Shown: positions 1-64,000 of the stretch, one piece after another
Position numbering within the stretch: the stretch's first letter is position 1
Layout: each line of letters starts with the position of its first letter
Assembly: GCA_019347675.1 (NCBI GenBank)
Contig: JAHWKW010000007.1
Span: 1 to 64,000, forward strand
DNA: 64,000 nt
Direction of reading: 5' to 3'
Origin: Actinomycetota bacterium
GTDB lineage: Bacteria > Actinomycetota > Nitriliruptoria > Nitriliruptorales > JAHWKO01
Notes under the pieces: model-generated
Databases searched by the model: none
What the model was told of the DNA's origin: nothing
What the model saw: the letters and a program-made list of their open reading frames with translations, nothing else
Translations under genes and position numbers: made by a program

Positions 1-105
1 CTCATCTACCGACCGGCGGACCCTGCCCGTGCAACGACGAACGGGGCAACCCGAAGGCCGCCCCGCCAATCTCACCGACCCTGTCGCTCTATCCGCCCCG
101 CAGCC

Positions 106-1068
106 TCAACCTGAATGTCGTTTCACATGCGGGTCGACCTCGCTACTGATGCTGTTGCGTCCACATTTAGCAGCAGCGGCGGCCGTGGTGCCCGTCCCTA
201 CAAACGGGTCGAACACGGTGTCGCCAACGAATGAGAACATGCGAATGAGTCGCTCAGCCAGCGAGAGAGGGAACGGGGCCGGATGGTTCGCTGTGGAGGC
301 CCCTCCCAGGGTCCACACCTGCTGGAACCATTCCGCGTGATCAGACGCTGGAATGACCGACAAGAGTCTGGTTGCTGGGTGCGGCTTGCGGTAGCCGCCC
401 GGCTTGCGCTGGAAGAGTATGTACTCCACGTCGTTCTTGATCACGCCGTTCGGTTCAAACGGCTTGCCGAAGAAGCCGCCAGGCCCCATCTCGTACTGAG
501 CGTTGGCGATCTTGTACCAGATGATCGGCGCAAGGTTGTCGAAGCCGATGTGCCGACACCGCTCCTGGATACTCGCATGGAGTGGGAAGACCAGGTGTCG
601 TCCGAACGCTCGCCGCGAGACGTTCACGTCACCAACCACGACAACGAGTCGACCACCCGGAACCAGTGCCTGACACGCCCGGCGCCAGACCTCATCGAGC
701 TCGTCCAGGAATTCCTCGTAGTCGGCGACGGCGCCGAGTTGACCGCCGTGGTCGTTGTACTTCTTCAGAGTCCAATACGGCGGCGAGGTCACGACGAGGT
801 CGACGGTCTCGTCATCGAGTTGCAAGTCCCGACTGTCGATGTTGTGAAGGACATGCCCTGTAGAGAGACGGCTCACGACCACCTCTAACTCGGCGCACGC
901 TTCGGGATCTTTCGCGATCGCCGGGAAGGCTTTCTGGGGCTCCTCCGTCGCCAACTCCATGAGCGAGGGCGGGGCTAGGGATCGATGGTCGTCCCTGTCC
1001 ACGGATCGACCGAGCACCACGGTCGATCCCAGGTCGGTACGGGCAACGCTGGTTGAGACCGGACTCAC
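106..1068 (-). CDS. DNA modification methyltransferase (beta class)
   Basis: Probable N4-cytosine or N6-adenine DNA methyltransferase. The catalytic motif TSPPYW lies near residue 94 and comes before the AdoMet-binding motif DPFVGTGTT near residue 290, the beta-class order. The GTG at 1068 has AGAGGGA five bases upstream, which favours it over the ATG at 960. A LexA-like palindrome lies 15 bp upstream. The end is odd: after SEVDP the frame stops within a few codons, while a neighbouring frame carries a plausible tail (VEAAGRIERQ), so the last residues may be frameshifted. No restriction partner is visible, so it may be solitary or a remnant of a mobile element. Confidence 0.8.
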   Translation of the reverse strand: MSPVSTSVARTDLGSTVVLGRSVDRDDHRSLAPPSLMELATEEPQKAFPAIAKDPEACAELEVVVSRLSTGHVLHNIDSRDLQLDDETVDLVVTSPPYWTLKKYNDHGGQLGAVADYEEFLDELDEVWRRACQALVPGGRLVVVVGDVNVSRRAFGRHLVFPLHASIQERCRHIGFDNLAPIIWYKIANAQYEMGPGGFFGKPFEPNGVIKNDVEYILFQRKPGGYRKPHPATRLLSVIPASDHAEWFQQVWTLGGASTANHPAPFPLSLAERLIRMFSFVGDTVFDPFVGTGTTAAAAAKCGRNSISSEVDPHVKRHSG

Positions 1069-1082
1069 AGCATCCCTCTCTA

Positions 1083-1096
1083 CGAACGTGCGTTCG
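1083..1096. promoter_or_regulatory. Candidate LexA (SOS) box
   Basis: The bases CGAACGTGCGTTCG match the actinobacterial SOS core CGAAC-N4-GTTCG exactly. The site lies 15 bp upstream of the methyltransferase start, where a bound repressor would block transcription. This is a pattern match only. Confidence 0.4.
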
Positions 1097-1805
1097 GTCC
1101 GGCATCATAGGACAGCAGATGTTGCGAACCACAGACGCTCCCTGATCTCTCTCTGTGGAGAAGGTAGTGGGGAAGGGCTGTCAGGCCGGGGAGGCTGGAC
1201 AGCCTCTACCGGCAGCGCAGAACGACTCCCCTTCTCGCTGGTGAGGACCCCAGCCGCCACGCGTCGCGTCATTGGCGGCGCGCTCGATGGCTTCGATGAT
1301 GTTGAAGCAGATCTCGCCGCCACGTTGGCAACGGACGTCACGCGGACTCGCTCCTGCGAACCCTCCGCCACCCCGCACCGGACGGGGTTGGAACGTTGCG
1401 ATGGATCCGGACGCGCCACGACAACGTTTCGCCGCAACGACAGATGACGCGGACACTAACCCTGTTGGCTGGCGCCATGAGGCTCTTCTCCTCTACGGGT
1501 CGGCGCGACGGTAGGGAGGCTGTGTGACACTGATGTCGTCGGGAAGGGCCGTGCCGACTGCGGTGCGACCCACCGATGCCGCCCCCGTTCGGCGTCAGCC
1601 GGTCGGGCAGTTCCGTCGTTTGGCGCCCCGCCCGGCTCTTTCACATCTAGGTCTGCCTGCCTGGTACGCCGTGTCCGACCAGGCTGACCGGGAGACGGCT
1701 CCGGTTCCTTCGAGGAGAGCACTGATGGGGACCGTGGGCGTAGCCTCTCAACTTCAGAGGCCAAGACCGCGCTGGTAGTGATTCGCTGGAGGAAGTCTCG
1801 CATCG
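1097..1805. other. Stretch with no recognisable intact gene
   Basis: No frame here gives a convincing protein. One short minus-strand stretch around 1240-1330 reads ICFNIIEAIERAANDA, which looks protein-like but has no extended continuation and no recognised family. Given the broken genes that follow, this is probably degraded coding DNA. Confidence 0.4.
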
Positions 1806-2432
1806 TGTAGGTCGACGTCTGGGGTGACGGGCACGGCAGCAAGGTGAGTGACGACGACATCGTCAGTGCGCTCGCGAGGCCGACGCGGTCGCGATCGATG
1901 TGCCGTTCGGCTACCCCGCCTATTGGCGTGCGCTCGTCAGGGACCACCGTCCAGGACGCCGATTCGCGGATCCGGACCAGCCGACATCGGAGCTCACTCT
2001 GCGCCAAACCGACCGGTGGATCCGCGAGGCATTCGCAGCGAACCCAAGCGCGTTGTAGCGGACAAGCTGGGTGCCACGACCATCCGAGGTGCGCGCCTCG
2101 TGCCGAGGATTCGCCTCGAGGCTGGCCTCGCGGTGGACGTAGGCAAGGGGATCAGGAGCCGGACGGTCCTGGAAACGTGTCCATCGCCGGCCGGGAGCTC
2201 CTCGACCCGACACTCGTAGACGGGATCGAGGTTGACGGGTTCGACGTCATCGATAGCGGCCCTCCTCACGTCCAGGATGCCTGGGTATGCGCGCTCGTCG
2301 CGGCTTCGCTCTTCGCGGGTCGACCGACGACCTCAGCGAGGCGCGCAAGTTGCGGAACGGATCCCGCTCGACGCGGCCACCGTGGCAAAGGAAGGGTGGA
2401 TCCGCCTGCCGAAGCCGCTCGCAGGCGGCTGA
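1806..2432 (+). pseudogene. DUF429 family protein, frameshifted remnant
   Basis: Pieces of a DUF429 protein (predicted RNase H-like nuclease fold, function unknown) occur in order but in different frames. An N-terminal VDVWGDGHG at 1809 is followed by AVAIDVPFGYPAYWRAL (about 1884-1935), then DKLGATTIRGARLV (about 2062-2103), then FDVIDSGPPHVQDAWVCAL (about 2242-2298) and EGWIRLPKPLAGG at the end (2392-2432). At least three frame changes and an internal stop at 2056 break it. It is either a decayed gene or a run of indel errors; intact neighbours elsewhere in the window favour real decay. Confidence 0.6.
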
Positions 2433-2717
2433 CTGAGACCTGCGCGACGAAGAGGGAGGTCGGCCGGGGATCCGGCTGGCCTCTCCACGGGTCGAGTTCA
2501 TCTCGGACACAAGATGCGATTGCACAGGGAGAGTTCGCCTCTCGGCGTCGACCCAGCCCGACGAAGTCCGCGAGATCCACCCTCTTCCCGAGTTGAGCTC
2601 CTCGGCGTTCATGGCGCGGCGAAGGTGCTGTCCAGTGGATTTGGTAGCAGGAGTGCTCCGTGCGGCGAGGCGCCGACGACGCTCAGGAATCGGGATTGAT
2701 CTCGATGAGCGGGCGCA

Positions 2718-3490
2718 TCATCCGAACAGGGGATCATTCGGGGTGTCTGACGACAAGTCGAGGGCCCGGCTGCCCTCCCCGCGCTTGGCGTGGAGCACGG
2801 CGCTGCCAGCCAGGCCGATGACCTCTCCCTCGATGGCGGCCACGCCGAGGTCTGGATGGTCGTCCGGCTGGATGGTAGACAAGCGCGGCAACGTACGATC
2901 CAAGAGAGGGACCAGTAGACCTTCGGCCGCGTCGGGTAGGAGGGTCCATCCCCAGTCGTTTGAGGAGGAGACGCTTGCCAGCAGGTCGCGGAGCGACGAG
3001 GACGGTCATGTTCTGCGTCAGTTCCTCCCACCTCTCGCGTGTGGCTGGCGCTGTCCGTTCCCGGTGAGCCTGGATCTCGTTGAGGCTGTACCCCTGCTGG
3101 GCCGTGATCGAACCCCTTGTGGCGGGTGGTCAACTCTCCGACGTCGCGGAGGACGGCTCGCTCGAGCTCAGCGCGTCGTCGACGGTGGACTTGCCGGCCC
3201 TCCTGAGCATGTCTCGGGCGACCTGCTCGAGGGTGGCGGCGGCTCTGGGCAGGGCCCGCTCGGTTTCGGACCACGTTGCATCTGCCGTGCGTCCCGGCGT
3301 GGAGTGGTCGTGCGCGCCACGTTCGCGCAAGACGTTCGCGGCGGCAATGGGTACGGGCGCGTCCTGCCCGGGATGGATCCGACGCGGCCGAGCACCTCGC
3401 CGACATCGTCCTCGGCAAGGAGGACGGCGGTGAGGTCCGCCGCCAAGTGCGGAACCAGGCTTGCGGCGCGGTCGACCGACGCTGGGCGGG
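2718..3490 (-). pseudogene. Unrecognised minus-strand gene remnant
   Basis: On the minus strand, protein-like pieces follow each other across frames: LVPHLAADLTAVLLAEDDVG near 3450-3400, RAAATLEQVARDMLRRAGKS near 3245-3190, ELERAVLRDVGELTTRH near 3170-3120, ITAQQGYSLNEIQAHRE and RWEELTQNMTVLVAPRP from about 3100 to 2985, then LGVAAIEGEVIGLAGSAVLH near 2850-2790, ending in DTPNDPLFG. Joined together they would make a protein of roughly 250 residues. I do not recognise the family. Each piece looks like real coding sequence, but no single frame is open. Confidence 0.4.
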
Positions 3491-3593
3491 GCGAGCGGCG
3501 CACACCGCTTGATCCGATCGCGAGCCGTCGTCCCGGTGTGGTGCCAGCACAGCGGTGTAGACCCACCCGTCTACGGCAAGGTCGACTTATGGC

Positions 3594-3719
3594 GTGAGCG
3601 ATGCGACCACGATCCGCGTCGACCGAGCAACCCGCGACGAGCTCAAGCGTCTTGCGCAGCGACGAGACGGCCGTTGCGCTGGACCTCGGCGTCCCGCGGG
3701 GCTCCGAGGCGGGACTTGA
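3594..3719 (+). pseudogene. Antitoxin N-terminus remnant (MazE/RHH-like)
   Basis: The frame opens with GTG and reads SDATTIRVDRATRDELKRLA, the typical start of the small antitoxins found upstream of actinobacterial mazF genes. After about 24 residues it runs into the DNA of the toxin in the wrong frame and stops at 3717-3719. The antitoxin C-terminus and the toxin start appear to have been lost in one deletion. Confidence 0.5.
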
Positions 3720-3992
3720 ACGGCCTGCGATCGTCGTAACGGCGGACCCCGTCCTGCGGGCAGGCCCGAGTGTCGTCCAGGTCGTTCCAGTCACCACGAC
3801 GTTGCGGGGCGACGGGTCCGAGGTCACCGTAGAGCCCGACGACGTCAACGGGCTGAACGACACGCCAGCCGCACAGTGCCAGCACATCCGGGCAGTCGCG
3901 ACCTCTCGCCTCGGAGCGACCTCGGCAACGTTGGTTCCGTCGTTCTCGCGCAGGTGCGCGGCAGCCTCGCTGTTCTGCGCGACCTGTCACGC
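3676..3992 (+). pseudogene. MazF/PemK-type toxin, truncated and frameshifted
   Basis: This is the body of a MazF mRNA-interferase. LDLGVPRGSEAGLERPAIVV at 3679 matches the family's DLGxPRGSEP...RPAVVV opening, and VVQVVPVTTTLR follows as the usual second strand. After about 3905 the frame changes, and DLGNVGSVVLAQVRGSLAVL gives the family's normal C-terminus. The start codon and first strand are missing, and the frame is broken once, so no active toxin is expected. Confidence 0.6.
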
Positions 3993-4288
3993 TCTGGAGT
4001 CGAGCCGACCACACCCGGCGAAGACCGGCGGATCCGCTCTGGTTCCCGTGACACGAGCGTCCGGTCCTCGGCGTGCAAGACGACGGACGTCGTCGTGACA
4101 GACCAGATGGCTGCAAAGCCGAGCGGATCGCCGATCCATCGCGGGGCGCCTCGCCGTGACAGCCATCCGGTACGCCGGTCGGCGTGATCCCATCGCCGTA
4201 GGCCGCCGGTTGTTCAAGCGCACACGCTGGTGTTGGCCGACCGGGTCGTCATGCGTCACGTTCGCGAGGTGGCCGGCGATCCCCGGCG
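3993..4288. other. Gap without recognisable gene
   Basis: The stretch between the mazF remnant and the chaB-like gene shows no coding frame, RNA gene or clear repeat that I can support. Confidence 0.35.
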
Positions 4289-4675
4289 TCAGTCCTGCTT
4301 CTGCGCGATCCGCTGGGCGAGCTCCTGCTTGTTCATGTTCGAGCGACCATGGATGTCGAGTTCCTGCGCTCGCTCGTACAGCTCTTCTTTGCTGTGGCCC
4401 TTGACGTCGACGCCGCCGGCGGTCTCGCCACCCGGCTCGTCGGCGCCCCGCGCGGCCCGCTCGTCGGACGGGCCCTTGCCGTCCTTGGGCTCCCAGTGGT
4501 CACCGACCTTCTCGAACTCGTGCTTGAGCGACGAGTAGGCCGTGCGTCGGGCTCTTTCCTCGTCACCGTCGTAGGTGTCCAGAGCACTGTTGTAGGTCTT
4601 TATGAACGTCCGCTGCGCCTTGTCCGGCGAGCGTTGGATCGTGCCGGGCAGGTCGCTCTTGTCGTCGATCGGCAT
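4289..4675 (-). CDS. ChaB family protein with C-terminal Rho-N/SAP-like motif
   Basis: A soluble protein of 128 residues. The first 70 residues are a ChaB domain (DLPGTIQRSPDKAQRTF, then AYSSLKHEFEKVGDHW). ChaB was named as a regulator of cation transport, but its biochemical role is unclear. After a charged linker, the last 35 residues (HSKEELYERAQELDI, then MNKQELAQRIAQ) look like the short helical Rho-N/SAP nucleic-acid-binding motif. The ATG at 4675 is chosen over upstream frame because GAGGG lies six bases before it. It may be stress-related by analogy with other actinobacterial ChaB proteins; that is inference. Confidence 0.85.
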   Translation of the reverse strand: MPIDDKSDLPGTIQRSPDKAQRTFIKTYNSALDTYDGDEERARRTAYSSLKHEFEKVGDHWEPKDGKGPSDERAARGADEPGGETAGGVDVKGHSKEELYERAQELDIHGRSNMNKQELAQRIAQKQD

Positions 4676-4889
4676 GGTTGGCCCTCGTCGTCGCGGTCTT
4701 CGTTTCCAGAGTGGACACGTCGCGTGGATCGCGCCAGGGCATGACCACCGACGATCATGCACCGTGCTTTGCCGGGCGCGACTGACGGCCGAGGGAACCC
4801 GGGGCGGGTCGAGCGCCACCAGAGGCGGTGCGGGTCAGGGGTGGAGGGGGCGCGGCGAGGTCGGTTCGGCCGTCGACGCCGCACCGCGT

Positions 4890-6404
4890 TCACCGACCAG
4901 CGAGTTCGGCCAAGCGCTGGCTGACCGACCGCAGACCCTGGTAGTCAGCTCCCGTCACCGCCTCGTACCGCGCCTGGTAGGCGTCGACCTGGTCGCGGTC
5001 GGGGGCGATCTCATCGAGCTCCACGTCGAGGCTGTCGGCTGCGGTCGCAGCGTCGGGGAACAGGCCGGCGCCGACCGCGCCCAACAGAGCGGCGCCCCGC
5101 CCCGTCGCCTCCTCGATCCTGGGGCGCCACACCGGGCGCCCCAGGACGGTGGCCTTGATCCGGAGCAGCAGGTCGTTGCGGGCGCCACCGCCGACGGCCC
5201 TGACCTCCGGGTGGCCGTCGTGAGCGGCGTGCTCGACCACGGTCTCGAGCGCGTTGCGGAACGCGAACGCCAGGCCCTCCAGGACGCCCCGGACAAGGGT
5301 CGGAGCGCCGACCTCCGGTCGGAGCCCGGTCAACGCGCCATGCGCCACACCGCTGCCGTCCCCGCCGCGAAGGTCGGGCAGGAAGCCCACCCCGAGCGCC
5401 CCGGGCGCCACGTCGGCGGCCTCCGCGAGCAGTCGGCCACGTTCCTCGCCGCCACCGAGCAGGTCGAGGACCCAGTCCACGCTCGCTCCGGCGGCGTGCA
5501 CCCCACCGGAGAGGTAGAAGCGGTCGGCCACGACGTGCGCCCCGCCGCTGTAGCGGTGGCGGAGCGGGTCGCCACCGGTCGGGGCACGCGCGGTGGGCAC
5601 GAGGATGGACTCTGCGGTCCCCATGGAATCCAACGCCCGCCCCGCGTCGATCACCGCCGCACCGAGCGCCCCGCAGACGTGGTCGTGGCCGCCCGCTGCC
5701 ACCGCCGCGTCGGCGGGGAGGCCGGTCGCCGCCGCGGCGTCGTCGGTCACCGGCCCCAGACGAGTCCCACCCCACACCAGCGACGCCAAGACAGAGGCCG
5801 GCACCTCTGCGGCCGCCAACAGCTCCTCGGACCAGGTCAGGCGGTTCAGGTCCAGGGCGGCGGTCCGCGACGCCAACGAGTAGTCGGTGGCCTGCTCCCC
5901 CGACAGCCTGTAGGCGATGAAGTCGGCCACGTGCAACCAGCTACGGGTGCGGGCGAAGGCGTCGGGTTCGTTCTCGACGAGCCAGCGCAGCTTGCACACG
6001 CTGTAGATCGGCTGAGGGCGTAGCCCGGTGAGGGCAGCCAGCCGCTCGGCACCGACCGCGTCGGCCAAGCGGCGTCCCTGCTCGGCGGTGCGCGGATCGA
6101 ACCAGGCGATCACGTCGTACGTCGGCCGTCCGCGGTCGTCCAGCGGCACGCCAGCCTCGGCCATGCTGGCCACCGCCACGCCGCGCACGGCGGCGGGGTC
6201 TTCGACCTCTGCCAGCGCAGCGCGGAGCGTCGAGACAGCAGCGTCCCAGAGCTGCTCTGGGTCGTGCTGCGCCCACCCTGGCCGGGGACGGTCGGTCGGC
6301 GTTGGGACCGCCGCGTGCGCCACCAGGCGACCGCTCAGGTCGAAGACGATCGCCTTGGTGTTGGTCGTGCCGACGTCGACGCCGGCAAACAACGCGTCGC
6401 CCAT
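4890..6404 (-). CDS. FGGY-family carbohydrate kinase
   Basis: ATP-dependent sugar kinase of 504 residues, the usual family length. The N-terminal ATPase lobe opens with GVDVGTTNTKAIVFD, and the C-terminal lobe has the ATP-binding AVGGGARNDLLLRIKA near residue 408. The sequence resembles xylulose/gluconate-type kinases, but the substrate cannot be fixed. No isomerase or transporter gene lies beside it, so it appears to be a stand-alone gene. Confidence 0.88.
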   Translation of the reverse strand: MGDALFAGVDVGTTNTKAIVFDLSGRLVAHAAVPTPTDRPRPGWAQHDPEQLWDAAVSTLRAALAEVEDPAAVRGVAVASMAEAGVPLDDRGRPTYDVIAWFDPRTAEQGRRLADAVGAERLAALTGLRPQPIYSVCKLRWLVENEPDAFARTRSWLHVADFIAYRLSGEQATDYSLASRTAALDLNRLTWSEELLAAAEVPASVLASLVWGGTRLGPVTDDAAAATGLPADAAVAAGGHDHVCGALGAAVIDAGRALDSMGTAESILVPTARAPTGGDPLRHRYSGGAHVVADRFYLSGGVHAAGASVDWVLDLLGGGEERGRLLAEAADVAPGALGVGFLPDLRGGDGSGVAHGALTGLRPEVGAPTLVRGVLEGLAFAFRNALETVVEHAAHDGHPEVRAVGGGARNDLLLRIKATVLGRPVWRPRIEEATGRGAALLGAVGAGLFPDAATAADSLDVELDEIAPDRDQVDAYQARYEAVTGADYQGLRSVSQRLAELAGR

Positions 6405-6531
6405 GACCTCGCCTCGTCGTCGCGTCGGCTAGGACCCAGATCCCGTGTCAGCTGCGGCCCAGACACGTGTCACCGGTGAACTGCCCGCTAGGACCTGCCA
6501 GAATCAGCTGCGCACCGATGGAGAAACCGGC

Positions 6532-6927
6532 TCAGCGCGCCCAGACCCCGACGGGTTCGTACTCCAACGGCACGTCGACCAGGATCAGCTCGCTGGTGTC
6601 TCCAGCGTTGACGACGAGTTCGTCCTCGTCGATGACGTAGGCCGCGTCGCCGGTGGTGACCTCTTGCCCGTCGAGCGTGGCCTCACCGGAGATCAGGTAG
6701 ATGTACCCGCCGCGGCCCTCCTCGAACTTGTGGGCCACCTGTCTGCCCGGCGTGAGCCGAGCGACGTACATGGCGGCGTCCTGGTGGACGTTCACGACGT
6801 CGCCGCCCTCGGGTCCCACGACCTTGAGCAGCCGATCCGTGCGGTCGTCGCGGGTGTACTGGCGCTGCTCGTTCTCGGGCGGCAACCCTGCTTCGTTGGG
6901 GAGGATCCACAGCTGGATGAACCGCAT
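6532..6927 (-). pseudogene. Pirin-like protein, C-terminal cupin half
   Basis: This is the second half of a pirin (double-cupin, iron-binding protein). It opens MRFIQLWILPNEAGLPPENE, the standard middle of pirins, and ends with a complete second cupin. It is in the same frame as the N-terminal half, separated by a single TGA at 6973-6975. AGGAGG lies just before the ATG at 6927, so separate translation is possible. However, the metal-binding HSE motif sits between the stop and this ATG, so neither piece alone has a full metal site. Confidence 0.65.
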
Positions 6928-6972
6928 CGGTTCCTCCTCGGAGGCGTTCTGCTCCGAGTGGAACGCGCCCGA

Positions 6973-7260
6973 TCAAAGCGTCATGCGCTGGACCGCGCCG
7001 GGCTGGAGCACGCCGTCGTTGCCGAGGCTGTCCTCGTGGCGGAACAGCCCCTCAACGACGTAGGTGATCCCCTCCACGTCCTTGTGCGGATGCAACGGCC
7101 ACACCGCGCCCGGCTCCAGCTGGTCGTCGTTGAAGACACGCAGCGGTCCGAGCCCGTTGTTCTCCGGGTCGCGGTAGTCGCTGAACGAGAAGTGCCAGCG
7201 GGCGTGGAACCACCCGCCGTCCTCGCTGTGGATCTCCTGGTCACGGCGGATGCGGATCAC
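6973..7260 (-). pseudogene. Pirin-like protein, N-terminal cupin half ended by in-frame TGA
   Basis: The first cupin of a pirin: DGGWFHARWHFSFSDY near the start, then PLHPHKDVEGITYVVEG, which holds the first two metal-binding histidines. It ends at QRMTL followed by TGA, where pirins normally continue with glycine, as in MTAGxGIxHSE; a GGA to TGA change would explain it. The frame then stays open for 15 codons including FHSEQ up to the ATG of the second half. The GTG start at 7260 overlaps the stop of the VOC gene (GTGA), so the two are coupled. Confidence 0.65.
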
Positions 7261-7739
7261 GTCCCACTCCTCGTTCCGTACCGGGTCAGCTCTCGTTCCA
7301 GGTCCAGCGGCGCAACCGGCGCCTGGTGCTCGAGTTCCCCCCACTCCTCACGTGGAACCAGCCACATGATCTCGAACTCGTTGCCGTCAGGGTCGCGCCC
7401 GTACACCGACTTGGATGCGCCGTGGTCGCTCTGTCCCGCGAGGGCGCCGAGTCGGGCCAGGTCGTCACGGGCGGCGGCGAGGTCCTCGATGTCGGCGACC
7501 TCCCACGCCAGGTGGTACAGGCCGACCGACCCGCGCGGTGGGGACGGGGCATCGTCGCCGACCTCGAACAGCCCCAGGTCGTGATGGTTCGCCGTGCCGC
7601 GGGCGCGCAGGAACGCCGCGCGTCCCCCCGCCTCGACGGTGATCGTCTCGAAGCCGAACGCCTCCGCGTAGAACGCCGCCGAACGTTCGACGTCGCGGAC
7701 GTACAGCACCGCGTGGTTGAGGCGCCGGACGGGGATCAT
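7257..7739 (-). CDS. VOC (glyoxalase/dioxygenase) family protein
   Basis: A 160-residue vicinal-oxygen-chelate protein, one full pair of the fold's repeats. LNHAVLYVRDVERSAAFYAE starts the first module, and YHLAWEVADIEDL and NEFEIMW mark the second. The metal ligands expected in the family can be assigned to the His of LNHAV, the His of YHLAW and the Glu of EFEIM. The substrate is unknown; it resembles the catechol 2,3-dioxygenase/glyoxalase branch. It is the first gene of an operon with the broken pirin. Confidence 0.85.
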   Translation of the reverse strand: MIPVRRLNHAVLYVRDVERSAAFYAEAFGFETITVEAGGRAAFLRARGTANHHDLGLFEVGDDAPSPPRGSVGLYHLAWEVADIEDLAAARDDLARLGALAGQSDHGASKSVYGRDPDGNEFEIMWLVPREEWGELEHQAPVAPLDLERELTRYGTRSGT

Positions 7740-7887
7740 GTTGCTCCCATGAGCCGCGTATCCCGACCGTACCGACGACAGCTGCGTCTACCGCGGGCGG
7801 TGCCCCGACCGTGGGTCGGGACAACCACCGCGCTGCAGTCCGCGATCAGACGTGCAGGCTGGCCTCGTCAGCCGTCACGGGTGATCG

Positions 7888-8058
7888 CTACAGCGCCTCG
7901 GGTTCCTCCCATAGGGCTTCGTCGAGCTCACGTTCGCGCTTGCGCTTGAGGAAAAAACCCAACGCCCCCAGCCCCGCGAGGAGCAAGGCGAACAGCTTGC
8001 CTTTCCCGACACCCGAGGTCTCGCCGTCTTGCACATCGTCGTCTTTCCGACCGAACAT
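7888..8058 (-). CDS. Small single-membrane-span protein (DLW-39-like)
   Basis: A 56-residue peptide: a charged N-terminus, one hydrophobic segment (LFALLLAGLGALGFFL), then KRKRERELDEALWEEPEAL. The basic/acidic tail with LW resembles the actinobacterial DLW-39 peptides, which sit downstream of gyrA, DUF3566 and tRNA-Ile, exactly the position here. The ATG at 8058 has AGAGGA upstream. The function is unknown. Confidence 0.65.
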   Translation of the reverse strand: MFGRKDDDVQDGETSGVGKGKLFALLLAGLGALGFFLKRKRERELDEALWEEPEAL

Positions 8059-8109
8059 CCCCGATCCTCTCCGTTGTTGGCCGCCGCCACGACCGGTGAC
8101 GGTACCAGC

Positions 8110-8705
8110 GTGGCCGTCGACCCAGGCAGGTCGACGGCTGTACCAGGCCATCACCGCCGTGGCCGACGAGTCCATCGATATCGCGGAGGCTCTCCACCGG
8201 GGACTCAACCACGTGTGTGGAGCCATGGGTGGGCCCGTGGGTCACGCCATGCTGGTTGCGGGGGATCGTCTCACGCCGACCGAGATCTGGTTCCTGGAGG
8301 ATCCCGGCGGGTCCTCGGTGGTCCACGAGGTGACCGCAACGGTGACCTTCCCGTTCGGCCAGCGGCACGGCCCCTTACGGGCGACCGCAGCTCGCCACGA
8401 ACCGACCTGCTCGTCGATGTCACGGCCGAGCCCGACTTCGAGCGCGCACGCCTGGCTGACGACCTGGGTGTGCGCGGCGCCCTGATGATCCCGGTGCTCG
8501 TGGGAGACGAGCCGTCGCCGTGCTCGAGTTCTACTCACGCGACCCGGTCGAACCCGACCGCGACGTCCTGGAGGTCGTGCGCTACGTCGGAGTCCTACTC
8601 GGACGGGTGTTCGAGCGGCAGCGGGTCAAGGATGCTGAAGGGCGCACGCTCGACGCCGAACGGCGCTTCCTACGCATCGCCGCCCACGAGATGACCGCCC
8701 GTCGA
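8110..8705 (+). pseudogene. GAF-domain sensor histidine kinase, N-terminal remnant
   Basis: A GAF sensor domain is spread over three frames. LYQAITAVADESIDIAEALH and AMLVAGDRLTPTEIWFLED lie in the first part, ARLADDLGVRGALMIPVLVG in the second (about 8440-8505) and VLEFYSRDPVEPDRDVLEVV in the third (from about 8520). It continues through a helix to RRFLRIAAHEM, the beginning of a histidine-kinase H-box, and is then cut off at unrelated sequence next to tRNA-Ile. The two frame changes and the missing kinase domain make it non-functional. It sits where tRNA-Ala often lies in relatives. Confidence 0.6.
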
Positions 8706-8798
8706 TCTGTGCCGTGTGCCCAGGTGGGCGAGTCCTACAAGTCGCGGATGGGGCCGCTAGCGCCCCGGGGGTGCCTCTGGCCGGCGGGAATGTTCTCG

Positions 8799-8873
<75 letters not shown>

Positions 8874-8921
8874 GGAGTGAACCGGAGCGTACCGGGGCGC
8901 CGAGGCAGGTGCGAACCTCCG

Positions 8922-9716
8922 TCAGCTGCCGTCACCGCGGCCGCCGAAGATCGACTCGTCGCTGCGGCGCGAGTCGCCGGTGTCGTCAGAGTCCGAGGCG
9001 CCCGACGTCGGCGCAGCGGTGTCGTCGGAGGTGTCGTCCGAGGTGCCGCCACCGGATCCGCCGCCCCGAGACACACGTTCCCACGGCCACGCGCCGGGTG
9101 TCGTGTCACCCAGCGCACCGGTCGGTTGCTGATCACGGCTGCCCGATGGTGCCCCGGTCGTAGGTGCCCGCGTGCGCATCGACGCCGAGTCAGACGACGG
9201 GTTGCCGCCACCGCCAGCGGACGTACCGGCCGCGGCGGGCGAAGGCTGACTGTCTCCCGTGGTCGATGAGTGGCCGGCCGCCCCCTGCTGCCACAGCGAC
9301 GGTTGCTGGCCGCCTTGCTGCCAGCCGGGCGGCGACTCGGGGGCCGAGCGTGACGTCACCGTCGTCCCCATCCCACCCGGGACGGAGACGGACAGCTCGA
9401 TCCCACCGATCAGGTCGGCGATGAGGTTGTACAGGAACGTGAACAGCACGACCAGGCCGGTTGCGATGATCACACCCAGGATCCCCACCAGCAGCAGCAT
9501 CCGGAACAGGTTCCCGCCGTTGATGCCGCACTCTTCGAAGCCGACGTCCGTCGCGAGCTGACAGGCCTGCTCGATGATCCCGAGCTGGCGGATGAGGAAC
9601 CACACGAGCCCGAACCCGAGGAGGGCGATCACCAGGATGCACGCGTTGATGATGGCGCCGAACTTCAGGACCGACCATGGGTCGATCCGCCGCACGGTCA
9701 TCTTCCGCCGGACCAC
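8922..9716 (-). CDS. DUF3566 membrane protein
   Basis: A 264-residue protein. Residues 1-110 form the DUF3566 domain: a basic start (KMTVRRIDPWSVLKFG), then two membrane spans (about 20-42 and 72-95) joined by a loop with two cysteines. The rest is a long Gln/Ser/Gly/Asp-rich tail that looks disordered. The family always follows gyrA in actinobacteria and is linked by location to the DNA-gyrase operon, but its role is unknown. The GTG at 9716 follows GAGGAG by six bases. Confidence 0.85.
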   Translation of the reverse strand: MVRRKMTVRRIDPWSVLKFGAIINACILVIALLGFGLVWFLIRQLGIIEQACQLATDVGFEECGINGGNLFRMLLLVGILGVIIATGLVVLFTFLYNLIADLIGGIELSVSVPGGMGTTVTSRSAPESPPGWQQGGQQPSLWQQGAAGHSSTTGDSQPSPAAAGTSAGGGGNPSSDSASMRTRAPTTGAPSGSRDQQPTGALGDTTPGAWPWERVSRGGGSGGGTSDDTSDDTAAPTSGASDSDDTGDSRRSDESIFGGRGDGS

Positions 9717-9806
9717 CGCGTCTCCTCGCCCCGAAGTCGCCCCGAGTCTAGGAGCCAGCGCCGGCGGTTCTCGCCATCCGCGCCCGGACAGGCGGTCGCG
9801 CCCTGA

Positions 9807-12398
9807 TCACTCCTCGTCATCGGTGTTGTCCAGGACGCGGGCGACCGACGCCACCTTGGCACCCTCGTCGGGGCGCATCACCCGCACGCCGTGGGTGGCC
9901 CGACCGGTGGGCCGCACGTCAGCGACCTGCATCCTGATCACCGTGCCGGTATCGGTGACGATGAAGATCTCTGCGTCGTACGGGGCGATCAGGGCCCCCG
10001 CCAACCCGCCGCGCTCCTCGGTGAGCTTGGCGGTGATGACCCCCTTGCCGCCCCGCTTCTGCAGCGGGTAACGCTCGAGCGGGGTGCGCTTGCCGTACCC
10101 CTCTTCCGTGATGACCAGCAGCTGGCCGTCCTCCATGGTCTTGGCCAGGGCGAGGACCTCGTCGCCGTCCTCGAGGCGCATCCCGATGACCCCGCCGGCG
10201 TTGCGTCCCATCGGACGGGCGTCCTGCTCGTGGAAGCGGATCGCCTGGCCCTGGAGGGAGATCATGAACAGGTCGTCGCCGCCGGTCACCGTGACGCCGA
10301 TGAGTTCGTCTGCGTCGGCGAGGTTGATCGCGATCAGGACCGACCGTGGCGAATCGTACTCGGACAGCGGCGTGCGTTTGACCTTCCCGTGCCGGGTGGC
10401 GAACACCAGGTACTGGTCGTTGCGGAACTCCGACAGGCGGATGACGGCCGCGACCCGCTCCTCGCGCTCGAACGCCAGACCCGGGACGTTCGCGACGTAC
10501 ACGCCCCGTGCGGTCCGGGTCCGCTCGGGCACCTGGTACGCCTTGATGCGGTGCACCCGGCCCTGGTTGGTGAAGAACAGCAGCCAGTCGTGGGTCGAGC
10601 ACACGATCAGGTCGCGGACGATGTCGTCCTCGCGCAGGTCGGTCCCGCTGACACCACGACCGCCACGCCGTTGGGTGCGGAACGCTGCGACGGGGATCCG
10701 CTTGACGTACCCGGCCTTGGTGAGGGTGACGGCGACCTCCTCCTCCTTGATCAGGTCCTCCACCGTCATGGCGGTGTGGTCCTCGACGATGCGGCTACGC
10801 CGCTCGTCGGCGAAGCGGCCACGAACCTCGCCGAGCTCGTCGACGATGATCTGCCTGATCCGGGCCGGGTCGGCGAGGATCGCCTGCAGGTCCGCGATCA
10901 GCTGCTGCAGGTCGCGGTACTCATCGGTGATCTTCTGCCTTTCCAGGGCAGCCAGCCGCCGCAGCTGCATGTCGAGGACCGCCTGCGCCTGGATGTCGGA
11001 CAGGTCCAAGCGCTGCATCAGCCCGTTGCGGGCCTCGTCCGCCGACGGGGAGCTGCGGATCAGCGCGATCACCTCGTCGAGGTGATCCAGCGCCACGAGC
11101 AGCCCTTCGAGCACGTGGGCGCGGCTCTCGGCCTTGCGCAGCCGGTAGCGGGTCCGTCGTGTGATGACGTCGATCTGGTGGTCGATGTAGTGGCGCAGCA
11201 TCTGGTCGAGGGTCAACGTCCGCGGGACGCCGTCCACCAGCGCCAACACGTTCGCCCCGAAGGTGTCCTGCAGCTGGGTGTGCTTGTACAGCTGGTTGAG
11301 GACGACCTGGCCCTGCGCGTCGCGCTTGAGCTCCACCACGATCCGCATCCCCTCGCGCGACGACTCGTCGCGCAGGTCACGGATCCCGGGGATGGTGCGG
11401 TTGGTCACCAGAGCAGCGATCTTCTGCAGCAGGTTGGCCTTGTTGACCATGTACGGCAGCTCGGTGACGACGATGCGCTCGCCTCCGGCCTCGTCGGGCT
11501 CGACGGTGGCGACCGCGCGCACCTTGATGGATCCCCGCCCGGTGGTGTACGCCTCCCGCGCCCCGTCGAGGCCCAGGATCAGCCCCCCGGTGGGGAAGTC
11601 CGGCGCCGGGACGTACTCCATCAGGTCCGTGGTCGTCAGCGCCGGGTCGTTGATCAGCGCGATGGTGGCATCGATCACCTCGCCGAGGTTGTGCGGGGGG
11701 ATGTGGGTGGCCATCCCGACCGCGATCCCGGTCGCGCCGTTGGCCAGCAGGTTCGGGAAGCGGGCCGGCAGTACCTGCGGCTCCTGCTCGTAGCCGTCGT
11801 AGTTGGGTCCGAATTCGACCGTGTCCTCGCCGATGTCACGGAGCAGCTCCATCGCGAGCTGCGACAGCCTGGCCTCGGTGTAGCGCATCGCTGCCGCAGG
11901 ATCTCCGTCCACGGATCCGAAGTTCCCGTGCCCGTCGATCAGCATGTAGCGGATCGAGAACTCCTGACCCATCCGCACCAGCGCGTCGTAGATCGCACTG
12001 TCACCGTGCGGGTGGTACTTCTTCATCACCTCCCCAACCGCGGACGCGCACTTGCGGTAGGGGCGGTCGGGGCGCAGCCCGGACTCGTTCATCGAGTGCA
12101 GGATCCGCCGGTGCACGGGCTTGAGACCGTCGCGGACGTCGGGTAGTGCCCGCCCCACGATCACCGACATGGCGTAGTCGAGGTACGAGGCTTTCATCTC
12201 GTCCTCGATCACGACCGGCTCGACGCGGGCGGCGATCGTCACCCCGCCGGCGGTTTCGGCGCCGACGGCGGCCGCGGCGTCAGCGGGGCGCGACGGGCCG
12301 TCGCTCGGTGCGCCCTGCGAGACGCCGTCGGGCAACTCGGGGCTGGCGGGGCCCTCCTCGGGACCCTGGGGCCCACCGGGGCCGTTCGTCTCGGACAT
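9807..12398 (-). CDS. gyrA: DNA gyrase subunit A
   Basis: Catalytic breakage-reunion subunit of gyrase, which introduces negative supercoils together with GyrB. It has 863 residues, with a family-typical core from [20 protein letters not shown] (about residue 70) onward. The quinolone-determining region reads [20 protein letters not shown], and the catalytic tyrosine lies in MRYTEARL. The C-terminal half holds the DNA-wrapping repeats, including a GyrA-box-like QRRGGRG. The first 55 residues are a Gly/Pro/Ala-rich extension beyond the usual start. It lies 30 bp after gyrB in the same operon. Confidence 0.97.
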
Positions 12399-12428
12399 GC
12401 GTGGCTTCCGCTCGCGGACGGCTGTGGG

Positions 12429-14576
<2,148 letters not shown>

Positions 14577-14617
14577 CTACCAGGAAAGGGCTGATCCGGC
14601 CGGATCGCACCGAGCGC

Positions 14618-15004
14618 TCAGCGGCTGTCGTCGGGGCGGCGAGCCAGACCCTGAAGCGGACCGACGATGACCTTCACGTCACCGACCAGGCCCGGACCCA
14701 ACACCTCCTCGGCGCGTCTCGCGACCTCACCGGCGAGGTAGCCGACCTGCGTGGCCCACACGGACGTCTCGGCCCGGACCGTGAGCACGCCACCGGCCAG
14801 GCGCACCGGCTCGCACCGGCGCGCCAGCTCGGGTCCGACCAGCTCATCCCAGCGGCTGTAGACGGCAGCGCCTTCGAGGCGTCCCAACCATCGACGGCCG
14901 CGCGCTGCCTCACGGACGAGGTCGCTCAGGCGACGAGGATGGTTCCGGATCGGGTACGCGTCGTCACCGCTGAAGACCCAGTCCTGCCCCTCGTCGTGGT
15001 TCAC
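14618..15004 (-). CDS. dciA: DciA-like DUF721 protein (helicase loader)
   Basis: A 128-residue protein with the DUF721 domain: HPRRLSDLVREAARGRRW, then YSRWDELVGPELARRCEP and LTVRAETSVWATQVGYLAGE. DUF721 proteins (DciA; Rv0004 in Mycobacterium) help load the replicative helicase in bacteria lacking DnaC. Its GTG start overlaps the recF stop (GTGA), so it is translationally coupled to recF, as in other actinobacteria. Confidence 0.85.
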   Translation of the reverse strand: MNHDEGQDWVFSGDDAYPIRNHPRRLSDLVREAARGRRWLGRLEGAAVYSRWDELVGPELARRCEPVRLAGGVLTVRAETSVWATQVGYLAGEVARRAEEVLGPGLVGDVKVIVGPLQGLARRPDDSR

Positions 15005-16140
15005 CGTGTCGCCACCGTGCTGCGGCCGTCGACCACGCGGACGTCGACCACCGCTCCGCGCAGGGGGACGTCGTCCTCCACCGCCGCGGTGACCAGCACC
15101 TGGCCCCACCGCTGGCATGCCGCGGCGAGCCGTGCGCGCCGAGCCTGGTCCAGCTCAGCGAACACGTCATCGAGGAGCACGACGGGGTGGTCGCCGACCT
15201 CCGCCAGCACGTCGTAGGTGGCCAGCCGCAGAGCCAGCGCCAAGGTCCAGTGCTGACCGTGGCTGGCGTACCCGCGAGCGGGAAGACCGCGCACGCTCAG
15301 CTCCAGGTCGTCGCGGTGCGGGCCGACGAGCGTCACACCGCGGGCGAGCTCCTCGTCGGCGACCGCCTCCAGCCCGGCCCGCAGTTGCACGGCGAGGGCG
15401 TCGCGGTCGGGGACGCCGCAACCGGGATCCCCCGACACCACCAACCCGCAGCTGCTGCGGTAGGTCAGCGTCACCGGCTCGGGCAGGTCGGCGAGCTCGG
15501 CGTAGAACGCGCTGGTGGGGCCAGCCAGGGCGTGCACCGCGGCGACGCGGGCGGCGGTCAGCGTCGCCGCGTGAGCCACCAGCTGGGCGGTCCACACCTG
15601 CAGGGTCGCAGCCACATCGCCGCCGCGCCCACCGGCCGTCTTGAGCAACCGGTTGCGCTGGCGCAGCACCCGGTCGTAGTCCGAACGAGCTGCGGCGTAC
15701 GCCGGGCGTCGCTGGGCCAGGACGTCATCGAGAAAGCGCCGTCGCTCGGATGGATCACCGGCCACGATCGCCAGGTCCTCCGGAGCGAACAGAACGACCC
15801 TGAGCACCCCGACCGCGTCGGACGTCTGGCGCACCGCCTGCCCGTCCACCCGCGCACGTGTCCCGGCTCCGGGCCGCAGCTCCAGCTCGATCTTCCGGCG
15901 TCGCCCCGCGTCGGTGTCGAGCTCGACCCGCACGTACCCGGCTTCGGCGTCGCGCCGCACCAGCGGCAGGTCCGACGCCACGCGGTGGGAGCTGCCCGTC
16001 GCCACCCTGTGGGCAGCCTCCAGCAGGTTGGTCTTGCCGTGCGCGTTGGGGCCGACCAGCAAGGTCACGCCCGGCTCGAAGGTGAGCTCCTGCTGCTCGT
16101 ACGACCGAACGTCGACCAGTTCCAGTCGTCGGAGGATCAC
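15001..16140 (-). CDS. recF: DNA replication and repair protein RecF
   Basis: SMC-like ATPase that helps load RecA at gaps. Walker A is GPNAHGKTNLLEA near residue 30, the signature region is in the GYASHGQHWTLALAL stretch, and Walker B is VVLLDDVFAELD near residue 335. The GTG at 16140 gives a normal start at the conserved RRLELVDVRSY and 379 residues. It lies between dnaN and dciA and overlaps dciA by four bases. Confidence 0.93.
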   Translation of the reverse strand: MILRRLELVDVRSYEQQELTFEPGVTLLVGPNAHGKTNLLEAAHRVATGSSHRVASDLPLVRRDAEAGYVRVELDTDAGRRRKIELELRPGAGTRARVDGQAVRQTSDAVGVLRVVLFAPEDLAIVAGDPSERRRFLDDVLAQRRPAYAAARSDYDRVLRQRNRLLKTAGGRGGDVAATLQVWTAQLVAHAATLTAARVAAVHALAGPTSAFYAELADLPEPVTLTYRSSCGLVVSGDPGCGVPDRDALAVQLRAGLEAVADEELARGVTLVGPHRDDLELSVRGLPARGYASHGQHWTLALALRLATYDVLAEVGDHPVVLLDDVFAELDQARRARLAAACQRWGQVLVTAAVEDDVPLRGAVVDVRVVDGRSTVATR

Positions 16141-16272
16141 ACGGTCCCCGTCCTGCGGCCGGACGACAGATGCTACGGGCAGGCACGACAAGCGGCGTTC
16201 GGTGGGCCGCCAGCAGCGGCGTCCGCGGCCGGCGAGCGGCACGTGGGCGACCGCCTGCGCCCGGCGACGCCG

Positions 16273-17385
16273 TCAGTTGTTGGTGCGGACGGGCATCAAC
16301 AGGTAGATGAACTCCTCGCCCCCGTCGTTGCTGTGTGGCTTGACGACCGCGGGTTTCAGGCCGTCACGCAGCTCGATCACCACCTGTTCTGTCCCGGCTG
16401 CCTCGATTCCCGCCACGAGGAACATCGGGTTGAACGCGATCGACAGGCCCTCGCCGTCCACCTCCGCAGGTAGCGACTCGGTGGCGTCTCCAACCTCCTG
16501 AGCCCCGGCCGTCAACTCGACCGTGCCGTCCTCGAACCTCATCATCACCGGGGTGTTGGTTTGGCCCAGCGCCACGACCGCCACACGCTGCAGCGCGTCG
16601 TGCAGCAGAGCGCGATCCACGGTGACGCGCGTCTCGTACCCGGTGGGAAGCAGCTGGCGGTACTCGGGGAAGTTGCCCTCGATCAGGCGGGTGGTCAGCC
16701 GTCGATCGCCGAAAAGGAACGACGCCTGCCCATCCTCGAAGACGATCGTGACTTCGGCTCCACGTTCCGAGGCGGCGCGCGACGACTCCGACAGCGCTCG
16801 CGCCGGCACCAGCGCTTCGGCCGCGACACCGCGATCCCAGGCCACCTCGCGCACGGCCAACCGGTAGCTGTCGGTCGCTGCGGCGGTGAGGCGGTCGTCG
16901 CTGCCCTCCAGCTTCACACCGGTCAGCACGGGTCGTGCCTCGTCAGGCGAAGCCGCGCGCGCGACCTGTCCCACCATCCGCACGAACGGTTCGGCCTTGA
17001 CGATGCCGCGTGGGGCGTCCTCGGCGGGTTGCGGTAGCTGCGGGAAGTCGTCGGCCGGCATCCCGCGCACCCCGAACGTCGCCCGCCCACACCGCAGGGT
17101 CACCCGGTCGCCGCCACCGCTGATGTCCACGGGCGCGTCGGGAAGTCTGCTGACCAGCTGCCCCAACAGCCGTCCGGGAAGCAACGCCGTCCCGGGCTCG
17201 TCGATGCGGACGGGGACCGACACCTCCGCGGCGAGCTCGAGGTCGGTCGCCCGGCACGTCAGCCGCCCATCGCGCGCGTCGAGCAGGACCCCGGCCAGCG
17301 CCGGCAGGGTCGCCCGCGCGGCCACGGTCCGGGTCGTCCAGGCGATGGCGTCGGTGAACTCGGTGCGCTCCGCGCGTAGCTCCAC
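16273..17385 (-). CDS. dnaN: DNA polymerase III beta sliding clamp
   Basis: Ring-shaped processivity factor. It has 370 residues covering three clamp domains; conserved stretches include ARATLPALAGVLLDARDGRL, LIEGNFPEYRQLLP and the C-terminal EEFIYLLMPVR. I chose the GTG at 17385 because AGGGAGG lies five bases upstream; the open frame continues upstream into the origin spacer. It is separated from dnaA by 333 bp that carry DnaA-box-like sites. Confidence 0.95.
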   Translation of the reverse strand: MELRAERTEFTDAIAWTTRTVAARATLPALAGVLLDARDGRLTCRATDLELAAEVSVPVRIDEPGTALLPGRLLGQLVSRLPDAPVDISGGGDRVTLRCGRATFGVRGMPADDFPQLPQPAEDAPRGIVKAEPFVRMVGQVARAASPDEARPVLTGVKLEGSDDRLTAAATDSYRLAVREVAWDRGVAAEALVPARALSESSRAASERGAEVTIVFEDGQASFLFGDRRLTTRLIEGNFPEYRQLLPTGYETRVTVDRALLHDALQRVAVVALGQTNTPVMMRFEDGTVELTAGAQEVGDATESLPAEVDGEGLSIAFNPMFLVAGIEAAGTEQVVIELRDGLKPAVVKPHSNDGGEEFIYLLMPVRTNN

Positions 17386-17718
17386 GGTTGCCTCCCTAGC
17401 CACGTCCGCGCTGGCGATCCAACACGGTCTTTCCCCACCCGTGATCACTAACCAGGACTGGTTCGTACATGATTCATCGTCGTCGTAGGGGCTGTGGAGT
17501 CGGTGGATGACCGACATCTGTGCAGGTCAACAGGGGATGCGGGCGGTGGATCACGTGTGGACCCCTGTTCGTACGGACGGTGTCCGTCCACATCTCACAC
17601 CGTTGTGAGTCGCGTTGGGTGATGTGGTCCACAGACCATCCACCGTGTGTGCACCGTCCGTCCACGGCCGGGGTGCGAGGGCGTTGCGCTGGCGCGGCGC
17701 TGGCGTCGTGGGGCCGTG
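17386..17718. other. oriC: Candidate oriC (dnaA-dnaN spacer)
   Basis: The dnaA-dnaN spacer is the usual actinobacterial origin. It contains at least three copies of the DnaA-box core GTCCACA: on the minus strand at 17556-17562, and on the plus strand at 17586-17592 and 17627-17633. Weaker GTCCAC copies lie near 17658. The third box (TGGTCCACA) differs from TTGTCCACA at one base. A comparatively AT-richer part around 17440-17495 could be the unwinding element. At 333 bp it is shorter than mycobacterial or Streptomyces origins. Confidence 0.65.
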
Positions 17719-19242
17719 TCACCGGGTGCGGGCTGACGTCCGGACACGGCTGGTCAACTCCTGGACCTGGTCGTAGATCGCGCGCCGTTCCTGCATCAGG
17801 CGGGCGATCTTGTCGACGGCGTGCATCACGGTGGTGTGGTCGCGCCCACCGAAGGCTTTGCCGATGCGTGGAAGCGACAGATCGGTCAGCTCGCGGATGA
17901 GGTACATAGCGATCTGGCGGGCGGTGACCAGCTGTCGGCTTCGCGACGGCGAGCACAGGTCCTCCACCGTCAGGTCGAAGAACGCCGCGACCTCGTCCTG
18001 GATCAGCGACACGCCGATCTCGCGGGCGCTGTCGTCGGGGAACAGGTCCTTCAACACCATCTCGGCGAGCTCACGCGTCACCTCCGTGCGCTGCAGGCTC
18101 GCGAACGCCGTCACCCGGATCAGCGCGCCCTCCAGTTCGCGGATGTTGCTCTGCACCCGATCGGCGATCAGCTCCAGGACGGTCGAGGGCACCGACAGGT
18201 TCTCGTACGAGGCCTTCTTCTTCAGGATGGCGATGCGCGTCTCGAGGTCGGGCGGCTGGATGTCGGTCATCAACCCCCACTCGAACCGGCTGCGCAGGCG
18301 GTCCTCGAGTCGGGCGATCTGCTTGGGAGGACGGTCGCTGGAGATGACGATCTGCTTCTCGGCGTTGTGCAGCGCGTTGAAGGTGTGGAAGAACTCCTCC
18401 TGGGTGCGCTCCTTGGATTCCAGGAACTGGATGTCGTCGACCAGTAGGACGTCGGCCTGGCGGAACGTCCGCTGGAACGGGATGACCTGGTCGTCGCGGA
18501 TCGCGTTGATGAACGCGTTCGTGAACTGCTCGGTGGTGACGTAGCGGACCTTCAGCCGCGGGTACAGCGACCGGACGTAGTGGCCGATCGCGTGCAGTAG
18601 GTGGGTTTTGCCCAGTCCCGCCCCGCCGTAGATGAATAGCGGGTTGTAGGCCCGCGCCGGTGCTTCCGCGACGGCGAACGCCGCGGCGTGGGCGAAGCGG
18701 TTGGAGGCGCCGATCACGAAGCGGTCGAAGACGTACTTGGGGTTGAGCTGCGTGGCGTCGTCAGCCGCCTCGGGGGGAGGCGTCGGAAGGTGGATGGTCG
18801 GCCCCGGAGGGCGGCCGGGTGCCTGCAGCGGGCGGACGTCGGTGGACGCGAGCGGGGCCGACTCGACGGTCGTGTCGTCGTCGAACGGGTGGCGCGCCGG
18901 GGGTAGCGCCACAGGCGGCTGGTCGGTGGCGGCGTCGGCGTCGTGGGACTCGGCGAGGTCGGTCTCGACCGGGGCGGGGTTGGGCTGGACCGTGATCACC
19001 ACGTTGAGCGGACGCCCCGCAGCCCTGCTGAGCGCGGCGCGGAGATGGTGGCCACAGCGGGCGTCGAGCCACTCCCGCGCGAACGCGTGCGGGGCCGCCA
19101 GAACCACCGTGTCGTCGTTGAACCCCACCGGCGTGGTGGCGGCCAACCAGCGTCGCTGCGCCGGTGACGTCACGTTGGCCGTCAGACCGTCGAGGCTCTC
19201 GTCCCACAGGGTTGCCAGGTCGAACACGGCCGATCCCGCCAC
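17719..19242 (-). CDS. dnaA: Chromosomal replication initiator DnaA
   Basis: AAA+ ATPase that binds DnaA boxes and opens the origin. Domain I starts at [12 protein letters not shown] and a low-complexity domain II follows. Domain III has Walker [14 protein letters not shown] and Walker [11 protein letters not shown], and domain IV has the DNA-binding signature [15 protein letters not shown]. The GTG at 19242 has AGGAAGG eight bases upstream and gives 507 residues; the open frame extends upstream into the spacer but without DnaA-like residues. Confidence 0.96.
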
Positions 19243-19314
19243 GCCCGTTCCTTCCTCGCCGCTGTCGCAACGCGGGGTTCCCGCGCAGCCCCACCGGTGA
19301 CCGTCCACAGGGAA

Positions 19315-19330
19315 TTCCACAGCTGTGGAA
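19315..19330. repeat. Perfect palindrome of DnaA-box half sites
   Basis: TTCCACAGCTGTGGAA is a perfect 16-bp inverted repeat, two head-to-head TTCCACAG units. It lies 73 bp upstream of the dnaA start, next to a GTCCACA site, so an operator controlling dnaA is likely. Confidence 0.6.
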
Positions 19331-19641
19331 AGGACACCGCTGCCGTCCATCGTGGTCCCGCGCCGCGGCGGGCGGGGAAGGTCCGGCGCTGCCGGTCCGA
19401 CCGTCGGCGGTGACACTGACGCCCCGATCCAGGTCCGGGGCGAGGCGGCACTCTAACGCGGCGCCGCGGCCTCCCGCAACCGTTTTCCACAGCGATTCGC
19501 GAGGCGGGTGATCCGCTGAGGGACGCGCGCCCCCGTGCGGACAACGCACGCGTCCGCGGCGGTGGCGGGGTAACAGCCGAAGGCCGGGAGCGTCCCCGGG
19601 TGCGTGTCCGGGAGCGTGTGACGTCCGGCCGCGTTGGCCGT

Positions 19642-19671
19642 TTGACCGTCGCTGGTCACCGTCCGTACACT
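19642..19671 (+). promoter_or_regulatory. Candidate housekeeping promoter for rpmH operon
   Basis: TTGACC (19642-19647) and TACACT (19666-19671) are separated by 18 bp, close to the sigma-70/HrdB consensus. They stand 93 bp before the rpmH start in otherwise GC-rich spacer DNA. Confidence 0.55.
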
Positions 19672-19764
19672 TGGGCGTCCACACGCCGCCCACGCACCGG
19701 GCCGCTGCGACCGACCACCCCCGCACGGTCCCGCGTGTTCCCTGGCCTCGGGAGGGCCCAGCCC

Positions 19765-19899
19765 ATGAAGCGCACCTACCAGCCCAAGAAGCGTCGCCGT
19801 GCCCGCAACCACGGCTTCCGTACGCGGATGCGCAAGCGCGCCGGCCGCGCCATCGTCAAGGCCCGTCGGAAGAAGGGCCGTTCGCGCCTGACGCACTGA
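19765..19899 (+). CDS. rpmH: 50S ribosomal protein L34
   Basis: A 44-residue basic protein, [20 protein letters not shown] at its start and [13 protein letters not shown] at its end, the full L34 signature. GGGAGG lies upstream of the ATG at 19765. It is the first gene of the plus-strand operon leading to rnpA, yidD and yidC. Confidence 0.97.
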
Positions 19900-19906
19900 C
19901 GACCTG

Positions 19907-20266
19907 GTGGCCCGCTCCGCGGCGGTCGTCCCCGATCGCCTCCGCAACCCCCGTGCGGTGGCCAGCGTGCTGGGTTCCCGTCGGAAGCGTTCGGGGCGCC
20001 TGTGCGTGGCGCATGTCGCGGCAGGCCCGGACCACCACCAGGTCCGGATCGCCGTCAGCGCTTCCCGGCGCGTCGGGAAGGCCGTCGAACGCAACCGCGC
20101 CAAGCGGCTGTTGCGTGAAGCCGCGCGACACGTGCGCTGGGCGCCGGGGATCGACGTCGTGCTGGTGGCCCGGCCGGCCTGCGCGACAAGCACCTTGTCA
20201 GCGGTCCAGCGCGAGCTGCGGGAGCTGGCCAGCGCGTTGGGGACCCTGGCCGAGGACGGGGCGTGA
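19907..20266 (+). CDS. rnpA: Ribonuclease P protein component
   Basis: Protein subunit of RNase P, which matures tRNA 5' ends. The 119-residue protein has the RNA-binding signature [20 protein letters not shown] near residue 54. The GTG start at 19907 lies seven bases after the rpmH stop; its stop overlaps the yidD start (GTGA). Confidence 0.94.
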
Positions 20267-20505
20267 GGGTGGCGCGGACGGTCACCCGCCCTTCGCTCGT
20301 CGCGCGGGCGCTCCTCGCCGTGATCGCGGCGTGGCGAGCGACCGCGCCATTCCGCCGGCCGACCTGCCGGTTCTTCCCCTCCTGCTCGCAGTACGCCGCG
20401 GAGGCGATCCGCCGCTACGGGGCGATCCGGGGAGGATGGGCTGCGGTACGGCGCTTGGGGCGCTGCCACCCGTGGAACCCCGGCGGCGTTGATCCGGTCC
20501 GCTAA
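20263..20505 (+). CDS. yidD: Membrane protein insertion efficiency factor YidD
   Basis: An 80-residue protein with the family signature [19 protein letters not shown] and the ending [14 protein letters not shown]. YidD is an inner-membrane-associated helper of YidC-mediated insertion. It is coupled to rnpA by a four-base overlap and followed by yidC after nine bases. Confidence 0.93.
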
Positions 20506-20514
20506 GGAGAGCCC

Positions 20515-21477
20515 GTGAACCCGTGGCAGCTGCTGCTCGATGTGATCCAGGAGGGTTTGACCTTCCTGCACGGGCTGTTCGCACCTCTGTTCGGGGCGCA
20601 CGCGTGGGGATGGGCGATCATCGGGCTGACCGTCGTCATCCGGGTCCTGCTGCTGCCGCTGGCCATGAAGCAGACGCGGAACATGCGAGCCATGCAGACG
20701 CTCGCGCCGAAGGTCAAACGGATACAGGCCAAGCACAAAGCCGACCGCGAGCTGCTCAAGAAGGATCCCCAGGCCTACCGCGACGGCCGTCAGAAGATGA
20801 ACGAGGAGGTGATGGCTCTCTACCGGGAGCACAACGTCAACCCCATGGCAGGCTGTCTCCCGCTGCTGCTCCAGGCCCCGATCTTCTTCGCGCTGTTCCG
20901 GGTGCTCAACAACGCTCAACTGCAACTCAACGGTGACCGCATCGCCGCCGAGCCGTTCTACGTCTTCAGCCCGCTGGGTGCGGCAGCGAACAGCGGCGTG
21001 TGGGGGTGGGTGCTGATCGTGGGGATGGCCGCGACCATGTTCGTCACCCAGCGCCAGATGATGGGCCGGACCCAAATGGAGGGCGCGCAGGCTCAGCAGC
21101 AGAAGATCATGCTGTACGTGATGCCGGTGTTCCTGGCCGTGATCGCACAGAGCCTGCCGATCGGTGTCCTGCTGTACTGGGTGACGACCAACCTGTGGCA
21201 GCTGGGCCAGCAGGCGATCATCATCCGTGAGGTCCAGCACGAACAGGGCGCCGAAGACGTCGAAGTCGCGCGCAAGACGAACCGTCCGGCCGGAGCCGGG
21301 CAGAAGAAGCGGTCGAACGACCGGTCGAAGGATCGATCCGAGCGGGCTCGGAAGGGTTCAAGCAAGCAGTCCAAGGACCGTGTGAAGGGCGCGCCCCGCA
21401 CCGCGCAGGCGCGCCCCTCGGAGCATCTCCCCTCGCGTCGGGGAGGCTCCAAGGACTCCAGGAGACGCAACGCATGA
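20515..21477 (+). CDS. yidC: Membrane protein insertase YidC/Oxa1
   Basis: Inserts proteins into the cytoplasmic membrane, alone or with SecYEG. It has 320 residues and is of the short Gram-positive type without the large periplasmic domain. Seen: a first span after WQLLLDVIQEGLTFLH, a conserved loop with VKRIQAKHKADRE, NPMAGCLPLLLQAPIFFALF, and a strongly basic C-terminal tail (about residues 270-320) likely to touch the ribosome. GTG start with AAGGAGAGCC upstream. Its stop overlaps the jag start. Confidence 0.94.
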   Translation: MNPWQLLLDVIQEGLTFLHGLFAPLFGAHAWGWAIIGLTVVIRVLLLPLAMKQTRNMRAMQTLAPKVKRIQAKHKADRELLKKDPQAYRDGRQKMNEEVMALYREHNVNPMAGCLPLLLQAPIFFALFRVLNNAQLQLNGDRIAAEPFYVFSPLGAAANSGVWGWVLIVGMAATMFVTQRQMMGRTQMEGAQAQQQKIMLYVMPVFLAVIAQSLPIGVLLYWVTTNLWQLGQQAIIIREVQHEQGAEDVEVARKTNRPAGAGQKKRSNDRSKDRSERARKGSSKQSKDRVKGAPRTAQARPSEHLPSRRGGSKDSRRRNA

Positions 21478-22193
21478 GTAGACGTCTGAACGTGGAGGCC
21501 GCGTCGCTCGAACAGGCGGTACGCCGTTTGCTGTCCGAGGTCGCCGGCGTGGACGAGGACGAGGTCACCGTCGACCTCGGAGCGGCCGGCTTCGACCTCG
21601 ATGCGGTCGGCGGCGTCCGTCTGACGCTCGTGATCCCCGAGCCCGCGACGATCGAGGACGAGCAGGGCGAGGGCGGGGAGGACGAAGAAGACGAAGAAGA
21701 GGACGCAGAGGAGGAGGAGGCCGGGATCACCCTCGACGACCTCGACGAGGAGGCGGAAGCTGCCGCCGATTTCCTCGAGGGGGTCCTCGACGCCATGGAA
21801 CTTCCCGGCGACATCCAGATCCGGGTCCACGAGGACCGTGCTGAGGTCGAGGTGATCAACGTCGGTAGCGGCCGACTGATCGGGCGGCGAGGCCAGACGC
21901 TCGACGCCATCCAGGAACTGGCGCGTTCGGCCCTCCAACGCCGTTTCGAGCGGCGGTCGCGGGTCATGATCGACGTCGAGGGCTACCGCGCACGCCGGCT
22001 GGAACGCCTCCTCGACAAGGCGCAGGAGGCGATCGACGAAGCGTTGGACAGCGGCGAGCCCCAGCGCCTCGAGCCGATGGACGTCTACGAGCGGAAGGTG
22101 GTCCACGGGGTGGTCGCCGAGCGCGACGGCGTCAGCAGCAGCAGCCGCGGCAGGGAGCCAACGCGCCGCGTGATCATCGAGCCCGATCGCTAG
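21474..22193 (+). CDS. jag: Jag/KhpB RNA-binding protein
   Basis: A 239-residue cytoplasmic RNA-binding protein. A Jag_N domain (residues 1-45) is followed by a very acidic linker (about 60-85), a KH domain with the GRLIGRRGQTLDAIQEL loop (about 135-155), and an R3H domain ending PTRRVIIEP. Jag/KhpB is normally encoded directly after yidC and is linked to cell-wall and cell-division control. Start overlaps the yidC stop by four bases. Confidence 0.9.
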   Translation: MSRRLNVEAASLEQAVRRLLSEVAGVDEDEVTVDLGAAGFDLDAVGGVRLTLVIPEPATIEDEQGEGGEDEEDEEEDAEEEEAGITLDDLDEEAEAAADFLEGVLDAMELPGDIQIRVHEDRAEVEVINVGSGRLIGRRGQTLDAIQELARSALQRRFERRSRVMIDVEGYRARRLERLLDKAQEAIDEALDSGEPQRLEPMDVYERKVVHGVVAERDGVSSSSRGREPTRRVIIEPDR

Positions 22194-22236
22194 CGCGGCG
22201 GCCAGCGAGCTGCTGCGGGAAGGATGGCGGCCGGGG

Positions 22237-22252
22237 CGTTCCACGTGGAACG
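22237..22252. promoter_or_regulatory. parS: parS site 1
   Basis: CGTTCCACGTGGAACG is a perfect palindrome built on the parS core TTCCACGTGGAA (canonical TGTTTCACGTGAAACA). It lies between jag and rsmG, just upstream of parA and parB. Confidence 0.75.
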
Positions 22253-22319
22253 TGCCGGACCGCGACGGGCGCCGTGGCACGCCGCGGACGTCGGTCAACC
22301 GCTCGCAGCCGGCATCCGG

Positions 22320-22335
22320 GGTTCCACGTGGAACG
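22320..22335. promoter_or_regulatory. parS: parS site 2
   Basis: GGTTCCACGTGGAACG carries the same symmetric core as site 1, 83 bp further on. Confidence 0.75.
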
Positions 22336-22364
22336 GCGTTGAACCGCGCCCCGGTCACGTTGCA

Positions 22365-22380
22365 TGTTCCACGTGAAACA
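22365..22380. promoter_or_regulatory. parS: parS site 3
   Basis: TGTTCCACGTGAAACA matches the canonical 16-bp parS TGTTTCACGTGAAACA at 15 positions, the best of the three sites. Confidence 0.9.
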
Positions 22381-22433
22381 GCATCCAGCGGGGTAGCCCC
22401 GCTCCGAGCCGCCCATCAGAGAACTGGGGGCAA

Positions 22434-23051
22434 GTGTCCGCGCGATCCGCCGGCCCTCCACCGGGTCTTGAGGCTCTCCTCGGGCGCTACGCGGACGCCG
22501 TCCGCGCCAGCCCCCACAACCTGCTGTCCCCCCGAGGGCTCGCGGAGCTGGAGACGCGCCACATCCCCGAGGCGCTCGCGCTGGCGGAGCTCCTCCCGGG
22601 GGGGCCGGCGTTGGTCGACGTCGGCTCCGGTGCGGGGTTGCCTGGCATGGTTATCGCCTTGGCCCGCCCTGACCTCGAGGTGACCTTGGTCGAGGCCACC
22701 GCGAAGAAGGCCCGGTTCCTGGAGCGGGCCGTGGAGGACCTCGACGTGGGCGTGGTGGTCGTGAACGCTCGCATCGAAGCGGACCGTTGCCTGGCGGGGC
22801 GCTTCGATCTCGCCACGGCCCGTGCGGTGGCGCCCCTCGATCGACTGGTGGAGTGGGTCATTCCCATCCTGCGCCCCGGCGGACGGCTGTACGCGGTCAA
22901 GGGAGAACGGTGGCGATCCGAGCTGGATGCCGCCGGGGCGGCCCTGCGTCACGTCGGCGCCGAGGTCGTGGCAACGCCCCCGGACCCCCGCACGTTCACC
23001 GCTTCCGTCGACCCCCCGCTGCGGACTGTTATCATCGCGCGGTCCGCGTGA
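22434..23051 (+). CDS. rsmG: 16S rRNA (guanine-N7) methyltransferase RsmG
   Basis: AdoMet-dependent methylation of G527 in 16S rRNA (E. coli numbering). It has 205 residues; the AdoMet site is LVDVGSGAGLPGMVIALARP near residue 61, and ATARAVAPLDRLVEW follows as a family motif. Loss of this gene (gidB) is known to give low-level streptomycin resistance in relatives. GTG start at 22434, right after the parS cluster, 13 bp before parA. Confidence 0.92.
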   Translation: MSARSAGPPPGLEALLGRYADAVRASPHNLLSPRGLAELETRHIPEALALAELLPGGPALVDVGSGAGLPGMVIALARPDLEVTLVEATAKKARFLERAVEDLDVGVVVVNARIEADRCLAGRFDLATARAVAPLDRLVEWVIPILRPGGRLYAVKGERWRSELDAAGAALRHVGAEVVATPPDPRTFTASVDPPLRTVIIARSA

Positions 23052-23064
23052 ACGAAGGGTCGCC

Positions 23065-24243
23065 GTGCTCGACTGGTTCCGTCGCGCTGACGGCCGCGAC
23101 GGCGCCGGTCGCCCGGACCCTCCTGATGCTGCCGACGCGGCGGACGCGGCCGACGCCCCGGTTCCCACGGATGCCCCGGACGCTCCCGAGGCCGCGGACG
23201 CGGCCGACGCCCCGGTTCCCACGGATGCCCCGGACGCTCCCGAGGCAGCCGACGCGGCGCCGATCGAAGACGTGGCCGCGGTCCCCGTGCCCCTGCCCCC
23301 GGATGCTCCGGGGTCCGAGCCGACCGACGCCCCGGCAGGGGGGCAGTCGTCACACGCCGAGTCGTTCGCGCCGGATGTGACCGCGATGGCGGGGCGCCAA
23401 GCGCACATCGTCTGCATCGCCAACCAGAAGGGCGGCGTCGGCAAGACCACCACGGCGGTGTCGGTCGCCGCAGCGTTGGCCGACGGTGGTGCCCAGGTCC
23501 TGCTCGTGGACGTCGACCCGCAGGGCAACGCCACGACCGGCCTGGGCCTGCGAGTGGGGGAGGGCGCGCCGTCGACCTACCGCGTCCTGGTGGATGGCCT
23601 CGCCGTCGAGGACGCGACCGAGCCGACCGCGGTCCGCGGGCTGCACTGCCTGCCGTCAACGCTCGACCTGGCCGGCGCCGAGATCGAACTGGTCCCCGCC
23701 TTCTCCCGCGAGTTGCGCCTGTCGCGCGCGCTCGATGAGGTCCGCGACCTGTACGACCTGATCATCGTCGACTGCCCACCGACGCTCGGGCTGCTGACGG
23801 TCAACGCGCTGGTGGCCGCCGATCTGGTGATCCTGCCGATCCAGTGCGAGTACTACGCCCTCGAGGGCGTGGGCCAGCTCACCCGGACGATCGACATGGT
23901 CCAGCGCAACCTTAACCCTCGACTAGAGATCGGCGGTGTCGTCCTGACGATGTTCGACGCGCGGACCCGTCTCGCCCAGCAGGTCGTCGATGAGGTGCGG
24001 AGCCACTTCGGCGATCATGCGTTCCGAACCGTCATCCCCCGAAGCGTTCGCCTGTCCGAGGCGCCTGGCTACGGCCAGCCGATCACCGTCTACGCGACCG
24101 CGAGCCGCGCTGCTCGGGCGTACCGGCGGCTCGCCGATGAGATCGCCGAGAGGCTCGCACTCCCCGTCCGCGCCTTGTCCCCGATCGACCAGCTCATCGG
24201 CGCGGCCAACGTGTCCGGCCACAACCCACCCGGAGGACGGTAG
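23065..24243 (+). CDS. parA: Chromosome partitioning ATPase ParA
   Basis: Walker-type ATPase that works with ParB and parS to move origins apart. The ATPase domain begins about residue 112 with [20 protein letters not shown] (deviant Walker A), then [13 protein letters not shown] and [17 protein letters not shown]. The N-terminal 110 residues are Asp/Ala/Pro-rich and probably disordered, containing a tandem duplication of an 18-residue unit. I chose the GTG at 23065 at the start of LDWFRRADG; a start nearer the ATPase domain cannot be excluded. It is followed by parB after two bases. Confidence 0.92.
23140..23247 (+). repeat. 54-bp tandem duplication inside parA
   Basis: Two direct copies, 23140-23193 and 23194-23247, are identical except at the last base. 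They are in frame and each encodes an 18-residue Ala/Asp/Pro-rich unit containing [14 protein letters not shown]. The near-identity points to a recent duplication. Confidence 0.9.
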
Positions 24244-24245
24244 TC

Positions 24246-25166
24246 ATGACCGAACGACGCGGACTCGGACGGGGCCTGTCAGCTCTCATCCCCAACGAGC
24301 AGGCAACCGACGGACTCCGTGAGCTGCCGGTGAGCGCCATCGCGCCCAACCGGCGCCAGCCCCGCGGCGTCTTCGACGACGACGAGCTGGCCGAGTTGGC
24401 GGCATCGATCCGCGAGGTCGGGCTGCTCCAGCCGATCCTGGTCCGCGAGGTCGGGATCGACCGCTACGAGGTGGTCGCAGGCGAGCGGCGGCTGCGGGCA
24501 GCCAAGCTGGCCGGGCTGACCCGGATCCCGGCGCTCGTGCGCCCCACCTCCGACGCGGATCTGCTCAAAGAGGCCCTGATCGAGAACATCCACCGGGTGC
24601 AGCTGAATCCGTTGGAGGAGGCCGCGGCCTACCAGCAGCTGCTGGAGGACTTCGCCGTCACCCAGGAGCAACTCGCGGCCCGCCTCGGGAAGAGCCGCCC
24701 GACGATCAGCAACGCGCTCCGGCTGCTGTCGCTGCCGCCCGCGGTCCAGCGCAAGGTCGCGGCCGGGGTCCTGACCGCGGGGCACGCCAAGGCGCTGCTC
24801 GCACTGGAGCGGCGCGAGGACCGCGAGCGCCTCGCCGAGCGCATCGTCGCCGAGGGCCTGTCGGTGCGCGACACCGAGGAGGTGGTGCGGCTGCGCTACC
24901 TCGGCGCTGCGCCGGCCCCGTCCCTGCAGCCATCCGCCGACGTGGCCCCGCGGCCGCCCCGCCGGCGCGTCACCGCACCCGGCCTGCGCGAGCTCGAGGA
25001 GCGTCTGTCCGACGCGTTGGCTGCCCGGGTGAAGGTGACGGTGGGTGCACGCAAGGGCCGCATCACCGTGGACTTCGCGTCGGTCGACGATCTGGAGCGG
25101 ATCGTGGGGATCGTCGCCCAGGGGCTGCAGACGACCATCCCAGTGCAGGAGACATCACTCCGGTAG
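24246..25166 (+). CDS. parB: Chromosome partitioning protein ParB
   Basis: CTP-dependent clamp that loads at parS. Seen: N-terminal [13 protein letters not shown] (ParA contact), the ParB/Srx CTPase domain with [15 protein letters not shown] and [16 protein letters not shown], a helix-turn-helix with [20 protein letters not shown], and a C-terminal dimerisation domain. It has 306 residues. The last 12 bases overlap rpiA, which converges on it. Confidence 0.95.
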
Positions 25167-25859
25167 GACGACGACCTCCTCGTCGTCCTCCTGCGGGGCG
25201 TGGAGGACCTCGATCTCGCCGTCGTCACGACCGAGGATGGCTGCGTCGGCCAGCCCGACGAACAGGCCGTTCTCCGCGATGCCTGGCACCAGCGCCAACA
25301 GCGACTCCATCACCTCGGGGTCCTTGATCCCACCAGGCATGCGGGCGTCGAGGATGAGGTTGCCGTTGTCGGTGCGGTACTCACCGCCGTCGCGGGCGGT
25401 GACCTCGAAACCCAAGCCCTCGACCACGTGGGCGACCGAACGACGGGCGAACGGGATCACCTCGAGCGGGAGGGGGAAGCTGTCGCCGAGCCGCTCGACG
25501 ACCTTGTCGGGGGTTGCGATGACGATCATCCGGGCGCAGTTCCATGCGACGACCTTCTCGCGCAGCAGCGCCCCGCCGCCGCCCTTGGTGAGGCTCAGGT
25601 CGTGGTCCAGCTCGTCGGCGCCGTCGACGACCATGTCCAGGTCGAGGAGCTGGTCGGGGTCCAGGAGCGCCAGCCCCAGCTCCCGGCAGCGCTGAGCCGT
25701 CTCCTCCGAGGTGGGCACCCCAGCGACGTCCAGCTCACGTTCCGCGAGCGCCTCCAGGAAGCGCGCAACGGTGCTCCCGCTGCCGAACCCCATGCGCATG
25801 CCGTCTTCCACCAGCTCCGCCGCAGCGCGACCAGCGGCACGCTTCCCGGTCTCGTTCAC
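25155..25859 (-). CDS. rpiA: Ribose-5-phosphate isomerase A
   Basis: Interconverts ribose 5-phosphate and ribulose 5-phosphate in the pentose phosphate pathway. The 234-residue protein shows [15 protein letters not shown] (phosphate loop), the catalytic stretch [20 protein letters not shown] and [11 protein letters not shown]. The last dozen residues are Glu/Asp/Val-rich and overlap the end of parB. It is a single minus-strand gene. Confidence 0.93.
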
Positions 25860-25994
25860 GACTGCCCTCCCGGCCCGGTGACCCCGTGTGACCCTACGCG
25901 ACCAGCGCCCCGGCAGCGAGACCCGCGGCCGAGCGGCGATGACGGGCGGGAGTGAGATGGCTACTTAGAGATAGTTCGGCGTGGGGTGCGTTGA

Positions 25995-26957
25995 TCATCC
26001 ACCATCGCTGGTCCCCAACGCGAGCTGAAGCAAGCGCTCGGCGAGGTCCGCGAACGACATCCCCGCGGCCAGCGCGGCCAGGGGCAGCAGCGACGTCTCC
26101 GTCATACCGGGACAGGTGTCGAGCTCCAGCAGCCACGGTGTCCCGTCGGCGTCGACGATCAGGTCGGCCCGGGACACGTGGCGTGCCCCGACCGCGTCGT
26201 AGGCGGCGACGGCGGCCTCGGCGCACCGGTCCAGCACGTCCTGTGCCAAGCGCGCCGGGACGTGGAACTCGGTCGCTCCCGCCGTGTACCGCGCGGCGAA
26301 GTCGTACACCCCGTCACGGGGGTCGATCTCGACCGGCGGGAGCGGTTCGCCGTCGACCACCGACACGGCGACCTCGGTTCCGGTGACGCGCCGCTCGATC
26401 AGGACGGCGTCGGCGTAGGACAGCGCCCCCACCACCGCCCCGGGCAGCTGCTCGGCTTCCTCGGCGTAGCCCACACCCAGAGCCGACCCGCCGGTGGCCG
26501 GCTTGACCACCAGGGGGACGCCCAGCTCATCGGCGATGCGGTCCATGGCGGCCGACACGCCGGCGTCGCGGAACGCCTGCGCGCTCAAGCTGACGTGGTC
26601 GGGCGTGGGGATCCCCGCCCGCCGGTACAGCCCCTTGCTGATCGGCTTGTCCCAGGCCAGCGCTGACGCGAGGTGGTCGGGGCCTGTGTAGGGGATCTCG
26701 AGGAGCTCCAGGATCGACTGGATCGTGCCGTCCTCGCCCATCGCGCCGTGCAGCGCGATGAACGCCGCATCGAACCCGCCACTGGTGAGGTGGCGGACGA
26801 GGTCGCTGTCGACGTCGAGGCGTGTCACGGGGTAGCCGCGGTCACCGAGGGCGTCGGCGACACGCCCTCCGGACCTCAGGCTGACCTCACGTTCCAGTGA
26901 GAGCCCGCCCGAGATCACCGCCACGTGTGGCAGGTGGGTGTCCTGGCCGTGTGCCAC
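25995..26957 (-). CDS. ddl: D-alanine--D-alanine ligase
   Basis: ATP-grasp enzyme making the D-Ala-D-Ala dipeptide for peptidoglycan. The 320-residue protein has the substrate loop GGLSLEREVSLRSG, LHGAMGEDGTIQ, LVVKPATGGSALGVG and the metal end motif LDTCPGMTETSLLPLAA. In most Ddl enzymes the last motif is NTxPGMT; the first metal-ligand asparagine is Asp here. GTG start at 26957 with AGGAG upstream. The aminotransferase gene lies 23 bp upstream in the same direction. Confidence 0.9.
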   Translation of the reverse strand: MAHGQDTHLPHVAVISGGLSLEREVSLRSGGRVADALGDRGYPVTRLDVDSDLVRHLTSGGFDAAFIALHGAMGEDGTIQSILELLEIPYTGPDHLASALAWDKPISKGLYRRAGIPTPDHVSLSAQAFRDAGVSAAMDRIADELGVPLVVKPATGGSALGVGYAEEAEQLPGAVVGALSYADAVLIERRVTGTEVAVSVVDGEPLPPVEIDPRDGVYDFAARYTAGATEFHVPARLAQDVLDRCAEAAVAAYDAVGARHVSRADLIVDADGTPWLLELDTCPGMTETSLLPLAALAAGMSFADLAERLLQLALGTSDGG

Positions 26958-26980
26958 GGTCGCTCCTGCCTGGGCGTCGG

Positions 26981-28249
26981 TCAGCCCCGGGTGCCGTAGA
27001 CGGCACGGACCAGCTCCACCTCGTCGTGGAGCAGCTCACCCAGCCGGGCAACGCCCTCCCGGATCCGGTCCGGCGTCGGGTACGAGAACGACAGCCTCAG
27101 CTGGTGGCTGCCCTGGCCGTCGGCGTAGAAGCCGCGCCCGGGAACGTACGCAACGCGGTGGTTGATCGCCTTGGCGAGCAGGTCGGAGGTGTCCACGCCG
27201 TCGGGGACGGTCACCCACACGTAGAACCCCCCGGTCGGCCGCGTCCAGCGGGAATCTGGCGGGAAGTGCTCGTCGAGCGCGGCGAGCATCGCCTCGGCCC
27301 GTTCGCGGTACACCTCCCGGAAGCGCTTGACCTGTTCGCGCCACGCCTGTCGCGACAACCAGTTCTCCACCACCATCTGGGTCAGGTTCGACTGGCACAG
27401 GTCCGCTGCTTCGCGCAGCAGGATGAACTTGTCGCGGACCGGGCCGGGCGCGGCGACCCAACCCACGCGAACGCCGGGAGCGAACGTCTTCGACACCGTC
27501 CCGACGTACACGACACGGTCTGGGATCAACGATCGGAGCGCCGGCCAGGTCTCCCCGGCGAAGTCCAGCAGCCCGTAGGGGTTGTCCTCCAACACGATCA
27601 GGTCGTGGCGCTGAGCGAGTTCGGCGATGCGCTCGCGGCGCGGCACCGACAGCGACACCCCGGCGGGGTTCTGGTGGTTGGGGATGGTGTACAGGAACGT
27701 GATGGTGCGTCCCGCCGCCCGCAGGCGCGAGATCGTCTCTTCCAACGCTTCGGGGATCAGCCCCTGGTCGTCCATCTCGACGTGGGCGACCTCCGCCTGA
27801 TGGGAGGACAGGGCGCCCAGCGCCCCGACGTAGGTGGGTCCCTCCGCCACGACCACGTCGCCGGGATCGACGAACAGCTTGGTGATCAGCTCCAGCGCCT
27901 GCTGGCCCCCCACCGTGACGACCAGGTCGTCGACGTGCGCGGGGACTCCCTCGGCAGCCATCACCTCGATCAGCTGTTCGCGCAGGTCAGCGCGACCTTC
28001 TCCTTCGCTGTACTGCAGCGCGGTCGCCCCGTGGTCGCGCAGGACCTGCAGCACCGCGTCCTCCACCGCGGCGAGATCCAACGCTGCCGTGTAGGGCATG
28101 CCCCCGGCCAGGCTCACGACCTCCGGCCGGGACGCGACCGCGAACAGCGCCCGGATCTCGGAGGCGGACAGTCCACGGGTGCGCTCCGCGTACCGCCGCA
28201 GGTACGGGTCGCTGTCGAGTCGCACGGACCTCCCGTCCACTCGTAGCAT
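26981..28249 (-). CDS. PLP-dependent aminotransferase, class I/II (2-aminoadipate type)
   Basis: A 422-residue fold-type I aminotransferase. GGQQALELITKLFVDPGD binds the cofactor phosphate, LEDNPYGLLDF holds the pyridine-nitrogen Asp, and the Schiff-base lysine is in VSKTFAPGVRVGWV; the arginine of LRLSFSY binds the substrate carboxylate. It resembles LysN/2-aminoadipate and branched-chain aminotransferases; the true substrate is open. It is probably cotranscribed with ddl. Confidence 0.88.
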   Translation of the reverse strand: MLRVDGRSVRLDSDPYLRRYAERTRGLSASEIRALFAVASRPEVVSLAGGMPYTAALDLAAVEDAVLQVLRDHGATALQYSEGEGRADLREQLIEVMAAEGVPAHVDDLVVTVGGQQALELITKLFVDPGDVVVAEGPTYVGALGALSSHQAEVAHVEMDDQGLIPEALEETISRLRAAGRTITFLYTIPNHQNPAGVSLSVPRRERIAELAQRHDLIVLEDNPYGLLDFAGETWPALRSLIPDRVVYVGTVSKTFAPGVRVGWVAAPGPVRDKFILLREAADLCQSNLTQMVVENWLSRQAWREQVKRFREVYRERAEAMLAALDEHFPPDSRWTRPTGGFYVWVTVPDGVDTSDLLAKAINHRVAYVPGRGFYADGQGSHQLRLSFSYPTPDRIREGVARLGELLHDEVELVRAVYGTRG

Positions 28250-28297
28250 CGAGGAGCCTACAGCTAGCCTCTGTTGCCCCGTTGCCGGGAGGTCCAG

Positions 28298-28528
28298 GTG
28301 CCCGTCGAGCCGCGCAGCGAGATGCTCAGCACCGGACCTCCGGCGGTCGAGACCGGTGACGAACCGCCGCTGCGCCGCTACGTCGCTCCAGGCGGCTGGC
28401 GTCGGGCCATCACGGGGTTCGTTCTCGGCGCGGCGGTCGGGGCGCTGATCGGCCTGGTGTTGCCCCGCGACGAAGGCCCCCGCCGCACGGTCGAGCCCGA
28501 CGAGTGGCCGACTCCCGTCGAGATCTGA
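28298..28528 (+). CDS. Small membrane protein of unknown function
   Basis: A 76-residue protein with one hydrophobic stretch (ITGFVLGAAVGALIGLVLP, about residues 38-56) between charged tails. The GTG at 28298 has GGGAGG five bases upstream. Its stop overlaps the GNAT start (TGATG). I do not recognise the family. Confidence 0.65.
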   Translation: MPVEPRSEMLSTGPPAVETGDEPPLRRYVAPGGWRRAITGFVLGAAVGALIGLVLPRDEGPRRTVEPDEWPTPVEI

Positions 28529-29193
28529 TGGGCCGTCGGGTCGTTGAGCTCACCGCCGAGGAGCTGGACCTGCTCCCCGAGCGCTGCCAGCACTGCCTGT
28601 TCTGGGAGCTCGGCACCGCCCGGCCGATCGAACGGCTGGGTTCGACCCACGATCACCACGACGAGCTGGCCGCCGATCCGCTGACCCAGAAGTGCGCGTG
28701 GTGGCGGGGGATGGAGTTGGAATGGGGATCTCCGGGCCGGTTCGTCCGCGTCGACGGGGAGGGTGTCGGGTGGTGCCTGCTCGGCGATCCCGGGGCGTTC
28801 GCCTCACGCCGCCGCCCCGTCCCGCCGCCCTCGTCCGACGCCCTGTTGCTGGCGACGATCTGGGTCGAGCCGCCGTTCCGTGGTGCCGGCGTGGGACGCT
28901 TGCTGCTGCATGCGGCAGTGAAGGAGGCGATCCGGCGCGAGCGCCGGGGCGTCGAGGCGTACGGTGACCGCAAACACCGCGACGCCGCCTGCGTGGCGCC
29001 GTGCACATGGTTGCTGCACGAGGGCTTCGTGGTGCATCGCGAGCATCCTCGTTACCCGCTGCTCCGCCTCGATGTCCGGTCGGTGGCGCGCTGGACCGAG
29101 ACGTTCGAGCACGCGGTGGAACAGGCCCGGTCCCGGCTGGCCCGCCGCGAGCTGGCCCCGGCGCCGCACCGCCCGTCGGTCGGTCGCGGGTAG
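28528..29193 (+). CDS. GNAT-family N-acetyltransferase
   Basis: A 221-residue protein. The first 60 residues have two cysteines in CQHCLFWE and a further KCAWW, then an acetyl-CoA fold with the pyrophosphate loop RGAGVGRLLLHAAVKEA near residue 130. The acceptor is unknown. A comparable gene (Rv3916c) lies between cwlM and parB in Mycobacterium. It converges on the amidase gene. Confidence 0.82.
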   Translation: MGRRVVELTAEELDLLPERCQHCLFWELGTARPIERLGSTHDHHDELAADPLTQKCAWWRGMELEWGSPGRFVRVDGEGVGWCLLGDPGAFASRRRPVPPPSSDALLLATIWVEPPFRGAGVGRLLLHAAVKEAIRRERRGVEAYGDRKHRDAACVAPCTWLLHEGFVVHREHPRYPLLRLDVRSVARWTETFEHAVEQARSRLARRELAPAPHRPSVGRG

Positions 29194-29246
29194 GCGGGTC
29201 GCGGAGCGCTGGTCGGTCACGTGGCCGCGCCAACGCCGGGTCGCGG

Positions 29247-30338
29247 TCACCCCGCGGCGGCCAACGCCCGTTCGTCGGTCAGGAAGGTCGTGACCGCCTC
29301 GGTGAGCGCTTCGGCGATGCCGTCCTGGAAGCGCGATTGCTGCAGGCGCCGTCCTTCCTGCGGATGGGTGAGGAACCCCGGCTCGACGATCACGGCAGGA
29401 GCTCGCGACTCGCGCAGCAGCGCTGACGCCGACGGATGGCAGCGGCAGTGCAGGCTCCCGATCTGCTCGACGATCGCGCCGACCGCCAGCTCCGCCAGTT
29501 CCCGGCCGGCTTCCGACTCGAACTCGCCGTCGCCGAAGTAGTACGCGGCGGTGCCGTGAGCGGCGTGCGAGTCCGCGCCGTTGAGGTGGATCGACAGGAT
29601 CAGGTCGACCTGCTCGTCGTTGGCCAGGCGAGCACGCTCGGACTTCGACGGGGTCGTCTGCGGGCCCCGTGACAGGGTCACGTTCACCCCGCGGGCCAGC
29701 AGGCGCCCCGCGAGCCGGTTGGCGATCTGCCAGCTGATGTGGTGCTCACGGACCCCACCGGGCCCGTCGAATCCGGGCTCGTCGGGACCGTGCCCGGGGT
29801 CGACCAGGATCCGCGCCCCGGCCAGCGACGGGCGGCGGGGCGCCCGCCGCAGCGCCTCGCGCTCCCGGACGGTCGCTGCGGCAGCGGACTGGTGCTGGCG
29901 GTGGAGGCGTCGGACCGCTTCGATGACCTCGCGACCGGCGATGCCGTCGACGCGGAGTCCCGCGTTGAGCTCGAAGTCGCGGACCGCCTCGGCGGTCTGC
30001 GGACCGAACACCCCGTCCTCGTACCCGGCGTCGAAACCCAACCGGTTCAGCCGCCGCTGCAGCTCCTTGACGTCGTCCCCGCGCAGCATCGGGTCGGTCA
30101 GGTACAGACGGCGGTCGCCGAGGCTCCGTCCGGCCTCGACCAGCGCCCGCCAGGTGTCGGGACCAACCAGCCCGTCGGCGGTCAGGCCGCGCTGCTGCTG
30201 GAACGCGCGCACCGCCGCCTCGGTGACTGAGCCGAACTCGGCTGGTTCGTCGTCGCTGCACGAGTGGCCGAGGTCCGCCAGGCGCAGCTGGATGTCGCGC
30301 ACCGCCGGGCCGGCGGCGTGGCGTCCGATCGATTCCAT
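29247..30338 (-). CDS. cwlM: N-acetylmuramoyl-L-alanine amidase-like protein CwlM
   Basis: The 363-residue protein has two peptidoglycan-binding repeats (about 12-70 and 85-145) and an Amidase_3 domain (about 175-357). Expected zinc and catalytic residues are visible: His183 (DPGHG), Glu198 (VREHH), His251 (SIHLNG) and Glu319 (IVEPGF). There is no signal peptide, so it should be cytoplasmic. Position next to trxA/trxB and parB identifies it as the CwlM orthologue, which in mycobacteria regulates MurA rather than cutting wall. Confidence 0.88.
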   Translation of the reverse strand: MESIGRHAAGPAVRDIQLRLADLGHSCSDDEPAEFGSVTEAAVRAFQQQRGLTADGLVGPDTWRALVEAGRSLGDRRLYLTDPMLRGDDVKELQRRLNRLGFDAGYEDGVFGPQTAEAVRDFELNAGLRVDGIAGREVIEAVRRLHRQHQSAAAATVREREALRRAPRRPSLAGARILVDPGHGPDEPGFDGPGGVREHHISWQIANRLAGRLLARGVNVTLSRGPQTTPSKSERARLANDEQVDLILSIHLNGADSHAAHGTAAYYFGDGEFESEAGRELAELAVGAIVEQIGSLHCRCHPSASALLRESRAPAVIVEPGFLTHPQEGRRLQQSRFQDGIAEALTEAVTTFLTDERALAAAG

Positions 30339-30426
30339 CCTGCGCAGCCTACGGTCACTGCGATCGCGTCAGCGATGCCGACCGTCCAACGTGGCGACGA
30401 ACGGTGGGGGGCGGGCGCCGCCACGG

Positions 30427-30750
30427 TCAGGCGATGAACTCCTGCAGCTCTGCGAGGAGCGCCTGCTTGGACTTGGCTCCCACCAGGCGCTTGGCGATCT
30501 CGCCGTCCTGGAACACGATCAGCGTCGGGATCGACATCACGCCGTACTGACGGGCGACCTGTGGGTTTTCGTCGACATTGAGCTTGACCACCTTCAGGCT
30601 GCCGTTGTGCTCCGTGCCGATCTCGTCCACGATCGGTGCGATGATCCGGCAGGGGCCGCACCACTCGGCCCAGAAGTCGACCAGCACCGGCCGGTCGGCC
30701 TCGAGGACCTCCGCCGTCCACTCAGCGGTGGTCACCGCCGTCGTCGCCAT
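30427..30750 (-). CDS. trxA: Thioredoxin
   Basis: A 107-residue thioredoxin with the active-site WCGPC (Cys31, Cys34), the cis-proline motif SIPTLIVFQDGE, and the FWAEW strand. It reduces protein disulfides using electrons from the adjacent thioredoxin reductase, encoded 69 bp upstream. Confidence 0.96.
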   Translation of the reverse strand: MATTAVTTAEWTAEVLEADRPVLVDFWAEWCGPCRIIAPIVDEIGTEHNGSLKVVKLNVDENPQVARQYGVMSIPTLIVFQDGEIAKRLVGAKSKQALLAELQEFIA

Positions 30751-30819
30751 GCGTTCGCTCCTTGTCGTCTGCGCCAGTCAACACGACCGGCCACGGGGCC
30801 ATTCCGACCCCGACGCGGT

Positions 30820-31818
30820 TCACTCGAGCGCGGCCAGGTACCGCTCGGCGTCGATCGCGGCGCGGCACCCGGTGCCGGCGGCGGTCACCGCCTGTCGGTA
30901 GACGGTGTCCACCGCGTCGCCGCAGGCGAACACCCCCGAGACGCTGGTGGCGGTGCTCGGTTCGTCGACGAGGAGGTAACCGCCGGGGTCCATGTCGAGC
31001 TGACCCTCGAACAGCGAGGTGTTGGGGATGTGACCGATGGCGAGGAACACGCCTTGGCAGCCGAACTCGTGCTGGTCACCGGTCCTGGTGTCCTCGAGCC
31101 GCACTCCGGACACGGCGCCGTCGCCGAGGATCTCCTGCACCGTGGTGCTCCAGAGGAAATCGACGCGGTCGTTCTTGAACGCGCGTTCGGCCATCACCTT
31201 GGAGGCGCGCAGCTGGCCACGACGGTGGATCACCGTGACCCTCTCGGCGAACTTCGCCAGGAACGTGGCTTCCTCCATGGCGGAGTCGCCACCTCCCACC
31301 ACGACCACGTGCTGGTCGCGGAAGAAGAACCCGTCACACGTCGCGCAGGCCGACACACCTGCTCCCCACAGCCGGTCCTCGCCGGGGACGGACAGCCGTT
31401 TGGGGCGCGCGCCGGTCGCGATGATCAAGGCGCGGGTGAAGAACTCCCCGTCGTTGACGACGACGCGAAACGGCCGCCGTGACAGGTCGACCTCAGCGGC
31501 GTCGTCGGTGAGGTAGCTGGCGCCGAACCGCTCCGCCTGGGCACGCATGTCTTGGACGAGCTTCGGACCGTCGATCCCCTGCGGGAAGCCCGGGTAGTTC
31601 TCGACGTCTGTGGTCAACGTCAGCTGCCCGCCGGTGGGGCCTCCCGCCTGCACGCCTTCGATCACCAGCGGCTTGAGGTTGCCGCGGGCGGCGTACAGCG
31701 CCGCCGTCAACCCGGCGGGGCCACCTCCGACGATGATGACGTCCCGGACCTGGGACCGGATCTGGGACCGGACCTGGGACCGGGCCTGGGAGACGTCACG
31801 AGATCCGTCGGCCGCCAT
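30820..31818 (-). CDS. trxB: Thioredoxin-disulfide reductase
   Basis: FAD/NADPH enzyme that recharges thioredoxin. Seen: the FAD loop [20 protein letters not shown], the redox pair in ACATCDG (Cys158, Cys161), the NADPH loop [13 protein letters not shown], and the FAD-binding VFACGDAVD. The ATG at 31818 has GGAGGAGGG seven bases upstream and gives 332 residues. The N-terminus carries an unusual RSQ repeat encoded by a 12-bp tandem repeat. Confidence 0.95.
31745..31792 (-). repeat. 12-bp tandem repeat at the trxB N-terminus
   Basis: Four imperfect copies of a 12-bp unit (plus strand CGGACCTGGGAC with single-base variants) lie in frame near the start of trxB. They encode the (V/A/I)RSQ repeat just before the FAD-binding domain. 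Confidence 0.85.
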
Positions 31819-31980
31819 CCGATGCCCTCCTCCCAGACCCCGTTCGCTGCAGCGTAACGGGTCGCTCCGACCCGGCATTCCCCTCACGACCCGGTGCCGG
31901 ACAGCCCGAGATCGACGACGACGTCCACCGGTACGCTGCGCCGTCTGCTGCCAGCGACATCCCGCGTCCTTGAGCCCGCC

Positions 31981-32460
31981 GTGCCCACCACCACCTGCAC
32001 CCGCCATCCGGGCGAGGAGACCCGCCTGGCCTGCTCGGCGTGCGGTGATCCGGTCTGCCACCGCTGCGTCGTCGCCACCCCCGTCGGGCAGAAGTGCCCA
32101 CGGTGTGCCCGGCAGGCTCACGGCGCCCGCGCACGCGGCAAACCGCGCCAGCTGGTCAAGGCCGGTGCCGCCGGGATCGCAGCCGCGGCCGCCGGAGGGG
32201 TGCTCCTGGCGATCTTCATCCGGGGCACGCGCGGTTGGTTCACGCTGATCGCCAGCGGCTTCCTGGGCTACGGGATCGCACGGCTGGTCGACCGGGCCGG
32301 GGAGCGCAACCGGGCCACCGCCTTCCGGGTGGGGGCGATCGCGTTCGCGGTGGTGTCGGTCGAGGTGGCGTGGTTGCTGTTGGGCCGGGCGCTGCCCGGC
32401 GGGCTCCACGTCCTGACCTACCTGGCTGCGGCGTACGGCGCCTGGGTGGTGTACCGCTAG
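31981..32460 (+). CDS. B-box-type zinc finger membrane protein
   Basis: A 159-residue protein. Residues 1-45 form a B-box-like zinc finger ([17 protein letters not shown], then CHRC and CPRC), as seen at the front of actinobacterial rhomboid proteases. Four hydrophobic segments follow, but no rhomboid GxSG motif is present, so protease activity is not expected. The GTG at 31981 starts just before the finger; the ribosome-binding site is weak. Divergent from trxB. Confidence 0.7.
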
Positions 32461-32465
32461 CTGGC

Positions 32466-33416
32466 TCAGCCGGCGCGGTCGTACTGGCTGAAGCTCAACA
32501 CCTGGCAGTCGGAGCGGGCGACGGCCCACGCCTCGACCCGGCGGTACGTCGCGGCGTTGGGATCCTCGGCGGCGAACGCGTAGACGATCGCCGGTTCGCC
32601 GCGGTAGCGGGCCACCTCGATGTAGACCGGGACGACCGGGGTGCGGGCCGACTGGAGGATCTCGGGCAGGCAGCGGCGGACGTCGTCGGCTGCGGCGCCC
32701 ACGCGTTGACGCAGCGGGTCGTCGGCCGGCACCGGGACAGCCTGCTGCGCTCCTGCGTGCGGGACCTGGTCGCCGATCCCCTGGCGTTCCTTTTCCGCGG
32801 CGGTGTCCGCGTGGTTCTCGGCAGACATCGACTGGGCGGCCTGCTGGCCTTCGACTCCGGTCAGCTGGGCCTGGAGCCGGTCGGCGTACGCCGCCGCCTC
32901 GTCGGCGCCAAGTCCGGGCGGGATCACCGCGCGGATGTCGACGTTGACGGCGAGCCGTTGCAGCTCGAGGTCGGAGTAGTCGTTGCGGGTCTCGATGACC
33001 GGGACGTCCAGGGCCGGGTGTCCTTCTCCCACCGGTGCGGCCTGTTCGGGTGCGCGATCGGCACCGCCTCGCAGGAGCCAGCCGGCACCGACCCCGACCA
33101 CGACGATCAGCGACGCGGCCGCAGCCGCGACGCCCAGCGTCCGCCACGGCGCGTGGCGGCGCCGGGCGGCGGCGAGTTCGTCGCCGTGCGTGCGTTGGCG
33201 TGCGACCTCCGCCGCAACGACCTCGCGCAGGTGGTCAGCGAACCCGGGCGGGGGCGTGACCTCACCCATCGAGTTGAGCGCTCGTTCCGCACGGCGGATC
33301 CGCTCCACCGTGTCGCGCAAGGCCGGGTCGCGGGCGAGGTCGGCCTCGACGGCCGCACGCTCGTCCGCGTCGAGCTCACCTGCCAGGTAGGCGGAGAGCC
33401 GCTCGCCGGTCTCCAC
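32466..33416 (-). CDS. Membrane anti-sigma factor
   Basis: A 316-residue protein: a cytoplasmic helical part (about 1-90, [20 protein letters not shown]), one membrane span ([20 protein letters not shown], about 105-127), and an extracellular domain. The zinc HxxxCxxC of ZAS anti-sigmas is absent. It follows the ECF sigma gene as Rv3912 follows sigM, so it very likely binds that sigma factor. The GTG at 33416 has GGAGG four bases upstream; GTG 33437 is an alternative. Confidence 0.75.
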
Positions 33417-33469
33417 GGATCCTCCATCGGTCGTCACTGGTCCGAGGTCGTCACGGGCACGGGGGTTCC

Positions 33470-34075
33470 CTACCTGTCGAGGTGGTCGGCGAGGAGGTCG
33501 GCCAGGCGGGCCCGGGCTCGGTGGACCCGGCTCTTGACCGTGCCGATCGGCAGGCCTGCGACGTCGGCTGCCTCCACGTAGGTCAAGCCCTCGATCGCGA
33601 CGAGGATGAGCAGCGTGCGGCTCACCTCGTCGAGCTGCAACAGCGCCCGCTGGACGATCGCCCCGGTGTCGGCCGCGATCACGGCGTCGTCGTGCCCGGA
33701 TGCTGTGTCGTCGACCGCGTCGGGGACGTCCGCCACAGGGGTGCTGGGCCGACGGGTCCGCTTGCGGGCCAGGTCGTTGCAGGCGTTGATCGCCACGCGG
33801 TACACCCACGTCGACAGCTTGCTGTTCGCCGAGAACGTCGCCGCCCGGCGCGCGATCGCGACGAACGTGTCCTGCGTGGCGTCCTCGGCGTCGGCGTGGT
33901 TGGCGAAGTAGCGGTAGCAGATCGCGTAGACGCGGCGGCTGTAGCGGTCCATCAGCTCGGAGAACGCCTGGTCGCGGTCGCGCCCGGCGACGTACGACGC
34001 CAGGACGTCCTCGTCGGTGACGGTGCGGAAAGCCCCTGGCCCGTGGACCGCCTGCGGGCGGGTCTCGGCGGTCAC
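33470..34075 (-). CDS. sigM: ECF-family RNA polymerase sigma factor (SigM-like)
   Basis: A 201-residue sigma factor. Region 2 has [17 protein letters not shown] and [16 protein letters not shown]; region 4 has [20 protein letters not shown]. Synteny with trxB, trxA and cwlM matches mycobacterial sigM. The start (GTG, 34075) overlaps the kinase gene stop (GTGA), so kinase, sigma and anti-sigma are probably one operon. Confidence 0.88.
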
Positions 34076-35334
34076 GCGTCCGGCGCGGGGGAGAGCTGTG
34101 ACGACCGATCGGCCGATGCGTTGAGAGCTTCCGACTCGACGACCGGCACGCCGGCAGGATCGTCGCGGAGCGCCTGTGTGGCCAGCAGGGCGATCAGGGC
34201 CAGCACCACACCCCCGAGGAAGGCGGCCAGCCAGCGCCGGCGCGTGTCGGGGCGGGTCGGCCTCGGCACGGCAGCGACGTCGCCGCGTTCCCCCCCGCCG
34301 CCGGTGGGCAGCCGACGCCCGTCGACCAGCGTCGCGGTGAGCTCGGCCGGGCGAGTGTGCACCAGCGGCGCGAGCGCGGCGGCGACGGCGTTCCCGTCGA
34401 CGTAGCGTTGGTCGCGGTCGCGCCGCGTGCAGGTCACCACCACACGATCCAGCGCCCGCGGCACGTCTGCGCGCACCGTCCGCGGCGGGGGCAGCTCCCG
34501 CGACAGGCGCGCCGCGGCGGTGGCTGTGGGGGTGTCACCCTGGAAGGCCGGCTCCCCGGTGAGGCACTCGTACAGGACCACCCCCATGGCGTAGACGTCG
34601 GCGCGCGCGTCGACCTCATGCCCCGCGAGCTGCTCGGGAGCGAGGTACGCCGCGGTCCCGATCACCGTCCCGGGGCGTGTCAGGGTGTCGTCGCGGCTGC
34701 CGAGCGCCTTGGCGATCCCGAAGTCGGTGACCTTCGCCAGTCCGTCCTGGGTGAGCAGGATGTTGCCCGGCTTGACATCACGGTGGACGAACCCGCGCTC
34801 GTGCGCCTCCCCTAGCGCCAGCGCCATCTGCTCGCCGAGGGCCGCGACCACCAGCGGGTCCAGCCCCCGGCCCTCCTGGATGACGGCCCGCAGCGCTGGC
34901 CCGTCGATGTATTCCATCACCAGGTAGACGAGGTCGTCCTCCTGGCCGGTGTCGTAGATCGCCACGGCGTTGGCGTGGACGACCTGCGCGGCGGCCTGCG
35001 CCTCGCGGCGGAAGCGTTCCACAGTGGTGGCGTCGCCGGCGAGGTGTGGATGCAGCAGCTTGACCGCGACCGAGCGGTCGAGGACGGTGTCGTGGGCACG
35101 CCACACGATCGCGACCCCGCCGGTGGCGATCGGCTCCTCGAGCTGGTAGCGGCCCGCCACGATCCGGGCAACCCCCGGCCACGTCGGTCCGCTCACGCGC
35201 CGCCGGCCGCCCGTTGTGCCGGCTGTGTCCGACGTGGGCGGTACCAGTGGGGCGGCGGGCGCGTCGAAGTCCGTCCCACCGGTGATGGTCGGCTGGTCGT
35301 GGAGCGAGGGGCCCGTGGGTTCGTCGGGGGTCAT
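34072..35334 (-). CDS. Membrane Ser/Thr protein kinase
   Basis: A PknB-type kinase of 420 residues. After 60 disordered residues comes a kinase domain with catalytic Lys92 (VAVKLL), Asp186 (HRDVKPGN), Asp204 (DFGIAK) and APEQ, so it should be active. The glycine loop reads ATGGVAIVW. One membrane span ([18 protein letters not shown], about 367-385) is followed by a short outer tail. It sits between DUF6049 and sigM, where Mycobacterium carries murJ fused to a pseudokinase. Confidence 0.88.
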
Positions 35335-35705
35335 AGCTGCAGTGGCCGTTGCTTGGTGGCGGTCCGGGTGGTCAGGCTGTCGAACCAGCCGATGTCATCC
35401 AGGACGACCGTGTCGGCGGTACGCCGCACCACGACCGTCACCATCTGCTCGGCGATGCTGAACTCGACGAGTTCGGCGCCGCGGTCGGCAGCCTCCTGTT
35501 GCGCCGCGTCGGCTGCCGCGGAACGGTCCCGCCCCGCTTCGACGTAGGCGCGGGCGCCCGCCCGCGCGATCTCCTGAGCGGCATCCTCGACCGTGACGGC
35601 GTTGAGGCCGGTCACGACCGCTTCGTACCCGACGAACGCCAGGACCGCCATGATCACAACGAGCTGTCCGAGCCAGCCGGTGACGATCCCTCCGGTCTCG
35701 CGCAT
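35331..35705 (-). CDS. TadE/TadG-like small membrane-anchored protein
   Basis: A 124-residue protein. An N-terminal span ([20 protein letters not shown]) is followed by a helix rich in Ala ([15 protein letters not shown]) and a small beta-like domain ([14 protein letters not shown]), the layout of TadE/TadG pseudopilins. No tad secretion genes are nearby. Its stop overlaps the kinase start (ATGA), so they should be translated together. The ATG at 35705 is preceded by GAGG. Confidence 0.65.
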
Positions 35706-35879
35706 CTCAGGACCTCGCTGCTTCGTTGCCTCGTCTGCCGTCCGTCGCCGCGATCGCCGCCCGCGCGTGGCGCACCCGAACGCCACGGGGGTGACCCGCC
35801 GGTCAGTGGCCAAGAGTACGTCGGCAGGCGCGCACAGGGAAGGGCCGGTATGGCGCTCTCGGCCCGGCGGGTCGACGCG

Positions 35880-38000
35880 TCAACCGCTGGGTTCCCGGGT
35901 GCCTTCTCGTACCACCGCGAGCTGTGGCCGGTGGGGCCGCAGACGACGGTACAGCCACCAGGCGAAGAGAAACAAGAAGAAGCCGCCGAGCGTGAGGAAG
36001 GTGCTCCCGCTGATCGCGGTGGACTGCACCGCGATCGTGGCGTTGGCGAGCTCGAGCCAGGGACTGCCCTCCGGGTCGATCGCACCGGGAGTCTTGACCC
36101 GCACCTGGACGGGGATCCGACCGGCGGCCTGGGCGGTGACCGGGATGGAGATCGTCTGGTGACCGCCTTCTGGGAGGGTCACCAGACGGGCGTCGCCACG
36201 CGGGAAGGCCAGCTTCGCCGAGGCGTCGAACTCGATCACCACCCGGATCGGTTCGCCGGCCGGGCGGCTGACCGTCACCGGGATGACCTGTTCATCACGG
36301 CCGGTGAGAGTGACCGACGTGTTGGCGGGGACCCGGATCTGGCCTGCTCCGGCCTCCAGCGCAGCGTCGACCGCCTCGACCACCGCTCGGGCACGGTCGG
36401 GCCGGTCGGGCAGCCACCACGTCGAGGCGGTCCTCAGCAACGTCAGCTCCAGCTCGTCCCAGGTCCGACCCGCGACGCGGTCGCTCTCGATCGCGTCGCG
36501 CAGGGCTGTCAGGCGGTGGCGGGTGGTCCCGACCTGGCGTGCGAGGCCCGGCGGGAGGGCTTGGCCAGCCTCGCCCAGGCCGCTGACGGTGCTGCGACCC
36601 TCGGCCTCGCTCACCAGATCGTCCAGGTCGACCGGTCGCAGCCACGGCGCAGCGGCGAGCGCGTCGAGGAGCGCGGCCGGGAACCGCGGGTGCGGATCCC
36701 AGCCGGGCGGCGGCAGCAGCACCAGTCCCCGGCTGGCCTTCAGGGGGAACTCGAAGAAGACCATGGCGGTCTCGGCCACGATGCGCTGCACCATCGTTGT
36801 CGGGCCGTGGCCCTCGGGCAGGTCAGCCAGCAGGTCCGCAAGCCACGGGTCGGCGACGACCGAACGCATCGCGACCCCCCCCACGCGCAGCTCGTACAGC
36901 GCGGTCGGGGTCGCGTCGGGCAGCTCATCGCCACCGGGTAGCTGATTCCAGTGCACGACCAGGGTCTCGATACCGGACGGTTCGAGCACCTCCACCACCG
37001 TGGCCCGGTCGATGGGGACCGTTGCCCAGAACGCGTCGGGGAGTGGGCCGCGGCCGACGGCCGTGTGCAGGCGCCCCGACGCCTGCGACAGCGTCCGCGC
37101 CGCTTCCAGGTCCAGGCCCTGCGCGAGCAGGTCGGCCAAGCGCGCGTCGGCGTACGCGCCGACCACGGGCGGCGGTCCCTCGCCGACCGCTGCGATCAGG
37201 CGCTGCAGTGCCGCAGCGGCGTGCAGCGCCGATGGATCCTCCGGTTCGACGGCTTCGCTCTGCCCGGTGACCCGGAAACCGTCAGCGCGGTCCGCGAGAT
37301 CCTCCGCGACGTGTGCGGCGGTGAACACCTGCACCACCGGGTCGGTGCGGCCGTCGACCGCCGCCAGGAGCCGTTCGAGTCGGCCCCCCGGTACGACCTC
37401 CTCGGCGACGGCAGGCGGGTACGTCCCGTCGGGCCCGCGCCACGGGCGGGCGTCGAGCGGCCACCCGATGAGGGTGAGAAGCGGCAGGTCGGGTTCTTGG
37501 GTGAGCACCACCGCGGCGGTGGTCGCGCTGTGCAGCTGCTGTGTCCCCTGCTCCACCGACAGCCTGACCGGGTACACCCCTGGACGCGCTGACCAGCCGA
37601 TGCGTGAGGCTGGCAGGTCCACCGCCACCGCCCCGACCGCGCCGGGTGCCAGTTCCGACCCGTCGGCCAGCTGGAGCCGGTCGGATTCGAGCAGACGGGT
37701 CGGGCGCTTCCCCTGGTCGAGCGCGGCGTGCAGCTGCCCCCGGAACCGGACCCGATCGAACACCTCGACCACGACCGTGAGGTTGTCGGCCGGCTCGTCA
37801 CCGCGGTTCTCGACGAGCGCGCGCATCGTCAGGTCAGCGCCGCCGCTGTCCGCATCGCCCCGGGTGTCGAGGATCCCGTCGAAGGCCGAGACCACGAGGC
37901 GAACATCGGGGTCGTCGACGTCCTGCGCGACCGACATGGCCGCGAGCGGCCAGACGGCGACCAGGACGGCCAGCAGGACCAGGAGGGCGGTTGCCCTCAC
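35880..38000 (-). CDS. DUF6049 family exported protein (Rv3909-like)
   Basis: A 706-residue protein with a signal peptide ([20 protein letters not shown], residues 2-21), a large extracellular part with beta domains at both ends, and a C-terminal membrane span ([17 protein letters not shown]) with a basic cytoplasmic tail. It matches Rv3909 of Mycobacterium in position (between mutT4 and the murJ/sigM genes) and layout. The function is unknown; it is conserved near cell-wall genes. The GTG at 38000 begins just after the Nudix stop. Confidence 0.8.
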
Positions 38001-38004
38001 GCGG

Positions 38005-38487
38005 TCATCGTCGGCCGGTACCGGACTCGCCTCCGGCGGCGGTGGGCAGCGCCGTCCCACGGACCTTCTTGACCAGGTTTCGTTCGTTGCGGTGCGCCAG
38101 CCGGACCAGAGCAACCTCCAGGGGGACCCACTCCACCGACTCCGCCTCGTCGTCGGTCTCCCCGGGTGGGGAGCCGTCGGTCTCCATCAGGAAGTAGTGC
38201 ACGAACTTGTGGTAGCGGACCTCGTCGGGGCGCCACACGAACCAGTAGTCGATCGTTCCGAGCTCGTCCAGGATCCGGGGCGAGTAGCCGGTTTCCTCCC
38301 GGACCTCGCGGACGGCCGCCTGCGCGTGGGTCTCGCCTTCCTCCACGCGACCCTTGGGCAGGGTCCACTGTGGCTTGCCGGCCGCGTTGCGGTGGGCGAT
38401 GAGCAGCACCCAGCGACGTCCATCGTCGCGGTCGTTGACCACGACGCCTCCTGCGGAGACGGCGCGCTTCGTCGGGAACCGAGCCAT
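38005..38487 (-). CDS. Nudix hydrolase (MutT4-like)
   Basis: A 160-residue Nudix enzyme. The Nudix box starts [20 protein letters not shown] and continues TGYSP, with all metal-binding glutamates of GX5EX7REUXEEXGU. It opens [12 protein letters not shown]. By synteny it corresponds to mycobacterial mutT4, thought to hydrolyse oxidised or other nucleotides; the substrate here is not known. It is followed closely by DUF6049. Confidence 0.88.
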
Positions 38488-38559
38488 GTCACGCAGCGTA
38501 GCGGCCCGGCGATACGGGCCACGATCGCTGGCCTCGGTGCATCTTCTAGCGTTCGGCGC

Positions 38560-39030
38560 ATGCGGGTCGTCGTGCAACGGGTCACCCACGCGGAGGTCAT
38601 GGTCGACGACGACGTGGTCGGGGGGATCGGTCCGGGGCTGCTGGCGTTCGTGGGGGTCACCCACGACGACGACGACGACACGGCCGACCGGATGGCCGAC
38701 AAGCTGTGGCATCTGCGGATCCTCGCTGACGACGACGGCCGGATGAACCGGTCGCTGTCGCAGGTCGGCGGCGCTGTTCTGGTCGTGAGCCAGTTCACCT
38801 TGTACGGCGACACCAGCCGGGGGCGGCGGCCGTCGTGGGTCGATGCGGCACCGCCGGAACAGGCCGGGCCGCTGGTCGATCGGGTCGCCGAGCGACTCGC
38901 CGCGCTCGGCGCCCGGGTCGCGACTGGACGGTTCGGGGCGCACATGCGGGTCCGGCTGGTCAACGACGGTCCGGTCACGCTCGTGCTCGACGCCTCCAGG
39001 CCGCCGGCGCGACCGCGCGGTCGTTCCTAG
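38560..39030 (+). CDS. dtd: D-aminoacyl-tRNA deacylase
   Basis: Removes D-amino acids wrongly attached to tRNA. The 156-residue protein starts [17 protein letters not shown] and has both active-site motifs, SQFTLYGDT (near residue 80) and [10 protein letters not shown] (GxP-containing, near residue 137). Its TAG stop lies inside the first unit of a 40-bp tandem repeat. It is a single plus-strand gene. Confidence 0.93.
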
Positions 39031-39145
39031 GTCACTCAAGTAGCGAAGCGGTCGTGACCCGGACTCCTAGGTCACTCAGGTAGCGAAGCGGTCGTGACCC
39101 GGACTCCTAGGTCACTCAGGTAGCGAAGCGGTCGTGACCCGGACT
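39026..39145. repeat. Three tandem 40-bp repeats
   Basis: Units 39026-39065, 39066-39105 and 39106-39145 are identical except one base in the first. Each begins CCTAGGTCACTCA and ends GTGACCCGGACT, and GGTCAC and GTGACC within the unit can pair as a hairpin. The dtd stop codon is supplied by the first unit. There is no T-run, so this is not a standard terminator. Confidence 0.95.
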
Positions 39146-39224
39146 CTCCTAGCCAGGCGTAAAGGCGGCGGCCAACGCTGTCGAGAACCGGATTCGAACC
39201 GCGCCTGGGACCTGGAGACCGTCT

Positions 39225-40304
39225 GTGAACGTCCACGACTACCTCATGCAGCTCGTCGAGAAGAACGGCTCGGACCTGCACATGAAGGCCGGCGGGCCCG
39301 CGTTCGTCCGGGTGGACGGCGATCTCAAGCCGCTGGCCAACCTCCCGCCGTTGTCCCCGGCCGACACCGAAGGGTTCGCGTACGCGCTGATGGACGACCG
39401 GGTCGCCCAGCACTTCGCGGACACGAACGAGGCCGACTTCGCCTACTCCTACGCTGGCGTGGGACGCTTCCGGGTGAACGCCTTCCGCCAGCGCGGCTCG
39501 GTCGGGGTCGTGATGCGCCGGGTCCTGCCTGGCGCTCCCGACTTCGAGACCCTCGGCCTCCCTCCCGCCGTGCGCAAGCTCGCCGAGGAGCACCGCGGAC
39601 TGATCCTGGTCACCGGGCCGACCGGGTCGGGGAAGACGACCACCACCGCGGCGATGATCGGCCACATCAACCGCACCCGACGCTGCCACATCGTCTCGAT
39701 CGAGGATCCCATCGAGGTGATGCACCGCGACGAGCTGGCGATCGTCGACCAGCGGGAGGTCGGCGTTGACACCGCCACGTTCAGCTCGGCGCTGCGTGGC
39801 GTCGCCCGCCAGGATCCCGACGTGATCTTCATCGGAGAGATGCGCGACGTCGAGACGGTGCTGGCCGCACTCCAGTCCGCCGAGACGGGGCACCTGGTGA
39901 TCTCGACGCTGCACACCACCGATGCGAGCGAGACGGTCAACCGCATCATCGACCTCTTCCCGCCACACCAGCAGCACCAGGCGCGCCTGTCGTTGGCCAA
40001 CTCGCTGAAGGGTGTGGTGTCCCAGCGGCTCCTGCCACGGGCCACCGGTGAGGGACGGATCGCCGCTGTGGAGGTCCTGGTCATGACGGCCCGGATCTTC
40101 GAGTTCATCATCAACTCCGACCAGACCGAGCAGATCATCGACGCGATCGCCGACGGTAAGTACTACGGCATGCAGTCGTTCGACCAGCACCTGCTCGATC
40201 TCTACGAGGCCGGTGACATCACCCTGCGTGACGCGCTGGCGGCGGCGACCTCCGCGCACGACCTCCGCGTCGCGGTACGTGCAGCCGGCCTGGCGGTCGG
40301 GTAA
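39225..40304 (+). CDS. PilT-family type IV pilus ATPase
   Basis: A 359-residue hexameric secretion ATPase. Walker A is GPTGSGKTTTTAAMIG (about residue 131), the Asp box is IVSIEDPIEV, Walker B is DPDVIFIGEMRD and the His box is TGHLVISTLHTTDA; GMQSFDQHLLDLY matches the PilT C-terminus. PilT retracts type IV pili or powers twitching; no pilin or PilB gene lies nearby. GTG start with GGAG upstream. Confidence 0.88.
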   Translation: MNVHDYLMQLVEKNGSDLHMKAGGPAFVRVDGDLKPLANLPPLSPADTEGFAYALMDDRVAQHFADTNEADFAYSYAGVGRFRVNAFRQRGSVGVVMRRVLPGAPDFETLGLPPAVRKLAEEHRGLILVTGPTGSGKTTTTAAMIGHINRTRRCHIVSIEDPIEVMHRDELAIVDQREVGVDTATFSSALRGVARQDPDVIFIGEMRDVETVLAALQSAETGHLVISTLHTTDASETVNRIIDLFPPHQQHQARLSLANSLKGVVSQRLLPRATGEGRIAAVEVLVMTARIFEFIINSDQTEQIIDAIADGKYYGMQSFDQHLLDLYEAGDITLRDALAAATSAHDLRVAVRAAGLAVG

Positions 40305-40423
40305 CCGCCCGCCCCGCGTCGGGCCCCACCCGGCACCGCATGGGTTGCATGCGACCCCCGTTCCGGCGGCGGGCGCGCGCGCCCATTTGGCGACGACCGC
40401 CTGCGGTGGCTTGAGTAGGGGCC

Positions 40424-41692
40424 ATGGAACGCGTGGTTGTCGTCGGTGCGGGCTTCGCTGGCCTGCGGGCCGCCAAGGATCTGGTCGGCAGACCCGTCCA
40501 CGCCACGGTGGTCGACCGGCACAACTACCACCTGTTCCAGCCGCTGCTGTACCAGGTCGCCACCGCTGGTCTGGAACCCCAGGCGATCGCCAAGTCCGTC
40601 CGCGGGATCTTCCATGAGGCACCCAACCTCACCTTCCGGCTGGCGACCGCCACCGGCGTGGACTGGGACCGCCAGCAGCTGATGGTCGATGCGGGCGATC
40701 CGCTGCCGTTCGACTGGCTGATCCTCGCGGCCGGTGCCACCAGCGACACCTTGGGTATCGACGGGGTGCGCGAGCACACCTACCCGTTGAAGACGTTGGA
40801 CGACGCGGTGAACCTCCGAGACCACATCCTGACGACGTTCGAACGCGTCGACGTCGACCCGTCGCTGATCGAGGAAGGGGCACTGACGTTCGTGGTGGTG
40901 GGCGCCGGCCCGACCGGCGTGGAACTGTCCGGGGCGTTCGTGGAGCTCCTCGACCACGTCCTGGAACGGGACTTCCCCGGCGTCGACGTTGGCCGGGCCC
41001 GCATCCTCATGGTGGAGGCCCTCCCGAACGTCCTGAGCGGCTTCAACGAGCGCGCCCAGGACTACGCCCGCCGCACGCTTGCCGACCGCGGTGTCGAGGT
41101 GCTGCTGGGAACCCCACTGAAGGCCGTCGATGAGTCGGGGGTCGTGCTCGGCGACGGGGCGCGCATCCCCACGCGGACGGTGGTGTGGGCGGCGGGGGTC
41201 CGCGCCCACACCCTCGCCGACGCGCTGGGTCTCCCACAGGCCTCCGGACATCGCATCGTGGTCGGCGACGACTTGTCGGTCCCGCACCACCCCAACGTCT
41301 TCGCGGTCGGCGACATCGCCGCGGCGACGGGCCCCGACGGCGAGCTGTATCCCCAGATCGCGCCGGTCGCGATGCAGCAGGCCAGGCATGCCGTCCGCCA
41401 GATCGCGCGTCGTCGTGCGGGCCTTCCCACGCGAACGTTCCGCTACACCGACAAGGGGATCATGGCGACCGTCGGTCGGAACGCGGCCGTGGCGCAGGTG
41501 CCGCGCGGGCCGACCCTGACCGGTCCGGTCGCATGGGTCGTGTGGCTCGGGGCGCACCTGCTGTTCTTGGTCGGGTACCGCAACCGGGCGGTGGTCCTCC
41601 TCAACTGGCTGTACAACTACGCCACCTACGATCGTGCCGCCCGGCTGATCATCCGCGGGGAGGCCCCGCCCCGCCGCACCGCCGGGGAGTAG
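40424..41692 (+). CDS. ndh: Type II NADH dehydrogenase
   Basis: Single-subunit NADH:quinone oxidoreductase that feeds the respiratory chain without pumping protons. The 422-residue flavoprotein has FAD loop VVVVGAGFAGLRAAKDL, the NADH loop VVVGAGPTGVELSGAFVE (about residue 155), the FAD motif VFAVGDIA, and an amphipathic/hydrophobic C-terminus (WVVWLGAHLLFLVGY) that binds the membrane. It is a plausible partner of the hydrogenase in a menaquinone-based chain. Confidence 0.9.
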   Translation: MERVVVVGAGFAGLRAAKDLVGRPVHATVVDRHNYHLFQPLLYQVATAGLEPQAIAKSVRGIFHEAPNLTFRLATATGVDWDRQQLMVDAGDPLPFDWLILAAGATSDTLGIDGVREHTYPLKTLDDAVNLRDHILTTFERVDVDPSLIEEGALTFVVVGAGPTGVELSGAFVELLDHVLERDFPGVDVGRARILMVEALPNVLSGFNERAQDYARRTLADRGVEVLLGTPLKAVDESGVVLGDGARIPTRTVVWAAGVRAHTLADALGLPQASGHRIVVGDDLSVPHHPNVFAVGDIAAATGPDGELYPQIAPVAMQQARHAVRQIARRRAGLPTRTFRYTDKGIMATVGRNAAVAQVPRGPTLTGPVAWVVWLGAHLLFLVGYRNRAVVLLNWLYNYATYDRAARLIIRGEAPPRRTAGE

Positions 41693-41731
41693 GCCAGCCG
41701 CCCTGATCGCCCCAGTAGCCTGGCCTCACCC

Positions 41732-43147
41732 ATGACCGAGCACGCGTTCCGCGACGAGCAGGCCGCCCTGCGCAGCCTCCTCGACGTCCATCCCGAGGCG
41801 CGGCAGCTGGGCGAGGTGTTCGCTGACGCGGGGCACGAGCTGTACCTGGTCGGCGGCACGGTGCGCGACACCCTCCTCCCTGACCGTCCCGAGCCCGACC
41901 TGGATTTCGCGACCTCGGCACGGCCGGACGAGACCGAGGAGATCCTGCGGGGCTGGGCGGACCACGTGTGGGACATCGGTGCCCGCTTCGGGACCATCTC
42001 TGCGCAGAAGGACGGCCAGGTGGTGGAGGTCACCACCTTCCGCTCCGACCGCTACGAACCCGGATCGCGACACCCGCAGGTCACGTTCGGAGACTCGATC
42101 GACCAGGACCTGTCGCGGCGCGACTTCACCATCAACGCGATGGCGGTCCGCGTCCCCGACTTCGCCTTCCTCGATCCCTACGGGGGGTTGCGCGATCTCC
42201 GCGCTGGGGTCGTTCGCACCCCGATCGAACCCACGAGCTCGTTCGGCGACGACCCGCTGCGGATGTTCCGGCTGGCCCGGTTCGCGGCCGTGCTCGGGGC
42301 CCACCCCGAGCCGACGACCGAGGCAGCGGCCCGTCGGATGGCGGCGGAGATCACCACCGTGTCCGCCGAACGGATCCGCGACGAGTTGGACAAGTTGGTG
42401 GTCGGCGACCATCCCGGCGTCGGACTGGACCTGCTGGTCCGCACTGGGCTCGCGGAGCACGTTGTGCCCGAGGTCGCGCTGCTGACCACGTGCGTCGACC
42501 CACAGCACCGGCACAAGGACGTGTATGCCCACACCCTGGCGGTGGTCGACAACTGCCGCCCTGACCGCACGCTCCGGCTCGCAGCGCTGCTGCACGACAT
42601 CGGCAAGCCACAGACCCGCCGGATCCACCCCGACGGGACGGTCACCTTCCACCACCACGAGGTCGAGGGGGCCCGCATGGCCCGTGAACGGCTCCGGGCG
42701 TTGCGCTACGACAAGCAGACGGTCAACGACGTCAGCGACCTGGTGTTCCTGCACCTGCGCTTCCACACCTACAAGATGGGTTGGACCGACAGCGCGGTGC
42801 GCCGCTACGTGCGCGACGCCGGGGAGCTGCTGGGGCTCCTAAACGATCTGACCCGTGCCGACGTCACCACCGCCAACGAACGCAAGCGGGCACGGATCAT
42901 GCGCCGCATGGACGACCTGGAGCGGCGGATCGCGGAGCTGCGCGAGCAGGAGGAGCTCGAGAAGGTCCGTCCAGCCCTCGATGGGCACCAGATCATGGAG
43001 CACCTGGGGATCCGGCCAGGTCCGTTGGTGGGTGAGGCCCGCAGCCACCTGCTGGAGCTCCGCCTCGAGCGCGGACCGATGAGCGAGGACGAGGCCTACA
43101 CCGCGCTCGGCGAGTGGTGGGCTGAGCGCAGCCGCGACGCGTCCTGA
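41732..43147 (+). CDS. pcnA: CCA tRNA nucleotidyltransferase with HD domain
   Basis: Adds CCA to tRNA 3' ends. The 471-residue class II enzyme has the catalytic head YLVGGTVRDTLL and the acidic pair in PDLDFAT, then RRDFTINAMA, and a C-terminal HD domain (ALLHDIGKP). Synteny with the Nudix and DUF6049 genes corresponds to Rv3907c-Rv3909. The protein is needed for every tRNA here because the one tRNA in the window lacks an encoded CCA. Confidence 0.92.
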   Translation: MTEHAFRDEQAALRSLLDVHPEARQLGEVFADAGHELYLVGGTVRDTLLPDRPEPDLDFATSARPDETEEILRGWADHVWDIGARFGTISAQKDGQVVEVTTFRSDRYEPGSRHPQVTFGDSIDQDLSRRDFTINAMAVRVPDFAFLDPYGGLRDLRAGVVRTPIEPTSSFGDDPLRMFRLARFAAVLGAHPEPTTEAAARRMAAEITTVSAERIRDELDKLVVGDHPGVGLDLLVRTGLAEHVVPEVALLTTCVDPQHRHKDVYAHTLAVVDNCRPDRTLRLAALLHDIGKPQTRRIHPDGTVTFHHHEVEGARMARERLRALRYDKQTVNDVSDLVFLHLRFHTYKMGWTDSAVRRYVRDAGELLGLLNDLTRADVTTANERKRARIMRRMDDLERRIAELREQEELEKVRPALDGHQIMEHLGIRPGPLVGEARSHLLELRLERGPMSEDEAYTALGEWWAERSRDAS

Positions 43148-43203
43148 CGGTCACGTCCTCAGGAGCGTTTCAGGGGGCCGCATCGGCGTCCGATACCCAA
43201 CCG

Positions 43204-45915
43204 ATGGATGTGGACACGATGTCGCCGCGTGCGGTGACGCCCGACACTCGACGCCAGGCCACGCCGGTGTGGACCGTCCTCGTGCCAGCTGTGACCGGCG
43301 CGGCCGCGCTGCTGCTGCCTGCGGTGCACGCGCTCGTCGTCGCCCTGGCGCTGGCGGTCGGCGCGTTGGTGTCCCGCCGGTATCCGCAACGGCAACTCGC
43401 CGCGGCGGCGGCACTCGCCGGCGGGGTCGTGGCTGCGGTCGCTGCCCGCGCGGCCTTGACGGCCCGGGTAGGCCCCCCCGGACCTGCATCCCTGGAAGGC
43501 ATCCTGCCGTTGGCCGGTGCGGCCGTTGCGCTGGTGCTCGCGTGGCAGCTGGTCGGCGCCATCGCTGACCGGACCCTGCGCGCTCGCGTCGGTGGGGAGG
43601 TGTGGCCGACCACGCGGAACGCCCGCTGGGTCCAGGATGCCGCGCTCGCCGCGTCGGCCGTCGTCGTGGCCGTGCTTTGGCACGTCTTCCCGCTGCTGGC
43701 GTTGGCCGCCCTCTTCCCGCTGTTCGCAGGTGCGCGTGTCGTCGATCATGGCGGCCGCGGGGCGGTCGCGATCGACCGCGTCACCGGGCTGCCCACGGCC
43801 GGGGCGATCCGGGCGGCCCTGGCCGACGAAGCCGCCCGCGCCCGGCGGTTCCACCGCAGCGTGGCCGTGCTCGTCGTGGACCTCGACCAGATCGGGGACC
43901 ACAAGAGGAAGGTCGGCCAGCCGGTCGGGCAAGGGCTGCTGCGTGCGGTTGCGGCCCACTTGCAGGCACTCAGCCGCGAGTACGACGTGGTGGGCCGGCT
44001 GTCCGGTGACGAGTTCGTCGTCCTTTGCCCGGAGGCCGACGTGGTCGGGGCACGCGCTGTCGCCGAGCGGATCCGCGCCGGTCTGGCAGCGGAGCCGTTC
44101 CGGATGGGCACGGCGGAGGCGCCCGTCGCCGTGACGGCATCCGTCGGGCTGGCCATGTTCCCCGACGACAGCGACGACCTTGACCAGCTGCTCGTCGAGG
44201 CCGAGCTCGCCGCCTCCTACGCCCGTTCTCAGGGCGGTGACCGGGTCTGTCTGGCGGCACTCCTGCCCGAGGAGTTCCGTGGCGTCGCCGCTTACGACGC
44301 GGCCGCGTACCGGTTCGTCGGAGCCGTTCCGGTCGCTCCCGCCGCCGAGCCGCTGCCGGCACCGGGCCGCGACGGCGACCGGGAGGTGGCGCCCGATCGG
44401 TTGGTGAAGGTGGCCAGCGAGCCGCTGGCGCACGCCAAGCCCAGCACCGACCGGCTGCTGGGTGCGGTGGGCGTGGCGGCGTCCGTGGCCGTGGCCGTTG
44501 GCGCCGTCGCGGGTCCGGCACCCAGACACTGGGGTGCCGTGCTGGTGTTCGCGGCGCTGGCGGTCGGCGCCGAGTGGTTCGCGGCTTCTGTGTACGGACG
44601 GTCCAGCTCGTCGTGGTCTGCTGTCCCGCTGGTCGCGTTCGCGGCGGTGGCCATGTCCCCGGTCGAGGTCGCACTGGCATGCGTTTTGGCTGGCGTCGGT
44701 GGCGGGGCGCTCCGCGGGACGCGCGTGCGGCAAGCGGCGTTCAACGTTGCCGTCTTGGTGCTGTCGGGGCTGTCGTCGTTCCTGACCGTGCAGATGTTGA
44801 CCGCGGTCGATGTCGATGCCACCGGGTCACTGCTCGAGGCGCTCATCGTCGGGCTCGTCGCCGGTCCCGCATTCTTCGTCGTCAACGTCTGGCTGGTCGC
44901 GACCGCGGTGGCCGCCTCGGGGCGTGCGCCTGTGTGGGACGTGTGGCGAGAGGACCTGTTGTGGCTCGTTCCCCACCAGCTGGGCATGGGCGCGCTGGCG
45001 GGGGCGTCGGCGCTGGTGTACCACCTGATCGGCGCCGAGGGAGCGCTGTTGCTGTCGCTGCCCGCGGTGGGGCTGCACCTGGCCCAGCGCCAGTTCCTGA
45101 ACCGGACCCGTCAGAACGTGGTCCGCCTCCGAGAACTCAACGACGACCTGTCGGACGCCAACACGCGGGTCGTGCGCGTGAACGAGCGGCTCACGGATGC
45201 CCTCGGACAGGTCAATGCCGGTTACCTGGCAACGGTGGAGTCCTTGGCTGCCGCGGTCGACGCCAAGGACACCTACACGGGCAGCCACATCGACAGGGTG
45301 GAGGCGTACGGGCGGCTCCTGCTCCAGCTGATCGATCCCGAACTCCGCGACGACGAGCAGATGCTGTGGGGATTCCGCCTGCACGACGTCGGGAAGATCG
45401 GCGTCCCCGATTCGATCCTTCTGAAGCCTGGCCCGCTCGACGATCAGGAGTGGGTGGTGATGCGCCGTCACCCCGAGATCGGCGCGCAGATCATCCAAGC
45501 CGCACCGTTCCTGCAGGGTGCGCGCGACATCGTCCTGCATCACCACGAGCGGTGGGACGGCGGCGGTTACCCCCGGGGGCTGTGCGGACAGGCGATCCCG
45601 TTCGGGGCGCGGCTGTTCTCGCTGGTGGATGCCTTCGATGCGATGACCTCCGATCGCCCCTACCGCACAGCCATGTCGATCGACCAGGCTCTGGAGGAGC
45701 TGCGCCGCAACAGCGGTACCCAGTTCGACCCGGAGATGATCGAGGGGATGTTGCAGCTGCCCAGGACCAGCTTGGAAGAGGTTCCCGTCCAGGTGGCCTC
45801 ACGCCGCCACGCGACACGACGGCGCGCTGCCGCCGGTGGCCTGCTGCTGCCGATCACCGCTGATGTCTACGACGCGCTCGACGAGCCCGCGAGGGTCCAC
45901 ATCGTCGCCCGCTGA
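43204..45915 (+). CDS. Membrane GGDEF / HD-GYP protein
   Basis: A 903-residue c-di-GMP signalling protein. N-terminal membrane spans are followed by a GGDEF domain (active site SGDEF at residues 267-271) with an RxxD inhibitory site five residues before it (REYD). A second set of membrane spans lies at about 420-620, then an HD-GYP domain with HDVGKIG (from 727) and HHERWDGGGYP (from 780). It could both make and break c-di-GMP. The SGDEF variant lowers certainty of synthase activity. The ATG at 43204 lacks a strong ribosome-binding site. Confidence 0.85.
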   Translation: MDVDTMSPRAVTPDTRRQATPVWTVLVPAVTGAAALLLPAVHALVVALALAVGALVSRRYPQRQLAAAAALAGGVVAAVAARAALTARVGPPGPASLEGILPLAGAAVALVLAWQLVGAIADRTLRARVGGEVWPTTRNARWVQDAALAASAVVVAVLWHVFPLLALAALFPLFAGARVVDHGGRGAVAIDRVTGLPTAGAIRAALADEAARARRFHRSVAVLVVDLDQIGDHKRKVGQPVGQGLLRAVAAHLQALSREYDVVGRLSGDEFVVLCPEADVVGARAVAERIRAGLAAEPFRMGTAEAPVAVTASVGLAMFPDDSDDLDQLLVEAELAASYARSQGGDRVCLAALLPEEFRGVAAYDAAAYRFVGAVPVAPAAEPLPAPGRDGDREVAPDRLVKVASEPLAHAKPSTDRLLGAVGVAASVAVAVGAVAGPAPRHWGAVLVFAALAVGAEWFAASVYGRSSSSWSAVPLVAFAAVAMSPVEVALACVLAGVGGGALRGTRVRQAAFNVAVLVLSGLSSFLTVQMLTAVDVDATGSLLEALIVGLVAGPAFFVVNVWLVATAVAASGRAPVWDVWREDLLWLVPHQLGMGALAGASALVYHLIGAEGALLLSLPAVGLHLAQRQFLNRTRQNVVRLRELNDDLSDANTRVVRVNERLTDALGQVNAGYLATVESLAAAVDAKDTYTGSHIDRVEAYGRLLLQLIDPELRDDEQMLWGFRLHDVGKIGVPDSILLKPGPLDDQEWVVMRRHPEIGAQIIQAAPFLQGARDIVLHHHERWDGGGYPRGLCGQAIPFGARLFSLVDAFDAMTSDRPYRTAMSIDQALEELRRNSGTQFDPEMIEGMLQLPRTSLEEVPVQVASRRHATRRRAAAGGLLLPITADVYDALDEPARVHIVAR

Positions 45916-45957
45916 GACCAGGGCTCGAGTTGCGTCCACACACGTTGCGTGCAGTCG

Positions 45958-46425
45958 TCACCCGGGTGGCTGCGGCCGACCGTCGGTGGATCGGCCGGGG
46001 GTTATCCGCCCCGGAGGCAGCAGCCGCAACAGCACGCGCCGTTCGACCAGCGCGGTCGGGACGGCCCCGTAGTGTCGCGAGTCGGTGGAGCGGCCACGGT
46101 GGTCGCCCGCCACGGCGACGTGACCTGGTGGCACGGGCGCCGGGCCTCGCGGCAGGTCCGCCACGTCACCCGCCAGCGCCACGATCCGCTTGACGGTCAG
46201 GCGCTCACGTGCCCGGGGGTCGCGGACGACAACGACGTCGCCGACCCGGAGCCGGTCGGAGGCCGGGACGGTCAACACCAGCTGATCCGCGCTCAGCGTG
46301 GGTTCCATGCTTGCCCCGTTGACGCGCCGGGCCGCCCCGCTCACCCACCGCAGCGCCGCCCACAAGACGGCGAGCGCGACGACCACGCGTCGTACGGTCG
46401 TCCACCCGTCATCCGGCTGGTCCAT
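45958..46425 (-). CDS. sodX: Ni-SOD maturation signal peptidase SodX
   Basis: A 155-residue S26-family peptidase with an N-terminal membrane span (VVVALAVLWAALRWV), catalytic Ser in GASMEPTL and catalytic Lys in LTVKRIVALAGD; the end YGAVPTALVERRVLLR resembles SodX proteins. It stands head-to-head with sodN, which needs removal of its leader to expose the nickel-binding His. In Streptomyces sodX lies downstream of sodN on the same strand, so the divergent arrangement is unusual. Confidence 0.83.
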   Translation of the reverse strand: MDQPDDGWTTVRRVVVALAVLWAALRWVSGAARRVNGASMEPTLSADQLVLTVPASDRLRVGDVVVVRDPRARERLTVKRIVALAGDVADLPRGPAPVPPGHVAVAGDHRGRSTDSRHYGAVPTALVERRVLLRLLPPGRITPGRSTDGRPQPPG

Positions 46426-46498
46426 CGCGGGCTCCGTTAGGGTCGGGGCTACGGCCCACTATCCCGACGGCCTGCTCCTGTTGCGAAAGGACCACCAC

Positions 46499-46933
46499 AT
46501 GTGGACGTTCCTGGGGAATCTCTACCCGCTCCGCGCGGTGCGCACCGTCCACGCGCACTGCGACATCCCCTGTGGGATCTACGATCCCGAGCAGGCCAGG
46601 ATCGAGGCCGAGTCATGCCTGAACATCATCCAGAAGTACCACGATTCGGACGACGAGCTGTTCCGCGACCGCTGCAACTTCATCAAGGAGGAACGCGCCG
46701 AGCTGGCCAAGAACCACATCAGCGTGCTGTGGACCGACTGGTACAAGCCCGAGAAGATGGGCGCGGAGATGCATCAGGTGTTCAAGCAGGCCGTCGTGTG
46801 CTGCTCCAGCGTCAAGCGCAGCAACGACGAAGGCAACGCCCGTGAACTCCTCGACCTGGTCAACCAGATCGACGAGTTCTGGAAGAAGAACAACGGCCCC
46901 GCGGAGACCCGTCTCGCCGGTCGTCCCGGCTGA
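46499..46933 (+). CDS. sodN: Nickel-containing superoxide dismutase
   Basis: Destroys superoxide with a nickel centre held by the N-terminal hook. The precursor has 144 residues; the hook HCDIPCGIYDP starts at residue 20 after a 19-residue leader ending VHA, so cutting before His20 would form the active site. The four-helix body contains KEERAELAKNHISVLWTDW. ATG at 46499 with AAAGGA upstream. No iron or manganese SOD is in the window. Confidence 0.95.
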   Translation: MWTFLGNLYPLRAVRTVHAHCDIPCGIYDPEQARIEAESCLNIIQKYHDSDDELFRDRCNFIKEERAELAKNHISVLWTDWYKPEKMGAEMHQVFKQAVVCCSSVKRSNDEGNARELLDLVNQIDEFWKKNNGPAETRLAGRPG

Positions 46934-46959
46934 GGGAAGACACGCTCGGAAACCTGCGA

Positions 46960-48336
46960 TCACGGGCGCTGGGGGCCCTGCCCCGGTCGCTCCTCGTCCA
47001 AGGCCCGCTCTGCCTCCTCCCAGGTCTCCACGTCGACCGGGGGTGGCATCCGAGTCAGCCACCGCCGAGCCACCGCCGCCAGGACGACCGACGCCAGCCC
47101 CGTCCCCAGGAGCACCGGCTCGGCGCGGGACGCATCGGGCAACGACACGGCCGTGACGATGGCTCCACCGAGGAAGCCCAGGTTGTAGAGCACGTCGTAG
47201 GCGGCGAACACCCGTCCTCGGAAACGGTCGGGGAGGGCGCTCTGCACCAGCGTGTCGCCGGGGATCTTGGCCATCGAGAAGGCGACGCCCAGGGCCAGGT
47301 TCACCGTGTACAGCGCCCACTCGCGTAGGCCCGGGGTGAACACCAGCAGCGCCACGCCTCCCAGCACCAGCGACAGGTTCAGCGACGTCTCGGGCGCCAG
47401 ACCACGTCGGTCGGCGCTTGCCACCAGGGCCGCACCCGCGCCGGCGCCGACCCCGAACAGCGCGAGGACAACGGCGATCTGTGCCGGCCCTGCGCCGAGC
47501 AGGTTGCGGAAGACCAGGAGCGCCGCGATGGTGGCGATCGCGGTGAGGAACCGCAAGGCCGCGAGTGTCACGATCGGTGCCCACGCCCGGCGTGTCCCGG
47601 CGATCCGGTGGATGCCGTCGACCAGCTCTTCCCACGCACGTCGGATCTCGTGGTGCAGCGGCGGCAGCCGTCGATCGAGGTCGGGACCGAGGAGGCGAAC
47701 CGGGAGAGTGGCGGCTGCCAGCACGCTCGCCAGGAACAGCCCGCCAGCCATGATCACCGCGGCCTCCGGGCCGCCGCTGTCCTCGCCGACGACCGCCGCG
47801 ATCACCCCGCCGCCGGCGGCGCCGGCCAGCGCGACGATCGCCCCGCCGATCGCTGCCACGGCGTTCGCGGCGGTCAGCGCCTCGCCCGGCACCACCTTGG
47901 GCAGGGCCGCCCCCAGCGTCGCGAGGAAGAACCGGTTGATCGATAGGACCACAACGACCGTGGCCAGAAACAGCGACTGTCCCGCCGCTGGGAGGTGCAC
48001 CAGCGGCAGCGCCACCACGACGACCGCCACCCGAACGACGTTGGCCCAGATCAGGATCCGCTGACGCCGCCAGCGGTCGATCACCACACCGGCGAACGGC
48101 CCGACCACCGAGAACGGCAGCGTGGTCACGGCCAGGATCAGCGCCACCTGCGCGCCGCTGGTGGCCTCGGTTGGGCTGAGGGTGAAAAGCAGGAGCGACG
48201 CTGCGCCCAACTGGAACATCCCGTCGCCGGCCTGCGATGGCCAGCGCACCGCCAGGAGCCGGACGAAACCGCCGAGCCGGAACAGATCCCGCACGCGGTG
48301 CTCGGCGGGCGGCGAGGCCGGAGCAGTCACCGTCAC
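46960..48336 (-). CDS. MFS transporter
   Basis: About twelve hydrophobic segments across some 458 residues, with the MFS-type motif VIDRWRRQRILIWANVVR after the second to third span and ALPDRFRGRVFAAYDVLYNL in the second half. It resembles drug-efflux MFS proteins (MFS_3), but the substrate is unknown. The frame is open far upstream; I chose the GTG at 48336, before TVTAPASPP, because the upstream residues are Arg/Pro-rich noise. Confidence 0.8.
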   Translation of the reverse strand: MTVTAPASPPAEHRVRDLFRLGGFVRLLAVRWPSQAGDGMFQLGAASLLLFTLSPTEATSGAQVALILAVTTLPFSVVGPFAGVVIDRWRRQRILIWANVVRVAVVVVALPLVHLPAAGQSLFLATVVVVLSINRFFLATLGAALPKVVPGEALTAANAVAAIGGAIVALAGAAGGGVIAAVVGEDSGGPEAAVIMAGGLFLASVLAAATLPVRLLGPDLDRRLPPLHHEIRRAWEELVDGIHRIAGTRRAWAPIVTLAALRFLTAIATIAALLVFRNLLGAGPAQIAVVLALFGVGAGAGAALVASADRRGLAPETSLNLSLVLGGVALLVFTPGLREWALYTVNLALGVAFSMAKIPGDTLVQSALPDRFRGRVFAAYDVLYNLGFLGGAIVTAVSLPDASRAEPVLLGTGLASVVLAAVARRWLTRMPPPVDVETWEEAERALDEERPGQGPQRP

Positions 48337-48421
48337 GAGCCTAGGAGCGCCACCTCGCGCCGCGGAGGCACGAGCCCGGACCGCCCTTCGCGCCGCTGAG
48401 GCGACGGGTGTCGGGCCGGCT

Positions 48422-49585
48422 TCAGGTCGCGGTGATCTCGGGGAGGGCCTCCTGCAGCTCTGTGGCCAACGCTTCCTCGTCAACCGGCGCGACGACGAAC
48501 TCCTCGACCATGCGTCGGGCGACCTCGTCGCGGTACTGCACCGGCGGGCTTTTCATAAAGTACGCGCTGGCGGACAGCAACGGCCCGCCGACGCCCCGGT
48601 CGAGCGCGACCTTGGCGCACCGCACCGCGTCGATCACGACCCCGGCGGAGTTGGGGGAGTCCCAGACCTCGAGCTTCAGCTCCGCTGTCAGAGGCACATC
48701 GCCGAACGCTCGGCCCTCCATCCGGATGTAGGCCCACTTGCGGTCCTCCAGCCACGGCACGTGGTCGGACGGGCCGATGTGGATGCTGTCGCGCGGCAGC
48801 TCGGAGTCCAGCTGCGACGTCACCGACTGCGTCTTGGAGATCTTCTTGGACTCCAGCCGCTCGCGTTCGAGCATGTTCTTGAAGTCCATGTTGCCGCCGA
48901 AGTTCAGCTGGTACGTCCGGTCCACCGTGACGCCGCGATCCTCGAACAGTTTGGCCAGCATGCGGTGGGTGATCGTCGCCCCGACCTGGCTCTTGATGTC
49001 GTCGCCCACGATCGGCAGCCCCGCGTCGGCGAAGCGTCGCGCCCACTCCCGATCGGACGCGATGAACACCGGCAGACAGTTGACGAACGCAGCACCCGCC
49101 GCCAGCGCCTGTTCGGCGTACCACCGCGCCGCCTGCTCGGAGCCCACCGGCAGGTAACAGACGACCACGTCGGCGGCCGCCGCACGCAGCGTTGCGGCCA
49201 CGTCGACGGGAGCGCCGGGCGCCTCCTCGATCTCCTGGTGGTAGTACCGGCCGAGGCCGTCGAGCGTCGGCCCGCGCAGCACCTCCACGTCCAGCGGTGG
49301 GACGTCGGAGAAGCGCATCGTGTTGTTCGGCGGCGCGACGATCGCCTCGGCGAGGTCACGGCCGACCTTCTTGGCGTCGACGTCGAACGCCGCCACGAAC
49401 TGCACGTCGCTGACGTGGTACCCCCCGAACATCACGTGCATCAGGCCGGGGACGGTCTCCTCCGGCGGTGCGTCGCGGTAGTGGTGGACCCCTTGCACAA
49501 GCGAGCTCGCGCAGTTGCCGACACCGATGATCGCGACCCGGATCTGGCGCTCGCTGCGCCGGCCCGGCGTGGAGTTCTCGGTCAT
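48422..49585 (-). CDS. ino1: Inositol-3-phosphate synthase
   Basis: NAD-dependent conversion of glucose 6-phosphate to inositol 3-phosphate, the first step to phosphatidylinositol and mycothiol. The 387-residue protein has the NAD loop [32 protein letters not shown] and [20 protein letters not shown], the catalytic signature. Actinobacteria often pair ino1 with a PadR gene, as here (55 bp apart). Confidence 0.94.
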
Positions 49586-49640
49586 CGTTCCCTCGCTTGT
49601 GCGGGTGCTGGTGGCGACGCCAGCGGCTGATCGGACGTGG

Positions 49641-50294
49641 TCACGGGCGGCTCCGGGCCCGAACCCGGTCATCGGCGGGGCGCTCCGCCGGCGGCTCGCC
49701 GCCTTCGGCGGACGGTGGTCGGGTGGCGTGATCGCCCTCGTCGCCGCTGACCGGCTGGCGTTTGTCGGCGTCGGCGGCCAACTGTCGCTTCTCGGCGACG
49801 ATGAGCTCGTCGAGCCACGCGATGTCCGAGGCGGTGGCTTCCATCCCGTGTCGCAGCAACGACAGCGTGTAGCCGTCGATGTGGTCCTGCTCGTCACGCA
49901 TCGAGCGGCGCAGGTCGGCCAGCTTGTCCTGCAGGTCGGCCTTGCGGCGCTCCAACAGCCGCAGCCGGATCTCCGGCTTGACGTAGCGGAAGAAGGCGAA
50001 GCGCAACGGGAACTTCTCCTCCTCCCACGTGGTCGAGGCCTTGTCCTCGATCAGCTCCAGGAACTCCCGGCGGCCGGCTTCGGTGATCCGGTACACGTTC
50101 TTGCTGCGGCGGGTGTCGTCCTCGCTGAACACCGGCTCGATCGACCCGCGCTGCTCGAGTCGCTTCAGTGCGGGGTACAGAGAGCCGTACGACACCGGCC
50201 AGAAGTGGCCGAGCTTCTGCGTGAGTTGCTTCTTGAGCTCGTAGCCGTGCATGGCCTTCTCCTGGAGCAGCCCCAGGATGGCCAGCTCGAGCAT
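49641..50294 (-). CDS. PadR-family transcriptional regulator
   Basis: A 217-residue regulator. The winged helix reads [20 protein letters not shown] and [15 protein letters not shown], then a helical dimer domain (Vir_C) and a charged tail. The ATG at 50294 begins the conserved [10 protein letters not shown]. It may regulate ino1; no operator was identified. Confidence 0.88.
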
Positions 50295-50476
50295 CGGATG
50301 TCCGTAACGTCGATCGCGGCGGGTGCCAGGTGGCGGGCGCTTCGGGCTACCCTCCGCCCGACGCAGCCCCGAATGTATCGTGCCGATGTATCGCAACGAT
50401 ACACTCCACTCGGTGGCGGCGACAAGCCCTGCGCTTGCGTGCGCATGCCGTCCCGGCGAGGCGTACTCTTCCGGAC

Positions 50477-50839
50477 GTGCGCCGGGGACGGATCGACTAC
50501 CGCATGGCTCGACGGGCGCTCCTACGCGACGTCGAGGTCGGTCTGCGCTCTGCCCGTGACGTCTGCGACGCCCACCCCGATCTCGTGCGCGCCGGGCGGA
50601 ACGTCGGTGAGCCGACCGAGGACGACTGCCCGATCTGCGACGCCGCCGACCTGCGCTTGGTCACGTACGTGTTCGGCCGGCAGATCGGCCGCCACAGCGG
50701 TCGCGTCGTCTCTCGCAACACGCTCGGCGTGCTGACCAAGCGGTACGGCGACCTCAACGTCTACACGGTCGAAGTGTGCACCGACTGCGGATGGCACCAC
50801 CTGCGCGAGTCGTTCTGGATGAGGCGTGAGGCTGGGTGA
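50477..50839 (+). CDS. DUF5318 family protein
   Basis: A 120-residue protein with two zinc-ribbon-like cysteine pairs (CPICD near residue 55 and CTDCGW near 104) and the family opening RIDYRMARRALLRDVEVGLR. The DUF5318 gene follows ino1-PadR in many actinobacteria. GTG start at 50477. The function is unknown. It converges on the SRPBCC gene. Confidence 0.78.
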   Translation: MRRGRIDYRMARRALLRDVEVGLRSARDVCDAHPDLVRAGRNVGEPTEDDCPICDAADLRLVTYVFGRQIGRHSGRVVSRNTLGVLTKRYGDLNVYTVEVCTDCGWHHLRESFWMRREAG

Positions 50840-50871
50840 ACGCGGCTCGCGCCGTCCCGTCTAGAGCTCGT

Positions 50872-51318
50872 CTAGAGCGACTCCATGAGGTCCTTCAGGT
50901 TCTCCAGCGTGTGCTTGGCTTCACGTTGGTTACGCCGCTCGACGTAGAGGCGGTCGAGCGCCTCACCCAGGAAGCCTCCGGGCAGGTCGTAGTCCACGTC
51001 GACCTCGACGCGGCATCCTGCGCCGGCCTCGGTCACCCGCTGTGCCATGTGTAACCGCCCACCGCCTGCTGCCTGCGCCTCGTACATCACCTGCCGGGGA
51101 GGATCGACCTCCAACACCGTCCATTCCGTCTCGAGGTTGAGGCCGGCGACACGCAGGGTCTGACGGAAGGAGTCGCCACTCTGCAGCGGCCCGTCGGGAA
51201 GATCATGGTTCTCCACCACCATCGTGGCCCACAAGACGAGCCGATCGAGATCGGTGAGGACCTCGAACACCTCCTGCGGAGTCCGCTCGATCTCGACGCT
51301 TTCCTGGATCTGTGCCAT
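50872..51318 (-). CDS. SRPBCC-family (polyketide cyclase/START-like) protein
   Basis: A 148-residue single-domain protein. ESVEIERTPQEVFEVLTDLD is the usual SRPBCC opening and the C-terminal long helix is RNQREAKHTLENLKDLMESL. The fold binds hydrophobic ligands in a deep pocket. It follows the type III polyketide synthase by 40 bp with its own AAAGGAG site, so it may act on the polyketide product; that link is inference. Confidence 0.82.
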   Translation of the reverse strand: MAQIQESVEIERTPQEVFEVLTDLDRLVLWATMVVENHDLPDGPLQSGDSFRQTLRVAGLNLETEWTVLEVDPPRQVMYEAQAAGGGRLHMAQRVTEAGAGCRVEVDVDYDLPGGFLGEALDRLYVERRNQREAKHTLENLKDLMESL

Positions 51319-51358
51319 CGCTGCTCCTTTCGGGTCCGAACATAGGCCGCTGCCGCCA

Positions 51359-52408
51359 TCACGGTCCCTCGTCGCCCACCACCCGAAGAAGAGCCCCGAA
51401 GAGGGTCAGCCCCGGCCCGAATGCCAGTGCCACGACGTGATCGCCGGGCGCGAAGGAGTGGGTCCGGAGCAGTTCCTGCAGGATGAGGACGACGGTGGCG
51501 GAAGAGCAGTTGCCGCAGTCGCGCAGGACCCGCCGCGATGCCGTCAGCTGCGAGTCGGCCAAGCCGAGGCGGTCGGCGACCGCGTCGAGGATCCGGGGGC
51601 CGCCGGGGTGCACGGCCCATGCCGCCACCTCATCGATCCTCACGTCGCGACGGGACAGCAGCGCGGTGACGAACTCGCCGACGTGATCGCGCAGGATCGT
51701 CGGGACCTGACGTGACAAGCCCAGCCGGAAGCCGCGATCGGTCACGTCCCAGGTCATACAGCTGGCTTGCGAGCTGTCCGTGTGGGCGGTCACGTCCACC
51801 ACCTCGAGCCCGGCGCCTCCAGGAACCAGCGCAACGGCTGCGGCGGCGTCCGCGAACAGCGCGTGGGCCACGGCCTGTTCGAGGTCGTCGGATGGCGGCT
51901 GGATGTGCAGGCTGCTGAGCTCGACGCACAGCACGACGGCGGTGAGGTGGCGCGCCCTGACGGCATCCGCCGCGGTGGCCAGGCCCGGAAGAGCCGCATA
52001 GCAACCCATGTGCCCGACGTGCAGGCGCTGGAGGTGGGGCGGCATTCCGACGTCGCGGGCAAGGAGGACGTCCAGCCCCGGCGTGACGTAGCCGGTGCAC
52101 GACACGACGACGAACAGGTCGACTTGTGCCGGATCGAGACGCGCGTCGGCAAGGCAGGCCGCCAGCGCTTCCTTGCCCAGGGGCAGCGCCTCCTCCCGGA
52201 AGCGGCGCATCCGGGCTTCCGTACCCCAGCCGCTGACGTCCCCGACGGTCGGGTCTGCCACCACGTGGCGGGAGCGGATGCCCGTCCCTTCCCAGATCCT
52301 GCGGGCGGCCCTGCGGTCGTGGTAGTGGTCGCGGAAGAACTGCCATCCGCGTTCCTGTGGGACGGCGGGCGGCAACGCCGATCCGACGCCGACGATCGTG
52401 GCGCTCAC
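51359..52408 (-). CDS. Type III polyketide synthase
   Basis: A chalcone-synthase-like homodimeric enzyme that condenses malonyl-CoA units without an acyl carrier protein. The catalytic triad is visible: Cys136 (VGHMGCYAA), His267 (AWAVHPGG) and Asn300 (RDCGNCSS). Length 349 is typical. It resembles the bacterial alkylresorcinol/alkylpyrone type, but the product is unknown. Its GTG at 52408 overlaps the stop of the NifU-like gene (GTGA), tying it to the hydrogenase operon. Confidence 0.88.
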   Translation of the reverse strand: MSATIVGVGSALPPAVPQERGWQFFRDHYHDRRAARRIWEGTGIRSRHVVADPTVGDVSGWGTEARMRRFREEALPLGKEALAACLADARLDPAQVDLFVVVSCTGYVTPGLDVLLARDVGMPPHLQRLHVGHMGCYAALPGLATAADAVRARHLTAVVLCVELSSLHIQPPSDDLEQAVAHALFADAAAAVALVPGGAGLEVVDVTAHTDSSQASCMTWDVTDRGFRLGLSRQVPTILRDHVGEFVTALLSRRDVRIDEVAAWAVHPGGPRILDAVADRLGLADSQLTASRRVLRDCGNCSSATVVLILQELLRTHSFAPGDHVVALAFGPGLTLFGALLRVVGDEGP

Positions 52409-53010
52409 CACGGCCGGTTGTCCCGCCGCGATCCCCCGGGAGCGGGACGCTCCTGTCGGCGGGACACCAGCGTGGTGGGGACGACCGGCAGATCCTGCAC
52501 CACCTTCACGCGGACCAGGTCGCCGAGCTGGGCCGTCAGCGTCTCCTCGACCACGGTCCGCAGCGCCGGTCTCGAGCGCTGGCCTGCCCCAGAGAGGCGC
52601 ACCGTGACCACACCTTCTTCGGCCTCGAGCAGTTCCAGGTTTCCCCCGTCGCGCTCCACGTCGGAGCGGAGGGCATCGACCACGGAGCCCGCCCGAGCCC
52701 GCTCCCCGTCCTCGCCCAGCTGGTACAGCTCGAACAGCAGGCGGACCTCAGGGGCGACCACGGCCGGCTCGGTCAGGCCTGCCTCCTTCAGCATGGCGGC
52801 GATGCGTCGCAGTCCCCAACGGTGGACGGTGTCCACGCAACGCAGCATGTCGAACACGTCGTCGCGCACGGCTGGCTCCGCGTCTTGCGCGAAGCCCTGC
52901 ACGAGCTCGTCGAGACGGTCGAGGGCACCTGACACCTCCGGAGCCAGCTCCGCCTGTGGTCGCGCTTCCGGGCGGACCCCATCGCAGCTGTGGCAGCCCG
53001 GCGTGGTCAC
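52405..53010 (-). CDS. NifU-like C-terminal domain protein, scaffold cysteines lost
   Basis: A 201-residue protein. An N-terminal CHSCDG leads into a helical middle (about 25-110, LDELVQGFAQDAEPAVRDDV), then a NifU C-terminal-like domain (VVDALRSDVERDGGNLELLE, then GVVTVRLSGAGQRSRPALRT). In true NifU domains the last part reads GACxxCPSS; here both cysteines are gone, so it cannot be an ordinary Fe-S scaffold. It overlaps both neighbours by four bases. Confidence 0.75.
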   Translation of the reverse strand: MTTPGCHSCDGVRPEARPQAELAPEVSGALDRLDELVQGFAQDAEPAVRDDVFDMLRCVDTVHRWGLRRIAAMLKEAGLTEPAVVAPEVRLLFELYQLGEDGERARAGSVVDALRSDVERDGGNLELLEAEEGVVTVRLSGAGQRSRPALRTVVEETLTAQLGDLVRVKVVQDLPVVPTTLVSRRQERPAPGGSRRDNRPW

Positions 53011-53579
53011 GGCGACTCCCCCGCGCCGTGGGAGGTCCACATCCAGCCGATCGTGTCCACCGGCGAGATGCCCCGTCCCATGGCGGCGACCACGGCCAAG
53101 CTCAGGCCGTAGGCCAGCTGCTCCACGAGGAGTGCGATCGGGCCCAGGAGACCGGCCCCCAGCCCGAACAGGCCGGGATCCTCCAACTCGCCGCTTGGAA
53201 GTCGGCCGAGAACGCCGTAGAGCGCCAGCACGGCCCCGGACAGCACCCACAGGACCATGCCCGCGAGCAGGCCTTTGAGGAGGGCGCCGCGGAAGGTGAT
53301 GTCGTCGCCGGGAAGGGCAGGCCACAGCCCAGACAGCAGCAGCGGGAAGACGAGCACGCCAGCGGAGACGAACACGGCGTACCCGATCTGGAACGCGGTG
53401 TCGGGGTCTTCCGCGAAGAGCGCCCCGACGAGGAGCGGCAGGTCGATGAAGGGCAGGCCGAGGACGGGTGCCAGATGGATCAGCGCGGCGAGCAGGACGG
53501 TGGCCACCAGCCCGCCCAGGATGGTCAAGGGGAACAGCGAGGGGTGAGGCTTGTGGATGACGGGGGCACTGGAAACCAT
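53007..53579 (-). CDS. Integral membrane protein of the hydrogenase operon
   Basis: A 190-residue protein with four to five membrane spans (LTILGGLVATVLLAALIHLA, then VFVSAGVLVFPLLLSGLWPA, LLAGMVLWVLSGAVLALYG, and LGPIALLVEQLAYGLSLAVV). The ATG at 53579 follows a very strong GAGGAGGAG site that overlaps the protease stop. I do not recognise a family. Its place suggests a membrane partner or electron route for HhySL. Confidence 0.75.
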   Translation of the reverse strand: MVSSAPVIHKPHPSLFPLTILGGLVATVLLAALIHLAPVLGLPFIDLPLLVGALFAEDPDTAFQIGYAVFVSAGVLVFPLLLSGLWPALPGDDITFRGALLKGLLAGMVLWVLSGAVLALYGVLGRLPSGELEDPGLFGLGAGLLGPIALLVEQLAYGLSLAVVAAMGRGISPVDTIGWMWTSHGAGESP

Positions 53580-53589
53580 TCCCTCCTCC

Positions 53590-54162
53590 TCAGCCGGTCT
53601 GGCGCGGGAGTGGAGCTGCCGCCTCGGCTCCCACGAGCGCCACGACGTCGGGGACGAGGCGGGCCGCAGGCGGGCTCAGCTCGCAGCCGCCGGTCCCCTT
53701 GTCCTGGCGACGACCGCCTTCGGCTACTTCAGTTGCGTCGACCACCGGCTCCAACTCGATCACGACCACGTCCTGAGGCAGGGCCCCGAGGTGGCCGGCG
53801 ACGACCAGGAGGTGGTCGAGGTCGATAACGCCCGCGCCGGCTTCGCGCAGGCGAGCGAGGACCTCCTCGTCGGCGGGGAGGGTGCCGTCCCACCGCCACC
53901 GGTAGACGCGCCCCGACTCGCGGCCTCGTGACACGGCGGCGACCAGGATGACCCGGTCGTAGGGCGGCTGGGCGTCGGCCAGGTCCTGAGCGACGTAGAG
54001 GGCGCCGTAGCCGAGATCGGCCACCTCGACGCCGGGAGCCAGGCCAACGGAGGCCAGTTCGTCGCTGACGGCCAGACCGAAGGAGGCGTCGCCCAGCCAG
54101 CGGTAGCCCACCCCGCCCACGAGGACACGGGTGGGCGGGGGCGCCGCCGGCGCCCCCGCCAC
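53590..54162 (-). CDS. Hydrogenase maturation protease
   Basis: Peptidase of the HybD/HycI type that cuts the C-terminal tail of the large subunit after nickel insertion. It begins TRVLVGGVGYRWLGDASFGL; the Asp of LGD and Asp of VEVADLGYG match nickel-sensing positions of the family. About 190 residues with GTG 54162; GTG 54189 is also possible. The first codons contain a strong GC hairpin. It follows hhyL directly. Confidence 0.78.
   Translation of the reverse strand: MAGAPAAPPPTRVLVGGVGYRWLGDASFGLAVSDELASVGLAPGVEVADLGYGALYVAQDLADAQPPYDRVILVAAVSRGRESGRVYRWRWDGTLPADEEVLARLREAGAGVIDLDHLLVVAGHLGALPQDVVVIELEPVVDATEVAEGGRRQDKGTGGCELSPPAARLVPDVVALVGAEAAAPLPRQTG
54135..54159 (-). other. Strong hairpin at the hhyL-protease junction
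   Basis: An 11-bp perfect stem (GCGGGGGCGCC with GGCGCCCCCGC) around a 3-base loop lies immediately after the likely protease start codon. It could slow translation of the protease or stabilise the hhySL message end. Confidence 0.6.
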
Positions 54163-54173
54163 GGTCGGGTCGT

Positions 54174-56042
54174 TCAGGTGCTCGCGCACAGGCACGTGTG
54201 GACCTCGCGGACGATCTTCCCCGCGCCGGAAGACAAGTGCACCGTGCAGGGCATGCAGGGATCGAACGAGCGGATCGCACGGAAGATGTCGATCCCCGTG
54301 AAGTCGGCGTCGGAGTCGAACTCCTCGATGATGGGGGTGTTCATCACCGCTTCCTCCACGGGGCCGCCCCGGCCCCACGGGTCCCGAGGAGAGACGTTGA
54401 ACGTGGACGGGGTGACGACCTGGTAGTTGACCAGCGCGCCCTTGTCCATGACCAGGTGGTGGGTGAGATACCCACGTCCGGCGCCCCAGAAGCCCACGCC
54501 GCGCCGCTCGTCGCCGGGTATGCGGGGGGAGGTCGACCAGGCCGCCCTGGTCTCGCCCTTGGCGTGCAGGTCGGTCGCGATGAGCACGTTCTCGTAGGCC
54601 ACCAGGAGCGAGTAGACGATGTGGTAGGCGCGGGCGAGGTTGCGTTCGAACGCGTTCCAGACGTCGGGGATCTTCCACTCCAGTTCCATGGCCGGGAGCC
54701 GGGTCTGGGGGACGTGCATCTTCACGCTCGTGCCCGTGGACTCCAGGAAGCGGGTGTGGGGCAGCTTGCGGGCGGCGGCGGTGGCCCATAACCGCGCGTA
54801 CGGGCCGGCCTCCACCACCTGCCGGTCCCAGCGGGCCGCGGTGCTCCAGGTGTAGGCATCTCTCCAGCTGCGCTGGCCCGCGACGGGCTTGGTCTCCTTG
54901 TTCCACGGGTGGTTGGGCGAGATCGGGTTGCCGGCCGGGTCGGTGCGGTACCGAACCCCCTCGTTCTCCCATCCCTCGTAGTAGGCGTGCTCGACGAACT
55001 CCTCGAGGCCCATGTTGATGTGCTGCAGGTTGGTGGTGACGAGCTGGCCGTCGATCACCACGCCGGGGGTCGCCCAGCGGCGCTCGCCCCACTCCGCGCA
55101 GTTGGCGTAGCTGCCGTCGTAGGCGTCGAGGTCGTCCCACATCCCGGTATCGATCAGGTTCTTCTGTCTGGCGCCCACCTGCTTGTGCCGCGGGTCGGCC
55201 TCGTAGAAGAAGCGGGTGAGGTCCTCCCAGATGAACACCCCGCGTTTGGCGTAGTCCATGGTGCGCACGATGCGGATCTGCGTCTCGCTGAGGACCTGCG
55301 AGGACACGGTCGTGGACAGCCCGCCGGGCACGACGGTCTGGGGGTGGGGGTACTTGCCGTAGAGGATCGAGTAGGCCTCCTTGGGCGGCCGCGTCATGTG
55401 CAGCCCCTCGAGGTAGAGCTTGCCGACCAACGGGTTGAAGGCCCGCATGATGTCGGCGATGGTGCGGAAGTCGTGGACGTCGGCGTGGGCGGCCTCGGTC
55501 TTCTCGGCTCGTGCCCACAGCGAGGGGTTGGTGCGCTCGACCACGACCTGGGAGAAGTCGGGCCCGGCCATGAGGTACAGGTGCACGGGGTTGTCGAGCA
55601 TGAAGTCCAGGCCCAGCTGGACGTTGCGCAGAGCGAGCCCGAGCGGGGGGACACCGATCCCGAAGGCCATCTCGATGGCCAGCGAGGAAGCCACGGAGTG
55701 CACCCCGCCGCAGACTCCGCACACCCGGCTGGAGATGAACATGGCGTCGCGGGGGTCACGCCCTTTCAGGATCACCTCGTAGCCGCGGAACAGGGTGCCG
55801 ATGGCGTGGGCCTCGTGAACGTTACCCGCCTCGAGGTCGACGACGGCGTGGAACGCCAGCGCGCCCGCCACCCGGCTCACCGGGTCGAGGTTGACGTCCT
55901 TGACGCGCCCGCCGTGCGCCAGCAGTTCCTCCACCCGGGAACGGTCGATCTCTCGGGCCTGGTAGGCGTAGGGCTCGGCGTCATCGGTGAGCCGGGCCCG
56001 CCCGTGTTCGTCGAACTCCACCGGCAGGTTCTGGAAGCACAC
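54174..56042 (-). CDS. hhyL: [NiFe] hydrogenase large subunit, group 1h type
   Basis: Catalytic subunit with the NiFe(CN)2CO centre. The 622-residue protein has the first ligand pair in RVCGVCGGVHS (Cys108, Cys111) and the second in FDPCMPCTVH (Cys596, Cys599). A 20-residue tail follows His602 and should be removed by the adjacent protease. The overall sequence resembles high-affinity actinobacterial Hhy enzymes (formerly group 5), which oxidise atmospheric H2. The GTG start at 56042 lies two bases after hhyS, with GAGGAGA upstream. Confidence 0.93.
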   Translation of the reverse strand: MCFQNLPVEFDEHGRARLTDDAEPYAYQAREIDRSRVEELLAHGGRVKDVNLDPVSRVAGALAFHAVVDLEAGNVHEAHAIGTLFRGYEVILKGRDPRDAMFISSRVCGVCGGVHSVASSLAIEMAFGIGVPPLGLALRNVQLGLDFMLDNPVHLYLMAGPDFSQVVVERTNPSLWARAEKTEAAHADVHDFRTIADIMRAFNPLVGKLYLEGLHMTRPPKEAYSILYGKYPHPQTVVPGGLSTTVSSQVLSETQIRIVRTMDYAKRGVFIWEDLTRFFYEADPRHKQVGARQKNLIDTGMWDDLDAYDGSYANCAEWGERRWATPGVVIDGQLVTTNLQHINMGLEEFVEHAYYEGWENEGVRYRTDPAGNPISPNHPWNKETKPVAGQRSWRDAYTWSTAARWDRQVVEAGPYARLWATAAARKLPHTRFLESTGTSVKMHVPQTRLPAMELEWKIPDVWNAFERNLARAYHIVYSLLVAYENVLIATDLHAKGETRAAWSTSPRIPGDERRGVGFWGAGRGYLTHHLVMDKGALVNYQVVTPSTFNVSPRDPWGRGGPVEEAVMNTPIIEEFDSDADFTGIDIFRAIRSFDPCMPCTVHLSSGAGKIVREVHTCLCAST

Positions 56043-56044
56043 GG

Positions 56045-57499
56045 CTAGCTCTCCTCGTCGAGAGGCGTGTCGAAGCCCTCGACCTGTGGCGTCAGGCCCC
56101 GGCGCCGGGAGGTGCCGCGCTGTCGAGCCAGCTCTTCCCGCCGCTCCGGGAGCTCCTGGGCGTAGTCGTCCCCGTAGGCGGCCTCCGGCGGCGTCACGTA
56201 GCCGCTGGCGTACTTCTCCACGTCCTTCTGGCGGCCCGGAACGTCGGAGCGGAAGTACTGGATGCGCAGGTAGAAGGACTCGAACACCCGGTGGAACAGC
56301 GTGACGCGGTCGTACTCCGGGGCCCAGCCGCTCGGTACCCGGTCGCGCCAGCGCGGCTCGCGGTTGCGCTCAAGCTGGGTCACCCGCCGCAGAGGCGTCA
56401 CGAACGTGCCGTGCAGGCGCGACAGCGTGCTGGCCGGCGTGGTGAACGGTGGGCGCTTGTAGAAGGGGGTGAACTTGTCGGGGAACCCCGGCATGGTGCA
56501 GCCGATGCACGCCCCACCGGCGACCATGCACCCGCCCTTGTGATCCACGTAGCCGCGCTCGGTGATGTTGCAGTTGACCACCGGCCCCCAGCAGCCGATC
56601 TCGGCCAGGCACTCCTTGCCGCCGTACTCGCGAGCGAACTTGCCCTCCTCGTACCAGGCCCCGCGGGGACACCGCACGTGCACCGTGTCGCCGAACTGCC
56701 ACGTCGGGCGCCCCAGCTCGTCGAAATCCGGGAGCGGGCCTTGCCCGTTGATGAAGCGCAGGAGGAGCGCGACGGTCTCGGTGAAGTTGTCGCCGATGGG
56801 GGGGCAGCCGGGGACGTTGATCACGGGGAGGCCGAGCTTGCTGCGGTAGTCCTGGCCCAGGAAGTCCATGAGGCTCATCGCCCCGGTCGGGTTGCCCAGG
56901 GACGCCGGTATCCCGCCCCAGGTCGCGCATGTGCCGATGGCGATGGTGACCGCCGCCCCCGGAGCCAGGCGCCGCACCCACTCGGGTGTGGAGATGCGCC
57001 TGCGCTCCTCCGCCGGCGCCCACGTGGGCAGCGCCCCTTCGGCCGCCCACGGCTCGGCGCCCATGGTGAGGTTCTCGTCGGTGATCGAGCCCTCGTAGAC
57101 CACGACGTAGGGCGCTTCGAGCTCGCCCGTTTCGGCCCTCTCCATGGTGATGGTGAAGTGGTCGCCGGACTCCATCGCCTGCTGGTAGTGGTGCAGCACG
57201 ACGACGGGGACCCCTGGGAGCGCCCCGGTGAGCAGCTCCTCCGGCCCCGGGTCGGTCGCGCCGAGCGTGGCGACCGTGCACCCGTCGCAGCTCATGCCCG
57301 GCAGCCAGAAGACGTAGACTTTGTTGATGGGCCCTTCGGTGGCCGTGCGCCCGCCGGTGCGGATCATGCGCTCGGCCAGCTCCCCGGTGTTGGCGCCGGC
57401 CACGTTGCCGAGCTGGTCGGGCAGCGAGCGGCTGGTCTCCCCCTCGACCGGTCGGTCCACCCGGGCTTTGGTCGGGATGGTGACCATCTGTTCCGGCAT
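56045..57499 (-). CDS. hhyS: [NiFe] hydrogenase small subunit, group 1h type
   Basis: Electron-transfer subunit carrying Fe-S clusters. The 484-residue protein has the proximal-cluster region GMSCDGCTVA (Cys71, Cys74), GTCATWGG and PGCPP, then further ligands in CLAEIGCWGPVVNCN and GGCMVAGGACIGCTMPGFPD. There is no Tat signal peptide, so the enzyme should work in the cytoplasm or on the inner membrane face, as group 1h enzymes do. ATG at 57499 with AGGAGGG seven bases upstream. It is long, with an extra C-terminal part of about 130 residues. Confidence 0.93.
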   Translation of the reverse strand: MPEQMVTIPTKARVDRPVEGETSRSLPDQLGNVAGANTGELAERMIRTGGRTATEGPINKVYVFWLPGMSCDGCTVATLGATDPGPEELLTGALPGVPVVVLHHYQQAMESGDHFTITMERAETGELEAPYVVVYEGSITDENLTMGAEPWAAEGALPTWAPAEERRRISTPEWVRRLAPGAAVTIAIGTCATWGGIPASLGNPTGAMSLMDFLGQDYRSKLGLPVINVPGCPPIGDNFTETVALLLRFINGQGPLPDFDELGRPTWQFGDTVHVRCPRGAWYEEGKFAREYGGKECLAEIGCWGPVVNCNITERGYVDHKGGCMVAGGACIGCTMPGFPDKFTPFYKRPPFTTPASTLSRLHGTFVTPLRRVTQLERNREPRWRDRVPSGWAPEYDRVTLFHRVFESFYLRIQYFRSDVPGRQKDVEKYASGYVTPPEAAYGDDYAQELPERREELARQRGTSRRRGLTPQVEGFDTPLDEES

Positions 57500-57525
57500 G
57501 CGTGTTCCCTCCTGGAGGACCCGGC

Positions 57526-57819
57526 CTAGACGACCCGGTCGGATCCGGCTGCCACCCGTAACGCAGTGTCGGTTTCGGCCAGGCGGCGCGCGGCGGCGTC
57601 GAGGGCGGCGGCCGTGTCGGTCGTGGAGGCCGACAGCGCGCGCGCGTAGGCGTCGAGGGGGGCAAGCTGCTGCTCGACGGCGCGCACGCCCACCACGACC
57701 TTCTCGAACCAACCTCGGATGCTCTGCAGGGCTTTCACGATCAGGAGCAGGCCGGTGGCGAGGACGCCGAGCAGGGCCCAAGCGGCCAGCACCGACAGGA
57801 TCATGAGCACGACGGGCAT
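57526..57819 (-). CDS. Single-span membrane protein D of hydrogenase operon
   Basis: A 97-residue protein: N-terminal membrane span (ILSVLAAWALLGVLATGLLL) then a helical segment with FEKVVVGVRAVEQQL and AAALDAAARRLAETDTALR. Start ATG 57819 overlaps the previous stop by one base (TGATG). It is the last of four genes with the same layout just before hhyS. No known family is recognised; a membrane anchor or scaffold for the hydrogenase is inferred. Confidence 0.72.
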   Translation of the reverse strand: MPVVLMILSVLAAWALLGVLATGLLLIVKALQSIRGWFEKVVVGVRAVEQQLAPLDAYARALSASTTDTAAALDAAARRLAETDTALRVAAGSDRVV

Positions 57820-58115
57820 CACGACCTCCGGGCGCCGGCGGTGGGAGACAGCGACTCGACCGTGCGTTCCACAGCTGCCGCCCGGGAAGCGAGAGTGGTT
57901 GCCGCCTGCCCCAGCTCCCCGCCCACCTCCGCCACCGCTGCGAGCATCGGCTCCGCAGCGATGTTCTCGGCCAGGCCCGCCGCGGTCTGGGCGTTCAGCT
58001 CGGTGAGCCGGCGGATGTGCTTGAGCACGCGCAGCGTGATGAGCACGAGCTTCAGGACCGCGAGGATGGCGAGCCACGACCCGATCAGCCCGATCCACCA
58101 CAGCGCTGCCATCAC
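57819..58115 (-). CDS. Single-span membrane protein C of hydrogenase operon
   Basis: A 98-residue protein with an N-terminal span (LIGSWLAILAVLKLVLITL), a basic junction (RVLKHIRRL) and an Ala-rich helix (AAVAEVGGELGQAATTLASR). GTG 58115 overlaps the preceding stop by four bases; the ATG at 58112 is an alternative. Same layout as its neighbours. Confidence 0.72.
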   Translation of the reverse strand: MMAALWWIGLIGSWLAILAVLKLVLITLRVLKHIRRLTELNAQTAAGLAENIAAEPMLAAVAEVGGELGQAATTLASRAAAVERTVESLSPTAGARRS

Positions 58116-58411
58116 CGCCCCCCGCCGACGTCGGCTGGCTCGGTGAGCTCGGCCAGCCGGTCATCGGCCCGGCCGAGGCTGGCTCGGGCCTCCGCCAGCG
58201 CTGTGGCACAGACGGACCAGGCGCCGTGCAGGCGCTCGACGCCGCGGCTCAGGCCTGCTGCGGCGTCGGCCACCGCGGCGAGCGAGAGTCGGACCCGCTC
58301 CAGGTTGCGGGTCGTACTCACCAGAAAGACCAGGACGACGACGAGCCCGGCCACCAGGGCGGCGACGAGGACCCCGGCGGAGGCGAGGGTGAGGGTTCGG
58401 AGCAGCTGCAT
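58112..58411 (-). CDS. Single-span membrane protein B of hydrogenase operon
   Basis: A 99-residue protein with span ASAGVLVAALVAGLVVVLVF, then a helix containing TRNLERVRLSLAAVADAAAG and RASLGRADDRLAELTEP. ATG 58411 starts one base after the previous stop. The heptad-like hydrophobic spacing suggests a coiled coil. No family recognised. Confidence 0.72.
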   Translation of the reverse strand: MQLLRTLTLASAGVLVAALVAGLVVVLVFLVSTTRNLERVRLSLAAVADAAAGLSRGVERLHGAWSVCATALAEARASLGRADDRLAELTEPADVGGGR

Positions 58412-58412
58412 A

Positions 58413-58772
58413 TCAGCCCGGTTCTCCCGGGTCGGCCCCGGCGCTCCCCACCCACTCCTTGACCTTGCGCGCGATGCCGGAGCCCTCGCCATCCTCAGCC
58501 GCGAGGGCCGCGAGCTTGCCGTTCATCGAGCCGATGGTCTGCTCCAGGGCCCGGGCCGATTCGCGCACTGCCGTGATCTCCTCGTTGGTCTGCTCCAGCA
58601 GCCAGAGCGACACCGTGTTCTCCGCGATCTGCTTCGCCTGGCTCCAGACGGCCCCGGCCCGCCGGTCGATGCTCTTGGCCACCGCGATGACCAGGCCCAG
58701 CAGGACGGCCACGACCACCACCACGGCAGAGAAGACGGCCAGCGCCAGCCACCACCGCTCGGGGTCGCTCAC
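58413..58772 (-). CDS. Single-span membrane protein A of hydrogenase operon
   Basis: A 119-residue protein: MSDPERWWLALAVFSAVVVV opens the span, followed by a helix with WSQAKQIAENTVSLWLLEQT and ESARALEQTIGSMNGKLAAL, and a basic KVKEWVG near the end. The GTG start (58772) overlaps the stop of the second mini-ORF (GTGA), and the same RBS-start region is present in two further upstream copies. It is the first and longest of the four similar proteins. Confidence 0.72.
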   Translation of the reverse strand: MSDPERWWLALAVFSAVVVVVAVLLGLVIAVAKSIDRRAGAVWSQAKQIAENTVSLWLLEQTNEEITAVRESARALEQTIGSMNGKLAALAAEDGEGSGIARKVKEWVGSAGADPGEPG

Positions 58773-58846
58773 GGGTACACCTCCGTCGCGGTCTTCGGAG
58801 ACCGAAGACAGCTCCTCTCGCGCCGCTCCTGCGGAGCGTCGCTCAC
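58769..58846 (-). CDS. Mini-ORF 2 in the hydrogenase operon (25 aa)
   Basis: Second copy of the 25-codon frame, from GTG 58846 to a TGA overlapping the gene A start at 58772. The single base difference from mini-ORF 1 is synonymous (CCG versus CCA proline), which hints that the peptide frame may be under constraint, though one site proves little. GGAGG precedes the GTG. Confidence 0.45.
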   Translation of the reverse strand: MSDAPQERRERSCLRSPKTATEVYP

Positions 58847-58920
58847 GGGTACACCTCCGTCGCGGTCTTCGGAGACCGAAGACAGCTCCTCTCGCGCCGC
58901 TCCTGTGGAGCGTCGCTCAC
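58843..58920 (-). CDS. Mini-ORF 1 in the hydrogenase operon (25 aa)
   Basis: Starts at GTG 58920, which overlaps the DUF2231 stop (GTGA), and encodes 25 residues opening VSDAPQERRERSCLRS. Its own stop overlaps the next GTG. It is an exact peptide duplicate of mini-ORF 2. It could be a translated leader passing ribosomes along, or a by-product of duplication. Confidence 0.45.
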   Translation of the reverse strand: MSDAPQERRERSCLRSPKTATEVYP

Positions 58921-59516
58921 CGCCGGACCTGAGGCGCCTGGTCCTCGTGGGCGGGGCGCCCCGACAGTGAGTGGGGAGCGTCTGCGTGGGCGCCTTCGTC
59001 GATCGCGACGGCGTGCCGGTCGACCAGCTCGCCCCCCAGCCACCCGGTGAACAGGGCCAGGACGAAACCGGCGAAGGACGCAACGTAGGCGACGGCGTCG
59101 GGTGACTCGGGCGCCTCCCGTCGCAACACCCAGCTGGTGACGAACAGGACGAGCAGGACCGCGTTCCCGGCGCCGTGGAGCAGCCCGACCTTCTTGGCCC
59201 GCGTCCCGCCGGGGATGCCGAGCCAGTCCACGAACCCGGGCAGTGCGGCCGCCACGCCGCCGATGATGCCGGCCGCGATCATCCAGTACGCGACGGTGGC
59301 CAGGTCATCCGCGCCGGTGACCAGGTACAGCACGTCGAAGATCACGGCGGTCGCGAGCAGCGCGAAGGGGAACGGGATCAGTTGCTGGTGCAGGGCGTGT
59401 CCGAGGAACTTCACCCGGCTCTCCACCGGGCGAGTCTCGACGGCACCGTCGGTCGTCGCTCGATCTGCCGGGGCGGCCGAACCGGGGTTTGCCCACTCTG
59501 GCGGCTGTCCAGCCAT
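58917..59516 (-). CDS. DUF2231 membrane protein
   Basis: A 199-residue protein with four membrane spans (about 48-155; IPFPFALLATAVIFDVLYLV, WMIAAGIIGGVAAALPGFVD, GLLHGAGNAVLLVLFVTSWV, AYVASFAGFVLALFTGWLGG) and histidines at the span ends (LGHALHQQ, LLHGAG) that could bind heme, as suggested for DUF2231. It is the first gene of the hydrogenase operon. ATG 59516 has AAGGAG five bases upstream. Confidence 0.8.
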   Translation of the reverse strand: MAGQPPEWANPGSAAPADRATTDGAVETRPVESRVKFLGHALHQQLIPFPFALLATAVIFDVLYLVTGADDLATVAYWMIAAGIIGGVAAALPGFVDWLGIPGGTRAKKVGLLHGAGNAVLLVLFVTSWVLRREAPESPDAVAYVASFAGFVLALFTGWLGGELVDRHAVAIDEGAHADAPHSLSGRPAHEDQAPQVRR

Positions 59517-59825
59517 CTCCGCTCCTTGAGCTCCGTGTGCGACGGCCCCCGGATCGGAGGTCTTGAGGTGGATGGTAGTAACCGGGTCGGCTCCCAACTG
59601 ACTGCCTCGAAGGACGCCCGGTCACAGTCCGTTCGCACCGCGTCGCCCGTCCGACGCGCCCTCGTCTTCGGGTCAGGGACAGGTGAACCCGACCGATCGC
59701 CGTCGCGGACACGGTGATGGGACCAGGATGCGACCACTGGCGGTGGCATCCCTGCCAGGTGGCATGTATGGGGGACCGAGGGGTCGCGACTCGGGGCTCG
59801 CGACCAGTGAGCGGAGGGAGAACGG
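59517..59825. other. Divergent intergenic region before the hydrogenase operon
   Basis: No gene is seen. It should hold the promoter of the minus-strand hydrogenase operon and the plus-strand membrane gene, but no clear -35/-10 pair stands out. An 8-bp inverted repeat (GGTCGCGA at 59782-59789, TCGCGACC at 59798-59805) precedes the plus-strand gene. Confidence 0.5.
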
Positions 59826-60286
59826 ATGGAGTTCCAGTTCTGGCCCGCGGTGGTGGCGGGCGTGGTCGGTGGCGCGGCCATGTCGATGCTCGACTGGATG
59901 ATGAAGCCCATGGGGATGAGGATGGACCCACACCAGATGTGGGGCACCATGATGAAGCTCCACGGTGGCCTCGGGTACGCGATCGGCTTCGTGGTGCACG
60001 TGGTCCTGAGTGCTGCGATCGCGCTGCTGTACGCGCTGTTCTTCGACGTCGTCGGCGTGGAGGCGAATCTGTGGGCCTGGGGGCTGGTCGGAGGTGCACT
60101 CCACTGGGCGATCGCCGGGGGGATGGTCTGCCCATGGTCCCGGCGATGCATCCTGAGATCCCGGATCGGCAGCCCGCGCCGGGGATGTTCGTGAAGAACG
60201 ACGGCGCGCTTGACGCAACCGGCTTCCTGATGAGCCACCTCGTCTACGGGCTGGTCGTCGGGGTCGTCTACGGGATGTCGACGTAG
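59826..60286 (+). pseudogene. Membrane protein with a late frameshift
   Basis: The frame opens with GGAGGGAGAACGG and ATG at 59826 and gives about three membrane spans (FWPAVVAGVVGGAAMSMLDW, GYAIGFVVHVVLSAAIALLY, LWAWGLVGGALHWAIAGGM). At about 60120 the sense moves to another frame (PMVPAMHPEIPDRQPAPGMF and LMSHLVYGLVVGVVYG, ending 60286). One inserted or lost base would explain it. A full-length protein would have about 153 residues. The function is unknown. Confidence 0.6.
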
Positions 60287-60354
60287 CTGACTGCGTCCCG
60301 CGCCAGCGCGGCGTACCAGACGTCCTCACCCGGGCACTTGCGGCGTCATGCGGG

Positions 60355-61653
60355 TCAGAACACGAAGTACCAGTGGATGAACAGCAGGAACATCACGCCG
60401 AGTAGGGCGCTCGACGACGCTCGCCACACCGCACCGACCCACCACGACCGGGTCCACGCGCCGAACGCCCACGGGAGCGGGGCGATCGCCAGGGCGAACC
60501 GGTAGGCCGACATCAGTGGCCGCCCGGGGAAGGGATAGGTCAGCCACACCAACACGTGCGCTGCCGCGTACACGCCGTACGGCAGCGGTGTGCGGACGAG
60601 GAGCCACACGACCGCCAAAGCCACCGCGACGAAGACGATCAGGTCCACGGAGTGGTATCCGGCCGGGTACTGGCCGGCGAACTGCGTGCCGAACCGCCAG
60701 GAGTCGGCCAGGGAGATGGTCGGGAGCGTCCACTGGCGTTCCCATCCCACCTGCGCGTCAACCGGCGCGAACGGCGTGCCGTAACGGACCAGCGCGAACG
60801 CTGCCACCGCCGCCAGGCCGGCCGGGGCGCCGGCCACGGCCGCCGCCCACGACCGGATGCCGAGACGGCGACCTGCGCGGTGCTGGCGCCACGCCTCCAA
60901 CACCATCGGCAGGATCAGTAGGACCCCGACGTTGCGGGTGATGCTCGCGGTGGCAGCGAGCGCCGCCGCCCATCCCCAACGGCCGCGGCGGGCCCACACC
61001 AGCGCCCACGCCGACGCGGCCAGGAACATCGCTTCGCTGAACGGCGCGACGAGGAAGAACGCTGCGGGGAAGACCGCCAACGCGACGAGGCTCCGTCCCG
61101 CGAGCCGCTCGTCGTCGGTCTCCTCCTCGATCAGGCGGTGCACCCCCGCCAGGGCCGCCACGGCGAAGGCCACCGCGGCCAGGCTGCCCGCCAGGTAGAA
61201 GCGGCTGTCCAGCAGCCGTCCCAGTACCGCAACCACCAGCGGGAAACCGGGGAAGAACGCCGCCGCCGACGGGGTCTGGTCCAGGCGGAACGGCAACGGA
61301 TAGCCGTCACGGGCGATCGCCAGGTACCACAACGCGTCGAAGCGCTCGAGGCTCGCGCCGAGCAGTCCCGTCCCCTGCTCTTCTGCGGAGGCTCCTGCCC
61401 AGCCCCGGAACCCCATGCCGTACATCGGCTCAACGTCGACCGCGTCGTTACCTTCCAGGAGACCGCCGAAGGCGAAGCCGAACACGGCCAACACGACCCG
61501 CAGCGCGAGGACGGCGATCACCGCCCTCCGCCACGCGGTGGGCAGCCGCGCGAGCGGTGCGGCCAGTGCCGCCAACTGCCCGGTCCACGTCGCGCGCGTG
61601 TCGGACGGGCGGGTTCGCGGGGAGCGCTCGGACGATTCTGCATCGACGGCCAT
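60355..61653 (-). CDS. GT-C membrane glycosyltransferase, PIG-V/mannosyltransferase-like
   Basis: A 432-residue protein with around ten membrane spans. LERFDALWYLAIARDGYP near residue 105 is the conserved first outer loop of PIG-V-like mannosyltransferases, which use polyprenyl-phosphate mannose outside the membrane. The product could be a cell-envelope glycan or mannosylated protein. It is divergent from the GT87 gene next to it. Confidence 0.78.
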   Translation of the reverse strand: MAVDAESSERSPRTRPSDTRATWTGQLAALAAPLARLPTAWRRAVIAVLALRVVLAVFGFAFGGLLEGNDAVDVEPMYGMGFRGWAGASAEEQGTGLLGASLERFDALWYLAIARDGYPLPFRLDQTPSAAAFFPGFPLVVAVLGRLLDSRFYLAGSLAAVAFAVAALAGVHRLIEEETDDERLAGRSLVALAVFPAAFFLVAPFSEAMFLAASAWALVWARRGRWGWAAALAATASITRNVGVLLILPMVLEAWRQHRAGRRLGIRSWAAAVAGAPAGLAAVAAFALVRYGTPFAPVDAQVGWERQWTLPTISLADSWRFGTQFAGQYPAGYHSVDLIVFVAVALAVVWLLVRTPLPYGVYAAAHVLVWLTYPFPGRPLMSAYRFALAIAPLPWAFGAWTRSWWVGAVWRASSSALLGVMFLLFIHWYFVF

Positions 61654-61718
61654 CCGGCCGAGGATAACCGCGCGCGACGGGTCGCCGTCGTCGGCGAGCG
61701 CCCCGCTACGGTGCCGCC

Positions 61719-63035
61719 GTGATCGCCGTGCCTGGTCGCGACCGCGCCGCCTTTTGGGTGTCGCTGGCCGTGCTCGCCGGCACGTTCCTACTGGCCTACG
61801 GTGGCAAGGCCGTGTGCCTCGACGGGGAGCCGGGGTTCTGGGGCGTCACCCGCTACTGCTACTCGGACGTGCGGGTGCTGTGGGGGTACCGCGGCTTCGA
61901 TGTGGACGCGCTTCCCTACGCCGGCGTGCCGCCGGGCTACCCCGTGGACTACACGTTCGAGTACCCCCCGGGGCTGGCGTTCCCCGCGTGGCTGATCGCG
62001 CTCGCCACCGACTCCCGCGCCGCGTTCTTCAACCTGCACGCGGTGACGTTCGCCGCAGCGGCGGTCACGACCCTGTGGCAGCTCGACCGCGCCCTGGCCG
62101 ACCTCGCCAGGGCAGGGCGACCACGATCGCGCTGGCGGCTCCTGGGCTTCGCGCTGTCGCCGGGGCTTGTGCTGTTCGGCATGCAGAACTGGGACCTGTG
62201 GGCGGTCGTGCTGGTGGCTGCCGGGCTGGCGGCCGCGGCACGGCGACGCCCGACGCAGGCGGCGGTGTGGTTCGGGCTGGGCGCAGCGGTCAAGTGGTGG
62301 CCGGCGTTGCTGGTGGTGACGCTGCTGGTCGGTCCGTGGGCGCCGCGGGACCGGCGACGCCGCCTGCCCGTGCGACCCGCTGCGGTGGCGGCCGGGGTGT
62401 GGGCGTTGGCGCAGCTCCCGGCGGTGGTGATCAGCCCGACGGCGTGGGCTCGATCGCTCGCGTTCCACCTCGAGCGCGGCGCCAACCTCGATTCCGCCGT
62501 GTCGGCGCTGGGATCTGTGGGGGCGGAGCTGCTCCCCGGCCGGTTCTGGGGCGGGCCGTTGACGACGCTGGCCACGGTGGTGTCGCTGGCGTTGCTGCTG
62601 GTGGGCGCGGCGTACATCAGCTGGCGTCTGGAACGTGGCAGCCTGGATCCCGGCGATGCCGCACTGGCACTGGTCGCTCTGTTCCTGTTCACCAGCAAGG
62701 TGTTCTCGCCGCAGTTCGTGCTGTGGCTGCTCCCGGTCGCCGTGCTGTCGACCGTGGCGTGGACGCCCGTCCTCGCCGTCGAGTCGAGCAACGCGGGGGT
62801 GTGGTTGCTGTACGGCCCGTGGATGGCGCTGGGAGCCGAACCGCGGTTTGCCGGCTTCCTGCGGGCCGCACAGGGCATGGCGGTCGTTCGCGCGGCGACG
62901 GTCGGGTGGCTGGTGGCCGCTGCTCTGCGTCGATCAGCGGGGCGTGAACACGCCGACGAGCACCAGGGCGACGGCCAGCACGGCCGCAAGGAACCGCAGC
63001 TCGCCGTCGCCCACGTACCAGGCGAAGAGGCCTAG
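61719..63035 (+). CDS. GT87-family membrane glycosyltransferase
   Basis: A 438-residue protein with about ten spans and the loop DYTFEYPPGLAFPAWLIALA, typical of DUF2029/GT87 polyprenyl-phosphate-mannose-dependent mannosyltransferases; FGMQNWDLWAVVLVAAGLAA and GLGAAVKWWPALLVV are further family stretches. The last 34 residues are hydrophilic and lie over the opposite-strand zinc-ribbon gene, suggesting a lost stop codon. GTG start at 61719. Confidence 0.8.
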   Translation: MIAVPGRDRAAFWVSLAVLAGTFLLAYGGKAVCLDGEPGFWGVTRYCYSDVRVLWGYRGFDVDALPYAGVPPGYPVDYTFEYPPGLAFPAWLIALATDSRAAFFNLHAVTFAAAAVTTLWQLDRALADLARAGRPRSRWRLLGFALSPGLVLFGMQNWDLWAVVLVAAGLAAAARRRPTQAAVWFGLGAAVKWWPALLVVTLLVGPWAPRDRRRRLPVRPAAVAAGVWALAQLPAVVISPTAWARSLAFHLERGANLDSAVSALGSVGAELLPGRFWGGPLTTLATVVSLALLLVGAAYISWRLERGSLDPGDAALALVALFLFTSKVFSPQFVLWLLPVAVLSTVAWTPVLAVESSNAGVWLLYGPWMALGAEPRFAGFLRAAQGMAVVRAATVGWLVAAALRRSAGREHADEHQGDGQHGRKEPQLAVAHVPGEEA

Positions 63036-63506
63036 CAGCAGCCCGATGGTCACCAGACCAGGACCCACGTACCGCCCTTCGTCGTCCGCGGCCTCGTCCT
63101 CGGTGCTGTCGGCCACCCGGAGCCGTCCGTCGCGGTCCACCCACGCCCCGTTCGGCGCGTCGAACCAACCCGGGAGGGTCCCGCCGAGCGCCTGCACCGC
63201 ATCCCGCTCGCCGTCTTCGAGGCTGCCCACGACCGCCGCCCAGTCCATCACCAGTTGGGCACGGAACACGTCGCGGCTGGCCGGGTCGACCAGGACGACG
63301 TCGCCGTGGTCGTGGGGCCGGACCCGTGCGTCGAGCCCCCGACGCGCGGCGAGTTGGGCGACGTGGCGAGCCACCGCGGGGTGGAAGCGGCCCACCGGGG
63401 CGCCGGTCGGGCGCAGCGGCGCACCCTCGGGGACGAGCGCGACCTCGCAGGCCGGGCACACCGCCAGGCCCGCGACGTACTCGTCACCGCACGAGGAACA
63501 CCGCAT
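62934..63506 (-). CDS. Zinc-ribbon protein with C-terminal membrane spans
   Basis: A 190-residue protein. An N-terminal zinc ribbon (CSSCGDEYVAGLAVCPAC) is followed by a soluble alpha/beta part with VARHVAQLAARRGLDARVRP, and two C-terminal spans (VTIGLLLGLFAWYVG and FLAAVLAVALVLVGVF). The function is unknown. Its end overlaps the GT87 gene by 102 bp in the opposite direction. Confidence 0.75.
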   Translation of the reverse strand: MRCSSCGDEYVAGLAVCPACEVALVPEGAPLRPTGAPVGRFHPAVARHVAQLAARRGLDARVRPHDHGDVVLVDPASRDVFRAQLVMDWAAVVGSLEDGERDAVQALGGTLPGWFDAPNGAWVDRDGRLRVADSTEDEAADDEGRYVGPGLVTIGLLLGLFAWYVGDGELRFLAAVLAVALVLVGVFTPR

Positions 63507-63649
63507 CCCGCGATAGTACGGCCGGCTGGGCGGTTGCGACGTTCACGCGCTGGCGAAGGTCAGCGACGCGACGGCGCTCGAGCCACGGACGCCGCCGTCC
63601 GATCCGACCGCGGCCGCCGGTACCCTGCGCCAACCCCAGGAGCAGCCCC

Positions 63650-64000
63650 GTGACGGAACGCATCTACTCCACCGACGCGTACGCCGCTGAGGTGGTCGCG
63701 ACGGTCGTGGACGTCGACCGCGGTGATGGCCGCGTGCTCCTCGATCGCACCGTGTTCTATCCGGGAGGTGGAGGACAACCGCCCGACACCGGATCGCTGT
63801 GGATCGGCGACGACCGCTTGGACGTCGAACGGGTCGCCACCGATCCCCGCGGGCTCTGGCACTGGGTCAACGGAGGGCCGCCCGCGGTCGGGACGGTCGT
63901 GCGGGGCGTCGTTGACTGGGAGCGCCGGTACCGACTGATGCGCACGCACACCGCGATGCACGCATTGTGCGGTGTCGTCTGGGAACGGTTCCGCAGCCCG
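63650..64000 (+). CDS. AlaX-like alanyl-tRNA editing protein, partial
   Basis: The first 117 residues of a protein that runs off the window. TVFYPGGGGQPPDTGSL and the zinc-binding RTHTAMHAL (HxxxH) match the editing domain of AlaRS/AlaX proteins, which hydrolyse Ser- or Gly-tRNA-Ala. The GTG at 63650 follows AGGAG by seven bases. The early start of the domain favours free-standing AlaX over alanyl-tRNA synthetase. Confidence 0.85.
   Translation, partial: MTERIYSTDAYAAEVVATVVDVDRGDGRVLLDRTVFYPGGGGQPPDTGSLWIGDDRLDVERVATDPRGLWHWVNGGPPAVGTVVRGVVDWERRYRLMRTHTAMHALCGVVWERFRSP

What the first reader, a model, noticed from the sequence alone, without database searches (positions are those of the whole stretch)
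50872..59516. Hydrogenase operon with a dedicated set of small membrane proteins
HhyS and HhyL sit in a run of about 12 minus-strand genes joined by four-base or one-base overlaps. Four consecutive genes (57526-58772) each encode one membrane span followed by a helix of 60-90 residues, with little sequence similarity to one another. With DUF2231 (possible heme ligands) and a further multi-span protein they look like a purpose-built membrane apparatus. HucM shows that aerobic hydrogenases of this kind can use a scaffold to reach the quinone pool; these four proteins could be an unrelated solution. That role is inference.
Basis: partly seen in the sequence, partly recalled or inferred. Interest (0 to 1): 0.78.

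Follow-up and report, generated by a model that had tools for sequence, protein, structure and literature searches.

The report
Shared membrane-helix module of trace-gas enzymes
Next to an oxygen-tolerant hydrogen-oxidising enzyme, this soil-type bacterium carries four tiny genes for single membrane helices; the same small helix set sits beside related hydrogenases in many phyla and, protein for protein, beside the enzyme that oxidises carbon monoxide, so it is probably a common device for docking gas-scavenging enzymes to the cell membrane and its quinones.

Summary
The gene run is real: 12 minus-strand genes (50872-59516), with four single-TM genes A-D (57526-58772) upstream of the [NiFe]-hydrogenase S and L genes. 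The enzyme is not group 1h. Its small subunit has a Cys proximal ligand (SCDGC) where 1h has Asp, and it falls in the 1l/1m clade, in a four-TM-upstream subclade spanning Actinomycetota, Chloroflexota, Armatimonadota and Acidobacteriota. A-D are conserved, not orphans. They match, one to one, the TM genes that lie between S and L in four-TM 1l-type loci (published name HylTM). A~C and B~D are homologous pairs, so the array is a doubled two-gene unit. All 15 genomes with this hydrogenase clade, among 296 sampled, carry the A family; 21 group 1h loci carry no array. New here: (i) the 1m enzyme has five such genes, where two were reported; (ii) the same five families sit beside form I Mo-CO dehydrogenase (coxMSL, AYRCSFR, CoxG) in 11 loci. 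Topology is N-out/C-in, on the enzyme's side. Best reading: a helix stalk docking cytosolic trace-gas oxidases to membrane and quinone, working like HucM. Homology and association are shown; docking and quinone transfer are inferred. A type III PKS in the operon hints at a dedicated polyketide quinone.

The parts
58917..59516 (-). DUF2231 four-TM protein (199 aa)
   Evidence: PF09990 E=3e-32; also near L052, L055/L056, L061
58413..58772 (-). Small TM protein A (119 aa), type 1; motif KQIAxNTxxxWxL
   Evidence: Position-defined family in 19 loci; profile found in 15 of 15 genomes with this L clade
58112..58411 (-). Small TM protein B (99 aa), type 2
   Evidence: B~D homologous; one-to-one with second TM gene of four-TM 1l-type loci, E=2e-22
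57819..58112 (-). Small TM protein C (97 aa), type 1
   Evidence: A~C homologous with TM removed, E=1e-10; matches third TM gene of four-TM 1l-type loci, E=4e-22
57526..57819 (-). Small TM protein D (97 aa), type 2; motif GxRAxExQ
   Evidence: B~D with TM removed, E=4e-12; profile in the same 14 of 101 relatives as A
56045..57499 (-). [NiFe]-hydrogenase small subunit (484 aa); SCDGC proximal motif, C-terminal extension, no Tat signal seen
54174..56042 (-). [NiFe]-hydrogenase large subunit (622 aa), CGVC and DPCMPC intact
   Evidence: best PDB 5aa5 E=9e-139; alignment; tree
53590..54189 (-). HycI/HyaD-type maturation protease (199 aa; start uncertain)
   Evidence: TIGR00072 E=4e-12, just under cut-off
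53007..53579 (-). DUF6789 four-TM protein (190 aa), typical of the window subclade
   Evidence: PF20587 E=2e-8; 13 loci
52405..53010 (-). NifU-domain protein (201 aa)
   Evidence: PF01106 E=2e-8
51359..52408 (-). Type III polyketide synthase (349 aa), overlaps NifU gene by 4 bases
   Evidence: PF02797, PF00195; best PDB Pks18 E=1e-40, Pks11 E=1e-38
50872..51318 (-). SRPBCC/START-like protein (148 aa)
   Evidence: PF10604 E=6e-20; PDB MSMEG_5634, Rv1546; near relatives' PKS in L052, L053
58764..58920 (.). 74-bp repeat, 2.1 copies, between DUF2231 and A, reaching A's start

Best explanation
A-D are the membrane module of a group 1l-like [NiFe]-hydrogenase. Each is a single helix whose N-terminus lies outside and whose 60-90-residue amphipathic part lies in the cytoplasm, on the same side as the Tat-less enzyme. 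Two type-1 (A, C) and two type-2 (B, D) helices assemble into a hetero-oligomeric stalk that holds the S/L enzyme at the membrane and gives menaquinone a route to the distal Fe-S cluster, as the HucM tetramer does for Huc. The same five-family module was adopted for, or shared with, form I CO dehydrogenase. Shown: gene conservation, orthology, pairing, topology statistics, co-occurrence with both enzymes. Inferred: oligomer, contact with the enzyme, quinone passage.
For: Array in essentially every intact locus of the clade, with fixed type order 1-2-1-2 or 1-1-2-1-x, and in none of 21 group 1h loci. Co-occurrence in 296 genomes: 15 of 15 clade-L genomes have A, 266 of the other 281 do not (p about 2e-17, not corrected for relatedness). 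Among genomes without this hydrogenase, 12 of 13 array-bearing ones have form I CODH. CODH-array positions match 1m-hydrogenase families one to one (E 8e-25 to 2e-16). K/R: 2.93 in the 20 residues after the TM against 0.25 before (N-flank median only 9 residues); 450 of 471 proteins have more after. Tails more amphipathic than shuffles (mean z 1.9). A modelled as a continuous helix. HucM precedent: amphipathic helices forming a hydrophobic tube from enzyme to membrane (PMC10017518).
Against: No contact data; only monomers could be modelled and the small-subunit model was weak (pLDDT 61.5). Many form I CODHs and all 1h enzymes tested lack the array, so it is not generally required. The array also occurs beside an Mrp antiporter and a 1601-aa protein, which are not known quinone reductases. 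Two 1m-type paralogues (L032 in this genome, L035) have no array within the fetched flanks.
Confidence: 0.5

Rival explanations
1. The array is an assembly or localisation scaffold: it builds a membrane domain or supports maturation and insertion of the enzymes but carries no quinone.
For: Clustered with HycI and NifU; in 1m clusters also with TPR, CooC-type ATPase and PadR genes; CODH arrays sit next to XdhC/CoxI and CoxG; also beside non-oxidase genes.
Against: Four to five distinct membrane helices kept in fixed order across phyla is more than a simple tether or chaperone would need; group 1h enzymes mature without it.
Confidence: 0.27
2. The array is a generic membrane-stress or lipid-domain module co-transcribed with energy genes, without direct contact.
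For: Occurrence next to an Mrp antiporter in this genome (L167) and a DUF255/DsbH-N 1601-aa protein in L186, L187, L199.
Against: Co-occurrence with the two trace-gas enzymes is near-exclusive: 29 of 30 array-bearing genomes have one of them.
Confidence: 0.13
3. The array passes electrons itself (redox-active membrane subunit).
For: Position beside redox enzymes whose electrons must leave for the membrane.
Against: Tails contain 0.3% Cys and 2.3% His, and no invariant Cys or His column was found in A or D.
Confidence: 0.03

Closest known systems
Group 1l [NiFe]-hydrogenase (Hyl) with HylTM1-5
   Same: Same enzyme clade by layout and tree; TM proteins orthologous (A-D match the four-TM loci one to one).
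   Different: Published description: five TM genes between S and L (PMC9561532). Here four, upstream of S, with S and L adjacent and DUF6789, PKS and SRPBCC added.
Group 1m [NiFe]-hydrogenase (Ray et al. 2022)
   Same: S and L adjacent; single-TM small proteins; protease and Fe-S assembly genes.
   Different: The window L is outside the 1m-type clade and lacks local TPR, BirA and CooC genes. The 1m-type clusters examined here carry up to five TM genes (3+2), where two were reported.
Huc (group 2a) with HucM
   Same: Small helical partner encoded immediately upstream of the small subunit, proposed membrane stalk for menaquinone (PMC10017518).
   Different: HucM is one 188-aa protein forming a homotetramer, peripheral to the membrane; here four different proteins, each with its own TM span. 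Homology was not tested.
Form I Mo-CO dehydrogenase (coxMSL) with CoxG
   Same: Carries the orthologous TM array in 11 loci.
   Different: Different enzyme superfamily; most CODH genomes in other lineages show no array.
Polyketide quinone (PkQ) operon of mycobacteria and Streptomyces
   Same: Type III PKS + methyltransferase + oxidoreductase (PMC9927152) is the set found near relatives' hydrogenase genes.
   Different: In the window itself only the PKS and SRPBCC are present; no methyltransferase or oxidoreductase homologue in the 64 kb; product unknown.

Membership tests
Group 1h [NiFe]-hydrogenase | Proximal cluster with Asp ligand (SCDGD) | tested here: not met
   Window SCDGC; 72 of 73 clade S have Cys, 7 of 7 1h controls have Asp. 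That the Asp is a cluster ligand in 1h is from memory of the 5AA5 structure.
Group 1h [NiFe]-hydrogenase | Large subunit inside the 1h clade | tested here: not met
   39-41% identity to 1h; 1h rows form their own 100% clade
Group 1l [NiFe]-hydrogenase | Large subunit within the 1l clade | tested here: inconclusive
   Nested among loci with the published S-TM-L layout, 98-99% SH support, FastTree only; no authenticated 1l sequence was available as anchor
Group 1l [NiFe]-hydrogenase | Five TM genes between S and L | tested here: not met
   Four TM genes, upstream of S
Group 1l [NiFe]-hydrogenase | TM proteins of the families found between S and L in 1l-type loci | tested here: met
   A-D against four-TM 1l-type positions 1-4: E 2e-34, 2e-22, 4e-22, 1e-22
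Group 1m [NiFe]-hydrogenase | S and L adjacent | tested here: met
   2 bases apart
Group 1m [NiFe]-hydrogenase | TPR, BirA-like, CooC-type genes in cluster | tested here: not met
   Absent at the window locus; present in L033, CooC-type in L036
Group 1m [NiFe]-hydrogenase | Large subunit in the 1m clade | tested here: not met
   Window lies outside the 17-row clade of 1m-type loci
HucM family | Sequence homology to HucM | not tested
   No comparison with HucM was run
HucM family | Oligomeric helix tube bound to the enzyme, open to menaquinone | not testable with these tools

The most novel reading that the evidence does not exclude
Bacteria use one standard membrane-helix module as the quinone dock for unrelated atmospheric-gas oxidases, group 1l/1m [NiFe]-hydrogenases and form I Mo-CO dehydrogenases. 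In the window's lineage it works with a dedicated polyketide quinone made by the operon's type III PKS and handled by the SRPBCC protein.
Probability: 0.2. Interest if true: 0.9.

Novelty: new variant of a known kind. Interest (0 to 1): 0.7.

Why it matters
Group 1l was the most abundant hydrogenase lineage in oligotrophic desert soils in one survey (PMC8528921), yet I found no account of how it reaches the respiratory chain. Finding that its TM proteins fall into two duplicated families, that 1m-type clusters have the full set of five, and that CO dehydrogenase loci carry the same five turns scattered 'small TM proteins' into one defined module that can be deleted, tagged and solved in two enzyme systems at once.

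Tried and rejected
Single-protein Pfam and NCBIfam scans of A-D gave only sub-threshold hits. The idea that A-D are orphans of this genome was rejected. Group 1h membership was rejected. The idea that the module is hydrogenase-only was rejected. The idea that the window SRPBCC is CoxG was not supported: no PF06240 hit. First profile labelling of A-D was over-inclusive and was replaced by position-defined families. The type call of the fifth gene in five-TM 1l arrays stayed ambiguous. Literature searches found no paper linking these TM proteins to CODH, but the library has no preprints and few subscription papers.

Full report
What is there. Twelve minus-strand genes run from 59516 to 50872: DUF2231, A, B, C, D, hydrogenase S and L, a HycI-type protease, DUF6789, NifU, type III PKS and SRPBCC. 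Codon statistics support each small gene. The genome has two further hydrogenases of the same clade, on contigs C9 (58% identity in L) and C1 (54%). It probably belongs to class Nitriliruptoria: a contig of a genome in the same class is identical to a named Nitriliruptorales record.

Which enzyme. L has the intact Ni-binding motifs CGVC and DPCMPC, and its best PDB match is 5aa5, the Ralstonia enzyme that Ray et al. name as group 1h. It is nevertheless not group 1h. Identity to 1h is about 40%. 1h forms a separate clade. The proximal motif is SCDGC in 72 of 73 clade small subunits and SCDGD in all 7 1h controls. S is longer (median 443 against 359) through N- and C-terminal extensions. In a FastTree of 99 large subunits the window falls in a 22-row clade (99%) from Actinomycetota, Chloroflexota, Armatimonadota, Acidobacteriota and one Gemmatimonadetes MAG. 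That clade is nested among loci with the published group 1l layout and lies apart from the 1m-type clade. Published descriptions: 1l has HylTM1-5 between S and L; 1m has S and L adjacent with two small TM proteins (PMC9561532).

The TM array. Gene order in 80 named loci shows three layouts: four TM genes upstream of S (window type), four or five between S and L (1l type), and a divergent 3+2 set (1m type). Profiles built by position show that A~C and B~D are homologous. With the TM segment cut off the E-values are 1e-10 and 4e-12, while cross pairs fall to 2-21% probability. The array is thus a doubled type 1-type 2 unit, and the pattern 1-2-1-2 or 1-1-2-1-x holds in nearly all clade loci with a complete array (exceptions include two-gene arrays in L089 and L091). 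A-D match positions 1-4 of the four-TM 1l-type loci one to one, and the five-TM genes in the order A-like, A, D, C, B. These E-values come from pairwise profile alignment without a database background; the weak cross pairs serve as the built-in control.

Controls. None of 21 group 1h loci has an array. In 296 genomes of the phylum the A profile occurs in 30. All 15 genomes with this L clade are among them; of the 281 others, 15 have it (Fisher p about 2e-17, uncorrected for relatedness). In 101 relatives the A and D profiles pick the same 14 genomes.

The unexpected part. Among the 15 A-positive genomes without a clade L, two (G081, G258) are fragmented assemblies with the small subunit beside the array, and 12 of the other 13 have form I CO dehydrogenase. 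In 11 loci (L162-L164, L188-L195) the array lies close to coxM-coxS-coxL or CoxG. CoxL carries AYRCSFR wherever it is complete, and three examples pass the TIGR02416 equivalog cut-off. In most of these the array follows CoxG directly. The five CODH-array positions match the five 1m-hydrogenase families one to one, pair block first and triple block second (E 8e-25, 1e-18, 1e-20, 7e-18, 2e-16). The module is therefore shared by two unrelated enzymes of atmospheric gas oxidation. Not every CODH has it: 26 of 38 CODH genomes without this hydrogenase lack it. Other contexts: an Mrp antiporter in the window's own genome (L167), a 1601-aa protein with a DUF255/DsbH-like N-terminus (L186, L187, L199), and one unclear array (L165).

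How it may work. Across 474 distinct small TM proteins, positive charge lies after the TM (450 of 471), giving N-out/C-in; the tails are amphipathic. S shows no convincing Tat signal, although six acidobacterial S have an RRx[FLIVM] string in the first 45 residues that was not examined further. A is modelled as one continuous helix through membrane and tail. HucM forms an amphipathic helix tube that links Huc to the membrane and fits menaquinone (PMC10017518). By analogy, A-D would form a hetero-oligomeric stalk. This last step is inference. That CoxG carries quinone for CODH is my recollection of recent work and was not found in the library.

Polyketide branch. The PKS overlaps NifU by four bases. 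In relatives of the window subclade it stands with a UbiE-like methyltransferase and an acyl-CoA dehydrogenase (L030, L052, L053, L055, L174) or an FAD monooxygenase (L057). Its best PDB matches are Pks18 and Pks11. PKS, methyltransferase and oxidoreductase is the reported set for polyketide quinones, alternative respiratory carriers (PMC9927152). It occurs in none of the other loci fetched. A dedicated quinone is possible but untested, and the window itself lacks the two partner genes nearby.

Limits.

Noticed in passing
L162:8843-10246, L163, L164, L188-L195: The TM array of this hydrogenase lies close to form I CO dehydrogenase genes (coxMSL/CoxG), with one-to-one family correspondence.
   Followed up: yes
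L167:8560-9802 (window genome contig C9): A five-gene TM array lies directly upstream of an Mrp-type cation antiporter operon, far from the hydrogenase on the same contig.
   Followed up: partly
L186, L187, L199: TM array beside a 1601-1606-aa protein with a DUF255/DsbH-like N-terminal domain and otherwise no known family.
   Followed up: partly
window 58764-58920: 74-bp tandem repeat just upstream of gene A, reaching A's ribosome site and start codon; near-identical copies at about a dozen other sites in the genome.
   Followed up: partly
window 51359-52408; L030, L052, L053, L055, L057, L174: Type III PKS with methyltransferase and acyl-CoA dehydrogenase or FAD monooxygenase near this hydrogenase subclade only, resembling polyketide-quinone operons.
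   Followed up: partly
L038:7415-9127: Hydrogenase large-subunit homologue that has lost Ni-binding cysteines (CGWSGS, FDPGMTEATH), next to a TM array with no small subunit adjacent; the relative in L168 keeps them.
   Followed up: partly
L042 (90000-109999 of G060 contig 15): Second window-type cluster with S and L frames broken; sequencing errors or decay.
   Followed up: no
window 59826-60194 (+): Membrane protein 41% identical over 81 aa to a three-TM protein found immediately upstream of gene A in L030 and L050.
   Followed up: no
L032 and L035: Two 1m-type hydrogenases (one in the window's genome) without a TM array within the fetched flanks.
   Followed up: no
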